Source: Thelephora terrestris
Taxonomy: Eukaryota > Basidiomycota > Agaricomycetes > Thelephorales > Thelephoraceae
Direction of reading: 5' to 3'
Length of the DNA: 64,000 bases
Assembly (NCBI GenBank): GCA_015956445.1
Contig: WIUZ02000014.1
Coordinates: 1 to 64,000, forward strand
Within the stretch, counting starts at the first letter, position 1. The number at the start of each line of letters is the position of its first letter. A program made the position numbers and the translations under genes. The notes beneath the pieces are model-generated. The model searched no databases. It was not told the origin of the DNA and saw only the letters and a list, made by a program, of their open reading frames with translations. Shown piece by piece: positions 1 through 64,000 of this stretch.

Positions 1-1216
1 CAGTGTGAAAAGATAGAAGAGAGTGCTGTGGACAGTTTTGGAGAAGGAACAAAAGTGAAATGGGTAAAGTCACTTCTAAATAGCACAGCGAGAGAGTAAG
101 CAGCGAAAGTATTATGTTGAACCCTATTCAGCGGTAGGCGAAAGGGATGTAGTGAAAGTTCGGGACAAGTGAAAGTCGGAGTGGGAATCGTGATGAACAG
201 CGAATACGAAACAACCAACGGTGTGCCAAGAGAAGCATCTGAAGTCATCGGGAACATAGGTAACAGCGGCGGGATAACAACGAGACAACGGAACACCAAG
301 AGGATAGCGAAGACGATCAGGAGGGACAAAAAACAAGAGAACCGAGGGAAAATTGTAGCGGCGCCGCTAGGCCTCAAGAGTCGAAAAGGAAGGTGAAGAT
401 CTAGAAAGGTTGCAGGTCGCAGGGGGATGTCGGAACTATAAAATCGGGGATGCAGTCCAAAGAAAAACGTAGCGAAGGGCAGCGAAAGGCAAAGAAAGGA
501 TAATTGGGCGCAGCGAAGTGAAGAGACAGGCGAATCCTAGTCTGAACGTTCAAGAGTCCTGCAGGACCACCTGTAAATCTCGCCCAGTGGCTGTCAACAC
601 CTGGGATAAGGTAGAATGTTGGGGTTCTGCCCGAAATAGTGTCACAACAGCGTACCATGTGAAAGTTACTTCCAGAAAGACGTCAAACCTTGTGGGATCC
701 TCGGAGGTGAAATTCTTATATACGGTATGGTCAACAACCAGAGGGTTCAAGGTCAAAGTCAAGTAATCCAATGGGAGTTACCATGACTTCGTTAGTTAAA
801 CTTGTTGACCAAGTCAACATCAATGATTTGCACAGCGGTGGATTGCCAGTGATTTCACCAAATTAATCAACTGACAAGGAAATCATAATTTTCCTGGTGC
901 CCACTAAAATTTCCTCCTAAGCTACTCTAAATTGGCTAGTCCACTCCAGTCATTCAAGAGACCCTTCTAGCCATAGGTCTTCTCGATATTCATGATAGGG
1001 TGTGGGGATAAATTTCATGAGGACATTCCCCATCCCTTGCATGCTGTCAAGGATCTGGACGAATCCGATCAGAGAAAGGGTGGGCTATCATCCAGAGTAA
1101 ATCACCTCCAAATCCGACGGCTCGAGTGATCCAACTGAAAAATGGACTATCAGGAAAGACGCTCTAGCGATAAAGGGACCACCTACACCCAGGGTACTTT
1201 ATTCTAGGACCCTCTT
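1..1216. other. No gene; GCGAAAG-rich sequence
   Basis: No coding region is supported. The first 540 bp are purine-rich on the plus strand and carry many scattered variants of GCGAAAG, AGTGAAAG and AGCGAAGG, like a decayed simple satellite. The open frames here are short, overlap on both strands and show no recognisable protein. Confidence 0.5.
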
Positions 1217-2407
1217 TCAATTGAGGGGGGTTCCTTTCAAATTGCAGGAGAGAAACGTGTGGTATCGCTGGTTATCATCAGTCTCCCACATTCTGAATTC
1301 ACGCTGACAGAGGTGATCATGATATCCACAGGGTGACAAGACGAATGTATACTGCCGGTCTGGCTGCATCAGAGGCATGGTGACTAAATCTTTGAGGAGG
1401 GAGAAGATGCTTGGTGAGGTGCTTGCAACAGTAATGACAGAGGTAACAGAGGGTGGAAGGCAACCGTGGATCTTGGGGAAGGTCAGGTGGGGAGATAAGA
1501 TGTCGTATTGGGTCTCCTCTGGGAACACAATCCTGACTGTCCTCAGCCCAGTGCAGGTGGTTAGGGCTGTATCTAACCAGCATATCAGCCCAACAAGCCA
1601 TGCACAGCAAGGCAGAATCAACTTACAGTTGAAAAATTTGGCTGGTCCAGTGATTGTCAAACTTTGAAGGGAAGGATACTGTTGCACAGCGCGCATCACG
1701 AGGGGATTGACGCAAAGAGATGTTATGTTTGGAAATGTTTGAGAAACTTCCTTTATCCAGGCCTGGTCATCAGTTACTATTGACAAGGTGGCCACTTGGG
1801 GGCAAAGGCCTCCCTGGTGAAGCTCGATCCCCGGGTGCTCATCAAAACTGTGTGGGCCTTTGCACCCTTCAAAATGGGTAGCTCTGGGTTTGTGCTTGAC
1901 CAGAAACTTGGCTATCGAGAGTTTGGTAGGGTGATGATTGAGGTCCATTTGAACAAAACCGGCAAACCTGATCCTTTTGCAACGGTCGAAGGCTGAGAGG
2001 TCAATGGGAAATCCTCCCACCACCAAGGATGTTACTCCAGTGAACTGTGGGAGAATAACTCCAATATCTGCAAGGGAGGTTTAGGTCAGTGGGTTCAAGC
2101 GGGACAAAAGACACACCCAACTATTGATAAACAGCAGGTCAGCACAGGTTTTGTCATTCGACATTGGCCGGATGACCCTCAAAGTTTTAGTATAAAGGAG
2201 CAGGTGATCTGCCTTATTCACAATCTCTTGGCAGACACTGAGATCGTGGTAGGTGCAGACAGAGACTGTCTGGAACTGGAACTTTCTTGCAATAGAGTTG
2301 AAGGTATGGGAACAAAGGGCAACGGAGTTGAGAGAGGGAGGGGTCCGGTTACCACTCAAATAGAACAAGTGGATAATCTTCTCAAGGATCTCTGCCGGAA
2401 GGCCCAT
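1217..2407 (-). CDS. F-box / leucine-rich-repeat-like protein
   Basis: A probable substrate adaptor of an SCF ubiquitin ligase. The N-terminus (GLPAEILEKIIHLFY, then SVALCSHTFNSIAR) matches the F-box, which binds Skp1. The rest has irregular leucine-rich stretches such as FPNITSLCVNPL and YPSLQSLTITG, the usual partner-binding region of fungal F-box/LRR proteins. The start at 2407 puts the F-box at the very N-terminus. A stop near 2083 is bypassed by an intron of about 46 bp, roughly 2113 to 2068. The acceptor TTGCAG is good and the downstream frame fits, but the in-frame donor is weak, so the exact donor is uncertain. The spliced protein is about 380 residues. The substrate cannot be predicted. 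Many Agaricomycetes hold large, fast-changing families of such genes. Confidence 0.7.
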
Positions 2408-3821
2408 GGAGTACAGTGAAGTAGGGCTTGCCTTGCAGAATCAGCATTATTAGTAAAACCTTGATGTTTCAATGATTATCGATCGAATCGTACAAAGGGG
2501 ATTTTATGGCAGCCACTTCCTACTGAGAGGTTGAAAAGGTCTTGAGAGTGGGGGGTCCAATAGAAAGAAGCTCTTAATCTGAAGAGGGTCTGAGACTCTG
2601 ATACGAGCGCCCTGCTCAACCTGTAGGATCGACTCTAGGAAAGCACTGAGGGAACAAGGGGGCAGACAGAAAGCAAAGAATCGCTGGGCCTGATGGTAAA
2701 CCCTCAGGCCTCAGATTGCACAGAAGCAGCGTGAGGTGGCAGTTCGTAAATAAGTAACGGAGTTCCGAGTCTCGCTGGTTTTGTGTGACGGTGACTTTGA
2801 CGTGGCATTCCCACGGAGAAGTCCGGGCGCCAGGCGTGGTCTGCGAATATTGGACGTACGAGAAAAGGCGCCTGGTGCGATCGCTACTACTTGGTGTGGA
2901 AGGACTGATACGGCGGGGGGGAGGTGGAGAAGGGGGGGGAAATAAGACATAAGAAAGCATGGTACAGCTGGTAGGCTCTTGCTGAACCGTTGACTGCCCT
3001 GCCTATATTGCTGCTCTGGATCTGATTGCTGCTCGCTATGGCATCCGCCACATTCAGATCTCTGGCTTAAAGCCAGTCAGTGAACAGTATAGTAATCAGC
3101 TCCACGCGCTCCAATATCTGCGGGGCTGTGATTCAAATCCTGCATAGGTAAAGAATCCAAATGGCGGGGAATCCTGAACCTGGTGTTCTGGGCCTATGAA
3201 GGTCCTATCTACAGGGCTACTCGATATTCTCCCCACTGCAAGGTTCAGCGTTTTCAGTGCGCACAATACGTCTTCGAGATCATTCGCTACAAACTGTACC
3301 TTTAGTGGACACCCACTACAACTTGTTCCGCTGGTTTGCGACTCATCTCTATACCGAGTTGACCCAGCATCGCAACCTATGTATCGTGAAACATTGGCGA
3401 GACATGTACCCCACCATTTCCACACGATCACGACTGCTTTACACAGACGGGTTACTTTCGCTACACTCCGATCGCTATTTTACACCTTCGCTGCGCTAGC
3501 GAGATTTTTACCTTCATATGATATGTGTGTTCTCAGATCAAGTTCTTTGTGGATGATATTGGTGTACATGTATATGTACGTGTCTTATGGCCCTTCATTA
3601 CACTGCCCTATTTGCCTTTTCCGACCCCGAACCTTCCTTCTCTTCATGCCTTAACCCACTTCCTTGGAAGCCGCCGTGAGGTGGCAACACTCAGAAACGG
3701 GACAGAGAGGACAAGAGCGTGATGATTGTCGGGGAGAAGAGGGATCGCTATCGAGAAGTACATGGTATCGAGGAATATATAGTATAGAAGTCAACATGAT
3801 GTTGTAATCATGATTACATGA
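2408..3821. other. No gene recognised
   Basis: Open frames of up to about 150 codons occur on both strands but show no family features. The plus strand between 3400 and 3510 again carries TTCGCTACACTCCG-like motifs, the complement of the GCGAA motif seen at the left edge. No transposon ends were found. Confidence 0.4.
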
Positions 3822-5671
3822 TTACATTCCTCCCTCCACAAAGCCGGTGTCGCTGGTCCTGTCCTCCTCCATACCGGAGCCGGGGACACTTTCTGACTCT
3901 TCTTCTGAGTCGGGGACCCAGACTCCCTGACCACCCAGCACCACGATACGCTGGTTGAAGATCTTAAGAAGGTGCTTCGCAACCACGCGGCGTGCCTCGA
4001 TAAGGCTGAGGAATTCGTAGGCGGCCAACTTTTCATTGTTCATTGTGGAGCGCAGCCGAATGCGTTCCTGCTCTAGGAATACCCGCGACCGACCTTTGCC
4101 TTGGGCGGTCGTCTCAAATCTACATAGATCAATGAGAGCCATGGGAAGCTCCGCCGGCGCCGGCATCGGTCCCACTCCTGGCAGTGCTGTTGTGTGGATA
4201 GGATGAGTTGGCGGTGTGAGGTTCACCGACTGGACCGTGGTAGGAGGGGCGGTAGGAGGAGCTGCCTGAATTGTTGTTGCTCTTGTCGCAGTAGCAGAGT
4301 GAGAGCGAGTCAACGCCGAAATTGAGGGAACCGGATCCTTGGGGACTGGTCCAGGGGGGACCGGTTTCTTAGCCCTAGTTTGGGTGATCTTCTTCGGCGC
4401 TGCTTTGCCAGTTACCCCAGCCGAGGTGTTTACCTTGTGTGGTTTCAAGTCCCGTTTGCAACGCTTTGTCCCAGCTTTCGACTTCGTCACCTTCGGCATC
4501 TTCACGATCCCAAAGTTCATATCCTTGAAAGAGCAGCGCTCTTGCTGACTAACGCAGACCCGGCAGCGAAACTGTACCACGCTTCGCGATGAATACCACG
4601 CGGGGAAGCACCTATCCTGATATTTATTTTTTTCGCAGTAGGAGCATTTCTGGAAGACATCAGCCGCTACACAGCACATTGAAGTGGGACCACATACCTT
4701 GTCTCGTGCCTCAGGAAAGCGGTTACGGTTCAGCCTGGCACCCTCCAAATGGGTCTCCCCACTTAGGTCGGCAGGAGTCGGCTCCACACCAGCGTCGCTG
4801 TCGTTGCCGCTGTCCTTTTCGAGTGTTGCGATATCACGAACTGCTTCGCCGTTTTCGCTGTTACATGCTGCAGAGTCCACTTCGTCGTCGCTGATAATGA
4901 TGGTCTTGGTGGATGAGTGGGAACGTTTTGAGATCCCCTCCTCTTTGTGCGGCAACTCCGGCAGGTCATGCTTTGCTTCCGGGGTGGGAACAGTACCATG
5001 AGGTTCGCGTCGTCTAGGCTGTGGACGCGGAGACTTCGACGGGATGACAGCATCAGCGACTAGGGTCTGCGACCTCTTCGCTGGTCGTTGGTTCGTTGCA
5101 GCCGGCTGGTTGTCCATTTTAACATCGTTGTCTTGAATTTGTGGCTGTGAGGCCGCTCTTTTTGGTGGTCGGTTGCTAGCTGCGGGGGTAGGTTCGTTCT
5201 CGGTCCTCCTGGAAGGCGGCAACATTTCTCGCGGTAGGTTGTTCGTGGCCACAGCGGCTTCACCGTATTGGGTGATGATGTCCAGAGGTGGGATATTGTA
5301 GTGCTGGCAGAGGTCATAATGGCGTTGCTGCAATCTGAGTTAGCTCCAGCATCCCCAATCCACCGCTATCAGCGACTCACCAGCCACGCTGTCAAATATA
5401 CCTGCCATAAAGCGCAGAATGGCTTGCCTCCATCTTCTAAGTCTTTCTCCAGCGCCCTCAACCGCCAGATCGCCAAAACAGACTCCCAGATTGCTTCCGA
5501 ACCATCTCCGGATCCCGTCAAATAAGGCATAAGCTCCCTCTTCGTCCAACCGGCATCCGATAGCACTTGGGATGACGGTGATTCATCGTATGTCTGAATC
5601 TGGGCAAAGGCCGGGAATGGAGCAAGTCCGTTGGTGCCTTTGGTAGGATCCCAGGAGGAGGATAAATCCAT
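3822..5671 (-). CDS. Cys-rich orphan protein, about 598 residues
   Basis: Not assigned to a named family. Exon 1 runs 5671-5381 and exon 2 5327-3822. The 47-53 bp intron has donor GTGAGT and acceptor TTGCAG, and both exons join in phase 0. The first 97 residues are tryptophan-rich and helical in character. Residues about 105-300 are charged and low-complexity, with several basic clusters and an acidic stretch. Residues about 300-365 hold a cysteine cluster with CSYCEKNKYQDRC and FRCRVCVSQQERC, which may bind zinc. The next segment is Lys/Arg-rich and then Pro/Thr-rich. A helical C-terminal segment (EKLAAYEFLSLIEARRVVAK) precedes an acidic tail. The layout suggests a nuclear or nucleic-acid-binding protein; this is inference. 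Similar Cys-cluster proteins are common next to repeats in mushroom genomes. Confidence 0.7.
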
Positions 5672-5717
5672 GGTGAATAGAGATGGAAGAGCGATTTTAT
5701 GGCGGAGAAAAATCTTC

Positions 5718-5760
5718 TTATTCCCGGGACGATAGTACTGGGTCTTATCGACCTTTATTC
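5718..5760. repeat. Dispersed repeat B, copy 1
   Basis: The segment beginning CCCGGGACGATAGTACTGG is related to the segments near 13,540 and 43,363. It lies just upstream of the Cys-rich gene start at 5671, inside its probable promoter. Only the left half of the family is recognisable here. Confidence 0.4.
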
Positions 5761-5771
5761 TCAAAACCACG

Positions 5772-7008
5772 ATTTTACGGTAAGAGTTTGATGGCGCATC
5801 AGATCAGCACATGACCAATTTTATTGTCTCATGTTTTGACCATCCCGTATCCCGCCGCCTTGCATCGACAATGCACCTCTCATACGACATCTGTACCTCA
5901 TTGCCCCCTCTATATAAACACAAACAACTAGACCTGGTCGCAAACCATTTAACTAGATGTATATGACCCTCCTGATTCGAGAGCAGACCGTCCCGGGCTT
6001 TGCCGCTAGTCGACCCTATACCTTTCTGCCGGTGCTGATCATCCTAATCGGGATGCCTCCTATTTTCATCATGCGCCTCGCACGCTTCTCACTCTTCAAC
6101 CCAGGGACGTTTGTCACTCAAAGCCATAGGAAAACGACTTGCCTTCAGTGTGGGCATAGAGCGGAAGAGGTCTTTCGCCCTTTGCCCGCCTTCGCTGCGG
6201 CCTGGTAGCGGGCCGATCATCGTGCCACAGCGAACACGACTCCCTATTCTTCAGTTCGTGTCCAGTACGACCTCCGCTGTGGCTTCTCCCTCAACCTCTC
6301 CACTGTTCCAAAGTTACACTCCCTTTGTCCACCTTCGCTGCAGCCTGGCAGAGGGTCGATCCTCGTGCCACAGTAGACGCGACTCCATCTCCGCTGCAAC
6401 TTCTCTCTGTAGCGAGCCCTTGACCTCTCCAACATTCCAAGTTCACACTTACTCCTGACTCCGCCCAGCCTCAGCTCATGTACGTGACCATCCATATCAG
6501 TCCATCTCGGATTCAACCTGTGTGCCGCTTCCTTATCTTATCGCTCTGACGTAGACTCGCTGCAGCTATCATCAGCTGGGACCTTCCAAAATCCCTGGCT
6601 CTTCTGTCGGGCCTGAAACGTGCCTGCTAGACCTCCACAGTGCAACATTTGCACGAATTATCCCGCCGCCTTCATTTTCGCTATTTCCCCGTTTTATTGC
6701 TGGGTATCGTTTTCTTATTCACTGTCTGCATACATACTATCAGATGAGATAGAATGAAGCATTATCACTTGTTTGTAGACAGTTCGCCCGTGCAATTGTA
6801 TCTCCGTATGAGACCCCGCACATGAGAGATCCAGCAGCTGGCTCACGTGTGTTTATTTACATGATTCAAGGGAACGTCCGACGCTCGCAACACATTCACT
6901 CAGGCAACGAGTCCATTTTGCCACATAAAGGCTCGGTCACGTCTGTCACGGGTGGTGTAGATCTTGAGACTTGGGGCCCATGGGATCACGCCGTGACCAA
7001 TTCCGTTA
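5772..7008. other. No gene; degenerate 140-bp tandem duplication
   Basis: No gene is supported. Two imperfect copies of a segment starting CTTCGCTGC(G/A)GCCTGG lie at about 6188-6328 and 6331-6465. They share TCGTGCCACAG and ACCTCTCCA blocks and are about 75 percent alike by eye. Confidence 0.5.
5911..5917 (+). promoter_or_regulatory. TATA-like box without a clear gene
   Basis: TATATAAA follows a pyrimidine tract, but the plus-strand frame starting at 5957 has no recognisable product. It may be a leftover promoter or chance. Confidence 0.25.
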
Positions 7009-7125
7009 GTAAGCAGGATTGCGTGAAAACTTCGAAGGCCCAACGGCGATTTTGATGGATGGTGTAAAGGTGATTACACCATCACTCTGAGGTTGCGCGA
7101 CGTCGATTGCTTACACATGGCGTCA
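7009..7125 (+). repeat. Dispersed repeat A, copy 1
   Basis: One of four copies of a 100-120 bp element beginning TAAGCAGGATTGCGTGAAAAC, with a central ATTTTGATGGATGGTGTAAA. The core contains the perfect dyad GATGGTGTAA / TTACACCATC. Copy 2 (17.99-18.1 kb, inverted) shares the outside flank TTCCGTTAG, so repeated DNA extends past the unit. Confidence 0.75.
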
Positions 7126-7221
7126 TTACTGTAGTATCTATGTTTTGAAATTGTTTACAATTCCGTAGCATATGTTTTGGCTGGTGCGGGATCGCCGGTG
7201 CGGCTGACGCGACACTTTCTT

Positions 7222-7484
7222 GGTCATATCTCGGCCGATACTCAATTAATCCTACAGTACAAGGATTAGCTTTTACATATTGAGACACTTGCTACTATGT
7301 ATCCCGCTTTGTCCGAACACGTGAAATCGAGTTCTTCGCCCTGTGGAACCCATTCTTTAATCCCCTCCTAAGGTCCAGAATTTCCTTTATGGGAATCTGC
7401 ACGTAAGCCGGCCGAGGCAAAAGTCTTCCAAGTCCTACACGGTTCTCACCAGCTTATTCACCGCTTCAATCCAAGAAATTTTAT
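7222..7484 (+). repeat. Left inverted arm of the 6.2-kb block
   Basis: Matches the reverse complement of 13172-13404. It reads from TATCTCGGCCGATACT through to the shared end CTTCAATCCAAGAAA. The copies differ by substitutions and small indels, so the arms are old. Confidence 0.75.
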
Positions 7485-9002
7485 TGTATTGAGTAGTCGC
7501 ACGCGTTGAACTACTCTACAAAAACCTGGGCAGACGATGTGGGTGAACATGAGGACCGGATTGGACTGTTTCTGTCAAGCACGCAAGCGTTTTCTGGGAG
7601 GGTCGGCCCTTCCAGAAGCGGTCTGCCGCTTTCGTCGTTGGGAAGAGGCGGCAAGAGGATCTGGCAAAGGGGAGAAAGCAATAGTACGTGCAGAGATAGA
7701 AGTGATAAGTTGCTTCATCACCCAAGATACATCGTTGATTGCAGCGTCAAGGCTGCTTTTCACCGCCAGGTCTTGAACGTGGGCCCACCACCCAAGCGAC
7801 ATCACTGCGAGGAATAGGCCATCCTTACCACCCGAGGATAGTTTCGCTCCCCAGTCACCGTTGACATCTCCCTGTGGGAATCGCCAGCTCCCGGTATCGC
7901 TCCACTCAGGCTGGGCAGCAGTCCACCACTGTATCCGTAGGCCTTCAAACTTCTCAGTAGATGTGACCTTCGGTATATGGTAGCTCCTCTGAAACCTACG
8001 AAATATAGTGAGAAGGGTGGAACGTTTGAGCCCGTTGTACTTACAGCTTGGGCAGAGGAGAGGCTCTCGAAGACAACCCAGCGCTCCAATAACTTAACCC
8101 ACTCAGGTCCGCCAGGAACCCAATCAGGAAAGATTCAGCGGCGCAAACGTAGCTAGGTTGTTGAGGCTCCAGCTTCCAGGTGAGCCTGTTCTGGGGAGGC
8201 CATTCATCATCACCTTGGGGGTGGGGAGCATTACTCAAGGGTGAGGTGACGGTACTGAGGTTTGCTGAGATTGTTGTGTCCTGCGCGGGAGATGGTGAGA
8301 GTGTCGGAGAAGGCGCGATTGTTGGCAAAGGCAGAGAGGCAGACGGCGGCCTGACGATGAGTATGGGTAAGGTCGATAGCAGCACATCTGCTAAAGGGGT
8401 CGGCGCTGGCAAGGGAAATTGATGCAAAGTCAGCAGCGAGTTGACGGCTGGCGATTGTGGTCGGGATGGAGGTGGGGAGAATACGGGGGTTGAAGATCTG
8501 TTGGGAGAAGACCTCGGCGTTGGAGAAGAGGGTGTGGATGCAGGATCGGGGTCGGTCTCTTGAGCGTCTGGCTGTCGGAGGAGCTCTTGAGGAGCTGGTG
8601 GACAGGGTTAGAAAGGTCCCAGCCCGAATTAGATTGCGCTTACTGTACGCAGTCAAGGGCCACTCCCAATACTTGTCTTTGAGGGCCTTGAACAACAGGC
8701 CTAAGAACTCTCCAAAAGTGTGCCCAGTGTGGACCGAACGACCGTTTGAAGATCTGCCAAAGGAGTCAGCGCTGGGCATAGAATGTGTTGACATCGAAGG
8801 AATACGTACGAGAGATTCTAAGGCTGCCGGTCCCGAGTGCGCACGGTCCTCCGGCCATGAGGCATGTATTGAAGTTGGAAGCTTATTTAACTTGATCAAG
8901 GACCTTGTGGAAGTGGTCGGGGAGTCCATCCGGAAGGGTGCAAGTGGAGACCAAACAACGGCGCAGAGCAGAAGGGCGTTACCTAGCCGTCCATTGCTTT
9001 TT
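7485..9002. other. Decayed coding-like DNA, unassigned
   Basis: Frames on both strands are open (232 residues on minus at 8231-8929, 182 on plus at 8457-9005). Neither gives a convincing family, and they overlap, so at most one is real. The minus frame has a readable stretch (KALKDKYWEWPLTAYSKRN) but no start or splice context. It is best read as a decayed gene fragment. Confidence 0.3.
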
Positions 9003-9004
9003 TA

Positions 9005-9481
9005 GATCAACGTCCGCCCTGTGCTTCGTCAACCTTCAACACTTTCCACGGCTTTTGAAAAACCTTGATGTCCTCCTTGTGACGTTCCTCAATGTACTTG
9101 TCAACTTCGCTCCGTTCGTTTTCTGGAATAGTAGGCATCAATTCCTTGGAGATAGCCTGCTCGAAGTGGAGGAACTTGTATGGAGTTCTTCATGGAGGGC
9201 ACTGCCTTCCCCAAAAAAGACGCAAGAGCAAGCCTGAGGAAGGGTGGGGCGGACGGCTCTTCGCGGTGGCTTTCGGGCGATGTCGACGGTGCGGCCCGTG
9301 CGGGCCTTGGGAGCAGCCGCGGCGGTGGATTTGTCGCGACTGTAAAACCACCATCCAATCTTCTACACCTTGTTCTTAGTGAAGCGACATGTTGAGGAAA
9401 ATAGTTACTCACGTCGTTCACTTTATTGTGACCAAGAGACAGCCGGGATGCAAACTCGACTAAGAATTCGATTGTAGTCAT
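9005..9481 (-). pseudogene. Decayed two-exon gene, unknown function
   Basis: The frame opens at 9481 (MTTIEFLVEFASRLSLGHN). A GTGAGT donor at 9412 and a GTGTAG acceptor at about 9367 join it to a basic stretch (KSTAAAAPKARTGRTVD). About 60 codons later the frame breaks. A different frame then holds a sensible helical C-terminus (KELMPTIPENERSEVDKYIE) that ends near 9008. At least one frameshift is therefore present between about 9180 and 9230. The basic middle and helical tail recall small basidiomycete orphan proteins, but no family is named. It sits inside the inverted-arm block, next to the bromodomain relic. Confidence 0.4.
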
Positions 9482-10049
9482 TGTGAGGCAGTCTCCACCT
9501 GATTATCATTCCGCTTGGGCCATGGAAGGTACTTCTCGTTGAGCCATGCAAGTTAGTCAGGGGTTGTCCAGCGCTTAGCTTGGCTTCATCGACGAGGGAG
9601 GTTTGCCACGAAGAAGGGTGACGAATTTGGACTTGGAGTTAGAAGGAAGCAAAGGAAGGAACTCCTTTGTCACGTGTCATCTGGTTGCTGGTTGACGTCG
9701 AGAGCTTCTGGCTGATCGGCACGGTGCCGTGAGTTCACGATCGACGCCAACGTCCAATAGTGGAGAGGGGAGGCTCGTTGTAGACCACCCCCCTCTTGTC
9801 CCTTCACCTCTTCCTCTGTCCCTTCACCTCTTCCTCTGTCGCTTCAGCACATAGTCTTCTCAGCCATTTCACCCATTCTCCACGTCGTTCATCGCATTTT
9901 GTTTCTTCCGGCTCCGCGTCCTACCGAACTCAGGTTCGGTTCCACCCAACCTTTTCATCTCACTCGGCGCTACTCGTGTCCTTTAGACCGGACCTCGCAT
10001 CGACGTTGGACCCCAGGCACAACGGCTCAGCGTTCTCCTCCTGATCCGG

Positions 10050-11500
10050 CCCAACCCAAATTTACTCATAACCCTCAATTTCCAGCTTGTCCCCCGCCTC
10101 TTCGCTGTCACTCTATCGGCACAAGTTCTGCGCCTCAACAAAGAACTTGAAAAAGTCGAAAGACGCACGAAACCTCGTTCCCCGTCGACGTCGCGGCCAT
10201 GGACGTCCCACACTATCCGGAAATCGTGACCCATCTCAAGACGATCGAAGAGAAACCGACGATTCCGCACCCAGGAATTTTTCAAAGCCCAATTAGCCAT
10301 GACATACGTCTGCGGACCAGTTTATCGCGGACGTGCGGCTTGTCTCTTCGAATTGCGTCAAGTTCAACGGTCCCGAGCATACGATATTTCACCGATTTTT
10401 GACAAGTACCTTCCGCCGCCAGAAGAGGCCAAACCCCTTCCTGTCAAGGAGGCTCCTCCCTCCCCTCCGCCTCCCGCTCCAGCCCCACCCCCTGCCAAGC
10501 ATCGCGGGCCTCGACACCCCTCCACGCCAATCCCAGTCATCAGGATTAACCACTCAGTCTCTGTTGGCGTAAACCAACCCAAGCGGGAAGTCATCCACCG
10601 CCGTCGAAGGATCTCACATACGATGTATCCAAGAAGTCGAGAAAGGCGAGAGCGGCGAAGGACTATCTGAACGCGGTGCGGTTGAGGTTCTGTAGTAAGT
10701 TGTTGAGCGAGCTCTCTCAACGATGCGGAAGCGGTTGGACGCCCACGAGTACTTGAGCGCGCAAGCGTTTTTCGCCGACTTCAAGCTTATGAACCGCAAC
10801 TGCTACAACCCCCCTGGCACATCGTCAACCTTGCGGGTATCGAATTGCAACGGCTATTCAACAAACGTGGAAGAATCCCCCCCACCTCAAACCCCAGCCA
10901 TCACATGACGATGAAATGGACGACGATAGCGAGGATGACAACCAACACCGTAGGTCGATTATCACGTTATTTCGCTCCCTCGGACGCCTACAGGCTTAAT
11001 TTCAGGTATCGCCGAGATGGAGAAACAAATCGAAGCCATGAACGGCACGATTTCCGCTCTGAAGCAGTAGAAGAAGGGAAAGCCGCCGAAGAAGCCCTCT
11101 CGCCAGCAACCTACTCCCGCTGCTTACAGTCAAAGAAACCCACCGCGAGGAAGTCTGGCAAGAAGAGCGCTGCCTTCCCCGGGGACGACGACATCTTGAC
11201 CTTTGCGCAGAAGAAGGACCTATCAGAGGCTATACAAACTCTCGATGGTCAGAATCTAGAGAGGGTCATCCGGATCATTCGCGAAGGCGTTCCCGAGATT
11301 CAGGATGAATGTCTCCTTACATTTTTGCTGATCTGTTTCAGTTACTGATGCCTACTCATCTACGTTTGTAGAGCACCTAAGACATCGAGCTCGAGATCGA
11401 CCATCTTTTGGCCAATGTGCTGATAAAGCTTTACAACTTCGTCATTCGACCGCCCAAAGCCGCTCAACCAAACTCTGTTTTTTTTTTTCTTTTCCTCCAT
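10050..11500 (+). pseudogene. Pseudogene of a BET bromodomain factor (Bdf1-like)
   Basis: BET proteins bind acetylated histones and help transcription start. The decayed copy keeps, in order: a bromodomain (HKFCAST, then PHYPEIVTH, then SSNCVKFNGPEHTI), the FDKYLPPPEE linker, a middle segment (AKDYLNAVRLRFCSKLL), a coiled segment (EMEKQIEAMNGTISALK) and the extra-terminal NET domain (DDDILTFAQKKDLSEAIQ, then RVIRIIREGVPEIQ, then IELEIDHLLANVLIKLYNF near 11,375-11,450). The pieces fall in different frames. Breaks lie at about 10,160, 10,230, 10,330, 10,400 and 10,720, and a stop interrupts the coiled segment near 11,070. The first bromodomain of the family is not present. Some introns may remain (near 10,950-11,005 and 11,340-11,372). 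It looks like a truncated, inactivated duplicate of a gene located elsewhere. Confidence 0.8.
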
Positions 11501-12417
11501 CTGATTAGTACACGCATGTCTCTAGTCCGAGAATAATTTTAGTTGTGTTTTATCTGAGTTTTGATCCTTCCACGTGCGACCACTCATATCACACCCACGA
11601 GTTTTGCTGATCTCGCGATCAGTCGGGCAGGGAACCGACTCGAGGTTACAGGTAGACACCCAACAAGAACCTGTCACCACCGCCTATGCTACCTCGTTCC
11701 CCAGCCTACGACTTGGATGAGATGACGCTCGACGACGACGGTACGTTAAAGTTGTTACATATTGTTTCAGCGTTTGGCCCTGACCTGACCTACGATGGAA
11801 CCGGTCGTTCATTCAACTTACACTTCTTACAACGCAACAACCCAAACCGCACCGAAACTCACTTATCGCCGCGACTGGTTCCGCCGCCATCCATCTTATC
11901 CCATTGATTCCCAATCGTCTCTCCTCGTTCTCGGGCGATCAGCTCCCCTTACATTACCCTAGTAGTAGTACCTCGGATCCCGAATGACAATGCTGTATAC
12001 CGCTGGATCATCAAATATTGAATATTGACTATAGATCGCTTCTTCGTCTTATGCTACGTTTACTCACACTTCGTCTGTTCGTCGCTCGTCCCCTACGCCA
12101 CAGACCTTGTTAGTTAGTTCTCTTATTTTCGTATCTAGATAGCACAATTTTTTTTCTGTACTGAATTGCGCTGACAACCCGGCGCCGCTTGTGCACCAGA
12201 AAGTTACACAAGAAAAGTCATGCTAAAGTTCAGCACACCTGCGAAGGGTGCGTTAAAGTCAGACAGAAATCACTCGAGCCGGAATTTGTGAGCAGAAGCA
12301 CGAGTAGAAGTTTTGGGGGCATCGTGACTGATCGGCGCTTCGTCTCTCAGCGTGCCTCGACCTTCAGGTCGTCATGCCCCCAAACGGGGCCTCCCCCCAG
12401 ACGTCTACCCTTCGCAC

Positions 12418-13102
12418 ATGTCTGCAGAGTTCATCTCTGTCACGCAAAGGGAGGATGGCCGTATCAGCAAGAAGCGCATCGGTGAGAAGTCCAAGTCCGA
12501 CACACGCGCCATGTTCGATATCGACCGTCTATTCCCCGCAGCCAACCTGGACCCCCTCCTGGTCGACATAGATGGTCCTGCAGAACCGGAAGGAGATCCA
12601 TCCACGGGACTTGAAGGAGATCCTATAAGGCGCGCAGTATCGGCAAGTGCATTATTTCCTTGCCATGTCATCCTTTGCTTACACCCCGCAGACCAAGCCT
12701 GCGGAATGGCTGCCGCACTGTCGACAATTTCTAACCGAACTCCTCCGCCTTGTTTGTGAACGGGAGGAGAAGGCCACCTTCCTGTCAAGTGGTGTCGACG
12801 ACGTTTCGGCGGGCGGGATCTCAGCATATGCTCACAAGCAAGCCGCACTTTACCGCAAGTTGGCGAAGGTCTTCGTCAGCGACTGGCAAGAATGCCTCAG
12901 GCAGCGATTCCTTGGCTCCTCTTGGCTCAAGAAGTACCCCACCCCACCCGAGGCCAAACGACGTCGCCTCGTCTCAAATGTCCGACTTCATCACTCTTCA
13001 TCTCCATGCCCCGACGACGCCGAACTTGAATGGGACCCATGTGTTGAAGATGGCGGTGCAAGGACTTTTTGCGATAACCTCTATGAGCTCACAGATGACT
13101 AA
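12418..13102 (+). CDS. Two-exon orphan protein, about 209 residues
   Basis: Exon 1 ends at 12636 and exon 2 runs 12692-13102. The 55-bp intron has a weak donor (GTATCG) and a good acceptor (CCGCAG), in phase 0. The start at 12418 (MSAEFISVTQ) is the best ATG; the frame is open from 12352. The N-terminal half is charged. Exon 2 has helical segments (EWLPHCRQFLTELLRLVCER, then ISAYAHKQAALYRKLAKVF) and ends in a basic patch (PEAKRRRL) and an acidic tail. Proteins with such a YAxKRAALYRxLA-type helix recur near mobile DNA in mushroom genomes, as far as I recall, so it could be the element's own gene. No function is proposed. It is the only frame in the inverted-arm block that looks undamaged. Confidence 0.55.
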
Positions 13103-13171
13103 ATACGCCCCCTTTCATACCTTCAAGTTCCAACTATGTTTTTTATCTACGTGATCTGAATGGAACCAACT

Positions 13172-13404
13172 TTCTTGGATTGAAGAGGGTGAATAAGTCA
13201 GTGAGAATCGAACGTCTCGCGCGCGGATTCCCAAAAAGGAAATTCTGGACCTTAGGAGGCGATTAAAGAATGGGTTCCACAGGGCGAAGAACTCGATTTC
13301 ACACGTTCGGACAAAGCGGGATACATAGTAGCAAGTGCCCCAATATGTAAAAGCTAGTTTATGTACCGTAGAACGGAGTATTTGCCGAGATACTGACCAC
13401 TGCC
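13172..13404 (-). repeat. Right inverted arm of the 6.2-kb block
   Basis: Reverse complement of the left arm at 7222-7484. It lacks about 35 bp present in the left arm after the shared CCAGAATTTCCTTT. Confidence 0.75.
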
Positions 13405-13537
13405 TCAGGTCGATTTTAGGCGCTCGAAGGGCGCGACATTGGACGGGCACCAGATAATTGCGCGTGTAAACGGCATCACAGTCCCGGACAAAGCGGAAAT
13501 CGTTTCAATGAGTATCTAGTACCTCTCGCACATGTAT

Positions 13538-13650
13538 ATTCCCGGGACTATAAGTCCTGGGTCTTGTAGTTTTTTCATTTACCTCCGTCCTGCAAAAAAT
13601 CGAAAAACCATGCAGTCACGTGAAACTTTCCCAGGATCACGTGCTAACGT
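13538..13650. repeat. Dispersed repeat B, copy 2 (longest)
   Basis: Begins CCCGGGACTATAAGTCCTGG and continues through AAAAACCATGCAGTCACGTG and CTTTCCCAGGATCACGTG. A shorter copy lies at 43,363-43,430, without the central T-rich 40 bp, and a fragment lies at 5718-5760. Confidence 0.65.
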
Positions 13651-15312
13651 GCGCTTGTGATCATGATTCAATGTCTCCAAGTTTCCTGCGGGTGCTGTGC
13701 AGTGTACTTTGTCTGGTCATGTTTTGTGACGACGGACTTGGGCTAGAAGATCCAACGCATTTGGTAATATATTGTCTCTGATCCTTACTCACCACTGTCA
13801 ATATATCCTGGGACTGTGTCCTCGTCCCTTGTTATGTACTATTTTCCTGTTCTACAGTCCTGGGTTCTGCCGCATGCGGCCCTAGTCCTTATAGAAAGGA
13901 AAAGCTGGAGCACAGGGCCCGTAACGTGTGACTGTTTTTAGGTACGCCGCCGCGTCGCGTGCGTGAGCCAAAACGTGGGTCGTGTGCTGTCGTGTGGGTT
14001 CAACACGAGAGAACAAGGCCCTGGGACAGCGCGGAAGTAAATCAGATACATATTTACTACCCACTCCATGTATTTCAATCAATAAAAAGGGAATAGCGTG
14101 CGCGCTGCACATCGTTTCGTTTCCAGGGCTCCACCGGCAAAGTCCGGTTCGGCCGGGTGGTATCCCCCCTGCAAAAACCCAGCTTCCTGACCGCAAATCG
14201 AGCTTTTTCTGGACGGTTTTTTTGGCGGATGGGTTCGTCTGGAAGTCCCGGGATAGCCATTTTTTTTGATTTTTTTTTGCTAAAGGGTGTCAATTGGATA
14301 TATATATATATATATACGCGCAGTGCCGGTTTTTTTTCGGGGAGGGGGGGGGAATACTTAACCAAGGGCGGAAAAGAAAAAGGCGGTTCCCACAGTTGCA
14401 ACGCCCGGGGCATTTTTTGATCGTGCGCAACGAGCTTGGGAAGCCAGGGAAAGGTGATTCCCACGCTTGCTGCACCTGGGGAATTTTTTGATGCCACGGA
14501 AATGGGTCCAGGCGCCAGGGGGACCCGGGAGGCCATCCGATAATATAGGAATACTGGACAACGTACATCAACTCCATATAGCTCCTCAAACTCATTATTT
14601 TCTCCGCCGTCGGAAAGCGTGGCGCTCTGCCTGCTAAGCGTGAGACCATTTGTGAAGAGACAGAGCATAATCTACTCTGGGAGGTTCATGATTGTTTCCC
14701 TGTCAACTGTGAACCGCTTTCCTCGAAGGTCGAGCTAAACGCAGGTTAAGAGCTGAGGCTGAAGGCTCATAGGCGCAATAGGTGTCTGATACACCTGCGT
14801 TATTTGGAGATCCTGAACCCTGCATATGCGCCATTGTGTGCTAGAGCTGGCCGTCAACGGTATGGACAGTGGAAGACAGTGGACCGGTAAGGCTGACGGT
14901 CGTGTTGGTGAGCGGATTGAGAAAGTTGTTCCCACGGTTGCGCCGCAAATCCCGCGGATTCCTTTGCATCCGGATTTGCTAGTGAGGTAAGGATGTACCT
15001 CCAGATGGGCCTGACCGATAGCTTCGGATGACGAAGCACGGGCTGCACGGGGCTTGGGGTTGAGGAACACGCGACATACTCGTGGCACGCTAAAGCGTCC
15101 GACACGGCAAGAGGTTATGGTCATCAGGTCGACAATCACGAAAGGGATGCGTGTGGCAAGGTGCTTATCGACGCATGCATGCACAGGGTCACGGGGTCCC
15201 GCATCAACAGTCACGACAGATCTTTTCTTGCCCTGTCGGAATGATCACGGTCTCGTTTCTCCTTTTATGAACCCCACCAGTCCACTACTATTCCCCCCTG
15301 CAGCTAGTACGA
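13651..15312. other. No gene; low-complexity DNA, TA repeat, short direct repeat
   Basis: No gene is supported; the frames here overlap on both strands. An (AT)n tract lies at 14,298-14,316 between T-rich and G-rich runs. Two copies of a motif of about 35 bp, ending in a GGGG(C/A)ATTTTTTGAT block, lie at about 14,386-14,421 and 14,458-14,492. Each starts with TTCCCAC. Confidence 0.45.
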
Positions 15313-16189
15313 ATGACTTCGCCTTCTGCTGCTATCGGCGCTATCTTCAACCGTCCCAGAGACGCCGCGGCACTCCTATTCTTGATTGAGGATTCGAGCT
15401 GTTTGGCATCCCTTTGGCAGCATGTGAGGGATGCTTACCTCCCGACTCTCCTTAATGCCGTCCAAGCTGCGAACCCCGACGGCGCCGTGAGTTACTCTGC
15501 TCGTGCCTCCTCTCACCCACTGACCGCGGCCCCCAGGCCGAGGCGTTGTGGATGACTACGTCCCAACATGCTCCATGTAATCCCTCATCTGATCGCTCTG
15601 GTCGCCGGCCACCGCATTGGAGCGATATACCATTCGTTAGCTTCAGCCCTCACGCTGAAACCACAATTTCTCCTATCAACGTTACCTCCGCGGTTGAGGT
15701 ACGCTGGACTGGTTTCCACCGCTTGTGCGTTGACATGACTCCCATGTTTAGGCATTGTCGGCGACTTTCGGCCGTGGACCTGCGACATGCCATCTTGTCG
15801 TTGTAGCGACCGTGAACCCCTCCGCAGACGTGCTGGGCACACACAAAAATCTCGCGTGGTCTGCCGTGGTGGAACAGTTGCATCGAGTGCGTAAACTTCA
15901 AGCGACTTTGAGCTTTTCTCATCGCCCGCGTCATCCAGGAAGAAATCCAGTTGCACCTGATCGTTCGATCTCAGACTGAGATGGATGGTCTGACCCCTTT
16001 GTATTGGGACCTGGTAAATTTGCTGATTCCGATTTCTCGAACAACTCTAATTGAGCGTGACCATAGATTGGGAAAGGTCAAGCGTACCAGTCCTTCACCG
16101 ATGACAATAGATTCGCGTTTTACCTGTACGATTTCCACGATGCAACAGGTTTTCCAATTTTGCTCCGTCGCCATCATGCCTCCCGCTGA
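15313..16189 (+). CDS. Med25-type von Willebrand A domain protein, 222 residues
   Basis: Five exons: 15313-15486, 15537-15698, 15752-15886, 15939-16013 and 16067-16189. All four introns are 50-53 bp, have GT...AG ends and lie exactly in phase 0, which strongly supports the model. The start LLFLIEDSSCLASLWQHVRD, then LPTLLNAVQAANP, matches the opening strand and helix of the Mediator Med25 vWA domain (a form like VAFVIEAS...W...YL..LL). HLVVVATVNPSAD and EEIQLHLIVRSQTEMDGLT match its central strands and the usual NLS-Leu segment. FTDDNRFAFYLYDF matches the last strand. The length fits one complete vWA domain. Med25's vWA domain tethers Mediator to RNA polymerase II. The rest of a normal long Med25-like protein is absent, so this is a short, domain-only form, or the front of a gene whose tail is the next frame. 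Confidence 0.65.
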
Positions 16190-16325
16190 CATATTTGGAT
16201 CAAAATTCACAGGAAAGGGCAAGGCATCGCTCGTGGATACCGGACGCGTTCCCAATTCGGGATCTCAATCGACAACCTCAGCGTCTTCCATTGACAAACC
16301 TAGTTTGGTCTATTAACTCCAAAAG

Positions 16326-17237
16326 ATGAATGGTATGGAAAAGAAGCGACGCTCGAGGACTCGGAGAGACCAGCCCTCCGCGGATAGGCCCGGTCAACCA
16401 TACCAAAAGAGCAACCTGCATACTCGAACCACCTCTTCGACGACCCGGCCGACATCTCCAGATCCCTCTAGTCGTCCCCCCTCCGGGCGCAAAGACACGT
16501 CGCGTGTCTCAAAAGCAGAAAGATCACCATCCTATTTTGGCGCCTTCCCACCCCCAAAGTCATTGGACGAACACAGATCGCCATACTCCTCGGTCACTTC
16601 TCCCTCCCGCAGTTCTTCACCTTCATCGCCATACTATCCCGGCGCTGGAAAATCTTCATCATCTCCGGAGCCAAGGAGCATCAGTTCTTTGCGAGCGTCT
16701 TTACCGATCCCGACACCCACCTTCGATTGCTTCCAGCACATGGCTCTAGCTTCGCAATCTGCTCCGGATTATTTTTCTTCAATGTCACCTGGCTATTATG
16801 AGTTCCAGAACTACAGTCGCGAGCTTCCCAGCGAGTTAAGAGCACACCACTCTGTGTCTCAGGCAATCCCCGTTGACGGATCGCATTTGGCGCCGCAGTC
16901 CGGTGACATCTACGGTTCCAATCGTTCGTGCTGGAGCGATTATAGCAGGCAACAGGGACGGATCGAATTATCAGTGTATCCCCGTACCCTGGAGTCACAC
17001 CCTGGCGGTGTCTTGACTGCACGATTGGCGCATTGGTCGGAACAAACCTCCGCGACTTCTTCTTTCCCCCTAACGTCGCACGGTTTAGACGCTCCCCCCA
17101 CAGGAAATCCTGGCGGCGGTTATTTTTATCCGGATTATGAGGATCGCGTCGCTGATACGCCCGTACAAAACACCCACTTCCTCGCCAACCGCTCTCCGGA
17201 CGCGGAATCCCCAACCACCGTCCCATACCATCCGTAA
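16326..17237 (+). CDS. Disordered Ser/Pro-rich protein, 303 residues
   Basis: A single uninterrupted frame 137 bp after the vWA gene, on the same strand. It starts MNGMEKKRRSRTRRDQ, a basic nuclear-localisation-like head. The rest is rich in Ser, Pro, Tyr and Gly (for example SSPSSPYYPG and GNPGGGYFYPDYED) without any recognisable fold. No function is proposed. It may be an independent gene or the disordered C-terminal part of a longer Med25-like gene, since such linkers follow the vWA domain in that family. No splice pair joining the two frames was found by eye. Confidence 0.5.
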   Translation: MNGMEKKRRSRTRRDQPSADRPGQPYQKSNLHTRTTSSTTRPTSPDPSSRPPSGRKDTSRVSKAERSPSYFGAFPPPKSLDEHRSPYSSVTSPSRSSSPSSPYYPGAGKSSSSPEPRSISSLRASLPIPTPTFDCFQHMALASQSAPDYFSSMSPGYYEFQNYSRELPSELRAHHSVSQAIPVDGSHLAPQSGDIYGSNRSCWSDYSRQQGRIELSVYPRTLESHPGGVLTARLAHWSEQTSATSSFPLTSHGLDAPPTGNPGGGYFYPDYEDRVADTPVQNTHFLANRSPDAESPTTVPYHP

Positions 17238-17988
17238 TCACCTCTCATGTGCACGCAGGTGTTTAATTGTATCCACGCCATGGCCAGCATGGTGCATATG
17301 CTGGACAGCCAAGATTTCGCTTTGTTTTACCTCTCACGCAGTATGTAACAGACGCCGCTTGTATTTAGTTTGACACAGGCGACCGTGGGAAGCTAGCAAC
17401 GTTATCACTTGGAATCCGCCACGTGTCTTAGTCCATACCAGATGGCCTTCCGCCGTGTCTAAGTATTGCTTGGCCTTATCTACTCCCTGATCAGTCCCAA
17501 TCCCTTGAGAATGAAGGCCTCAGTATCTGACATACCAGGTTCGACTCCACTACGAAGAATGGTGGATTTGTCGGATCAGTTCTGGACAGGGCGATCGAAT
17601 CCATATACTGTACTGGCGCGCGCGCGACCAACCTGGCGGTCATCGGTCATTTCTCCTGCCAAACCGAATCTAATCTAAAAACATATCTAAATATCTAAAA
17701 ACATCTAAATCTAAAAACAGAAGGGAAGTACTACTTTCTCACGGTGGACAACCCTTATCTCTGATTGGCCGGACAAGTGTCATCCCTGATTGGCTGAGCA
17801 ACGTTCCCTTGGCACTTTTCCCACAACAGCGTCGAAGCCGTTGACTCAACACATTGACCGTTGATGTCCCCTCTCCTCCGTTGGACGTTGGTGTCGATCG
17901 TGAACCCACGGCGCGGCGCCGAGGAACACCTGGAAAGCCCATCTTGCCGGACTCGGCCCCTACAGGGGGAATTGCAATAGCCTGTGGG
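17238..17988. other. No gene; ATCTAAAAAC repeat and dispersed repeat C
   Basis: Four tandem variants of ATCTAAAAAC lie at about 17,668-17,718. A segment at about 17,726-17,812 with GAAGTACTACTTTC, CTGATTGGCCGGACAAG and CCCTGATTGGCTGAGCAACG recurs at 58,070-58,192 (repeat C). No gene is supported. Confidence 0.5.
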
Positions 17989-18000
17989 TTGCATGGATAC

Positions 18001-18100
18001 GGAATCGCCCAGGGTGTGATGCCGTAATCACTTTTACACCATCCATCAAAATCCCTGAGGGGCTTTCCAAGTTTTCATGCAATTCTGCTTACTAACGGAA
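18001..18100 (-). repeat. Dispersed repeat A, copy 2
   Basis: Reverse-strand copy of the element at 7009-7125. It keeps the TTTACACCATCCATCAAAAT core and ends at CTGCTTACTAACGGAA, the complement of the copy 1 left flank. Confidence 0.7.
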
Positions 18101-18134
18101 CTGATGCGAGTGCGATCGCTGGCCGTATCAATCT

Positions 18135-18176
18135 GGCAAGCATTCATTTTGAAGCAAGGTTTCGGCTGACACCAAT
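18135..18176 (+). repeat. Dispersed repeat E, copy 1
   Basis: TGGCAAGCA, a short insert, then AAGGTTTCGGCTGACACC. Related copies are at 22,952-22,998 and 44,655-44,698. Here, as in the 44.6-kb copy, it lies 35 bp or less after an inverted repeat A unit. Confidence 0.45.
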
Positions 18177-18534
18177 TTTTTGGCCACAACAGTGGCAGCA
18201 GCGTAGAATGATGTCATTGTCAACATGTAAATGGTTATGTGCGAAAAAGAACCCGGATTTGAAATTTAGGAAGGAGGAGTTAGGGATTGGTGCAAAGGGC
18301 CCTGCTACAGTGCCGGCGTTGTGGGGGTAACGATACGAAAGCGGCCTGTAATGAAGCATCACAAAGACCTAGAGATTCCCCCCTTCTGAGGCTGCTCGTC
18401 GCCTGACCCTCCTGGAAGATGGTGGACTGGAAGTATGTGGGCGTTGTCCCCGAATGAGAGAACCTTCCGGGAAGGGGCGTTTCTTTGTCCTCTGAGTTCC
18501 AGCAGCATCATGATTGCGCTAGAGCTCGGTGAGG

Positions 18535-19767
18535 TCAGGCACGTGGGGTGAGAGAGATGGGGGCATTTACCTCCGTTGCTGGTTCTTCCTCTCCTTCAGG
18601 GGATCCCTTGTCTCCTGGTTCAGAGTGCTCGCCCTCTTTTCTGTGGGATTCCTCTGTCTCCTCATTACCCTGATCCTCATTGGCTCCCGCCTGCGCCAGC
18701 TCCTCTTTGAAGAACTCCTTGAGACCCTCGTCAATGACGACCTCCACCTCAACCTGGCTGAGGGCTGGGATCACAGCGTCGTCTTCGTCGTCTTCGTCGT
18801 CTTCATCGTCGTCTTCGTCTGCAAGAGCTTGCATGACCTTGTCGTGATTGTCCCTGACCCTTTGAAAACCTTCCATACTCCCCAAATCAATCACCCCCAT
18901 GACGATGCCGAGGAACCACCTCATTTCAGGGATATAAAGAAGGCTTTTGCGGTAGTGCGGTATATTAGCAGGGTCCACTGGATCCTCACCAAGGTAGAAT
19001 TGGGTTACTTCTGAAATTGAAGGTTCGCCGCGCGATATAGCTGACCGGATGCTGGGGGCGTAGCAGTCAGGTACACCTCTAAGGTATCGTTGGAGAATTG
19101 GGTTGAGGACCGCAGAGCGGAAATCTTTACCAAGTGCTGAAGCTTGATAAAGCTCTTTCCCGACCTTGTCAAGCACCCGCCGCGTGTAGCTTTGGCGGCG
19201 GAGCGCTTCATGACTCTCGTTGGTGTCACCGTGCGCATCTTCGGCAAGAAGTTGGTTAATGAGCTGGACATAAAGGTCCGGTATGCTGATCCCCTTCCAG
19301 TCCGTGGAGTTGGTACGATTGTTGTGTGCCGTGACCGTTTTTCCGACCCGAATGGTACTCAGCTCTCCATCATTCCAGTTCAGGAATTTCTCGAGAGGAA
19401 CCTCGCAATCGAAGTGGTAACGCCGTCTGTAATCTTCAGTGTGAGGATACTATGTGAATGAGATAGTGACTCACTCGTGTTCTATTGGGTAATATGGCTG
19501 AAGTTTGTTCTCTTCGTCGGTCTCTGTAAGATCGCCCCACGGAGCAGGACCATATTCAGCCCATGGTTCCTCTTCCGTATAGACAGTGCCCCGCTTCCAC
19601 TGCCTGACTGGGACAACCAAATCGAATAGATAGCACATTTGGTTGCCCTTGGAAATCTTCCAAGCATTGATGAGATTTTGATGAATCTGAGTGACGACAG
19701 GTTTGGTGACTTTCGAGGGATCAACTTCGTTCGGTGAGGTTTTAGGTCTACGACGGGTGCGAGGCAT
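18535..19767 (-). CDS. Acidic orphan protein, 394 residues
   Basis: Two exons, 19767-19475 and 19426-18535. The 48-bp intron has donor GTGAGT and acceptor TTACAG, and the joined frame is open to the stop. The N-terminus is basic (MPRTRRRPKTSP). Residues about 20-100 hold a Trp/Tyr-rich block (RQWKRGTVYTEEEPWAEYG). The middle is helical. A run of about 16 Asp/Glu residues lies near residues 295-312 (DEDDDEDDEDDEDD). The C-terminus is rich in Glu. No family is recognised. It is transcribed away from the PHD-finger gene with only 187 bp between the starts, so the two may share a promoter and possibly a pathway. The acidic run with a basic head would suit a chromatin or histone-binding partner; that is inference. 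Confidence 0.7.
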
Positions 19768-19954
19768 GGTTATGAAGCCAGGAGTGATGGTTGGTGATAA
19801 AAAACAATCAATTTATGTAAAGTGTAAAACCATCCCGCAAATTTCCGCAGCTGATCTACACAGATACACAGAACATCGACGTGGCACGACTGCCACATGA
19901 GTTGCCATCCTTCTCGAACAGGCTACCACTAGACAGAGAAGTTACTCAAAGGAA
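19768..19954. promoter_or_regulatory. Bidirectional promoter region, 187 bp
   Basis: The whole space between two divergent start codons (19767 minus, 19955 plus). No TATA box was identified with confidence. Both genes must use this stretch, or overlapping transcript ends, as promoter. Confidence 0.5.
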
Positions 19955-22076
19955 ATGCTAAGAAAGAAGCCCAAGACAAATGTAAAGACGTTCCGCGCCG
20001 CGCGCAGAGGGGCAGCCAAGTCACATCGTGGCGGACAGGGCTATGAGCCACTTGACTTTGATGGAGAGCAGAGGAAGGTGAACAAGGGATGGGCAGAAAG
20101 ATGTAAGTCCCGAGGCTGATTCTTGTCCCGACACTGCTAACTCAACCTACAGCTGTGCGTTGCAGGGATGAGGGCACAAAGATCTTATCCGACGGCGCAA
20201 AAATCGCAATCCGTCAATCAATTCAAGCGGGGGTGTTCAGTGACAGGGAAAGTGCGCTCGAGCCGCCATTCATGGCCCCATCCACAGATCCGGATCTTTA
20301 TTCCAAGGTGAGTGCAACTATCCTCTATCGTGATACATGACCTCAACACCATGTAGTGGTGCTCAGTTTGCGGCGACTTTGGGCACAACTTGGTGCTGTG
20401 CGCTGGATGTAAGATGGGGGTCTGCACGACCACCGCCGAAACCCACACTGGCTGTTTTTCATGGGACCCGAAGATTGAACGATCAGACTTTGTGTTTTAT
20501 TGTCCATATTGCGCAAAAGCCTCTCATAAGGCCTGTGAGGTGAGCTCCAAATCATGGCTTCTGTGGATTTACATCTAATCATCCCTTCACAGCTTAAGCT
20601 GCGAAGAACCATGTCAGACAAGCGGGATGTGTTTCTACGCTATGACCCGCCTGTCTTGATTGTGGCCACCACATGGCACGAAACGAAGATCCCCTACGGG
20701 AGGATGCTGCGCGACGCACTCCTCAGGATGTACGTTGGCGAAGAAGAGTCGGTAGGTGCACATTGTAATCTTGATGAATTGCAGCCGCTTATCGGTTGCC
20801 AAAAGGTCATGCTGATGGAAGTTGCGCTGGATTCAAGCGCAAAGCAGGCTGCCGACGACAACGACGACGACGGGAACACAGTAAAGACCCAAACCCCCGA
20901 AGCAGCTGAGGAGTTCTTGGCGGAACACCCCACAGCGAAGATAGTGGTCGTCATTGACACGCACTGCCTCGAGAACGGGTTCTTCGTCTGGCGCGGCACA
21001 GGTTCGGACATGTTAGCTTGCACGCTTTATGAGGTAAGTGTGAAGAGTTAGCTGAGTGGCCGTCCTGACACGTTTACAGATCCTATCAGACTGCATCCCG
21101 TCGGGTGTATTTCAGTTCATCTCGGACAAAGAGGGAACTCCACCTCATACTCACAAATCTCTCATCATGAATCTTTCTTGTGGAGCTACGATCTCCCAAC
21201 CTTCTTCTCGCGCACAGATACTCAAAGGGTCAGTTTCGTGTTCAAAAGTGTTTCTGACCGTCACTAATACGCTTGTTCGCATATATTAGTCACTGCGCAG
21301 ACGCTGTGTTTTCGTTGGCAAACATAGTAACTCTCGTAGGCGAAGTCGCCGCCGATCTCACTAGGTTTGTTGCTCTCTGGGTGCAAACACCCTCAGGTTA
21401 CGACTTCCTCATTTCAAGAGCGTTCGACGGCCGTTGGTGCAATGATCACAGACCGGTGATCTCCCGGAAAGTGGATGGACACATCGCCTACGACATGTTC
21501 AGCCTTGAAAGACCTGGAGGTCAGGTGGTTTTGTGCCACAGAAACTGCGGCCAACTGCTCAAGTACAGGCCCAAAGGTTCAAAGGTTCGATTCTCTTGTC
21601 CTGGGTGCGGGTCCAGCACAACTACTCCCAAGATTACATCAGACCGGGCCACCTGCCTGGGACGAAGGGATATCGTCAAGGCACCGTTCCCACCCAAGCA
21701 GTTCCCGACGGAGTGGAAACTCGGCACACCTAACGAAGGGACCGACGGGCGAGCACCTGAGATAGCTCGGTCACGGTCTTTGCCCATCCCTTCCATCTCC
21801 ATTCTACCCACCCCTACGTTTCAACCACCCACAAGGACGCTCACTCCGCTGCCTACCTCCAGACCCGTCCTATCCGCCTCGACGTCCATGCCTTCCCCTC
21901 GGCTGATCATCAAGGTCCCAGCCAGGCCCCGAGTCACATCTTCAAACAGTCCCACACCTACCCCACCCCCGCTGTCCCCAAACGAACCCTCGTCGAGTAC
22001 GTCCGATCTTCGCAAAAGATCCCCAGCTGGAGAGACTGGCACCATGACCCTCAGGAAGAGAGCGAAGCGCGACTAG
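19955..22076 (+). CDS. PHD-finger protein with possible caspase-like domain, 620 residues
   Basis: Six exons: 19955-20102, 20153-20307, 20357-20539, 20593-21033, 21080-21228 and 21290-22076. All junctions are GT...AG and all frames fit. The start follows an upstream ATG that stops after 11 codons. Residues 102-153 form a C4HC3 PHD finger (WCSVCGDF...LCAGCKMGVC...H..C...YCPYC) with Cys 103, 106, 116, 119, His 131 and Cys 134, 150, 153. PHD fingers usually read histone H3 tails. Residues about 163-400 hold a hydrophobic strand plus His (IVVVIDTHCLENGFF, His about 285) and, 58 residues on, a strand plus Cys (LIMNLSCGA, Cys about 343). This spacing resembles a caspase/CHAT-type His-Cys dyad, though the usual Gly after His is missing. 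A further CPGC pair follows near residue 470. The last 120 residues are Pro/Ser-rich and end basic. The enzymatic reading is inference. Confidence 0.75.
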
Positions 22077-23601
22077 GTCCAATTGAACTTTTTATGTTTG
22101 TCAACTCCATCAGTTTGAATTTGTCACACGCCCCTTACCCGTAAGTACAGTCGGAATTGTAATAAAGCGAACCGTCCGTTCCCTCGAAATTCCAATGCAT
22201 TTTCGGGTTTATGCATGACCAGGTTTGTGACATATTGTAACTCCGTGTGACCATACGCGCAAAGTGTGAAAGGGCTACTTGTCCTTGCAGTTTTCAAGGG
22301 CCGTATGTTGCGCTGCTCCAAACTTGCGGCTGCCGTAGATCCTTTCCCATAAATACCAACACCTGAGTGGTGAAAATTGCCCCAAAATAAAAATCAGCCC
22401 CGGTGGTTACGCATTATGCGTTATGCAATTTCAATGAAAAATCACCGGACGAGCACCGTCCCCACCCAAACCTTATGCATGCATTTTTGCCACATGCATT
22501 ATAACAATTTCGACCGTATATGATTATTACCTTGCCTGCAAGGTTTCTTCGACCCCCCTAAAATATAAGCGCCGCGTCCGTATTACTGAACAAATTTGCC
22601 GTTGAGATGTTAAAATTTACTCACGGTCAATCGTTGACCGGTCCGACTTGGAAAATATATCAGCCGCAGGAGAAAACACGCCTGACCACGCTCGCTCGAC
22701 GCCAAATGGCCACCGGATTGAGGACTCGATCATTCTCAACAGAGAAGCAGTAAAAACAGGATTCATGTACATGTGATGTCTACGAAGAAACCCTGCCTCG
22801 CTTCGCCTGCTACGCGAGACGTGCTTGACCCGGCAGCGGCCTCGCAGAAAGAAAATATCGTCGACAGGACGCGGTTTTGATTGGGCCAGACATGTCGGGG
22901 ATGCGTGACCCCTGGAGATGTAAAAATAGGGTACAAATCTTGATTTCGAGGCTTCGGGCAAGCAAGGTTTCTGCCGACGCGAAGTCGGCATTTTTCTAGT
23001 TTGTAAACGAGGGCGTTGATATAATTAGTGTTGACGGTGAGTTGAGTCGATCCGAGTCCGATCTCCAAAATATCAATACTCACATGGCCCGTTTAATTCT
23101 CAAGTATGGGTGACTGTCGGTAAGGTGTACACGGTGTGCTCGGATCCAGACCAATGTTTATGGACTTACAAGGAAGGCGATAGGGACCCGGCCGCTCTGT
23201 AGTGCCAGGCACACCCCAGAACTCGCCAACCGGCACCCTTCTATGATCGATGTGATAATGTCTAGTGCTATGGGTAGTCACCCAGCAAAATGTGCGTTCG
23301 TTCTTCCGATGGATACAAGGTATGAACAAAAACTCTGGTGTTTCTTAGTCCAAAATTCGGTCAGAAAACGATTCATCAATCACCGTGATAGGTGTTGAAT
23401 CTCGACTCACGGCAACACTAATTTAATTTTAGTCATCTCCCACGCCGTTTGAAGACTCAGTGCTCAGCGGATCACCGCATGGCACAGTCCGTGATGCGTA
23501 GACCATGGCCACTGGCGATCGGAATAAGCGCCGGAGCAAACACGGCCAAGCAGCGCGTGGTTATTTAAGCGTCACGGTGTGACGATCGACCCTCTCAACC
23601 A
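22077..23601. other. No gene; dispersed repeat E copy 2
   Basis: No gene is supported. Around 22,400-22,510 GCATTATGCGTTATGC and TTATGCATGCAT motifs repeat. A copy of repeat E, GGCAAGCAAGGTTTCTGCCGA, then GCATTTT, CTAG, lies at 22,952-22,998. Minus-strand frames of 106-124 codons at 22.6-23.1 kb have no recognisable content. Confidence 0.45.
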
Positions 23602-23945
23602 CACCACCTCGAGCCAGCCGCGATTACGCGGTTGGCTGAGCCATTCTGATCACGGAACCGGCGACCCCTCAGAGCACCACCTCGAGCCAGCCGCGATTAC
23701 GCGGTTGGCTGAGCCATTCTGATCACAGAACCGGCGACCCCTCAGAGCACCACCTCGAGCCAGCCGCGATTACGTGGTTGGCTGAGCCATTCTGATCACG
23801 GAACCGGCGACCCCTCAGAGCACCACCTCGAGCCAGCCGCGATTACGCGGTTGGCTGAGCCATTCTGATCACAGAACCGGTGACCCCTCAGAGCACCACC
23901 TCGAGCCAGCCGCGATTACGCGGTTGGCTGAGCCGCTCTGATTTT
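23602..23945 (+). repeat. 73-bp hairpin minisatellite, 4.7 copies
   Basis: Units start with CACCACCTCGAGCCAGCC at 23602, 23675, 23748, 23821 and 23894, an exact 73-bp period; the last is partial. Each unit holds a dyad, AGCCAGCCGCG then ATTA then CGCGGTTGGCT, that can form an 11-bp or longer hairpin. Units 1 and 3 read GATCACGGAACC and units 2 and 4 read GATCACAGAACC, so a 146-bp dimer is the higher-order unit. Near-identity between copies indicates recent expansion or homogenisation. Confidence 0.9.
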
Positions 23946-25446
23946 AGAAGCGGCTTCCTCGATCCATTTCGTCCGTATCGAGGTGATTAGAGAAAGCAAG
24001 TGAAAAAACAAGGTGAGGAACGTAAACAAGCCTAGGTTCTGGCTTTTCAAAGGTGGATGTCTGACCCCTGGGGGACATCCTGAACGGTCAGTTCGAGACT
24101 GGGATAGACAGCTCCCTGAGTTTGAGTCTTCCGGGGATACTGACCTCTTGTGTAATCCCGCAAGATTACATAGGTTTTCGGGAGCCGCAAGGAGTAATCC
24201 CCACGACCCAAGAGGAGGGGGTCTTGCTCGCAGTTCGATCACAAGTTGGCTGGGAAATCTCAATTTCAGAGCCTTCTGAAATTTACCCATGGTTCCGTTG
24301 AGGTTTAGTCCCAATTTCGCCTGTGGCTCGCGCAGTGGGTCTATGTGCATGCCTACTACGTTCTCGTGGCTGCTCACGCCCACATTATCATGCTTCTGCT
24401 GCTTCATGTTTTCTCCTTTCATCGCGCTCCTATCACGCCTTGAGCCGCCAAACCACCATCCCCATCGATCAAACCCCTCCCTAAGTTGTTTATCTTGAGG
24501 TTGGTACGTGGAACTAGGCTATAAGTTGGGATCTGTTTAGTTCCGGGGAAGTTGCATATTGGACGAAGGACGTACCCTTCAGATGTCATATGCCATGGAT
24601 GGTGCAAAGGCCGACGGAGTCGGACATGGGGCATAGGTGAAATCAGATGGTTTCAACTTTATGAGCTGCCGTCTCCGATAACGTATTGTCAGAATTGTGA
24701 TTGTGATCGCTGCAATGAAGAGCAGGTTAGGTTATATCATTTGGGGGGGGGGGGGGGGCGAAGAAATCTTGCAAGCAAGGTAACCTATTTATCTGGGATG
24801 GCAGCGGAAATAGAACCTAAGACGATGAGATTGTTCGCTGCGCCCCGCACAGGATTCGGCTGATTGTGGACGTGCGATAATCTTACTGTATGATCGTTCA
24901 CCTTAGATTCAAGCAATCGCCATTGCCTTTGTTCCTCACACACCAGGCCATCAAGCTTCAAGCTCAAGTTGGACTCGGATAAAACCGAATAGCGCTTCGA
25001 TCTCCAACTTCGATCTTCAATACGACCGCTTCGACCTCGAGATCTGTAGCTCCCTACCTCAATACCTCCATGTGCGTGGCCTCGACGTCTCCGCCCTGTT
25101 CGCGTCCGACGCATCCGAAAATTCGCCATACCCTCCTCACGTCTGGAGTTTGCTGATGCAAACTCCGTCAGGCCACATCATTCATCGGTAAGAATTCCTT
25201 ATACGTGCCGTTTCACATTTCCGTGTTACCGACAAAACCACGTCTTTGTATGTTCCTCGCGTCACCAGCTAACTCTATGAGAACTGGCAAGATTATTGAT
25301 AACCTTTCAGCTTATACGAGGACTGGGACTATCTCGTCCTGCAGCGGAGGGTCAGTCTCAACCCTCTCCAACATCTCGTGCAGAAGACCATCTGCCATTC
25401 CTCAACCCCTGGGAATGAGTTCTTCAAACTTTTCTATGTATTGTTC
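23946..25446. other. No gene recognised; G16 run
   Basis: No gene is supported with confidence. A run of 16 G lies at 24,743-24,758. Around 25,020-25,195 a plus-strand frame reads like coding DNA (SLPQYLHVRGLDVSALF) and ends at a GTAAGAATTCC donor-like site. No family or continuing exon was identified. Confidence 0.35.
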
Positions 25447-25945
25447 GGACCTACTTCAACCACACTCAGCGAGAGCCAACTCAGAATGCCAGAAATGTTG
25501 CTGGATTGGACGTTCTGCGTGTTGTCAACCAACCCACCGCCACTGTCCTTGCCCACAATATGGACAAGTCCGGCGAAAATTTTGTGGCCGTCTACGATTT
25601 GGTTGGTACTTTGATACCGCTGCCCTCGAGCTCCAAAGTGATGATGTTCTCTTGCAGGTTGTTACTCCCCTCTCCCTCGGTGCTGAGCACCTCGGCGATA
25701 TCACAGCTAAACTGGTTTCCCAGAACACGACAATTCCTACGAAGAAGCCCCAATCATTCTCGACTGCTGCCGAGGGTTAGACGTTAGACCGTCATTCAGG
25801 TCAAGATCTTCCAGGGCGAAAATGAGCTGGGGAGGAAGAGCAAGTTGCTGGGCAACTCTATCCTTCGCAGTAACGTGAACTATACCGTCCGTATTAATGC
25901 CGAACGCGATCTCAATCTGGGGATGCCCTTTGGCGCGTTCTTGTG
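25447..25945 (+). pseudogene. Hsp70 (DnaK family) pseudogene with micro-inversion
   Basis: Hsp70 is an ATP-driven chaperone. The relic starts in the nucleotide-binding domain ([17 protein letters not shown], then [20 protein letters not shown] and FVAVYDLVG). It shifts frame near 25,615 to FDTAALELQ and jumps over about 200 codons to the start of the substrate-binding domain ([26 protein letters not shown]). A stop follows at 25,780, then VIQVKIFQGENELGRKSK and LLGNS. The next expected segment, KGHPQIEIAFGINTDGIVHV, is present but on the minus strand at about 25,945-25,868. About 80 bp have therefore been inverted in place. The family is certain; the compartment is not, though the match to organellar-type Hsp70 seemed better. 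Confidence 0.85.
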
Positions 25946-26820
25946 ATGATACCTGTGTTCCAGTAGTCTCCAGTGTCCCTTTTCGGTTCCTACGGTCTCT
26001 CACGTAGTTTCCTAGTCTGTTCTGTTATTCTTCGGCTCAAGACCGTTCGCTACGCTTCCCTGTCATTCCCTGCATCTCCATTTTGTTCGCTACAGTTCGT
26101 TATTAACTTCTACCATTCACTTGGGAGCACAACCCGCACCGAAGCTGTCCCGACCAGTCGCACCCAGGGATTTGTCGACCAAGTGCAAGGAGCACATTCA
26201 ATCACCACAGACTTTGGTGTAGCCAGGCGAGTATGAGGAGGCCAAGACTCTACAAAAAAAAGCGCAAGCGATAAACTGACACCCCCGAACCAAGGCGATC
26301 TCGGAAACATCGTCAACAATGGCAACAAGAACAAATTCAGAGCCTAATTACTGAAATGACACAAGTTGTCCGGAGCTTGTGTTCGTCACCCCAGCCGGCG
26401 CCGATCCCACCAAATCACCTTAGAAAGCAAAGGAAATTGGGAGGACGTGTTGCCCAAAAGGGTTTACCAGTCCTCGCCTGTAGCAAGAGGGAGACTTCAA
26501 GAAGTCCGAATGCATCCCAGTGATCCTTCTCTTCCACATCATTTATTGATGGTGTTGGTTTATAACTCGCGATCAAGGACAGGGAGGTCTGCAGGATGTA
26601 TGGTAAGAGTCTCTGACTTCACACCGCTCATTATAACCCCATTTCTCTTCGCATGGTTGTTGTTGATACATGAGTAAATTCCAAGTAGTTTGGTATAGAA
26701 GTATTGCGTAAAGCGACTTTCCGCTGCTAAAGCTGCAAGCTCCCAAAGCCACACTCCCATGGTCAACAGACATCTTGACAGGGAAGCCCAAGGCCTTAGT
26801 GGCTGCTGACACACTTGCAT
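25946..26820. other. No gene; unassigned coding-like remnants
   Basis: Short plus-strand pieces look like old coding DNA: EYEEAKTLQKKAQAIN near 26,235 and LVFVTPAGADPTKSP near 26,375. They are in broken frames and could not be assigned. No repeat ends were seen. Confidence 0.3.
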
Positions 26821-29763
26821 TTATTTGCGCTGACGACTCTTCTTCAGTCGGCTCAGAGCTGAGTTTCTTGCATGTTTTTCGGCCTTTCCGGCAGCCCAAG
26901 GATAAACTTCAAGGTAAGTTAGTATTGATGCAGAGACGTTCCCTGCTTTCACTTACCATCAGGCACGTATCGGCTATCCTTGTCCATATCCTCCCCACTC
27001 TGACAACCAAAAGTCCTGGCATCTCCGCTGGTGGTGGGTTGGCTCGCCTCAACTCCCTCCATTGGGGTATCCCTGCCGGTCTCCTCCAGTGCTACCTTGG
27101 TATCGGCGCGCGAAAACCGCTCCTCTGGAGCTGAAGACTGGGCCGGAGCTTTGATCGCAGAGCATGGAGCGTTCGGAATCCCAAAACCGTCCAGGACTTC
27201 GGCCAGACTGGTGTGGAAGGAGGGAGTAGCCGGGAAGGAATCGAACTGGAATTCGTCAGCTTCTGATTCTCCCCTGAATTTCTGGGCGCCTCCGGTGTTG
27301 CTGGCGTGGGAAGCATTTCCAGTAAAGTCTTGTATTTCCTCCTCCTTGACCGCATCTGCACTCGTGTTGTTGTCAGGGGTATCCACATCCTCCAGGGGAT
27401 CTTCCTCGTCGTTTTCAGGGGTATCTGCATACTCCAAAGTATCTTCCTTGTTGTTGTTGTCAGGGGTATCCGCATGCTCCAAAGGATCTTCCTCGTCACT
27501 CCCATGGTTACCAATGCTGAACTGGGAGCCACCTTTAGAGATGTCATCGTCCACCAACATAACTGCTGCTGTGGTAAAGGTTTGCTTTCTCTTCTCCAGT
27601 AATATTTTGTGCTGCTGGTGCCACTGGACAGCATAGCACATAGGAGGCGCACTGGTTAGGTGAAGATGAAGGTGTGGAGGAGGAGTTGGCAGCGGAGGAA
27701 GCACTTGTTTTTTGCTAGTGAGAATGTCCTGATTTCTTTCCACATAGTGATACCAAATGTCAGAAATCCCACACTTGGATTCCAGTCGAACCCTTTCCCT
27801 GAGGTAGATTTTGGCGGCCCGGAAGGAGCTAGTGCATTGGGATGCTTGGCCAAGGCCAAGGGTAAGCTCTGATTCGTTGAAGTTGTGGAAAAATAACTGG
27901 GGAAACCGTGGAAGCCTTGTTTTGAATAGCCCAAGTTTTTCGTACTGGATCCTGACTAAGCCTTGCACATCTTGGAACTTGAGGTCCCTCTTCAGGTCAA
28001 AAAGGTTCCCTTGGTGCTATGGAAAACGCTGGTGTAAGTGTTTGCGTGGCGTGGGTAAAAACGCACAAGCACCGCACCTTTGCAAACTCGATGATTGCTA
28101 CTGCACTGCTGTAGGAGACAACTGGACGTTCGCTATTTGGGTTGTTCACAACTATAGACTCCTCCAATTGGGAATCCAACCAAAGTTGTAGGCGGCCACT
28201 GTCATCGAGCCAGCTGTGCAGGATGGGCAAAAAATTGACATCGTTTCGAAGGCCCTGAGCCAACCAGGGTTCCTGTGCTGTCCCGTCATTATGGATCTCA
28301 TCCCACCAAAGTTTCTCGCCAGCTCCCCGGACTGTATCATCCTCGAATTCGGCAAAGAAATGCTCAACCATCTCCCTGGCGTTGTGTACCTCGGTATACA
28401 GGCTCATTTGGAGAGACCTCACCCGCTGGCCCAGGGTAAGATCGAAGAGTGCACGATGTAGCTGGCCGCTGGCAACGATTGACACCAAGGCTTCCTCTCT
28501 GGCTGAGAAGTCAAGGCCAGAATAAGACAGGTAATGACCATAGAGGGTCTCAGGGGTGCTGGTTCCCTTGGCAAAGTCTTCTATCGCCTGCCGAATACTC
28601 TCTGCCTCTTGTTCTTGCAGGAGCTGCCCACGCACAAGCTCGGTCACTTCGGACATTGGGCCAAGGTACAGGTCCAACAGGGCAACCACATGCAGGTCCA
28701 CGGACCACATCATCAATGAGCCATAGAACTAGAAATTTGGTTAAATCTTGCTTAGAGCCAGAGGTTGAGGGAAAGCATACGCTTGTGAAGAGAGTCATTC
28801 CTTTCTTCTTGACTGGCTTCAAGAATGCCCCAAGTGAAGAGACATAGTCACACCCAAGAACGTGCCCAAAAGAGCCTGCAAATGGCTGGATCCACCGGTA
28901 AATCTGAACGAAAAAATTAGCAAGCCAGATGAGATTTAAGTAGGACGAGCCCACCATTGACAGCTGTATTCTGTAATAATCAGAATTGCATAGCTTCCAC
29001 AACGCCTTAACGGAACTTTTCGTCAACAGGGGCATGGAGGAACATCCCCACACTGGACCTAGGCATGCAAGAGCCCGAACACCATATTCGCTTCGAATTG
29101 AACCCAGCAGTCTGCTGAGATCACCGGCGTACTGGCCTTGGACTTCATATGCCGCTTCATCTGCGCGCCCAATCAACAAGTATTTTTCAGCCGGAAAATG
29201 CTTGGTGAACAGGCGATCGATGTGCTCCTCAGCTCCAGATGGCATAGAACTGCGCAGTTTCCTGTCAGCCAATAGGACTTGATCCAGTATGGGGCCCCAA
29301 ATAGCTTCGCATTCAGTCTGTCGAACTCCATACGGCTTCTCGGTGTTGAGCCAAACAGGTCTTGCTTCATGATTGGCTTGGGCAAGCTTGGATTCGAACT
29401 CCGGCAGTGAGTCCGTCTGAGCTTTGTTGAATATCAACATGATGTCGCTGACACCCCTGAAGAGAAGGTATTTAAACATCTGCATGGGAGTGAGTATGAA
29501 GCTGGGCAGTCAAGCATCTGGTTGGAAAGCCTCACATGAGTCTGTGGCAGACCCCACCTGGCTTTCCACCAAGCGTCAGAACAGATGAACGAATCCCTCA
29601 AGTGGGGGAGATGCTTGTCAATTCTAGAGAAAAGGGGGCTCATGTCCACGCCAATTGTGTCCTCGGTGACAGGCAAAGGTTTGGACCCAGAACCAGGGGG
29701 CCAATAACGGTCGACGTCTTCGTTGGAAAAACAGGGCCCGCGGGGAACCAGGTCGAGTCGCAT
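26821..29763 (-). CDS. Large orphan protein, about 907 residues
   Basis: Exons 29763-29536, 29479-28781, 28728-28078, 28016-26957 and 26906-26821 join in frame with GT...AG introns of 50-62 bp. A 51-bp in-frame stretch at about 28,966-28,916 also has GT...AG ends and a branch-like CTAAT; if spliced out, the protein is 890 residues. No family is recognised. The N-terminal 600 residues look globular (for example WWKARWGL, LPEFESKLAQANHEARPVW, LTKSSVKALWKLCNSDYY and REEALVSIVASGQLHRALF). Residues about 660-870 are acidic and low-complexity, with repeats of (E)DTPDNN and EDPLE. The last 30 residues are strongly basic (HARNSALSRLKKSRQRK). An acidic spacer with a basic tail fits a nuclear, DNA-associated protein. 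It is the first of three large intact genes that together span 14 kb. Confidence 0.75.
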
Positions 29764-31959
29764 GGTGGACTGTGAGGGATCGGCGACAGAGAGAAGGGGG
29801 GATGAAGATTCAAAGGAGAAGTAAACCTATCCTCGAACTTCTGGTGTTATGGGAGGGGTAAGGGCGACTATGTGGGAAGCGAAAGAATCCACTTATACTC
29901 CCAAAATCCGCTGCTCATACCAAGCGAATGACACGCATCCAATTCTCTTGAAAGGCGGGAAAAGGTGTATAGAACCAGGGCATCGAACCAGTTCGATCCC
30001 TCCCACAGGGAGAAGCACTGTGCCTGTCACAATTGGTCACTGATGGAAATTGTCTTCAGAAAATTGGAACGTTGGGTGATTATCGGAGGCACTAGATATT
30101 GTGATATCTGTTGTAGAAGCATGCCACTTGCCCAGTCATTTAAGGTTCCTGACCCAACGGGGCGGCGGCGGTTCCTCCACCTTCCTAAGAAGTCCATGAA
30201 TGTTCTTCTGGATTTGAGTGTCCAGTCACCCATTACAGCGCCAGGTACCTTGCCTTTACTTCCATTGGAATTTTGATCAGAACTGACGGTGTTGCCCGCC
30301 AAAGCTGCAATGTGTTGATGCGACAGTTGCAGAACCGCGGTTCGGAACATCGATTGTTTTGATTGGCCATGAAATCCAACTATTTCGAGACCCCAAGTGG
30401 AAGCACAACACCGTTTTTCCAGGCAAGCCAGACAGGCTGAGTGGCCATTAGCCCAGAACCAAACTCGTCCGCAGCCCTAACTTGGGCAAAATGCCAACGT
30501 AAAGTAATCTGAAACCAGTGAAACGGCCTAAATAACGGAAGCCCGCGCAAAGGGATCCGATCTGATACAAGCAGTGCTGCCATCGGTGGAGCCTACTCCA
30601 TGATGAGGCTGTCAACCTTTCTGCCGACTGATAAACTTCTTCGGCGAACGCATGATTGGTGAACAGCCTGGCGTTTCCATGGCGCTGATAACGCTAGAAT
30701 GTTGGGGGGTGACTGTCCAACAAACGGGGGTTGAATTGAAACCAACGCAGCGGAGATACTTTTCAAAGAACGGCATCAATGACAAGCTGGACTATATCAA
30801 TAAATCAGCTGGCGTGGCAAGCCAGAAACTTCTTGGTCCTGGTAGTTTAGGGTTAGGTCACAAGGAGGCGGCTGCAGTCAAATAGGACCGTACGGAGTTG
30901 ACTCTTCGCGTGAACCCTGCACTGGAAGCGGGACGCTTGAACTTGACAAGGGAGGCACGGAATCTCGTGATGAAAAATTGGAATCTTGAATCGGAAGTCC
31001 GGGGGTATGTTTCTGTGGAAACAACGGCACTAGGCTCGTCTAAAGAGTGGCGCTTGTAAACGGCGTAGTAAGCTAACCAGTCAGTTGGACCTGTCATCAA
31101 GCGCTCTTCCCGGAGGTATACCCCTGAGCGAGGTTGTAGTGGCTGCTTGGGAAGTCAAACCGGGAAGTTCCGATCATATTTATCACGCACGATCTACCCC
31201 CTGCTGTGCGCGCTTGTCCGTAATGCTGCCGCCCTTTACGGCTGGGCATCTTCTGTAAGATCCGGGCGGAGTTTACCCCACACGCGGCATCCTTTAACTC
31301 CGTACCCCGCATGATCTCATTATTATATTCTTTTCAAATCCACTCTTGAGATCTGTACCTGAACCACAGCCCGGAGCGCCAGTAGGCTTCTACCCCAGCT
31401 GATCTTTCCAGCCTTTGTCAGAGGGGCTTTGAACTAAATGGCACCGTTCACCGGGAACATATGGCCACCGAGCTTCTCCGTAACCTGGCACTGTGGGAAG
31501 GTAAGTGTTGAAGAATCAGTCCATTCCTTTTTGGCCGCTCTCAAACCCCTGGTATTACTGACACGTTGACAGCCCAAACTGTTGGTGCCGCTGAACCTTT
31601 CGTATCAGTGATCGGTTGCCCACGGTGCGGCCGCCTTGGAAAGCATTGTATAGTTTATCCCCACGACAGTAAGGGAGCGGTTCTTGGCTTTTGTTCTATC
31701 AAACTTTGGCCGTACGCTGTAATTCCCGGCGTCTTTTGAAATCGTGTTTTCCCCACGGTTTGTATGCGTTTGGGTTCTTCCCGACTCCGAAGGAGGGTTT
31801 GTCCGTGATGAAACGGACTTATCGTATCGACCTCCCGCCCAATGATGTATAAGGTGCCGGTTGGGCCGATAGAGTTATGTCATTGGAGCATCACATCTCC
31901 CCCGTCCATAGCCAGAGGGGCTTAGGGTAACAAAATCAATCGTCCGCGCTACGATTATA
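29764..31959. other. No gene recognised between orphan and pif1
   Basis: About 2.2 kb with open frames no longer than 107 codons and no known domain. A short dyad ATCGAAC / GTTCGAT sits at about 29,985 in a B-box-like GTTCGATCC context, but no tRNA fold goes with it. This stretch holds the promoter of the minus-strand orphan gene and the 3' flank of pif1. Confidence 0.45.
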
Positions 31960-34068
31960 TTATTTACTACACCCAACAGCTTTTGCATCTTCTTCAGCTT
32001 GCAATTGCAGCGTCCGATACCAGTCAATGACTTTTGGGTGTGCTTTTACCTAGCGGGGTTCGAGAAATAAGCACAACCTTTAGCCTCCCGAGCAATGATC
32101 ACAAAGCCCTTACCTTCATTGGGTCAAAATGGATGACTTGCAAACCGTCTAACGCTGATGCCCGTGACAAAGCCACATAGCTCTGGCCTGGTGATCTGAG
32201 TTTTAGCCATTTCTACAAAAGGAGGCACACGAAAGGGATCTGACCATTTTCAAAAACATTTGCAAGGTCTATCTTCACGTACTGAAGGGTTTGACCTTGG
32301 CTCTTGTGTATTGACATTGCCCAAGCAAGGATCAATGGGATCTGCGATTCGATGTCAACAAGTAGACCCAACCACAAAGCGGTCGCTCACCTGAACACGC
32401 CTAGCAACAACAGTCCCGTCGCTATCCTCGACCTTGAACTCATCTCTCCCCACCAGCACAGCCTCCTTCCCGGAGTTCGTCCGAAATTCTACCAGAGGAA
32501 ACTTCTCGGCGGAAACTGACCGGCTAATCTTCGACTTGGGTCTCGAGTTGTTCTTCTCGTACTCCCTCTCCATGTCCTCCCATTCTGCCGGCGTCTTCCC
32601 ATCGTTCTGGAGCAGCACTCTCCTGATGAACCCGTTGCCACATATGGGAGATATATCTCCCTCTGAACCGCAGACCTCAGAGGAAGAATAGAACCCCAGC
32701 ACCTTGCCAATGGACCCGTTGACCAGGTTCTCGTCCACGTTCTTGATGAGCATTACCTGAGCGTCAACCTTGATCTCGAGGACATGGGGGGCAACCATGT
32801 TCTTCAGGATTGTTGCCCTGTGCTCTTGGTTCTCTGAACCACTGTCCCGTGACGTGTAAATTGTTGACCCGGTCCCGAGCGCGTCCAACCTTGTCTTGTT
32901 TGCGTTTTCAACTTGGTTTCTCAGCGGAAACAACTCCGTTGGGACAATTCCATCAATCGCTGGAAGCGGACGCCCAAGACTCTTAAACATGGCAGCTGCA
33001 GCCTGTGAAGCCACACCCATCCTTAGGGTGTTTAGGAGATGGACAAAATCTGGGGGGAAATGTTAAGAACACGGCAGGTTTGAGGGGGGACCTACGACGA
33101 ACTGCTGTCTTTTTGCCGAAATACCTGGGTAAGGGTGACTGTGTGCTCGACACATTTCTTCCACTCTGCGCTTTCGAAAGCAAAGAATGGTTCGGCATTG
33201 CCTTTGGTAACCGGGGGCAATTGAAAAAAGTCGCCAGTAACCACCAACTGTGAGGTTCACGTGTTAACGTTACGTTGCAGAGGTGAGGGTGGTTGTAAAG
33301 AGTGGAACGTGCCTGTATGCCACCAAAAGGCCTTTCTGCACTTTTCCGTAGCTTCTGGGACAAGATATCGAATAGGTGTCCGTCGACCATGGAAACTAGA
33401 CCTCCAATTTATTCCTGCATTGTCAGGAGAGATCAGATCCTTGCCGCTCACCCTCGTCAATTATCAACACTTTGGTGGTTTTCCACCGATGTAGCGCTGG
33501 TTTACACCTTCGTATGCACTTGATTTGTTTCGCGAGATCGGTTTGTCCTGGTGTGACTGCTCCCCAGGAATGAATAGTCAATCCTGTAAAACATCGTGTG
33601 ACCAGGTCAGGGGACAAATCCACAAGGTGTGAGAAACAGCTCCAGAGCACACCGCCGATGTTTGAAGCAGCCATCCCGGTGCTAGCGGTGACGGAAATCA
33701 CAGCAGGATCCTTGGCGTGTTTCTTTCTCAAAGCTGAAATAATGGCTCTGAGTAGTAGGGATTTTCCGCTCCCTGAATGGCCAAACACACCAAATCAACA
33801 AACGACAGATGGTATGACTGTGGATGGATCACGCACCTGCAGCTCCGGTGAAAAATAGATTCCTCCCCTCGTCCACCACCATCTCCAATACCTTCTTCTG
33901 CTCGCTGTTAAGTGGGGCCGCTTGGCTTTCTTTCTCCTTTAGCCCCAAAGTAACACGGTGCAGTGGTTGGAAGTAACTGGTGATTTTCTTCATTGGCCTG
34001 TCGGAACCACCAGCTTGTAGCTTTCGCTTCTTCAAGGACGAGGGCCCGGAATTGTTGGATTGCGGCAT
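31960..34068 (-). CDS. pif1: Pif1-family DNA helicase, 566 residues
   Basis: A 5'-to-3' DNA helicase of superfamily 1B, the family that unwinds G-quadruplexes, removes telomerase and maintains mitochondrial DNA. Eight exons: 34068-33837, 33772-33452, 33395-33313, 33247-33103, 33049-32391, 32341-32245, 32187-32114 and 32049-31960; every frame fits. Motifs in order: Walker A GAAGSGKS (about residue 76-83), [18 protein letters not shown] with VSMVDG (motif II), [10 protein letters not shown] (III), LTQVFRQKD (IV), [11 protein letters not shown] (V) and [11 protein letters not shown] (VI). The Pif1 signature lies between II and III. KKITSYF at residues 27-33 resembles a PCNA-binding box. The third intron has GC-AG ends (CAG/GCACGT). 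Length and motif set are complete, so the protein should be active. It is divergent from the RecQ-type gene. Confidence 0.93.
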
Positions 34069-35161
34069 TGTGGGCGTGTCGAAACACCCTCAAGCTAGGC
34101 TGGTTACGGATGCAGGGGAGAGCAAGAGTGCCTGCCGGTAATGGGGAAGAGCGTGTCACCTGTTGTCTGCTGTGATTCATCCCCGATTGAACTTCGACCC
34201 CGTGAGAGAAAGAATCATAGCCCTGGTTTATTCCGTGTGCACTCACAAGAATCAGCAGTGTCTCTGAAACACTGATGTGTTCCGTGGTCCCGTGCAACGT
34301 GGTCAGCCCATGCAAACCAATGGCGACGCCGCCGAACGGCGAGCTGACACAGGTGCCTGGCGTTTCCATCGGCTGCCACGCCAAAAAACCAAACTAGCAA
34401 CTCCACTAGTAAATTGGACTCCGCAGTGAGGTTGTTGGGCGCTTTCCCAAAAAGTATACTTTTGGCGAACGGAGAAGTCCCGATCATGATCCTGCCCCAC
34501 AGCGCTTAATTACCACACATTCAATTGCATCCGCCTCCGTAACTGCGGGGAAGGCACACGGAGTCTCCGAGATCCGTGGAGTTCTTCTGAGGCTTTTTTC
34601 CCGACCGCTCTACTTCTGTGGGAACCTTCTAGCAGACAGGGGCCCGAACCTTTGGTTTGCCAAAAGGTTTACCGATTGGCAACCGATAGACCCTGGAGCA
34701 GAGGCCAATCTACTGGCCAAGGCACCGTTTTCCAACGGAATTTCTGTGGAGACCTCTAGCAGACAGGGGCCCGAACCTTTGGTTTGCCAAAAGGTTTACC
34801 GATTGGCAAACCGCTAGACCCTGGAGTAAAGGCCAATCAACTGGGCAAGGCGCCATTTCTCAACGGACTTTGGACCCAGCGGGGCTTTATCGCTAAATGC
34901 TGCCTTCCATCTGCCTGTCGGTCACGAAATAGTCCGCGTTACAGGTTCAGTTCCCCTTTTGAAGTTCGCGTTCCTTTGTCCAGCCGGCCTGCCATGTAGG
35001 AACTCTTCTGTTATCAGATGGCCATTCTGCCCTGTGTATGCCTTAAAAGTGCAGACCTCTGGCTTACTGCCTTACCTATCCTTTTTGCCTCGTCTCCCCT
35101 ACCTGTCTTGTCTACCCTTACTGCCTAGCCCACCGCTCCTGCCTGGCCTATCCTGTGCACA
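34069..35161. promoter_or_regulatory. Divergent promoter between the two helicase genes
   Basis: About 1.1 kb separates the pif1 start (minus) from the RecQ-type start (plus). It contains a two-copy 127-bp tandem repeat (separate entry). The 60 bp before the plus-strand start are strongly pyrimidine-rich (CCTACCTGTCTTGTCTACCC). Minus-strand frames of 90-158 codons at 33.9-34.5 kb overlap pif1 exon 1 in another frame and look like shadows. Confidence 0.45.
34614..34868. repeat. 127-bp tandem duplication with dyad
   Basis: Two copies, 34614-34740 and 34741-34868, share CTAGCAGACAGGGGCCCG and GGTTTGCCAAAAGGTTTACC. Copy 2 holds a perfect dyad GGTTTGCCAA / TTGGCAAACC; copy 1 has lost one base of it. 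The repeat lies in the shared promoter region of the two helicase genes. Confidence 0.9.
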
Positions 35162-38100
35162 ATGTCGACAACCAGTAAGCGAAGGCCTCAAGTCGTTCAT
35201 TTCATCCGATGTGCTAATCTATCTCTGCAGCCCCCAAAAACACCTTTTGCATCGTGTGCAAGAAGGATTTCAGCAACTACAAGAGCCTCCAAAACCATTT
35301 TCGATCCCAACATGCCCCTCTTTACGTCACCGACTCTGGTGAGTTTCGTTAGCTCAGCCCACCTCCTCACGACAAGTAGCTCACCTTGTTGCTAGCTGGC
35401 ACCTACCTTCTCACCAGGCCAGAGGGTAAGGGGGGTGTCTTGTGTCACCTGTGCAAAATACCTTGTGCTACCGCGTACCCACTAATCAAACGACACTATG
35501 AGGATGGCCACAAGCTGTCTGTCACCGTCTCTTCGGTACTCCACAAGCAGCGTCCCCTCCCGAGGTCACTGGCGTCCCGGCCAGCCCAGTCAACCACCGA
35601 AGATTTTGATATGGAAGATGACGATGAATCCATGTCGATCGATGTTCCCTCCCATTCTTTCGATGAAACCATAGAACCTTCCGAGCCAGGGACAGATGAA
35701 GAGGACGGGTGGGAACTAGGTTCCTCTTACTCAGATGCATCTACCGAAGCATTTGTGGGAGAAGATTGGGACGACGTCGTTCCCCCCTCCTTCCATTTCT
35801 CTGTTCACATTCCCTCTCCCCCCAACGACGAGGAACCCGAATTCAACGAGAACTCAGCAGAACTTGCCCCAAAACCAGATGACAAGGCCACCTCTGGCTC
35901 GGGTTGGGCGTGTGGGTCGGATAGTGAGTCTTTCATCTAAACGCCTCTGCATAGACCACTGCTAATCCAGTCTGCTCAGAACTGTGCTACGATCAGCCAC
36001 TCTGCAATTTCGGCTACGCCCTTAATGAAGAGGTTAAGGCAATCATTTGCATTGTTTGTCGCCGTGGCGTTCCTCTGGACATGCTCCACTCACACTCGAA
36101 GGTTCACCATCCCGGAAGATCTGTTCTGCCTTCTGGACAGCAGGCAACAGTGGTTGAACCACTCTCCAGCGGTGGTTACCGTAGCTCCAAGGCCAAAAAA
36201 TACCACCAGCCTGCCCGACAAAGGCCTGTGGATGGGTTGGAGATCCTCAAAGGCTTCCTGTGCCCAGTCCTAGACAATGGCTCGCCGTGTGACATGGCTT
36301 TTGTTGCACAGTCAACATTCACTCGCCACCTGTCTGATCACGCCGGGACTCGTGGAAGCAAACTGGACCCGCCTTCATGCACCTCCTATGTCCAGACCCT
36401 ATTCCACCAAGGAGGGCTACAGAGTTACTTTGCCATTGATCCCTCTCTTTCCAATGCAGATCCCTCGTCCGCTTCTGCCTATGCCCATGCTGTTAGGATG
36501 CTCCAAACCATTCCAAAACCCAACATTCCCATCTCAGACAACGACAAAGACCGCGCTTCAATCCATTGGCTCACCAGGTGGCCAGAACTTCTCAAACCAT
36601 ATACCACCAACAGGGAGAGTGTCGGTTTCCTCAGGTCATTGGTCTCCTTTCCTGACCCCAGCTCTGATCCGCAGTGGCTCACACAACTTCATGACCACGG
36701 GTCCCGTTGGTGGAAAGACGCAGAGGCTGCACACGTCAGCTGCTCTTGGAACGTCTCAATCATGTTGAAGTCCCACGAACAGTAAGCTACCCCCTTTTAT
36801 CCCTCAAAAAAACCACTAAATGTTGCCGTTCAGGTACATGGGTGCTTGGAAGGTGCTCCGCGAGCCTGACAGCGCTCGACGTTATTGTGGAACAGCGATA
36901 TCCCTTCTCGCTTTCTGCCTCAGAGCCTGTTTTCTACCGACGACTGCCACCCCGACTCGGTTCACCGATGAGCAGCTTGAAACGCTCAAGGACTACAAGG
37001 AGTACCTGACATCAGTTGTCGATTCATCAGCTGCAGATGTTGAGAGGTTTCAAACGGCTCTTTTTTCTGTCTTGTTCCGAAAGCCTGGGCTCAATATCGC
37101 TCCAGCCGGCCGTCTATCCTGCCCCGTTCAGTCCTACCTTGCTCTGGTTTCACTTCGAACCATTGGTGACTTTGTCAAGCCTGGTCTCGTCACCCAACCA
37201 ATATCAAGGTTGATGTACCTTTCGAGGGGTGCGATCCTTCAAGCCGCCCTTCGTGAACATGACAACGCCGAAGGGATCACAAGGCAAGCCACCCATTGGG
37301 TGTTCAGATCTAACCCGCTGATCATCTCCCCCTGCAGGACCGTCAAGGTGTTGTGTGAAAAGCATCTTGGGATGGGAGAGGGTAAAATTTCCGACGAGCT
37401 TATCTCCTTGAGGAAATATGCGTCTTCCTTGGCCCTCAGGGAACCTGGCAATCCCAGCATCCTATATAACCCGGACTACACCGCACTCGCATTTCGGGGA
37501 CAGAACTTGTCTTTCTCCAACCTTCAACTGGGGCTGAACCAGCTGATACAAGACACCTGGACTCGACTTCTGGCGTTCACCAAAAACAAGATCGAAGTTG
37601 TGCTTCCTCCCTTGATGTCCGAGGACGTTCGTTCAACCGCTGTTGGCAAATCGTTCATAGACGAGATTACAACCAACCCACCCACCCTCCCACTTCTATT
37701 CGCAATGTCTGAATGTTCTGGATTGCCGCTCCTCAGACCCAAGGCCCAAGTTGGTGACGGGGAGATGTTCGAGGTGGACCCAAGTGCATCGGAGGAGTTC
37801 TTCCACAGGATCAAGCCTATTGTCGAGGCTATCGCCTTCCTGGTACATACCACCAGCTCTGGGCCTCTCCGGCTTTCGGAAGTCGTTGAAGACCGGTATC
37901 GCAATGGTTCTAACCAACAGAACCTCCTTATATCACACGGACTTGTGTTCCTCCTTCGGAGGAACCTGAAGTCCTCTACTCTACGAGGACACAGGTCGTC
38001 GGTGATACACTTTCCCCCCAGAAAGGTTGTGGAGCTGCTAGTCTATTACCTTGTGGTGTTCCGCCCGGTCGAGGTTTTTCTCGCTGCAAGCTTGGGATGG

Positions 38101-40873
38101 GCGGATCAACATGCCGCATACGCCCAGTTTCTATGGGTTGTGAAGGGACAGAAGTTGAAACCACAAGGGTTGACTGACATTGTCGCACGCCATACTGATC
38201 GCTACTTCAAATGCAGACTTACTGGATCGCAACTTCGTCATGTGCTCATCAACATCCAGTCTGTCTTCCTTCCCCCAATCATCGACCCCTCCGTTCAGAA
38301 ATTGGGTGATTCTCAGGCGGGCCATGGGTCCAACATTGCTAACCGTGTTTATGGACAGCGAATTGACCACCTGCCTGGTGAGGAGGCTGCCATGTTTACA
38401 TTGACTTACCACTGGTGTCAGAGAGTACACTCTCTTCTTGGTCTTGGCCAGGAGGACCCACCAATCCGCCCTCTACCACACCTATTTGCGCCCTTCCAGC
38501 AGGTGTCTCCATCTGGTCATGCAGCACCTCATTCCCCTTCTTCCGACGACATCATGAGGCAGGTACACCATGCACTGAACTCTGGATTCTCTTTTGCCAC
38601 CCAGGAGCTTGCAAAGCATTGCGAAAAGGTCCTGAAGGAGTCGATTTTGCAGGTAGTTGGGCCTGCCCTTGCTTCAATTGGTTCCTCTGGGTCTGCAACC
38701 GCTGGACCCTCCTCATTTGCGCAAGACTACCCTCCAGCCCCACCAACAGCAGTGAGTTTGCAATCAAAAACTTTCTGCCTGTGGTTGACCGGCTCTCTAT
38801 AGTTGGATATTGACCTTGTCTGTGAGCAACAGGCACCCACCATCACAGAAGATCACCTGCTCCGAACCCTGTCGCTCTATACAAGACAAGCGGGGTCCAC
38901 CTTCACCAGTCAAAATCAGCGGCTCCTTCTCCAAGCAGTCCTTGAAGGGGGATATGACGCTGTCATGGGAATTTTACCCACAGGCTCTGGAAAGTCAATC
39001 GCGATCTTTGGTCCCGTACTTGCTGAAAGTTCTGGGACTTCCGTGGTCATCACCTGCTATGCAGCCCTTTGTCGCCAGCTTGCCGAGCAGGCGCGCTTCC
39101 TTGGGATCAGTCATCTCGTCTGGAGTGACAGGAACCTTGATGGCAGCCCCAACTGTGCATCTGTACGACTGGTCATAATGATAGCTGACGACATGGTTTC
39201 CGATGAAGCGAAAAGGCAAGCAGGTTTCATTCAACACACATCAGCCATGCTCATTTTACTCTAGGTTTATTGAGAGCAATTCCGTTGTTCGAATCGTCTT
39301 GGACGAAGCGCATTCAGCCTTCTTATCCCAATATCGGCCAGTTATGCAGTCCCTCGTCAACCTCAAGAAAGCCACAGTCCAAAGGGTTTTACTCACTGCA
39401 ACCCTCATCCCAGAGCATGAACCGGTTCTCAAGGAACACGTCGGGATACCTGCCTCTGCACGAACACTGGTATTGTGTTCTCCAACCGCGCGTTCCAATC
39501 ATCGGCTGCAAATGCCTCTCATACAAGCTCCCAAGTCGGTCTTCGACGTGGGTACTCAACTGGCTTCCATCCTACTTGACTCTTGGGGCGAGGATCCAGC
39601 AGTGCGAGGGATAATATTCGTTCGGTCCATTGCAAAGCTGGAGGAATTTAGCGAGTCCTGCACCTTCCCTGTTTGCACATTCCACGGCCGCATGTCCGAG
39701 GAAAACAAGGAAAATCAGTTCACCTCCTGGCTCTCCAACAAACACCCAGCAAAGTGGATGGTGTCAACTACGGCACTCCTCCACGGTGTCGACTATCCTC
39801 GCGTTGACGCCGTCGTGTTCCTGCAGTGTCCCTTCGGCTTGTACGACTTTGTCCAAGGAGCAGGCCGGGCTGGTAGATCCGGCCAAGATTCTCTGGTGGC
39901 CATTCTCCACAACGGCACTTCCCCCACCATGCCAACCGAGAACGTGTACGATTGTCGGCCAGTGATGAAGCGAATCATCACCGCCGCGAGATGTCGACGC
40001 CTTGGTATCTCCGAAGTTATGGACGGTATAGGGGTGCCTTGTTCCGAACTCCCGAACTCACTTCTGTGTGACTTCTGTGAGGGAAGTGTCCACCCGCTCA
40101 TTGCAAAGGCAATAAACCAACCCTCCCAATCCCCGCCTCAAGGGACTACCTGTTTGGATAGACCCATGAACACCCCCTTGACAACTCAGCCAACGTCCAT
40201 CCTCCAGGTTCCAACGAACACTCCACCTTTGGCCTCCGTGCAACCAATCAGTCCCCCTGCTACCCCCCTTTCCTTACCTCCCCCCACACCCTCCCTGGCC
40301 ACGCAGCTCAGCGGATATACGGCTCAGTCGAACGCCGACAACCAAAAAGAACACGCGCAGCAAATCAGACAGCTGATGGAGCGTTTCGGCGGATGCTTCG
40401 CTTGCCGAATCAAGTCCGACACCCATGGCCCTTGCCACGTCCAATGCGGTAGCAGCGGGGCGTCCGGCTGCTCGGTCGATAGACACCTGGCCTTCTCTTG
40501 CACGGACTTCCCCCACAAGTACGGATGGATCGATTGGAAAGCATCTCACTTCAGGTGGGACAGGAGTGTTCACAGATGCTATTTCTGCGGGCTTCCTTCT
40601 ATCGTGACTGGTCCCTACCACAGAGAGAAGAATGTGCACAAGTTTCCTGGAAAATGCCTGTTCAGTGACACCGCAGTTGTCGCAGCATGGCACGTCTTAC
40701 ACACCCCTGAACTATTTCAACTGCTCCAAAAAGAGTTGGGGTTTACTCCCGGACCAGATGCACCCAGTAGCTTTGCAAAATGGCTGATGGAGCAGCAGTC
40801 ACCCAAGGAGGATATTGGACTCCTGCGCGTGTTTTCCTGGCTCTGCAATCACTACTACCGCAGTTCTTTCTAG
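35162..40873 (+). CDS. Zinc-finger / tyrosine-recombinase-like / RecQ-type helicase, 1,796 residues
   Basis: Seven exons: 35162-35174, 35231-35338, 35396-35923, 35980-36781, 36834-38751, 38803-39215 and 39265-40873; all frames fit. N-terminus: two C2H2 fingers (FCIVCKKDF..HFRSQH and LCHLCKIP..HYEDGH), then an OrsD-like pair (ICIVCRRGVPLDMLHSHSK and FLCPVL..C..FTRHLSDH). Residues about 820-990 carry a tyrosine-recombinase pattern: GPLRLSEV (Arg about 829), QLRHVLI (about 950) and QAGHGSNIANRVYG, with His about 979 and Tyr nine residues later, the spacing of XerD/Cre. The first His of the HxxR box is replaced. From about 1,150 on is a RecQ-type helicase: LPTGSGKS, VLDEAHSAF, LLTATL, CTFHGRMSEENK, HGVDYPRVDAVV and QGAGRAGRSGQDS. 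A Cys/His-rich tail follows (CFACR..C..C; CYFCGLP). The sixth intron is GC-AG. OrsD-RecQ proteins are known in fungi, including telomere-linked helicases; the recombinase reading is inference. Confidence 0.85.
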
Positions 40874-41569
40874 GGCCTTAGTTTGTACCTTTATCTGTTT
40901 TCAAGTTTCTCGGACATTGATTTGTCAGGTGGTTCTGGTGTCTGTTCCGTCGTCTTGCCGACAAGTATCTGCCCTTCCTCCTTAGTCTTTGCGCGCGCCC
41001 CATTTCGGTCATATGGAAGGTTGACGCTTCAGTTTCTGGTCTCAGCTCCGGTCGCGTTCGGCTTAGTTTTGTTCCTTTTCCGGTCCTTATGTTATGGGTT
41101 ATTTTCTTCTTTTCACTGTTTGAGAATTCTACTCCCCGGGTTCGCTCTACGCCTCTATCGCCTCTATTTCCTTCCGTGTGTTCCATTCGCGGTTATCGTT
41201 ACGACTATTATTCCTTCTCTCTCTTCTCTGTTTTTGGGCTAGTGTGCATGAGTTTTTTCTGAGCGTTGACAGGCAATTTATTTGAGGAGGGCAACGTCCA
41301 CTTCGACTGGGTTGGGTCAGTATCGTTGTTCATCGGGCTTATGGCGGTTTTCTCGCGTGTTCGCGGTAGTGCGGCTGCCTTGCGCATCGGTTTTGGATTT
41401 ACTTATGTTACATTTTTGAGTGCTCATTTTTTGGGTTAGGTCATTGTCACCTCCATAAAACGCTTGAAGGAATCAACGGTTGATGTGTGATTTGATGTTC
41501 GCGGTAAAGGATTTGCGTCGAGAGTGGGGAGGAGGTGGACAGCACTAAGATGCTATCGATGTGAATTGC
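40874..41569. other. No gene recognised
   Basis: T-rich and pyrimidine-rich downstream flank of the RecQ-type gene. A 119-codon plus-strand frame starts 10 bp after the stop and is hydrophobic without family features. No inverted repeat matching the left side of the three-gene block was found by eye. Confidence 0.45.
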
Positions 41570-41690
41570 GTAAGCAGGATTGCGTGAAAACTTTGAAGGC
41601 CCCATGGCGATTTTGATGGATGATGTAAAATTGCTTACAGCATCACGCCCTGGGTTTGGGCAATCGCCGATTGCTCACAAATGGCATTGC
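41570..41690 (+). repeat. Dispersed repeat A, copy 3
   Basis: Plus-strand copy, GTAAGCAGGATTGCGTGAAAAC, shifted slightly to ATTTTGATGGATGATGTAAAA. The palindromic core is partly decayed here (GATGATGTAA / TTACAGCATC). Confidence 0.7.
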
Positions 41691-43362
41691 GATGTTTTTT
41701 GTGGATGGTGTAATGTGGGTTATCACGCAACTTAGACTCATCTGCAAACCGTCCGCAAATTATAGCTAAGAGATTATCCGGATTTACGGCGCCCTCACGA
41801 TGGCCCATAATTATGAAGAGGTTTTCTGGACAAAGTTACTTCTCATCTTGCCCGAGAGGCGAATCTGGACTTCAAATTTCGCCTCACTAACGATGTCGCT
41901 CTCACATCGGAGGAACACTTCCGTCTACATTGCCGCTGTCGGTCTTTGCAGATGGTTGCGAGACGAGAGGACTCCAACAAAGGTCTCTCGTCAAGTGCAA
42001 CCTCCTTCCACTCTAACCACTGTCGGTCATTGCGGTTGTCCCTGCAGCAGTGGGTTCTGGGGGACAGTGCCTTGCTATCTTCTTGGTAAGTTCCCCTCCC
42101 TGCCCCTGTACCCTGTGCGGGTTGCTAATGGTTTTTTTTCGTTTCCAGTTATTTCCTTCCCTGAGACTGCTAAGTGGAACGGTCCCGCTGACGAGTAAGT
42201 CTCGTCGCTCCAACTCTTGTCGAGGAAAACAATGACCAGGCGATTGACTTTACAGAATGAATCATCCGTGTCGATATCACCGCCAAGACATGAGGGCAAT
42301 AAATTAAAGCTGTCGATTCCCGTGGCGCTCCCCCCTCCACCACCCACAGCGCCCGCCTTGGCACGGTGTTATGTGCCATTCACACACCCTTGACGAGAGA
42401 TTGTGTTGGATTCTCACCGTACTTGTGAACCCCACAATGTCATGATGTTTTAGACAGGCAAGACATTTGTGACGTATATACATAACATTTGTTGAATGTT
42501 GTACCATGTTTCTCTCCCTTGTCTCACCATTGGGTTATAAGTGGTTGCTATGCATCGCTCATCGCTTTGCGTCAGCTGGGTTTCCTCGAGGGGCTCAACG
42601 CCCAGGATAGTACCATTCTCGAGTCACCCCGCTACTAAACACTCATATCGCCAGGCTTCTCAAGCGCACCTTGCAGGTATTCATTGCAGGAGATAAGCTA
42701 AAAACAGTACACAAAATCCGTAAGAATGATCAGGCTGCCCACGAGTCCAACAAAAGGCGTGGTCCGAGATAAGAGACGTGTAAAAGCGAAGGAAATAAAA
42801 CAGTAAATCTGGCCTGGACAACGAAAATACCCTCTCCAAGGGCTCCGGACATGACAGCGGTAACAACCTCCCTGAGGGTCTTGGTAGCTTCGTTTCCAGT
42901 CGAGGTGTGATTATCGGACAACAGCCTCTTCAACTCTGCGGCACGGCCCTCAGTTGCCATCCTCCTTGGGTTCTTCTTTGGTCTCGTCAACTGTCTGTGA
43001 GTGCGTGAGAGAGAACGCAAGATCAGACCCCAGAACGATAGGCCAGTCGTCAGCCACGTACTTTCCCAGAGTTATTAATCTCCTGGTCCTTTGATGACTG
43101 GGCCCCGTCGTTCGACTCATCAGATGGCAGATCCCTGCTCCTCTTGGAGGCGCTCTCCGGCGATGGTTGGAGCTCATCCTCGTCAGAGGAAATCTCAGGG
43201 ATGTTTTCTGCTGGCGGGGTGTGCTCACGGCGTCAGAGTTGTTTTGTTCGTGCCAGGGCTAAGCCATGGGATCTGCCCGCTCGGCGTACAACCTGACCGA
43301 CGAGTTCAGTTTCTGACATGTGTGATAGGGTTGAGAGATGGAGGGTTCAGCACGAAGCGGGA

Positions 43363-43430
43363 GTTCCCGGGAAAATAAGTCCTGGAAAAACCATGCAGTC
43401 ATGCGAAAGTTTCCCAGGATCCCGTGTTCA
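43363..43430. repeat. Dispersed repeat B, copy 3
   Basis: CCCGGGAAAATAAGTCCTGG, then AAAAACCATGCAGTCATGCG and CTTTCCCAGGATCCCGTG. It lacks the 40-bp middle of the 13.5-kb copy. Confidence 0.65.
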
Positions 43431-44544
43431 TGACTCGACTTCGACGCTATGTGACAGTCTATGTGGCTTGTCCGACTTAACTGGAGAAGCAGGACTATAT
43501 CGAGGGTCGCTTACTTGGCGTCACCATCCAACCCACACTCTCTCTCCAAAACTCCCTTGAAGACAGGCGCCCCAAACGACTCGTGGCTCAGTTCGCTGCG
43601 GGCTATTCACGCATTGCACAGCGAGAAACAGCCCGGTGCAGTGGCATCCTTGGTTCGCACCCAAACATCAACGTAGGGACTCAGAAAGGCCAGTTTCTGA
43701 GCTCCTTCTCGATGCGCATCGCTGATAAGACCAACCGTTCCAGACTTTCGCAAGCCTGGACGGCACTCTTGATCGAGCAGCCTGAGATCTTTGGAGGTTT
43801 CTACGCTTTGCGCTCCTCCCGTCCCCCGTTCTCCCTCGCGACCATCCTCCTGGCTTGTTATGATCCGCGTTCGAACCCCTCGGACGCACATTCGACTTTC
43901 GAGAACCCTCCTCTCTCCAGACAATAAAATCTCCCAATTGTGTTTTGAGAGTCTTGTCCGACTTGCCATCTTGAACAAGCTAAAAAAACTCTTGCAGTCT
44001 CCCTCGTTCCGTCCCTAGTTCTTCTTAAGTCTACCACTTATGGTCACCACACCTGTCTTTACTCAGCCGTTCCTGTATAGCTAATGATGAAATGCTAACG
44101 GTTTCACCGCGTGACGAGAAAGCCTTTTCAGGGCTCCCAGCAAGCCAACCTGAATTGGAAGCTTTATAGGCCGCGTGAGGGTTCTTCGCAACTGAGCTGT
44201 CCTTCTGGAGAAGTAGAACCGGCATTTTCGGCGACGGTAATAGCGAACGGATTTGCAAGGGCTACGGAGTGGGTATCAAGGTACGACGCAACACCACTGG
44301 ATGGGGGCAATACACAGGTGGTTTTACAAGAGGGGTGAAAAAACATATACCATTAGAACTTGAGAGCAAGCATCAAAAATCGCCAATGTCGGCACCGACA
44401 CCAAAAGATGCAGCGTGTGAGTATGTAGAGTACAGACATGATACCTAAATTCACTGTCCTTTCCCTGTATTCCCGTTGCGAAAAGATTGTTTACAATCAA
44501 CATTTACCTGAGTCAGTGCAACGATCAGCTGTGCGGACTCCATT

Positions 44545-44650
44545 GTTGAGCAATCACATCACCACCCAGGTGTGATGGTGTAATCACTTTTACACCATCC
44601 ATCAAAATTCCTTAGGGGTGTTCGAAGTTTTCACGTAATGCTGCTTACTC
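44545..44650 (-). repeat. Dispersed repeat A, copy 4
   Basis: Minus-strand copy with an intact palindromic core (GATGGTGTAATCAC, then TTTACACCATC) and the end TAATGCTGCTTAC. Confidence 0.75.
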
Positions 44651-44654
44651 GATC

Positions 44655-44698
44655 CGGCAAGCAAGGTTTTGGCCGAAGCCCTGAGCATTTTCTAGTAG
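44655..44698 (+). repeat. Dispersed repeat E, copy 3
   Basis: CCGGCAAGCAAGGTTTTGGCC, then GAAGCC, GCATTTTCTAG. It directly follows repeat A copy 4, as at 18.1 kb. Confidence 0.5.
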
Positions 44699-44699
44699 C

Positions 44700-46639
44700 A
44701 CCACAAGGTTAGCAGACTCTGTGTATCTTGTCTACGGTGGCTACGAGTCGACCTCCGATCGAGCTCTTTGTTGAGTGAGCAGGTCGCGCGAGAGGTTATC
44801 GCCTACATAGCATCGACTCATTGTCCGGGTTCGAGGAAACGGGGAAATTTTTCTAATTGCGATTGCCCGTCAGATTTGCAAAACATCAAACTACAGTAGG
44901 ACCCACCTGTTCCGCCACACGGGCAAGGCCTTCGTCCGCTCCCTGGCCTTTAAGCCGATATCAGGTGATTCCAAGAAGTCGATCATGAAGTCGTAGAGAA
45001 GAGAATCTATACCCTTCGTACTCTTGGGTCCAGTTCGGCGCTTCGGATAAAGCGAAGATCAGCTGTCAGCCAATCCCTGTGCTCGGGTTCCATAAGGAAG
45101 AAAACCGACTTGCACCACAGCGTATGCGATTGCTCTTGGTGTGACCTGATTGCCTATATAGAGTAAATTTTCAACCGTTCTTTGTGATGGATGAGTGCGA
45201 CGGTGCTTTTGTGCCAGTTCTGCATCTTCTGTCACGTCCCCTGCAGAAGATGGCGAAGTAGAAACATATATGGATGCCTGTTAAACAAAATTGATGCGCC
45301 TGTCGCTGATTTGTGACGAAAGCCCACCTTCAGGAGTAGGTGGCCTTTCAAGAACCCGTGTTCGGCTCGTTTGTGTCTCCGATCTCGTTGTCATAAAGAC
45401 ATCGGTCTAACAGAATCACCAGCTTTGAACCTCTGGCGAACACTAGGGTCAGGGTCTCATCCGTGTCTAGCCTTGGTTGAGACGCGAAAGATGAAACACA
45501 CTTTGAATCATCCTAATCACGGTTGATAGGGCACAACAAACGAGCAGTGACCTCGCCGTGCCGCAACCATCGGCCACTCCGGTCTTGCTTCCTCAATGAG
45601 AGTCGTTAGGTCTCGGAGATACCTATCCAGTCGACAATGACCCCTTTTGGGTGATAGACATCATCACCTTTCGCATTGCGAGCAGCGGTGTTGAGCTGCA
45701 AAGATTTGTCGAGACTGAGCATCGAGAGATAGTTCATGTCACCCTACCTGGTGGTAATAGTCAAGGGGCTCATCGCCGTTGAGCTGAATGGTCTTGTTCT
45801 TGAGTTCCGGAATGAGTCAACAAGGGGCAAGATATTGTCTGTATTGCCGGTGCTTTCTGTGATCCAAGGTCGTGCTGGTTGGAAAAGGTATTCAATTGGC
45901 TCACTCGCATGTGATTGGATTGGTATTAGTGTGCCTTCTCCGTTCCTCCTCTCACATCGTTTCGTCGGTGTTGATATCATCACCGCCTCCCTCTGGGACC
46001 AGAGCTGTGGCCACAAGGGTCGAAATGTTTGTGCACAAGCGGACCACTTTCCGTATCCCGCTTGTTCACTGTTCAATGGTGGAGTCTTTTGGTTGGCTTC
46101 TACCTGGACTTGCGGACAAGTTGATCGCACTTCCGCTCCAGCGCATCAAACAATTCTCGAGTTGCCGGGCCGCTGTCCTCAGGAGGCGGGTTGACCGCAG
46201 GGCTGGGAGTTGACATGATGAGTGAACGGCTTGGAAATGAATATCGAGGGAGCCTCACGTTTTGCTGGTGAGCATTCATAAGATTTCTGGTAGCCTCGAG
46301 TCAGTGTGATTCATAAAGTATGTTCTTTTTTCTTCGAACAAATTTCTGAGCAACTGCGCAGTGACCATTAGAGACGGAAATTTTTTCTCTCAACTTCTCT
46401 CAAATAAAAGCGTCCAGAACCGGTGAGTGTTTGCTCCCACATCTGTCACTGTGATGTTCACATACATATATATATGTTACTGAAGGAACCAAGGGTCGCT
46501 CAGCAGGCACAAACGCTCCTGCAAAGTCTGGCGCGGTCGAATATCGAATGTTAAAAGACCACTCCCTGCCTTCTAACACCCAATTCAGACCTGGAAGGTA
46601 TGAGCACGTTGACTTCACAGCGATCACCTCTCCTGACAA
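44700..46639. other. Unassigned decayed coding-like DNA
   Basis: On the minus strand between about 45,560 and 45,800 sensible peptide pieces appear in two frames: ELKNKTIQLNGDEPLDYYHQ and NTAARNAKGDDVYHPK, the latter running on to GVIVDWIGISET and a stop. The plus-strand frame 45,736-46,194 is open but shows no family. This looks like a decayed gene of an unknown type, with at least one frameshift near 45,735. Confidence 0.35.
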
Positions 46640-48535
46640 TTGACTTCACAGTTGACACCCATACACGGCGACACAGACCACGGGGCATGCCGAACCCATG
46701 GGAGCTGACGTCAATCGCCCAATCGTCTCAATTATCGATGAGCCAATAGTTGTTGATCAAACGCCCCCGCCCCCGACTTCACCAGCTTCCTCGACAGTAA
46801 TAGGACGCCGAAACGAAACCGGCGGCTTCCTGTTCATTATCGCGACGAGATTCCCCAACCAGCTCCGCCAGTAATCGTTTCCACTCCAGAGCCTGCACTC
46901 GAGCCCACGTCACGGCTTCCTGGGGTCTTTCTGATCGTGCGAGACGGGCTGAAGATGGTGCTACTCTCGTTTGGGCTTTGGGGAGAATATGCACATTGTC
47001 CCTCGTACGATCCAGACTGGGGTGTTCCGGATGACGTCCTTGCCAAGCCAGTTCTCAACCACACCTCCGACCTCCAAGACCCGCTCATCCTGGACCACCA
47101 TGGCCATATCAAAACATGTCAAAACATTTGTTTATGATTGTTTGAACGCCGGAAGTGAGTCAAAGTCCGAGAGTGAGGCGTAGAGGCTAGTTGACGAGGT
47201 TCTGCGGGCCAGGGATTTCAACGCCTCAGACCTGCACGGAACTCAGTTCGGCGCGAAAACCGGCTCCTCGACCTGTCAAAGGAGTCTCTCAAATTGCTAA
47301 AAAATCAAGGCCACCAAGTGCACAATCCCAGGTTTCCGTTATGGAACACTGACCTCAGTTATCCGGAGCGCTTTTCAACATCCTCTTGCCAACCACTATC
47401 ACTTCTCCCCTTTCAAACTTTTTCATAAACGTCCCGACACCGCCGAGAGCGAGCGAGTCTACAGCGAAGTCTACTACTCGTACGCATCCATCGAAGGACC
47501 CGATCATTTTCAGCGAAACGGCGATCTCCCACCAGACGATCCACACCGCAAACGGGAGAAAGTTGTCGCTGCATTGATATTCTGGTCCGATGCGACGCTC
47601 CTCACTCAGTTTGGCACCATGAGGCTGTGGCCCATCTATCTCATGCTCGGTAACTTATTGGAGTATTTCCGTACGAAAATGGATTCCGGGGATTGTCACC
47701 ATGTGGCACACATTCCATCTGTATGTAGCTCGAATTTCGCAAACAATCGACGCTCACAGATCATGTACCACGCTTCCTGATTGCTTCAGCGACTTTGCAG
47801 CGGCAGTTCATAGGAAGTGAGACGCGCAGCAGAAGGATGTTTTGACTCATCGTCGCCAAGAACTGATCCATGCCGTGTGGAACCTTCTCCTTGATGACGC
47901 GTTTTTGTATGCGTTCAAGTATGGTATTTTTGTCAAGTGCGCTGGTGGAGTTGAGCGCCGCGCCTATCCACGGTTCTTTACCTACTCTGCCGATTACCCT
48001 GAGAGATACGTGTTTGACTAATGACGTTCTATTGATGCTGAACTCATTTACCAGAGCCCTATTGACAACGATTGGGACAAGGGATTGGACCCTCGTTCAA
48101 GGTCAAGGTGCCTGACACCGAAGACGAAACTCGATTTATAGGACAGCACAGCGACGCTGGGTTTTGGAAACATCGAGGACATACATGCGCAGCCTGGTCT
48201 TGAGGGCTCGCTCCTTCATCTGCCACAAGGGTATTCCAATTACAGGCGCAGCGAAGACACGCTCAAGTCAATGTTGCTTGTGCCAACCTTGGTGAGCGTC
48301 ACCTAGCATGCTCAAAAACAGAAATCACTTACAGAATATCCAAATTAATCAGAACGCGTTTTGCGAACGACTTGGTGATGAAGTAAACGTGTCACGGATG
48401 CTCGGCGCTGATTTTATGCACGAGTTTGAGCTTGGAGTGTAGAGGACATTGTTGACACACATGATTCTTGTCCTTCGTGCGGCTTCATCTTCTCAAACCA
48501 GCTTGTGGCTGAGCTTGACAAACGGTAAGATTTAG
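46640..48535 (+). mobile_element. Decayed Plavaka DNA transposon (transposase relic)
   Basis: Plavaka elements are cut-and-paste DNA transposons abundant in mushroom genomes. The transposase reads IPGFRYGTLTSVIRSAFQHP at about 47,320, then HYHFSPFKLFHKRPD, EKVVAALIFWSDATLLTQFG and LWPIYLMLGN to about 47,715. After an intron it reads DFAAAVHRK, a TGA where the family has Trp (near 47,820), then HRRQELIHAVWNLLLDDAFL, VERRAYPRFFTYSADYPE and stops near 48,017. After a gap come MLLVPTL, an intron (48,289-48,333) and MLGADFMHEFELGV, followed by a TAG, again in place of Trp, near 48,440, then RTLLTHMILVL. The C-terminal half is missing after about 48,530. N-terminal parts from about 46,640 are badly decayed. 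Terminal repeats were not found. The element is dead and truncated. Confidence 0.85.
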
Positions 48536-48981
48536 AAAGTTGTAATCAGCCTCGAAAGTGTACGCTCGATAGTGAAATGTGTTTTCTACGCCGCAAAAAT
48601 TCTACATTATGATGACGTCTGTTTGAGCTGTCGACCTATTTAGATTGTGATGGGGTTGTTGCCACACACAACCAAATAGCTCGGCCTCATAACGAGCGCG
48701 ATGGTATAAGCGACTCACTAGGAAGGAGGATGGTAACACTGCACCCATTTGACGATTGGTAAAATTTCGAGCTGGGCATTGTCACGGCGGGACGATCTGA
48801 GTCATAGTTCCGCCATCCGCATCCGCCCCTCTGGCACAGCGGTACTCGCCCTTTCCGCCCGTCTGGCACAGCGATACTCGCCCTTTCTGCCCGTCTGGCA
48901 CAGCGATACTCGCCCTTTCCGCACCTCTGGCACAGCGATACTTGCCCTTCTTTTCCGTGCTGAAAAAACGCACAAGCAAGC
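48536..48981. repeat. 32-bp minisatellite just 5' of the oxygenase-like gene
   Basis: Four copies of TCTGGCACAGCGATACTCGC plus CCTTTCCGCCCG start at 48830, 48862, 48894 and 48926, an exact 32-bp period. The rest of the stretch has no gene. The array ends 25 bp before the ATG at 48982, so it lies in the promoter or 5' leader. Confidence 0.85.
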
Positions 48982-51259
48982 ATGCCATCGGACAAAGCGC
49001 CCAATCAGATGTGCAGGGGTTGGATTTCTTTGTCGGTCGAGACGCACGATGCGCCCCAGCAAGCCCTTTTGTTTAGCCACCCCGCCCGAAAGGAATTCCC
49101 GAAAATCTACCGCCTCTACGGACAGCATCCACTTAGGCCGTCGCAGTTCACTCATGATCGCTATCCCCTGTGCGCTCAGAGCGGATTCAAAGACTATGTC
49201 GTAGCAATCCACAAGGAATTCTCTTTTATGAAAGACTGGCAAGCGTTGGGTGAGGAGACTGCGACCCCCTCCAACGATGTTGCTTCGAACCTAGAAAATG
49301 GTAATCGCCTCGCCGACATTTCCGATCCGCCCAGTTTAACGTCTACTCAGGCTGGATTCAATTCAACGAGGGCGACATGGTTTGGGTTCGGGACCTTGAT
49401 GGTACAAAGAACCCCACACACGACGCGATTCGGTTTTATTACATTAGCTCGTGCGTCCGTCGCCAACCACCCAATGGAACGTCCACTAAATGATCACGCA
49501 GGGGTATCATCAACGACCAAGACCGGACAGCCCTCGAAAATTTGGCAGAAAAAGTTCTAGGCCCAAACAACCTTCAGTCATCCGAAGAGCCTATAACCCA
49601 CCCGAGTGGTGGCTACACTGGTGGTACAGCCTTCGAACGCTCCCACCGCGCAAGACAATTTAAAGAAGCAGCACGTTGCTACACCACCGCTTATTCCTAC
49701 CAGAAGCCCACGAAGATCGCTTCTGTTACCACGGGCTCAAAGAGAACCGGGGAAGATATGGAAAACCTAGCTCTGCGCACAAACGTGAATTTGGTGCGTT
49801 ATTTCCTGTCGTGCTTCCAATCGTCCACCAATTTTCCCATAGACCGTCCCAACCATCGCAGCCGAATATTGCCAGAAGATGGCACCTCAGGAGTTCTGCG
49901 ATGTTGTTCAACGATATGGGGATATGCTAAACACTCCGAGTGTGGGCGAAACCCTTCAACATTTCTTCTCAAACGTACAAGTGAACATATCGCCGGCATC
50001 TGTGGCTGGCGATTGTAAGTCCCTTCCATTCTTGCTGAAGTCCATGCGGTTTGCTGACTTCTTGATCAAGCAAATATCTTTGACTCTTCCCTCGGGAAGT
50101 TCGCAGCGCCTCATATCGATGCAAATGACGCCGGTGCCGCACTGACGGCCATGGCACTCCTGCTGAGCATTCCAGAAGATTATGATCCTGGCATCTTTGC
50201 GTACCATGATTACAAAATTTTCATCAAACCCACCAAACCCTCCATAGTATTTTTTACTGGCCTCCACCGCCACGGAGGAACTGCCCCCTCTGCACCTTCA
50301 CAACAACAGCTCATGCCCTGGGCCTACCGCCTCACGGTCATATGCTATCCCAATGGCCCGACGATGGAGGGGGAGTCGAGGAATCCACTTGTTCCATTCT
50401 GTGGCTTCGACGTTGTGAAGAAAAACCCCACCACCAAGGACCACAATGGTGAAGACGTACTGAAGGTGCCGCGAGAGATACGTTTCCGAACACGGTACGG
50501 ACCTTACTTCCCACTTGTAAGCGAGGTTCAACCTGAACGTCAACATAGACCGAGCAGCAACAAGGCAAACCTTGCTCACGATGGGCCTTCATTGCAGGGT
50601 CCCCAGGCATTGCTCACCGCCGTTACACGTGAGACTGTACTGGTTCTCGATCACATCTTTGCTACGCTTGGAGGCCAGTACACGGACTACGAAACTAATG
50701 TTGACTACGATATGATTTTCAAGGCCATTTCAATGAAACCCAAAAACCCAACTGGAGAAGACGGTGGAGATACAGCGGGGATCCATCCACTTCCGTGGGT
50801 CAATTCTCCTATGGCTGACGGCAGCACAACAGAGTTTGTGAGACGCCTCGAAGAATGCCACGCATTTATGGACCGTTTTGCCATGCACACTCCACAATAC
50901 TTCATCAATGTGGCACGCAAGAAGAATACCGATCCTGCCGAAGATTCAGGCGATGATCATTCAAACTCCAACTCCAGTCGTAGGGCAACGACCCACAAGA
51001 ACATAGGAGCTGCCAAAAATCCAACAACGGCGGCTAGGGCTGGTGGGAAACCTCAGGGAAAGAAGCGGAAGGCTCCTGAAGTGTCCGATGAACGTTTGTG
51101 TTGCAGCTGTGATTTATCATCTACATGTACACCGACTTATTCCTCGTACCAGGGGCTGTTGCTGTGGGCGATGATGAGACTGGGGAAAATGGATCACGGG
51201 CACCAAGAAAGCGACCATGCTCCCGTAAGCACAGTTTTACCAAGGTTCCGGCGAAATAA
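48982..51259 (+). CDS. 2OG-Fe(II) oxygenase-like (double-stranded beta-helix) protein, about 670 residues
   Basis: Six exons fit in frame: 48982-49300, 49351-49450, 49502-49793, 49843-50014, 50071-51093 and 51153-51259; introns are 49-59 bp. The core reads GKFAAPHIDANDAG (His-x-Asp at about 50,112-50,120), then DPGIFAYHDYKIFIKPTKPS and VVFF-like TGLHRHGGTAPSAP (second His at about 50,271), then WAYRLTVICYPNG with an Arg. This is the HxD...H...R layout of Fe(II)/2-oxoglutarate oxygenases. Related HGGT-type proteins are expanded in Agaricomycetes, and some belong near the TET/JBP DNA-modifying class; which class this is cannot be told by eye. The C-terminus has an acidic patch, GKPQGKKRKAPE and RAPRKRPCSRK, which look nuclear. 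An alternative donor at about 51,210 would extend the protein to 51,395. It lies next to the dead Plavaka element. Confidence 0.7.
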
Positions 51260-51352
51260 ATGGACAACAGCATCCGCCGCAGTGGGTAGCGGACCCTCGC
51301 TGCCGATGCAAGGTGGTGGAGTCAGGAATAAGGAGCCTCAGATAAGTGAGCC

Positions 51353-52468
51353 CGTGCTGAGAGCGGGCTTGAATTATGTGCTCAGCTTAACCTAGCCTTC
51401 AAGCTTTTGACAGAATTAGATTATTCTGTAATCGCCAGCGAAGTCTTCCGACTCGGACGTTCAATCAGCGAGTCCATCCGAAATGGATCTCCCTCGGACC
51501 AAACCATCTTGCACACGATCCAGTCCATGCCTCACCCCAATGAGCAAGAGGTCTTAGCGATCTCATCCACTTGGAAGAAGCTTGCTACGATCGACAGCTG
51601 TATTGAAATCTGTCCTGCGGCCGCTCGCGTTTTTACAGCTCTCAGCCTCGAAACCCATGCAAGAATGTGGGAATGGTTCTCCCAACACGTCGCCAAACCT
51701 GTGGAGTATCTCATGGGGATCCCCCTCAAAGCACGACTGTCACAAACCGGCGAATTGGAGAAAAGGATGCCCAACAAATGGATACTCCCCCTTTTCCGCA
51801 GAGTCCAAGCGCTCAATTTAGCCAGGGGTGAGGTAACGCTCACGGCCTCAGATTTTATTGAAGGACTCGAGGCTTCTGGTTACAAGTCGACATATTCCTT
51901 GAGTCGAAAAGTCAACCACCACATCGAGTCGGCTGTCTGCCTATGGCTCGGTTTCTCTCCCCGGCCTGGAATGTCCATGATTACCTCAAAGGCCGTGGCT
52001 ACATTTACCTCGACATTGTCCGCTGCTTTCAAGAGCACGAATTTCCTCTACCTTTCCTACGTTCAGAAACTCACCAAAAGAAATTTCTGTCTCAACCTCA
52101 CTGCTGAGCGAACCGACCTCACAGATATACCATGGGGCAAGTTCGCAAAGGAGCTCAAGAACCACCCGCTTGCACGTCTAAGTAGCCCAGAAACCGTCGC
52201 TGTCAAAACCTTGAAGGAACTATTATGGGCAGTTTCTAGTCTCCCCAGCCCCGAGCCCGTTCCCACTGAGACTGCCATGGAGTACAAGAAGGCAAAAGAA
52301 ATTGGGGGACACGAAGGCGCTGAAGCCCTTGCTAATTTTGTAGATATCTACCGCCCAACGTCTGCTTTCATCCGATTCTGTCCTGGCAATTGCTTATGTT
52401 TTATAACAACAGATCCTTGGACCCAGGAACGCCCAGGGTGTTCCAGAGAGAAACAGAATCACCCCTGA
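51353..52468 (+). CDS. Orphan protein or 3' exon, about 355 residues or more
   Basis: The frame is open from about 51,353 (ESGLELCAQLNLAFKLLTEL) to 52,468 but has no ATG near its start, so an upstream exon is missing. It may be spliced from the oxygenase-like gene just before it or from an unseen exon. The body is helical (for example PNEQEVLAISSTWKKLATID and ETHARMWEWFSQHVAKPVEY), with PIPWGKF-like and ELKNHPLARL stretches. Between about 51,940 and 52,110 another frame also reads well (WNVHDYLKGRGYIYLDIVRC), so a frameshift or extra splicing is possible. No family is recognised. Confidence 0.45.
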   Translation, partial: RAESGLELCAQLNLAFKLLTELDYSVIASEVFRLGRSISESIRNGSPSDQTILHTIQSMPHPNEQEVLAISSTWKKLATIDSCIEICPAAARVFTALSLETHARMWEWFSQHVAKPVEYLMGIPLKARLSQTGELEKRMPNKWILPLFRRVQALNLARGEVTLTASDFIEGLEASGYKSTYSLSRKVNHHIESAVCLWLGFSPRPGMSMITSKAVATFTSTLSAAFKSTNFLYLSYVQKLTKRNFCLNLTAERTDLTDIPWGKFAKELKNHPLARLSSPETVAVKTLKELLWAVSSLPSPEPVPTETAMEYKKAKEIGGHEGAEALANFVDIYRPTSAFIRFCPGNCLCFITTDPWTQERPGCSREKQNHP

Positions 52469-52689
52469 CCGACCTTTCAAGATCTCAAAGTCTGGCGCCC
52501 GAAACCTAGGAGCTATTACTGAAAATCTGCTAAATCAAAAAAAGATCGCAAGCGCGAGAACGAGTTGGGAGGTCTCGCTGTAGAGCTAAACATAAGGGGA
52601 GTGTGGAAACAGGTAGAATCAGTAAAATCGAATGCGATTGCTATCCGATCGAGGCAAGAGTTCAATGAGGGTCGGGGAAGATGCAAGGT

Positions 52690-53060
52690 TCTGCCTGCTC
52701 ATTGGAGCCTCCACAGTTCAAACAAAATTGAGCAGGAAAGGTGACTGATGGAGACAAGACGCACCATTCACGGAGAATGCAGTGACCACAGCGAATGGTG
52801 GTTGGAGCAGCGATCAGCCCGATAATGTCTGGTTGCAGGTCACATGCCGAACAACCCCGCAATTATCTGACATATTCCGCTGAAGAAGAGGACCATGATA
52901 CCGACGCCGGCATTCTCGATGGTGATAGCACGATCGTGGAGGTTAAACAGCGAGAAGACGAAGATGGTGACAGCAGAGGCGAACAAACCACTATGGGAGA
53001 CCATTTGGTCAACGTACGTCACGAAGATTGGACTGACTGCTCACAGAGGAGCCCGATTTA
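52690..53060 (-). pseudogene. Relic of a Gpr1/Fun34/YaaH-family transporter
   Basis: The minus-strand piece HSGLFASAVTIFVFSLFNLH, then RAITIENAGVGIMVLFFSGI and CQIIAGLFG matches the first membrane helices of this acetate/ammonium transporter family (LGLFAFATTTFVLSLYN..., then GMALFTGGLAQLLAGMWEF). A stop follows the GLFGM end (near 52,840), and the characteristic NTFGATAF segment is not found downstream. A short disrupted fragment of a six-helix membrane protein remains. Confidence 0.55.
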
Positions 53061-54436
53061 TAGCAAGCTTTTTCTCGGGTGCAAGAGGAGGAGCATGGGA
53101 ATAGGTGCGGGAGACTACGTTCGGTACACCTTTTGCTCTACCGCTGTGGCAACGCTCGTAAACCTTCTCGAAAATGATTTAGTCCATGGCGGCGATGGGT
53201 GGTGGAAGGGGGCGAAATCTGAGACCTGAGAGGGGGGAGAGAAGGCCTTACCGCTCCATCCCCCATTCATCTCAGTCGTCCGGTGACATGCCATCGATGA
53301 AAAAGAGAGTCCAATGGTCAGGAGAGCGAAATGCAGAACTGATACAGGCGCGATTGGGCCTTCTGAATGAATCAATGATGGATCTGAGGCGGAGACGTGA
53401 GGAATAGCAGCCTCTCCTCCGCAATTCCCACCACCCATTTCTCTCTCTCACCACCTGGCCAGGCCAAAGGGAGACGCCCCTCTTTTTCTCTCTGCTTCCT
53501 CTGGTCATGCCAGAGCGTTCCAGTATTTCACTTTGCCTTCGTGCTCCCTGCGTCTGAGCTGAAAGGAGTTCTGTTTCAACCCTATGAATCCTCAGAATCA
53601 TCGTGGTACCCTCTTTCAAAGTACGTATTACATGTCTTTCTGACACCCCGACAGCCAACAACCCCCACACCCACACCAATCGCTCCTATTCTCGAGAGCC
53701 TGCATCACGTCGTCTGCATCATGTCGCCCGCATCGTCTCACCCGCATCCCATCATCTCTATCACACGGGCCATCCCCAGCCTTTCGCAAACGCCATCGCG
53801 CCACTTCCGACGGCATGTACAACACATCGCTTAACAAGAGTTTCCTTTCCGGTGATTCAGGGGGGCTCGGCAACCTAGCCAACGACCCGCTGCTGCAAGC
53901 GCCAATCAGATTGCCAAAAAGCGGTCACGATACTTAACGAGTTCTCAGTTATAACACCCGCCGAGCCCAGAGGGTCTCCCTGCTCCAGAGTCATTTGCTT
54001 CCCTCAAGTCAGAAACCTTGCAAGTCACGGAGGTACTCCCTGAGGTCTCACAGCCAACGCCAGTCCTCAAGTGCTCTCCCTCCTCCTTCACCTGGCACTG
54101 AGCCGCGCGTGGCGACGCACGCACTTCGACCCGAAAACGGCTTCCGAACAACCGCTCCCGTCTCCTCCTGTGACGTTCTGACTTTTGGTGTCTCCCTCTC
54201 GTCAGCGTCGGTCGTGTGACGCAGCCAATGTGCCAGGCGTGTAATCACTCGTACGACTCCAGACCGCAAAGCTCCCCGAAGGAGGAAATGGATCAGAAGA
54301 CTGCCAGAAATCGCGAAGAATACTACACACCATACCCCTGCTTCTTCATCCACTCTGGCTGATCGCACTGATTCGTGATAGGAGTCCTCGCTCTCTTTGG
54401 CCGCCAACGGGGGAATCTTATGACTATCCCTGTTGC
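53061..54436. other. No gene recognised
   Basis: Frames of 73-168 codons overlap on both strands and lack family features. The stretch is Ser/Pro/His-biased when translated, as expected of CT-rich intergenic DNA. Confidence 0.4.
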
Positions 54437-54665
54437 TGCCACACAAAATGCCCCCCCGGAGATCTCGCCTATTGCTGCTCTGGAAGGTCCTACGGATTTG
54501 TCGTTCGTCGCCATGCAAGACGACTCGCCAGATATCCCGCCCAGCGTTACACACAAAGTTCCCACGAATTCGTCACCTGTCGCCACAACAAGACGACTCG
54601 TCAGAGATCCCATCCAACGTCGCACATGAAGATCCTACAAATCCATCACCCGTCGTCGCCGCACA
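54437..54665 (+). repeat. Degenerate repeat of about 75 bp, three copies
   Basis: Three copies are visible best in translation: APPEISPIAALEGPTDLSF, DSPDIPPSVTHKVPTNSSP and DSSEIPSNVAHEDPTNPSP. Copy lengths differ by 1-3 bp, so one frame is not kept throughout. It could be a piece of a repetitive protein gene or a decayed minisatellite. Confidence 0.6.
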
Positions 54666-55478
54666 ATAAGACGTAGCAGCTATGCCGCTCAACGTCCCTT
54701 GGAACCAGATCCCTCCTGCAGTGGTGGCATACGATATCGACTGGCGACGATAAATCGGATTATATGATTCCGACTGTATTTTTCCCTTTTCAACAATCTC
54801 TCCCTCGCTTCGCCCCAGCTGTACTCTTTGTGGCTGATGCAGAACTGTAAACCTGATGCTTGCTTTGAAATTATCATTCGATCACATAACAGTTCGGGAA
54901 GCGCATGAATCGCACGAAACCGCAAGAATAGTTTTTTAGGTTTTCCCGGAGGCCTGCCCAAGTTGTGTAGAATCTTCTCGATATTCGATAGGGCCTGAAA
55001 TTCACATGGACGTGCTCGGATCACGAGAGATGGGTTTGTGTTACACCGCTATCGTTTCCTCTCTAGCTACTAATGGATGCCTAAATAACGACGGGTGCAG
55101 TGCGCGTATGAACAACAGGGAGGCGGTCTAGAAGATGCACTGGGTGACAAGAATGGGCTAGGGGCGGAACGGGGGAGATCGTGAAGGTTCTTTTTGCTTC
55201 TTTAAGGTGGTCTGTCGTATATGTTTCGTGAAATGTACTCGGGAGGTCCTATTGTCCGGAGAGAGGGGAGAGGCTTCGCAAAAGGTGACTGTATGCCTGA
55301 GGATTCCTAACATACACCGATTGCAGTACTAGGCCGGAGGGCTGAGGATAAGAGAAGCGCAGAGCACGAAAGCCTTCCGCGCATAACAAGAATCCTACCC
55401 TGGATCATAGCGTCGTCGGGGTGAACAGACTCGGGAGTATCTGGAATGGTCGGTCTTGTTAACAATGCGGCATCGGGC
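54666..55478. other. No gene recognised
   Basis: No coding region or clear repeat was found. The minus frame at 54,689-55,024 has no family features. Confidence 0.4.
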
Positions 55479-55900
55479 TTAAGAACTCGCGGAACTGCAC
55501 CTTTCTGTGACCCTTGATTCATGTCCAGATGCCGACCAAGGTAGCCAATGTTCCAAGTTGTTTCTTGCTGTAAAATGCTTAAAGAGCCCGCGGCGAACTC
55601 TGCGCCATGGGTCGTTCGAAGTGCCTATCGTCGGGAGGCCTTGGGAGAGAAAGGATGTGGGTTGGGTGGTGACGAGACAGGGGTGACCCTTAATACGGTT
55701 GTGCTTCTCGTAGTAGTCCAATCACTTGACGAGGAGCGTCGATTCGTGCACCGCCTCCCCTCCTTGCCAAGTACTGTGTCGTCCCGAAAAAGACTCCCCC
55801 TGGATAGATGTTGCTCCAGGGTCCAAAAAGGTGATTGCTGGTCGTCAGCAAACATCGACAGCGAACCCGATCTGGTATCGTTCCGAAAAGCCCATTCCAA
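55479..55900 (-). pseudogene. Possible cytochrome P450 relic
   Basis: The minus frame around 55,700-55,560 reads DYYEKHNRIKGHPCL, then GTSNDPWRRVRRGLFKHFT. This resembles the fungal P450 stretch between the B helix and the WRRxRR motif of the C helix. Upstream pieces (GVFFGTTQYLARRGGG) would fit an N-terminal part in another frame. No heme-binding FxxGxxxC motif was found nearby, and the frame breaks. The assignment is weak. Confidence 0.3.
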
Positions 55901-58145
55901 GTGAAATCTTTTGCTGCTTGGCTAATGACCTGAAACAGTGAATTTGACGGCGTCGGTGTCTTTGAGGTTGAAAGGGGTTGTCATCGATGTCAGGGAGTGG
56001 ATCGCTGCATTCAGAATGAGGAAAAGACAGTGAATGGGTTGGGGAACCAAACGGATCGAGAGGAGGATGGGATTATTCAAAGCATGATTCGAGCTAGATA
56101 GGAAACACAGAGCCATCAGCCGAACCGCAGACGCGAAAAGATTCCTCGTCAGAATGGAGAGGCAACAGGTCGCGAAGTAGAGGTGAGTGCAACGGGGCAG
56201 GTTAACTTTGGGATAGATGCGGTGAGCTCTCTTGGGCGTTTTGTGTAGACGAAAACGGTTTAGAGATGGAATGGCACTTGTCAACTTCTAGTGGAGGGGC
56301 TTGGAGGGGTCGTGATAAAGAGAACTGAGTGAACGCCGCGTGCTACTTCCAAAACGGGATGAGCTGCTCGTTTTCTCAACACGCCATCCTGCGCCATTAC
56401 TCCACAGCATACATTCACCTTTTCTTTCACCATCGTCGGAATTTGAGGGGCCTGAAATCACGATTATTGTACCGCTCACGGAGATGAACTTGAAAGCTAG
56501 CATCCTGGCTCTGGAAGTGGAAGCTACTGCAAAACCTCGGTAGACTATGACCATGAGGCGTTCATCAGGGAGTCCCGCGCACAGCTCCAGGGAAGTATCA
56601 GAGCCGGATTTTCGCAGCCATTTTCTACGCGGATTCCTTTTGACCTCCAGCTCCCCGGTGTGTCCTTCCCCTTTCTCGTGGTCCTCAGTCGCCGGCTTTT
56701 TGACACCGTTCTTCCCCAAGCTCACCGCCCTCGCCCTTTACACCATCCCTGCCGGCACCGGCCTTTCTCATCTGCAAATCAACAAAGCACAAGCGCTTCT
56801 GTCAAGAGATACACCTTACCCGCAAACAAGGACAGGGAGGTTCGGACACCACCAGCATCGAAGTCTCTATCGAGCACTATGCCGCATGCGTCGATTGTCA
56901 CCCATCTGTTGGAAACCCCACGGGCAAGTCCGCAGGAGGGTTGTCGGTCAATGACTCGGAAACATTGAGGCTGATCCGCCCGTCAAGGCTATGAGTAGGT
57001 TGGTATGATTCCGTTGCCCAGTTCGTTTTCCTTCGATGTTATCTCGACCCCGGTGACATACTGATAGCGGAGCTCAACTAGGACCAATGCACCGAGGAGT
57101 TCAAGTTGAATTTCTTCCCAAACGACCCAAGCCTGTCGGGATGATGGGTCACTCAGCTACGCGTTCGACGGGACTTCTGCAGCTGGCTACGCAGCGCAAC
57201 CATCGGCGGGTGCAAATACTGGAATTTGCGCTGAGCATTCAAGATTCCAAGGACCCGCCGTGTTTTTGAGCCGTCTTGTGAGTTGTCCGGGGAAATCTCA
57301 ATCATCTAGTTTTAACACTCCTTCGAAGGTGACGGAACTCTGAGCAAACATTGCAATGTACACGGGACTCATGTTGTCGGGACTGCTGTTTCCGGACATC
57401 TAGGAGACCTCGCCTCGCCTCCGTTTTTCTATCCATCTACAAAGCCTGAGTCTATTTTTCTGCACACGCAATCATCTGGTAACCGTAGCGCCGACGAGTC
57501 GCATGGCCCACGACCAATGATCATCCCGAGGTGATCCCTGCGCTTTGGTACTCGGTCGTCTCGATCTGGAGGTTGCAAACGTCGACGACAAGGCTGGAGG
57601 AGGATGCGAAGATGTTGGAGCTTTGGCATGCCCACACGTCTGCTTGGCTGGTGAGGACCATTGTCGCGAAAGTGTCGGATAGAGGGACTGGTGTCGCGCG
57701 CCTCTAGACCCGTCATTGGGATCTGTGCCGACACATAGGGATTCCTCTGCTGCAGGTTGTCTTCAACTTTGCTCAGCAGATGTGGCAGATTGGGTACCTT
57801 ACCCAAAATATGATCCCATCGTTGGAGGGTACAGAGGATCCCTGAGGATGATAGGCATATAGACTTGATGATGTACCGGGAAGCCGTGTCCGAGTTCTTT
57901 CATTCAGTGTTTCTCCTCGTCTGGATGATCAGTCAGTATCTGAGATCTATAATCTCAGCCATCCTTAGGTTCTGAGGTGCCTCGTTCTCAGTTGAAAATT
58001 GTGCAATGCCAACTTGGGGGTTTTGCCTACCTTTGCTTTAGATATCAAACCACACGATGAACTCGTGGAAGAAGTACTACCTTCACTATAAGGATGTGAT
58101 AGAGTACCTTGGTAACAAAGCCATCAGCGATGGGGAGAAGAGGGC
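55901..58145. other. No confident gene; short dispersed repeat F
   Basis: Several frames of 100-145 codons occur on both strands without family features. A segment GTAACCGTAGCGCCGAC, then CATGGCCCACGACC lies at 57,478-57,517 and recurs at 58,777-58,816 (repeat F). Plus-strand pieces near 57,590-57,830 look coding-like but broken. Confidence 0.35.
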
Positions 58146-58192
58146 ACTTGTATCGCTGATTGGCTGGACAAAACTTATCCCTGATTGATTGA
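58070..58192. repeat. Dispersed repeat C, copy 2
   Basis: GAAGTACTACCTTC, CGCTGATTGGCTGGACAA and TCCCTGATTGATTGAACAACG match 17,726-17,812 in order. The inner spacing differs: about 60 bp are extra here. Confidence 0.5.
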
Positions 58193-58305
58193 ACAACGGC
58201 AATTTCACCTCCATCTGTTGTGGTCTAACTGGTGTACAACCGCACCAGAAGTTCTTCAATTGCCTGCTTCCAGTAGTGCTGTATAAATGAACTTCAGGAT
58301 TTCGC

Positions 58306-58412
58306 AAAAGCAATCTAACCGTGGGCTGTCGACGGGAATATGGGCTCTACAGCCAAAGTTTGATCAAACGAAAAATAAGGCCCCCTCCCTTTCGGTCATG
58401 GGGATTACTCTT
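58306..58412. repeat. Dispersed repeat D, copy 1
   Basis: CAATCTAACCGT, GCCAAAGTTTGATC and CCCCCTCCCTTTCGGTC, then GGGGA, are shared with 59,452-59,575. The pyrimidine-rich end (CCTCC(C)TTCGGTCGT) also occurs at 61,489-61,513. Confidence 0.7.
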
Positions 58413-59247
58413 ATTGATCCTCACGTAAATCTCGTTCTTAGGGATACGATAATATAAAAAAATGGACACGTGATGATGGTGAGGACCTGTATACTTATAA
58501 GGCGAATGATGAGGTGAGTTAGCGGTTTGGATTTGTCGCATTGTTGAGGATAGGCCATACTGTGCTGACACGACCAACCAGGCAGTCATCAATTCATCCG
58601 ACATCCCCTGGTCTGCCGCCGCCGTGCCGTCACCGGTGTCATCCGCCATCCCTGGAGTTGCACCCAATACATGTCGTTGGCTGCCTGAATGCGGTCAGAA
58701 CCAGATGTGAGTGCCTAACACATTTTTTTGCTCAAGGGTGAGATTTTCGGTGTCCCCTTATCAGAATGAAAAATAACCGTAGCGCCAACAAACGGCATTG
58801 CCCACGACCCCCTTTGCCTTCCCAAGCACGTGTACTTACGAGGGGGGTTGAAGTTGCCCGAGTCAACGATTCTAATGTTTGAGAGGAGCAGTACGTGTAT
58901 TGTCACTCCACAAGCATAACACAGACCAGATATGTGTATACTCTCGCTGCGGCGTCGAAAGGAGTTTCCCTGACCCCCTGGTGAATCCTCATTACTAACT
59001 AAGGCGAATGGAAGGAACGATACGCGGGGGATGGTATGATAACAGGGGAGTCCTGTGAGAGATAGCGTGCAATGCAAGAAAGTGAAGTTGAAGACGGGAG
59101 AGGGGAGAGGGGGTGTTGTGGAAACGGAGGAGTGAGGGAAAGGTGTTTGTAGTTGAGAGCAGGGTAGACGTGCGATCGGAGAATGTTCACGGGGATTGTC
59201 ACGTTGGGTAGACGAAACAAGGGGGAATTAGGCGTTGGGCTCTATCA
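58413..59247. other. No gene; repeat F copy 2
   Basis: Holds the second copy of repeat F (58,777-58,816). Minus-strand frames up to 120 codons show no family. Nothing else is supported. Confidence 0.35.
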
Positions 59248-59437
59248 CGGCGTTGGGTGCCCAACGTGTGGAGATGTTTGAAACGAACAGTCTGTTCTGA
59301 AGAAAACATGCGGGGCAAGTGCAACTTCAAGAGGAACTGTCATGGCATTAGGAGCCCAACGTACGGAGACATTTAGGGTGAACAGTCTGTTTTGGGGAAA
59401 AGACGCGGGGCAAGTGCAACTTCAAGGGGAGCTGCTG
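59248..59437. repeat. 95-bp tandem duplication
   Basis: Copies 59,248-59,342 and 59,343-59,437 share GCCCAACGT, GAACAGTCTGTT and CGGGGCAAGTGCAACTTCAA. They are about 80 percent alike. Copy 1 begins with the perfect dyad CGTTGGG / CCCAACG. Confidence 0.8.
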
Positions 59438-59451
59438 AGGCGGAAGAGAAA

Positions 59452-59575
59452 GACAATCTAACCGTAAACAGACTGTGGGTAAAAACCATTTCAAATGTCG
59501 ATGGGAGTTAGGCTGTAGGGCCAAAGTTCGATCTTACAAAAGAATAAGACCCCCTCCCTTTCGGTCGTGGGGAAT
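59452..59575. repeat. Dispersed repeat D, copy 2
   Basis: Same order of blocks as 58,306-58,412: CAATCTAACCGT, GCCAAAGTTCGATC and CCCCCTCCCTTTCGGTCGTG. Confidence 0.7.
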
Positions 59576-59650
59576 ATCTGCACAATAAATATAGGGGAGC
59601 CAGGGGATCGTGTGAGATCCTCAAAGGAGATTAAAGAGTTTTCAGAAAGT

Positions 59651-59721
59651 GTGCACAACAAGACTCGAACTGATCACTTCCGGGATTGGTTCTGAGCGTT
59701 AACCACTAGACCATTGTCCCT
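59651..59721 (-). tRNA. tRNA-like relic (pseudo-tRNA or SINE head)
   Basis: The minus strand carries an A-box-like TGGTCTAGTGGTTAACGC and, about 30 bp on, a B-box-like AGTTCGAGTC. Spacing fits RNA polymerase III internal promoters and resembles a Glu/Gln-type tRNA. The anticodon stem does not pair and the acceptor pairs at only about four of seven positions, so it is not a working tRNA. Confidence 0.4.
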
Positions 59722-60047
59722 TTGGAGTTCAGTTTCTTGCACGTAAAATATATGCAGCTTGTCAAAATAACTCAACAGAATGGCATTTTCACACCTCCAA
59801 ACCCTCTCTGGAAATAGCGATACTTATGTGGCATTGACTCTTGCTGTTTGCCCCACTGCCGCTGGCCTGACTGTAACCCTGTTGGCAGAGCCAGCAGTTG
59901 TCACCGCCGAACCTGCCGGCCAACCCAGGCAGTGGTTGGTCATCCTGACGGTGCCCCACGGGCGCTTGTCATAGATTTCGGCAGTTGCCATTGCCGGGAG
60001 ATAGTCACGGGGCCAAATCAATTTGAGTCAACCATCTATTAGTATTA
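59722..60047. other. No gene recognised
   Basis: A 64-codon frame at 59,780 has no family features and the opposite strand is equally open. Nothing further is supported. Confidence 0.35.
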
Positions 60048-60318
60048 CAGCGAGTTGCAAATCGATAGACGTGTTTTTGAAAAGACAGGATAGTTTTTTT
60101 TTTTTACAGCTGTGACATGTAAACAAAGGTTTATGACCCCCAGGCCCACCGAACTGAGCGCTCTCCGTGGTTTGCCGTCCCACGGCACCATCCATCGACA
60201 CCCGATTTTGATCTCCTCAAATTTTGGATTCAAATATCTTTGTTTATATGTCACAGTGTAAACAAAAAAAAACAGTCCTGTTTTTCCAAAAACACGCCTA
60301 CCGACTTGCAACTCGCTG
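60048..60318. mobile_element. 271-bp MITE with about 80-bp inverted ends
   Basis: The left end CAGCGAGTTGCAAATCGATA, through GTGTTTTTG, a T-run and TGTGACATGTAAACAAAG, is the reverse complement of the right end (CTTTGTTTATATGTCACAG ... CACGCCTACCGACTTGCAACTCGCTG) with about 85 percent identity. The arms are long for the length, leaving about 100 bp of loop. No coding capacity. A target-site duplication could not be fixed. Confidence 0.85.
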
Positions 60319-60339
60319 CAGTCAGACTTCCCAGGCACT

Positions 60340-60530
60340 GCACAGAACGCGGGAACCATGGGAACATATTTCCCGTTTCAGAGCCTCATGCACTCAAAGT
60401 GACATTCTGCCGGACTTCCCGGGCAGAGCGCTGCTGGGAACGTGGGAATGTGGGAACGAACGGTCAGAAAGGCACAATTCCCGGGCATACGCACTGCAAC
60501 GTTACCGGCGCCAGGGGCGCCAATCCCCGA
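60340..60530 (+). repeat. Outlying unit of the 61.5-62.6 kb array
   Basis: CGCGGGAACCATGGGAACATA, TTTCCCGTTTC, GGGAACGTGGG, CAGAAAGGCACAATTCCCGG and ACCGGCGCCA match the array units, in order, about 1 kb away. The stretch between (60,531-61,506) has no gene and does not repeat. Confidence 0.75.
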
Positions 60531-61506
60531 CTCCCTCTGTTATTTAGGATTTTTCTTCCAGCTATTTAGTTTAGTACCGAACGAAGCCCTTAGCTGTCCA
60601 TCTACACAAAAATCAGACAATCCATATTTTTTGTTAGCTGGAAAAACAGGACGACACTCCAAGAGTCCAAATGCACTGATGCAACGTCGATTGGTCTCGT
60701 GACTGTTCCCTCCACCTCTCTCCGACTCTCGAAAGGCTTACCTGCTGCCACATTGGCAACATTGATCCCTCGACTCCTGTTTCCAGGATAGAGATCGCAA
60801 CGGAATTTTATCGCGCTAGGTTCCACCTTTGGAAGACAAGACTTAAGCTGGCTGGACGGAACTTGTAGCCGACTTACCGAGGAGACCACAGAATCATTTA
60901 CTGTTGCTTTGGGAGGATCCCAACGAGTCGGATGGCACAGCAACTGGGGAGCAATCACAGGCCTGTACCGGTAGTGCACAGATTGGCACGCCAGCAATGA
61001 TATCTTGGGCAATGAGGAGGAGGGGTTGTCAGTCTACAAAGATCTTCAGTCGACAGTTGCACTGGTTCATTTGTATGTTGTCAGAAGTTTCGTGAGCCCG
61101 GCCTTTGTTCGCTGTCCGCTGGGAACACCCACACGGAATCTCTGAACACTTCCAAGGAGTGCATCATTCGACAGCACCTGGAGCCGCCGCGTGGGTATTT
61201 TATTGTCGTTCGAGACGAAGGTTATCGGATAGTGATGGTTGAGGACATCAAACTCTGACATATCTTTGAGTTTATTGGATCTGATTTTTTTTTGATATTA
61301 TGACCCAATGACCGTGTATACCGGGCCTCTAAGCAGCAAGAGGGAGAGGGAAAAGGCGATGGTCGGGGTCCCGAACGTTTGTGTATATCTACGGATCGAC
61401 CTTTTCCGGAAGTGATATGAAATCGGGTCGGTCGGGTCGGAGTGGAGCCGTTCATTGGCTGGGAGGTGGGCACGTTTCGTCACAGACCAAACCCTCCTCC
61501 TTCGGT

Positions 61507-62645
61507 CGTCGGGGACCAGACATGGGAACGTGGGAAAATGTTTCCCGTTCCATCAGACAGATGCGCTACAGGGAACATGGGAACCGTGGAAAAGTATTTC
61601 CTGACCAGAACAATCAGAAAGGCACGATTCCCGGGCAGACGCGCTGCACCAGACATGGGAACCGTGGGAAAATGTTTCCCGTTCCATCAGGCAGACATGC
61701 TGCGGGGAATGTGGGAACCGTGGAAAAGTATTTCCTGTCCAGAACAATCAGAAAGGCACAATCAGAAAGGCACGATTCCCTGGCAGACGCGCTGCACCAG
61801 ACAGGGAACTGTGGGAACATGTTTCCCATTCCATCAGGAAGACGCGCTGTGGGCAGGGAACATGGGAACTGTGGAAAAGTATTTCCTGTTCCAGAACAAT
61901 CAGAAAGGTTCCATGCCCGGGCAAACGCGCACGGGACGTGGGAACCGTGGGAAGATGTTTCCCATTCCATAATGGTGCCAGGCAGACGCACGCGGGGAAC
62001 ATGGGAACCGTGGAAATGTATTTCCTCTTACAAAACGGGCAGAAAGGCAGGAACCGTGGGAAAATGTTTCCCGTTCCATCAGGCAGACATGCTGCGGGGA
62101 ACGTGGGAACTGTGGAAAAGTATTTCCTGTTCCAGAACAATTGGAAAGGCACGATTCCCGGGCAGACGCGCTGCACCAGACATGGGAACCGTGGGAAAAT
62201 GTTTCCCATTCCATCAGGCAGACATGTTGCGGGGAACGTGGGAACCGTGGAAAAGTATTTCCTGTTCCAGAACAATCGGAAAGGCACGATTCCCGGGCAA
62301 ACGCGCACGGGACGTGGGAACCGTGGGAAGATGTTTTCCGTATCATAACGGCACTTGCCAGGCAGACGCACGCGGGGAACATGGGAACCGTGGAAATGTA
62401 TTTCCTCTTCCAGAACGGGCAGAAAGGCACGACCGCACTGCAAACCGTGGGAAAATATTTCCCGTTCCAGAACAGCACGCACCCAGACGTGCTACAGGCA
62501 ATGTAGAAACCGTGGGAAAATATTTCTGGTTGCAGAATGGCACCGGAGGCATGATCTGCCGGCATTGCCGGGGCAGACGCGCTGCGAAACGTGGGAACAT
62601 ATTTCCTGTTGTGGAAGGAGCGATCGGTGCGACGGGCGCCAGATA
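61507..62645 (+). repeat. Hairpin-rich array of about 130-bp units
   Basis: About eight to nine composite units, each of two related halves of about 65 bp. One half reads GGGAACCGTGGGAAAATGTT then TCCCGTTCC; the other reads GGGAACCGTGGAAAAGTATT then TCCTGTTCCAGAAC, followed by GAAAGGCACGATTCCCGGG. Each half centres on a near-palindrome (GGGAAA-N3-TTTCCC or GGAAA-N4-TTTCC). Starts of the first half lie near 61,518, 61,656, 61,800, 61,936, 62,050, 62,181, 62,314 and 62,440. Copies differ by point changes and small deletions. Long frames are open on both strands (421 codons on plus) as a by-product of the unit composition. Confidence 0.9.
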
Positions 62646-62717
62646 GTGGTACACTATCGGCTCGGAATATATGAAGTTGAAAAGGGGGATATAAATATAG
62701 AACACAGAGAATTATAT

Positions 62718-62843
62718 CCCCACTATAGTTAGACACATAGTGGGGAACTGCATTATGTTCCCACTAGGGCTGGGCACAGAGTAGGGCAACTGCACTATAT
62801 CCCCACTAGGGTTGGGCACATAGTAAGGCAATCTATATTCCAC
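62718..62843 (+). repeat. Repeat of about 42 bp, three copies
   Basis: Units starting near 62,718, 62,759 and 62,801 read CCCACTAGGG(C/T)TGGGCACA, then GTAGGGCAACTGCACTATAT with changes. The array directly follows the hairpin array and opens the AT-rich tail. Confidence 0.8.
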
Positions 62844-64000
62844 TGCATATTACATGCCACATGGTACACTAGATATGAAGGTTCTCTGGAGCTACTTCTT
62901 TCCAAATTTTGCCGGCCTATTCAACCCCATTTGGTAACTGATATACAGACCAAGCAGCCAGATCAATTTACCCACGCCTCTTGACTCTGAACCACCACCA
63001 TCTATGCACCAGAGCAACCACCCTTTGAAAAGTAGCATCTTTCTCCCCTGTTGAAATAGTGCTTGCACTTATCATTGGCCAAAACCTATCCAGATGTCAG
63101 CTCCTACAAAACAAAAAGCCATAAATAAAAAGCCTGCGCCTCCAGAGGGGGATGCCATTGTGCTTGAGATACATAGAAATGTGGGTGTGAGTAATATGTC
63201 TCAATGAATGTAATTTCATCACTGATGGGTTACCTCTAGTCCTCAATCACTGCCAACAACACTCTCTCTGCTCAGATGAGCAAAAGAGTGGGCTTGTCCC
63301 CAAGGCTTTCCTGGGTTATGCAAGAGTGAATCTTGTTGATGACCCTGTTCCCAAGCCAGGGTAGGCCAATGGAGTCTCCCTAGATCAGACTCACTCAAGG
63401 CTCTCAAACCCTTCATCCCTCTTTACAATATCCATTACTGGGTTGCTGGTAGAAACTTTAGCATATTCTAGTGCATTCCAGCATGTTTCAAAGGATTCTA
63501 CAACTTTCCGTGAACTTCCAAGCTTGTTTAATTTCTTATCTTATCTTATCTTATTCATCAATGAACAAATCATTTTTATTCTTTGAATAATTTGAATAAT
63601 CTGTTTGGTCTGTTTGTTTGCTGTTTCCCCAGAATCTGATCTGTATCATATATTGTCATCATTGATTTCAATGACCTTGCCTCTTCACTCACCTATTGTC
63701 ACTAATATTGAAGTCTTCTTAGCACAGTCTTTGCTTCTGTTTCAGACTCAATAATATCACATGATATACAAATAATAAAAGTGGAACATAACTTCTACAA
63801 GTTGGGGACATCACTTCTAAAAGTGTGTACTTTTCTGTTTTTCACATTCTTTTCCAAAACATGTTGATTAAACCCAATTAAACCACTGGAACAGTAACTA
63901 GTCATTTTCCTGATGCAACAATCTTGGAATTGGCACTGTCAATTCCAAGATTGTTGATCAAATATAAATTTCACCCATCCACCAGAGTGTATTAGTGACA
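62844..64000. other. AT-rich, CpG-depleted tail, no gene
   Basis: No frame of note is present. By eye only about four CpG dinucleotides occur in nearly 1.2 kb, against dozens per kb elsewhere in the window. It includes a TTATC repeat (about 63,535-63,556) and a long hairpin at 63,911-63,960. It may be the edge of an old, methylated repeat whose body lies outside the window. Confidence 0.55.
63911..63960. repeat. Perfect 17-bp inverted repeat
   Basis: CAACAATCTTGGAATTG and its exact complement flank the 7-bp loop GCACTGT (63,933-63,939). Pairing continues outward as TGAT / ATCA with one bulged base. Confidence 0.9.

Follow-up and report, generated by a model that had tools for sequence, protein, structure and literature searches.

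A probable telomere-linked RecQ-type helicase gene of Thelephora terrestris with a putative divergent tyrosine recombinase domain

Gene structure and domain organization

The window analysed here is a 64,000-nucleotide stretch of Thelephora terrestris DNA. At 35162-40873 on the forward strand it encodes one protein of 1,787 aa, the seven exons of which join in a single open frame. C2H2/OrsD-type fingers are followed by an unannotated middle and then by a RecQ-type helicase, and the order OrsD, middle, RecQ is common to the copies C6, C12, C8a and C14.

35162-35174, 35231-35338, 35423-35923, 35980-36781, 36834-38751, 38803-39215 and 39265-40873, + strand: exons, with the ATG at 35162 and the stop at 40873
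35231..36341 (introns included), + strand: N-terminal finger region, with OrsD (PF12013) at residues 222-328 and C2H2-like fingers near residues 10-31 and 47-69
38803..40150 (intron 39216-39264 included), + strand: RecQ-type SF2 helicase core, from Pfam, NCBIfam and PDB matches, with motifs read by eye
40380..40760, + strand: Cys/His-rich C-terminal tail, recognized by eye; the tail of paralogue C12 is similar

The introns are 49-84 nt long. Five are GT-AG, and the sixth, 39216-39264, is read as GC-AG. A GT-AG alternative for this last intron, 39196-39244, also leaves the frame open, but was set aside because paralogue C12 has GTGAGC at the place corresponding to the sixth-intron donor, which fits a GT donor and points to 39216-39264. 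The open frame and the domain matches bear out an earlier note on this DNA, which had described a seven-exon gene joining OrsD-type fingers, recombinase-like boxes and a RecQ helicase in one protein. The boxes that it listed are present as well: GPLRLSEV begins with residue 818, QLRHVLI with 941 and QAGHGSNIANRVYG with 969. The residues picked out in them were correct, but their numbers (829, 951, 979 and 988) were 7-8 too high and correspond to Arg821, Arg943, His972 and Tyr981.

Residues 1-330 contain four finger-like motifs, the individual fingers being read by eye. In the Pfam search with the window protein, the OrsD match at residues 222-328 (E 2.4e-5, 25.2 bits) lies slightly below the cut-off of 26.6, and in the genome scan OrsD of the same gene scores 30.1 bits. 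C2H2 fingers gave one weak Pfam match, zf-C2H2_jaz (E 0.017). The helicase core displays Walker A (PTGSGKS), DEAH and QGAGRAGR motifs, read by eye, and the Pfam matches of the window protein include DEAD (E 2.2e-12) and Helicase_C (7.1e-14). Its top NCBIfam match is recQ TIGR01389 (1.4e-21, far under the equivalog cut-off of that model), and among solved structures a bacterial RecQ (4q47, 4.4e-11) ranks first. The core is followed by a zinc motif resembling that of RecQ, CRR-x(n)-C-x(n)-CDFC, recognized by eye and without a Pfam match; by eye, the form CRR...C...C-D-x-C is also found in C12 and C14, and a variant of it in C8a. The RecQ-type helicase and the Cys-rich tail proposed previously are upheld, the helicase by DEAD, Helicase_C, TIGR01389 and 4q47 and the tail by eye.

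Two neighbouring features were considered as parts of a larger element. A Pif1-like gene upstream (32358-34089), a candidate partner in a two-gene element, is absent from the stretches examined around other copies. A 13-6-13 palindrome at 34781-34812, a candidate recombination site, was not used as evidence because such palindromes give 18 overlapping hits in the window versus 4-12 in five shuffles, and because its 29-base core occurs only twice genome-wide, both times inside this window.

A putative recombinase active site in the middle domain

37327..38499, + strand: tyrosine-recombinase-like middle domain, residues 640-1030, with a putative catalytic core at about 785-1025
37870..37872, + strand: Arg821, proposed ArgI (GPLRLSE), invariant in 5/5 lineages, on XerD R148
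37969..37971, + strand: Lys854, proposed beta-hairpin lysine, invariant in 5/5 lineages, not placed on XerD K172 by hhalign
38227..38229, + strand: Ser940, first-His position of HxxR (HisII), replaced; Ser, Ser, Asn, Ser and Lys in the five lineages
38236..38238, + strand: Arg943, proposed ArgII (QLRH), invariant in 5/5 lineages, on XerD R247
38323..38325, + strand: His972, proposed box III His (QAGH), invariant in 5/5 lineages, on XerD H270
38350..38352, + strand: Tyr981, proposed nucleophile at His+9, invariant in 5/5 lineages, on XerD Y279

The five lineages compared all come from one genome and are 17-65% identical pairwise; within this set, Arg821, Lys854, Arg943, His972 and Tyr981 are invariant, so that the check suggested earlier, conservation of the two arginines, the histidine and the tyrosine in homologues, came out positive in every lineage. 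C12 represents C4, C8:637 kb, C10 and C11, to which it is ~99% identical in DNA. Relics (C1, C60 and C4:1078 kb), second copies (C19, C22 and C8:887 kb) and C3, with a broken OrsD match, were likewise left out of these counts; the middle of C11 was included in one alignment.

In all five lineages ArgI, ArgII, the box III His and Tyr follow one another in the order of tyrosine recombinases, and the distance from the box III His to Tyr is 9, as it is in XerC, XerD, FimB, FimE, lambda Int and Cre (where Trp takes the place of His). By contrast, the R-K, R-R and R-H spacings all exceed those of these six known enzymes, and the Lys854-type lysine lies 33-35 residues after ArgI versus 23-28 in the latter; Lys854 could nevertheless be the beta-hairpin lysine. 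Joint invariance of R, R, H and Y has a probability of 3.5e-5 in a hypergeometric draw (241 columns, 20 invariant). Randomly placed invariant residues yield a comparably spaced R-R-H-Y in 3.7e-4 of 200,000 trials, and in 7.5e-5 when Lys is included, with spacing limits that were set after the data were seen.

Family searches return no recombinase. In Pfam none is matched by the full window protein or by the middle of three lineages, and none is matched by these three middles in PHROGs or in NCBIfam, where one chance-level transporter match (E 0.14) appears; these middle-domain scans left out C14 and C8b. PF00589 is unmatched by the full window protein, by the three lineages and in a six-frame scan of the genome at E <= 0.001. 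A PDB search with the three-lineage profile gave no recombinase and a single match, to an unrelated effector protein (E 2), and a search for relatives found none in viral contigs or in prokaryote genomes. Using hhalign, we compared the middle domain with 84 recombinases, namely 78 loci with a usable frame (of 80) and the six known enzymes; relatives of Cre and lambda Int were nearly all too alike for use. The result (E 0.0079, score 26.19) is weak as a score alone, but R, R, H and Y fall on XerD R148, R247, H270 and Y279 with no motif supplied. With insert columns removed the score drops to 18.1 (E 0.12), below that of the reversed control (19.2), and is not significant. Another segment of the window protein, residues 401-640, gave E 0.074 in hhalign. 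With a recombinase HMM, the window reached only E 0.047, the best reversed control 1.1 and lineage C8b 2.3.

The motifs might have converged by chance in a domain unrelated to recombinases, the protein being in other respects a normal telomere-linked helicase, as the missing family match, the borderline profile score and its non-significant variant would allow. We regard this as improbable, since chance would have to produce five invariant residues in the right order, spaced much as in recombinases, and also the placement on XerD: among 1,200 further shuffles, six attain the score and none puts all four residues on the XerD site. The recombinase reading given earlier for the middle gains from residue conservation and from the hhalign register, and not from the weak profile score or from AlphaFold, which on single sequences without an alignment is uninformative on the fold (pLDDT 36.7 and 36.4).

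The earlier note was right that another residue stands in place of the first His of HxxR (Lys in lineage C8b). It had added that the protein may be regulatory or inactive, which is not favoured because HisII is the sole varying position among the site residues and because the core changes most slowly of the three parts compared between window and C12 (pN 0.179 and pS 0.756, against 0.236 and 0.724 for residues 640-785 and 0.267 and 0.635 for the helicase stretch). The replacement, found in five of five lineages, would also suit a domesticated recombinase fold limited to DNA binding or multimerisation. The protein would then serve in telomere maintenance or recombination, with the helicase as its enzyme activity. 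An analogous proposal exists for the Crypton-derived Ndc10/Cbf2 and Gcr1 of yeast. Crypton-derived genes have lost the catalytic site and may be DNA binders, according to the part of PMC3212892 consulted, and the corresponding part of PMC10532341 reports a rise of one TLH-like gene in both of two telomerase-negative Ustilago survivor strains and of others in one. Such a role, however, predicts that R, K, R, H and Y drift, as described for DUF3504 in the same part of PMC3212892, whereas all five are invariant even between lineages that are 17-28% identical, and we consider it unlikely.

Copies of the gene and chromosome ends

The window and C12 groups together make up seven close loci. In five of these, the gene is no more than 40 kb from a contig end, which its 5' side faces; the other two (C8:637 kb and the relic on C1) have no contig end nearby. 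Two of the near-end loci (C4 and C11) are on contigs ending in TTAGG tracts, which are ordinary telomere-like repeats; for the remaining three, including the window's own, that contig end has no telomere tract.

The R-K-R-H-Y set of the middle domain, which lacks HisII and in C8b has Lys at that position, resembles type IB topoisomerases, and H-x8-Y is present in TelN; together with the two contigs ending in telomere-like tracts, this would fit an enzyme that has the same fold and is active but gives a different product, breaking strands at telomeres in the manner of a type IB topoisomerase or a telomere resolvase. Yet a profile of 42 TelN relatives aligns out of register in hhalign (E 0.53) and the tracts of C4 and C11 are of the ordinary TTAGG kind, which makes such a strand breaker a poor candidate.

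C12 and C8 have ~16 kb in common at 99.4% identity, the ends differ between copies and the breakpoints on the centromere side vary among them. Discrete or common element ends and terminal repeats were absent from the pieces compared, which cover the flanks in part. The shared block and the unlike ends are what would be expected if the copies spread solely via ordinary subtelomeric recombination of large blocks, with the protein uninvolved. We give this explanation of the spread nearly an even chance. It leaves the retained active site unexplained, but is compatible both with a recombinase acting on subtelomeres generally and with a recombinase core in a telomere-linked helicase.

Proposed function

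Taken together, sequence comparison indicates that the window gene is probably a telomere-linked RecQ helicase (TLH/UTAS type), the middle third of which would be a divergent tyrosine recombinase with an R-K-(S/N/K)xxR-H-Y site. We infer the recombinase fold, catalysis, substrate and spread of the window protein from these comparisons, and the protein might cut and join its own DNA or be mobile. As a tentative mechanism, the C2H2/OrsD fingers would recognise a sequence near chromosome ends, and the recombinase core would nick DNA via Tyr981, forming a 3'-phosphotyrosyl link, and carry out strand exchange. The fused RecQ motor would unwind the site or move the Holliday-junction intermediate by branch migration, and would thereby drive exchange between chromosome ends.

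It is conceivable, if rather doubtful, that the whole TLH class consists of catalytically active enzymes in which a tyrosine recombinase is fused to RecQ and which move or exchange chromosome ends. If so, TLHs would represent a novel type of fungal mobile element or of telomere-maintenance machine, in which a site-specific recombinase is equipped with a motor of its own for remodelling junctions. A near-complete cut-and-join active site could account for the role of the subtelomeric genes, a family hitherto known solely for its DNA-unwinding helicase, and for their spread between chromosome ends, and a recombinase core would tie together subtelomere spread, telomerase-free survival and site-specific recombination. 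The role of subtelomeric RecQ genes, described as open in the portions of the literature consulted, would then come down to whether a single tyrosine bonds to DNA.

Comparison with known systems

Starship captains (DUF3435) are tyrosine recombinases (YRs) of fungal mobile elements. The window protein differs from them, as compared by domain profile only, in having no DUF3435 match in Pfam at E <= 10. With XerC/D, lambda Int, Cre and FimB/E it shares the order R...K...xxR...H-x8-Y, with Lys854 as the candidate lysine, and the His-Tyr distance; it is unlike them in the replaced HisII, in its longer other spacings, in not being recognised by PF00589 and in its fusion to fingers and RecQ. Among recombinases it would be, to our knowledge, the first with a fused RecQ motor.

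Cryptons and Crypton-derived genes are YR-type eukaryotic proteins in fungi, as the window protein would be. Fungal Cryptons possess GCR1_C and have terminal direct repeats, mostly of 6 bp, and RecQ is not among the features given for them in the part of PMC3212892 consulted, whereas the window protein has no GCR1_C match in Pfam at E <= 10, no terminal repeats were found and a RecQ helicase is present.

Subtelomeric RecQ genes have been known from several fungi since 1998 (works cited in the parts of PMC7473861 and PMC5576322 consulted). TLH examples are UTASa/UTASb of Ustilago, the subtelomeric RecQ of Agaricus bisporus var. burnettii and the helicase + DUF3505 elements of Colletotrichum. 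Like them, the window gene has a RecQ-type core (below the NCBIfam equivalog cut-offs) and is multi-copy, with five of seven loci near contig ends. As far as the parts of PMC7473861, PMC5576322 and PMC10532341 consulted describe TLHs, near-identical copies at chromosome ends, constant orientation and an OrsD/DUF3505 association are common to both. The same descriptions mention no recombinase domain, whereas the window protein has a recombinase-like middle between its fingers and its helicase.

Domain architecture of the window gene

The window forms the left end of contig C6, and the gene at 35162–40873 in it is a telomere-linked RecQ helicase (TLH) gene. Its model comprises seven exons encoding 1,787 aa and, as the earlier note had proposed, fingers/OrsD, the middle motifs and a RecQ helicase are joined in one protein. 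Pfam recovers Helicase_C (E 7.1e-14) and DEAD (2.2e-12), together with OrsD at 2.4e-5, slightly below its cut-off, and weak C2H2-type matches near residues 5–33. The best helicase family is RecQ (TIGR01389, 1.4e-21) and the best solved structure for the helicase is 4q47 (4.4e-11). Residues 329–1151 have no Pfam match at E <= 10; motifs GPLRLSEV, QLRHVLI and a third motif lie at residues 818, 941 and 969, respectively. The last intron was taken as GC-AG, and the paralogue on contig C12 carries GTGAGC at that position.

Features of the window
32358–34089, - strand: coding fragments of a Pif1-like helicase spread over more than one frame, recognised by eye, lying a short way upstream of the TLH gene and divergent from it
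34639–34871: 105-nt direct repeat, 71% identical, 128-nt spacing, ~290–520 bases before the TLH start codon
34781–34812: imperfect 13-6-13 palindrome inside one copy of the repeat; its core occurs twice genome-wide, both times in the window
35162–40873, + strand: TLH gene
61514–62432: tandem arrays with periods of 134–376 bases (GGAACCGTGGGAAAATGTTTCCC...)
63920–63952: perfect inverted repeat of 13 bases, spacer 7 bases

The Pif1-like pieces were not found in the stretches read around other copies of the gene.

Family members and their position at chromosome ends

The middle domain (residues 640–1030) occurs repeatedly in the genome (40.6 Mb, 60 contigs); only the best candidate loci were scored, so that copy counts are lower bounds. 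The order OrsD, middle, RecQ is common to the C6, C12, C8a and C14 genes; for C8b only OrsD and the middle were read.

Loci carrying the middle domain
Group a: window gene plus a contig-interior relic on C1, the latter in oppositely oriented pieces; DNA 91–95% identical
Group b: at least five copies, ~99% identical to one another in DNA; middle 61–64% identical to the window protein
Group b, C12: 13–15 kb from left end
Group b, C4: 11–13 kb from right end, 5' part missing
Group b, C11: 20–22 kb from right end, interrupted
Group b, C10: 31–36 kb from right end, interrupted
Group b, C8 at 637 kb: interior
Group c, C8a (C8 at 725 kb): distant gene, 27–28% identity
Group d, C14: 18–21% to groups a–c; C19 matches score equally
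Group e, C8b (C8 at 937 kb): 17–23% to groups a–c, 36% to C14; C22 matches score equally
C60: relic

The two interrupted genes contain insertions of ~2.9 kb (C10 copy, stretch L032) and ~2.4 kb (C11 copy, stretch L030), at which the alignments of the two flanks share 9 and 6 bases, respectively, suggesting target-site duplications.

OrsD-RecQ proteins occur in fungi, some of them near telomeres. Of the seven loci in groups a and b, five sit less than 40 kb from a contig end, and each of these five has its 5' side facing that end. Regions this near to an end can make up ~12% of the genome at most (80 kb for each of 60 contigs, in 40.6 Mb), but as duplicates the copies are non-independent. TTAGG-type tracts terminate C4 and C11; none was found in the ends read of C6, C12 and C10. 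C12 and C8 have ~16 kb in common at 99.4% identity, and centromere-side divergence points vary between copies. Such shared blocks and varying breakpoints fit exchange among chromosome ends, with no discrete element demonstrated. Spread through ordinary recombination is a question apart from the recombinase reading.

The tracts at the right ends of C4 (L029, 8308–8500) and C11 (L031, 8372–9304) are mostly pentamer TTAGG with some TTAGGG. The usual fungal telomere repeat is TTAGGG, and the pentamer could be genuine or an assembly effect. Four-unit TTAGG has 1313 and 1301 exact matches on the two strands of the whole genome, contig-end tracts counted. Among the matches listed, many interior tracts form outward-facing pairs ~1–2 kb apart, some wider; the one pair read (C1, 185280–186760; L150) is a long fold-back inverted repeat with CCTAA-rich subterminal repeats.

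Conservation of the putative active site

The recombinase tetrad is used here as defined in PMC8371274 and PMC3212892. Across five lineages of this one genome (C6, C12, C8a, C14, C8b), 20 of the 241 columns in residues 785–1025 are invariant, including Arg821, Glu824, Lys854, Arg943, His972 and Tyr981. Tyrosine recombinases have a beta-hairpin lysine in addition to the named boxes with their assigned roles. The Arg/Arg/His/Tyr set, whose conservation in homologues was at issue, is thus retained in 5/5 lineages. An alternative is that the motifs arose by chance convergence. The chance that all four named residues are invariant is 3.5e-5, a figure affected by composition because 3/18 Arg, 2/13 His and 1/7 Tyr are invariant within these residues of the window protein. 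When 20 invariant residues were placed at random, a spaced R-R-H-Y appeared in 3.7e-4 of trials (7.5e-5 with Lys), with spacing limits chosen after data inspection. In the window versus C12 comparison, where synonymous sites are close to saturation, pN/pS is 0.179/0.756 for the core, 0.236/0.724 for residues 640–785 and 0.267/0.635 for one stretch of the helicase, the recombinase-like core having the lowest pN of these three parts.

The sole varying site position is the first His of HxxR (HisII), which reads Ser, Ser, Asn, Ser and Lys. Its replacement had been noticed previously. A relic recombinase fold retained for binding only is one rival reading. Type IB topoisomerases function without HisII, so that the loss need not imply inactivity as had been surmised; a topoisomerase- or resolvase-like enzyme is another rival.

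Profile and fold comparison

When 84 aligned recombinases (78 XerD-like and six known enzymes) served as the reference, hhalign gave E 0.0079 (score 26.19) and matched Arg821/Arg943/His972/Tyr981 to XerD R148/R247/H270/Y279. Among 450 shuffles, one reached the score and six aligned at least four of six site residues with the same letter; among 1,200 further shuffles, six reached the score, none placed all four core residues and none did both. With insert columns removed the score was 18.1 versus 19.2 for the reversed control, and shuffles of this version reached 26.1 and 28.8. E ranged from 0.012 to 0.56 for lineages taken singly and was 0.0016 for the window and C12 without the others; segments elsewhere in the window protein gave 0.074 to 0.5, and a TelN-family profile 0.53, out of register. 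A plain recombinase HMM yielded E values of 0.047 (window), 0.12 (C12), 0.84 (C8a), 1.6 (C14) and 2.3 (C8b), the best reversed control being 1.1. Given these controls and HMM values, the score is no proof of homology; residue placement is the stronger evidence. Two AlphaFold jobs run without alignment had mean pLDDT of 36.7 and 36.4, values that speak neither in favour of a recombinase fold nor against it.

Comparison with known TLH genes and recombinases

In the portions of the literature available, Agaricus subtelomeric RecQ genes have no domain found outside the helicase core (PMC7473861), Colletotrichum has helicase plus DUF3505 elements at 24/24 subtelomeres in a single orientation (PMC5576322), and Ustilago has UTASa with RecQ and UTASb with an OrsD domain and/or a conserved 'core', some TLH-like genes being up in telomerase-negative survivors (PMC10532341). 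Subtelomeric RecQ genes are also described in Zymoseptoria, in a paper whose single use of 'recombinase' falls in a cited work on Cryptons (PMC4522978); TLH genes were not found in Trichoderma (PMC4812632), and PMC10799480 has terms of this topic in its reference list alone. Among the open-licence PMC papers listed (the top 9–20 titles per search), no title or abstract opening reports a TLH protein that contains a tyrosine recombinase, which is not proof that none exists. The overlooked recombinase-like core of the TLH gene is well supported by its residues, though not yet by structure or other species. From such a fold we infer a function in which the fingers would pick the site, the recombinase would nick via Tyr981 with subsequent strand exchange, and RecQ would remodel the junction.

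The distance from box III to Tyr is 9 in all five lineages, as it is in XerD, XerC, FimB, FimE, lambda Int and Cre. The other spacings measured are all slightly longer than in these six known enzymes: R-K 33–35 versus 23–28, R-R 122–124 versus 95–119 and R-H 29–31 versus 22–23.
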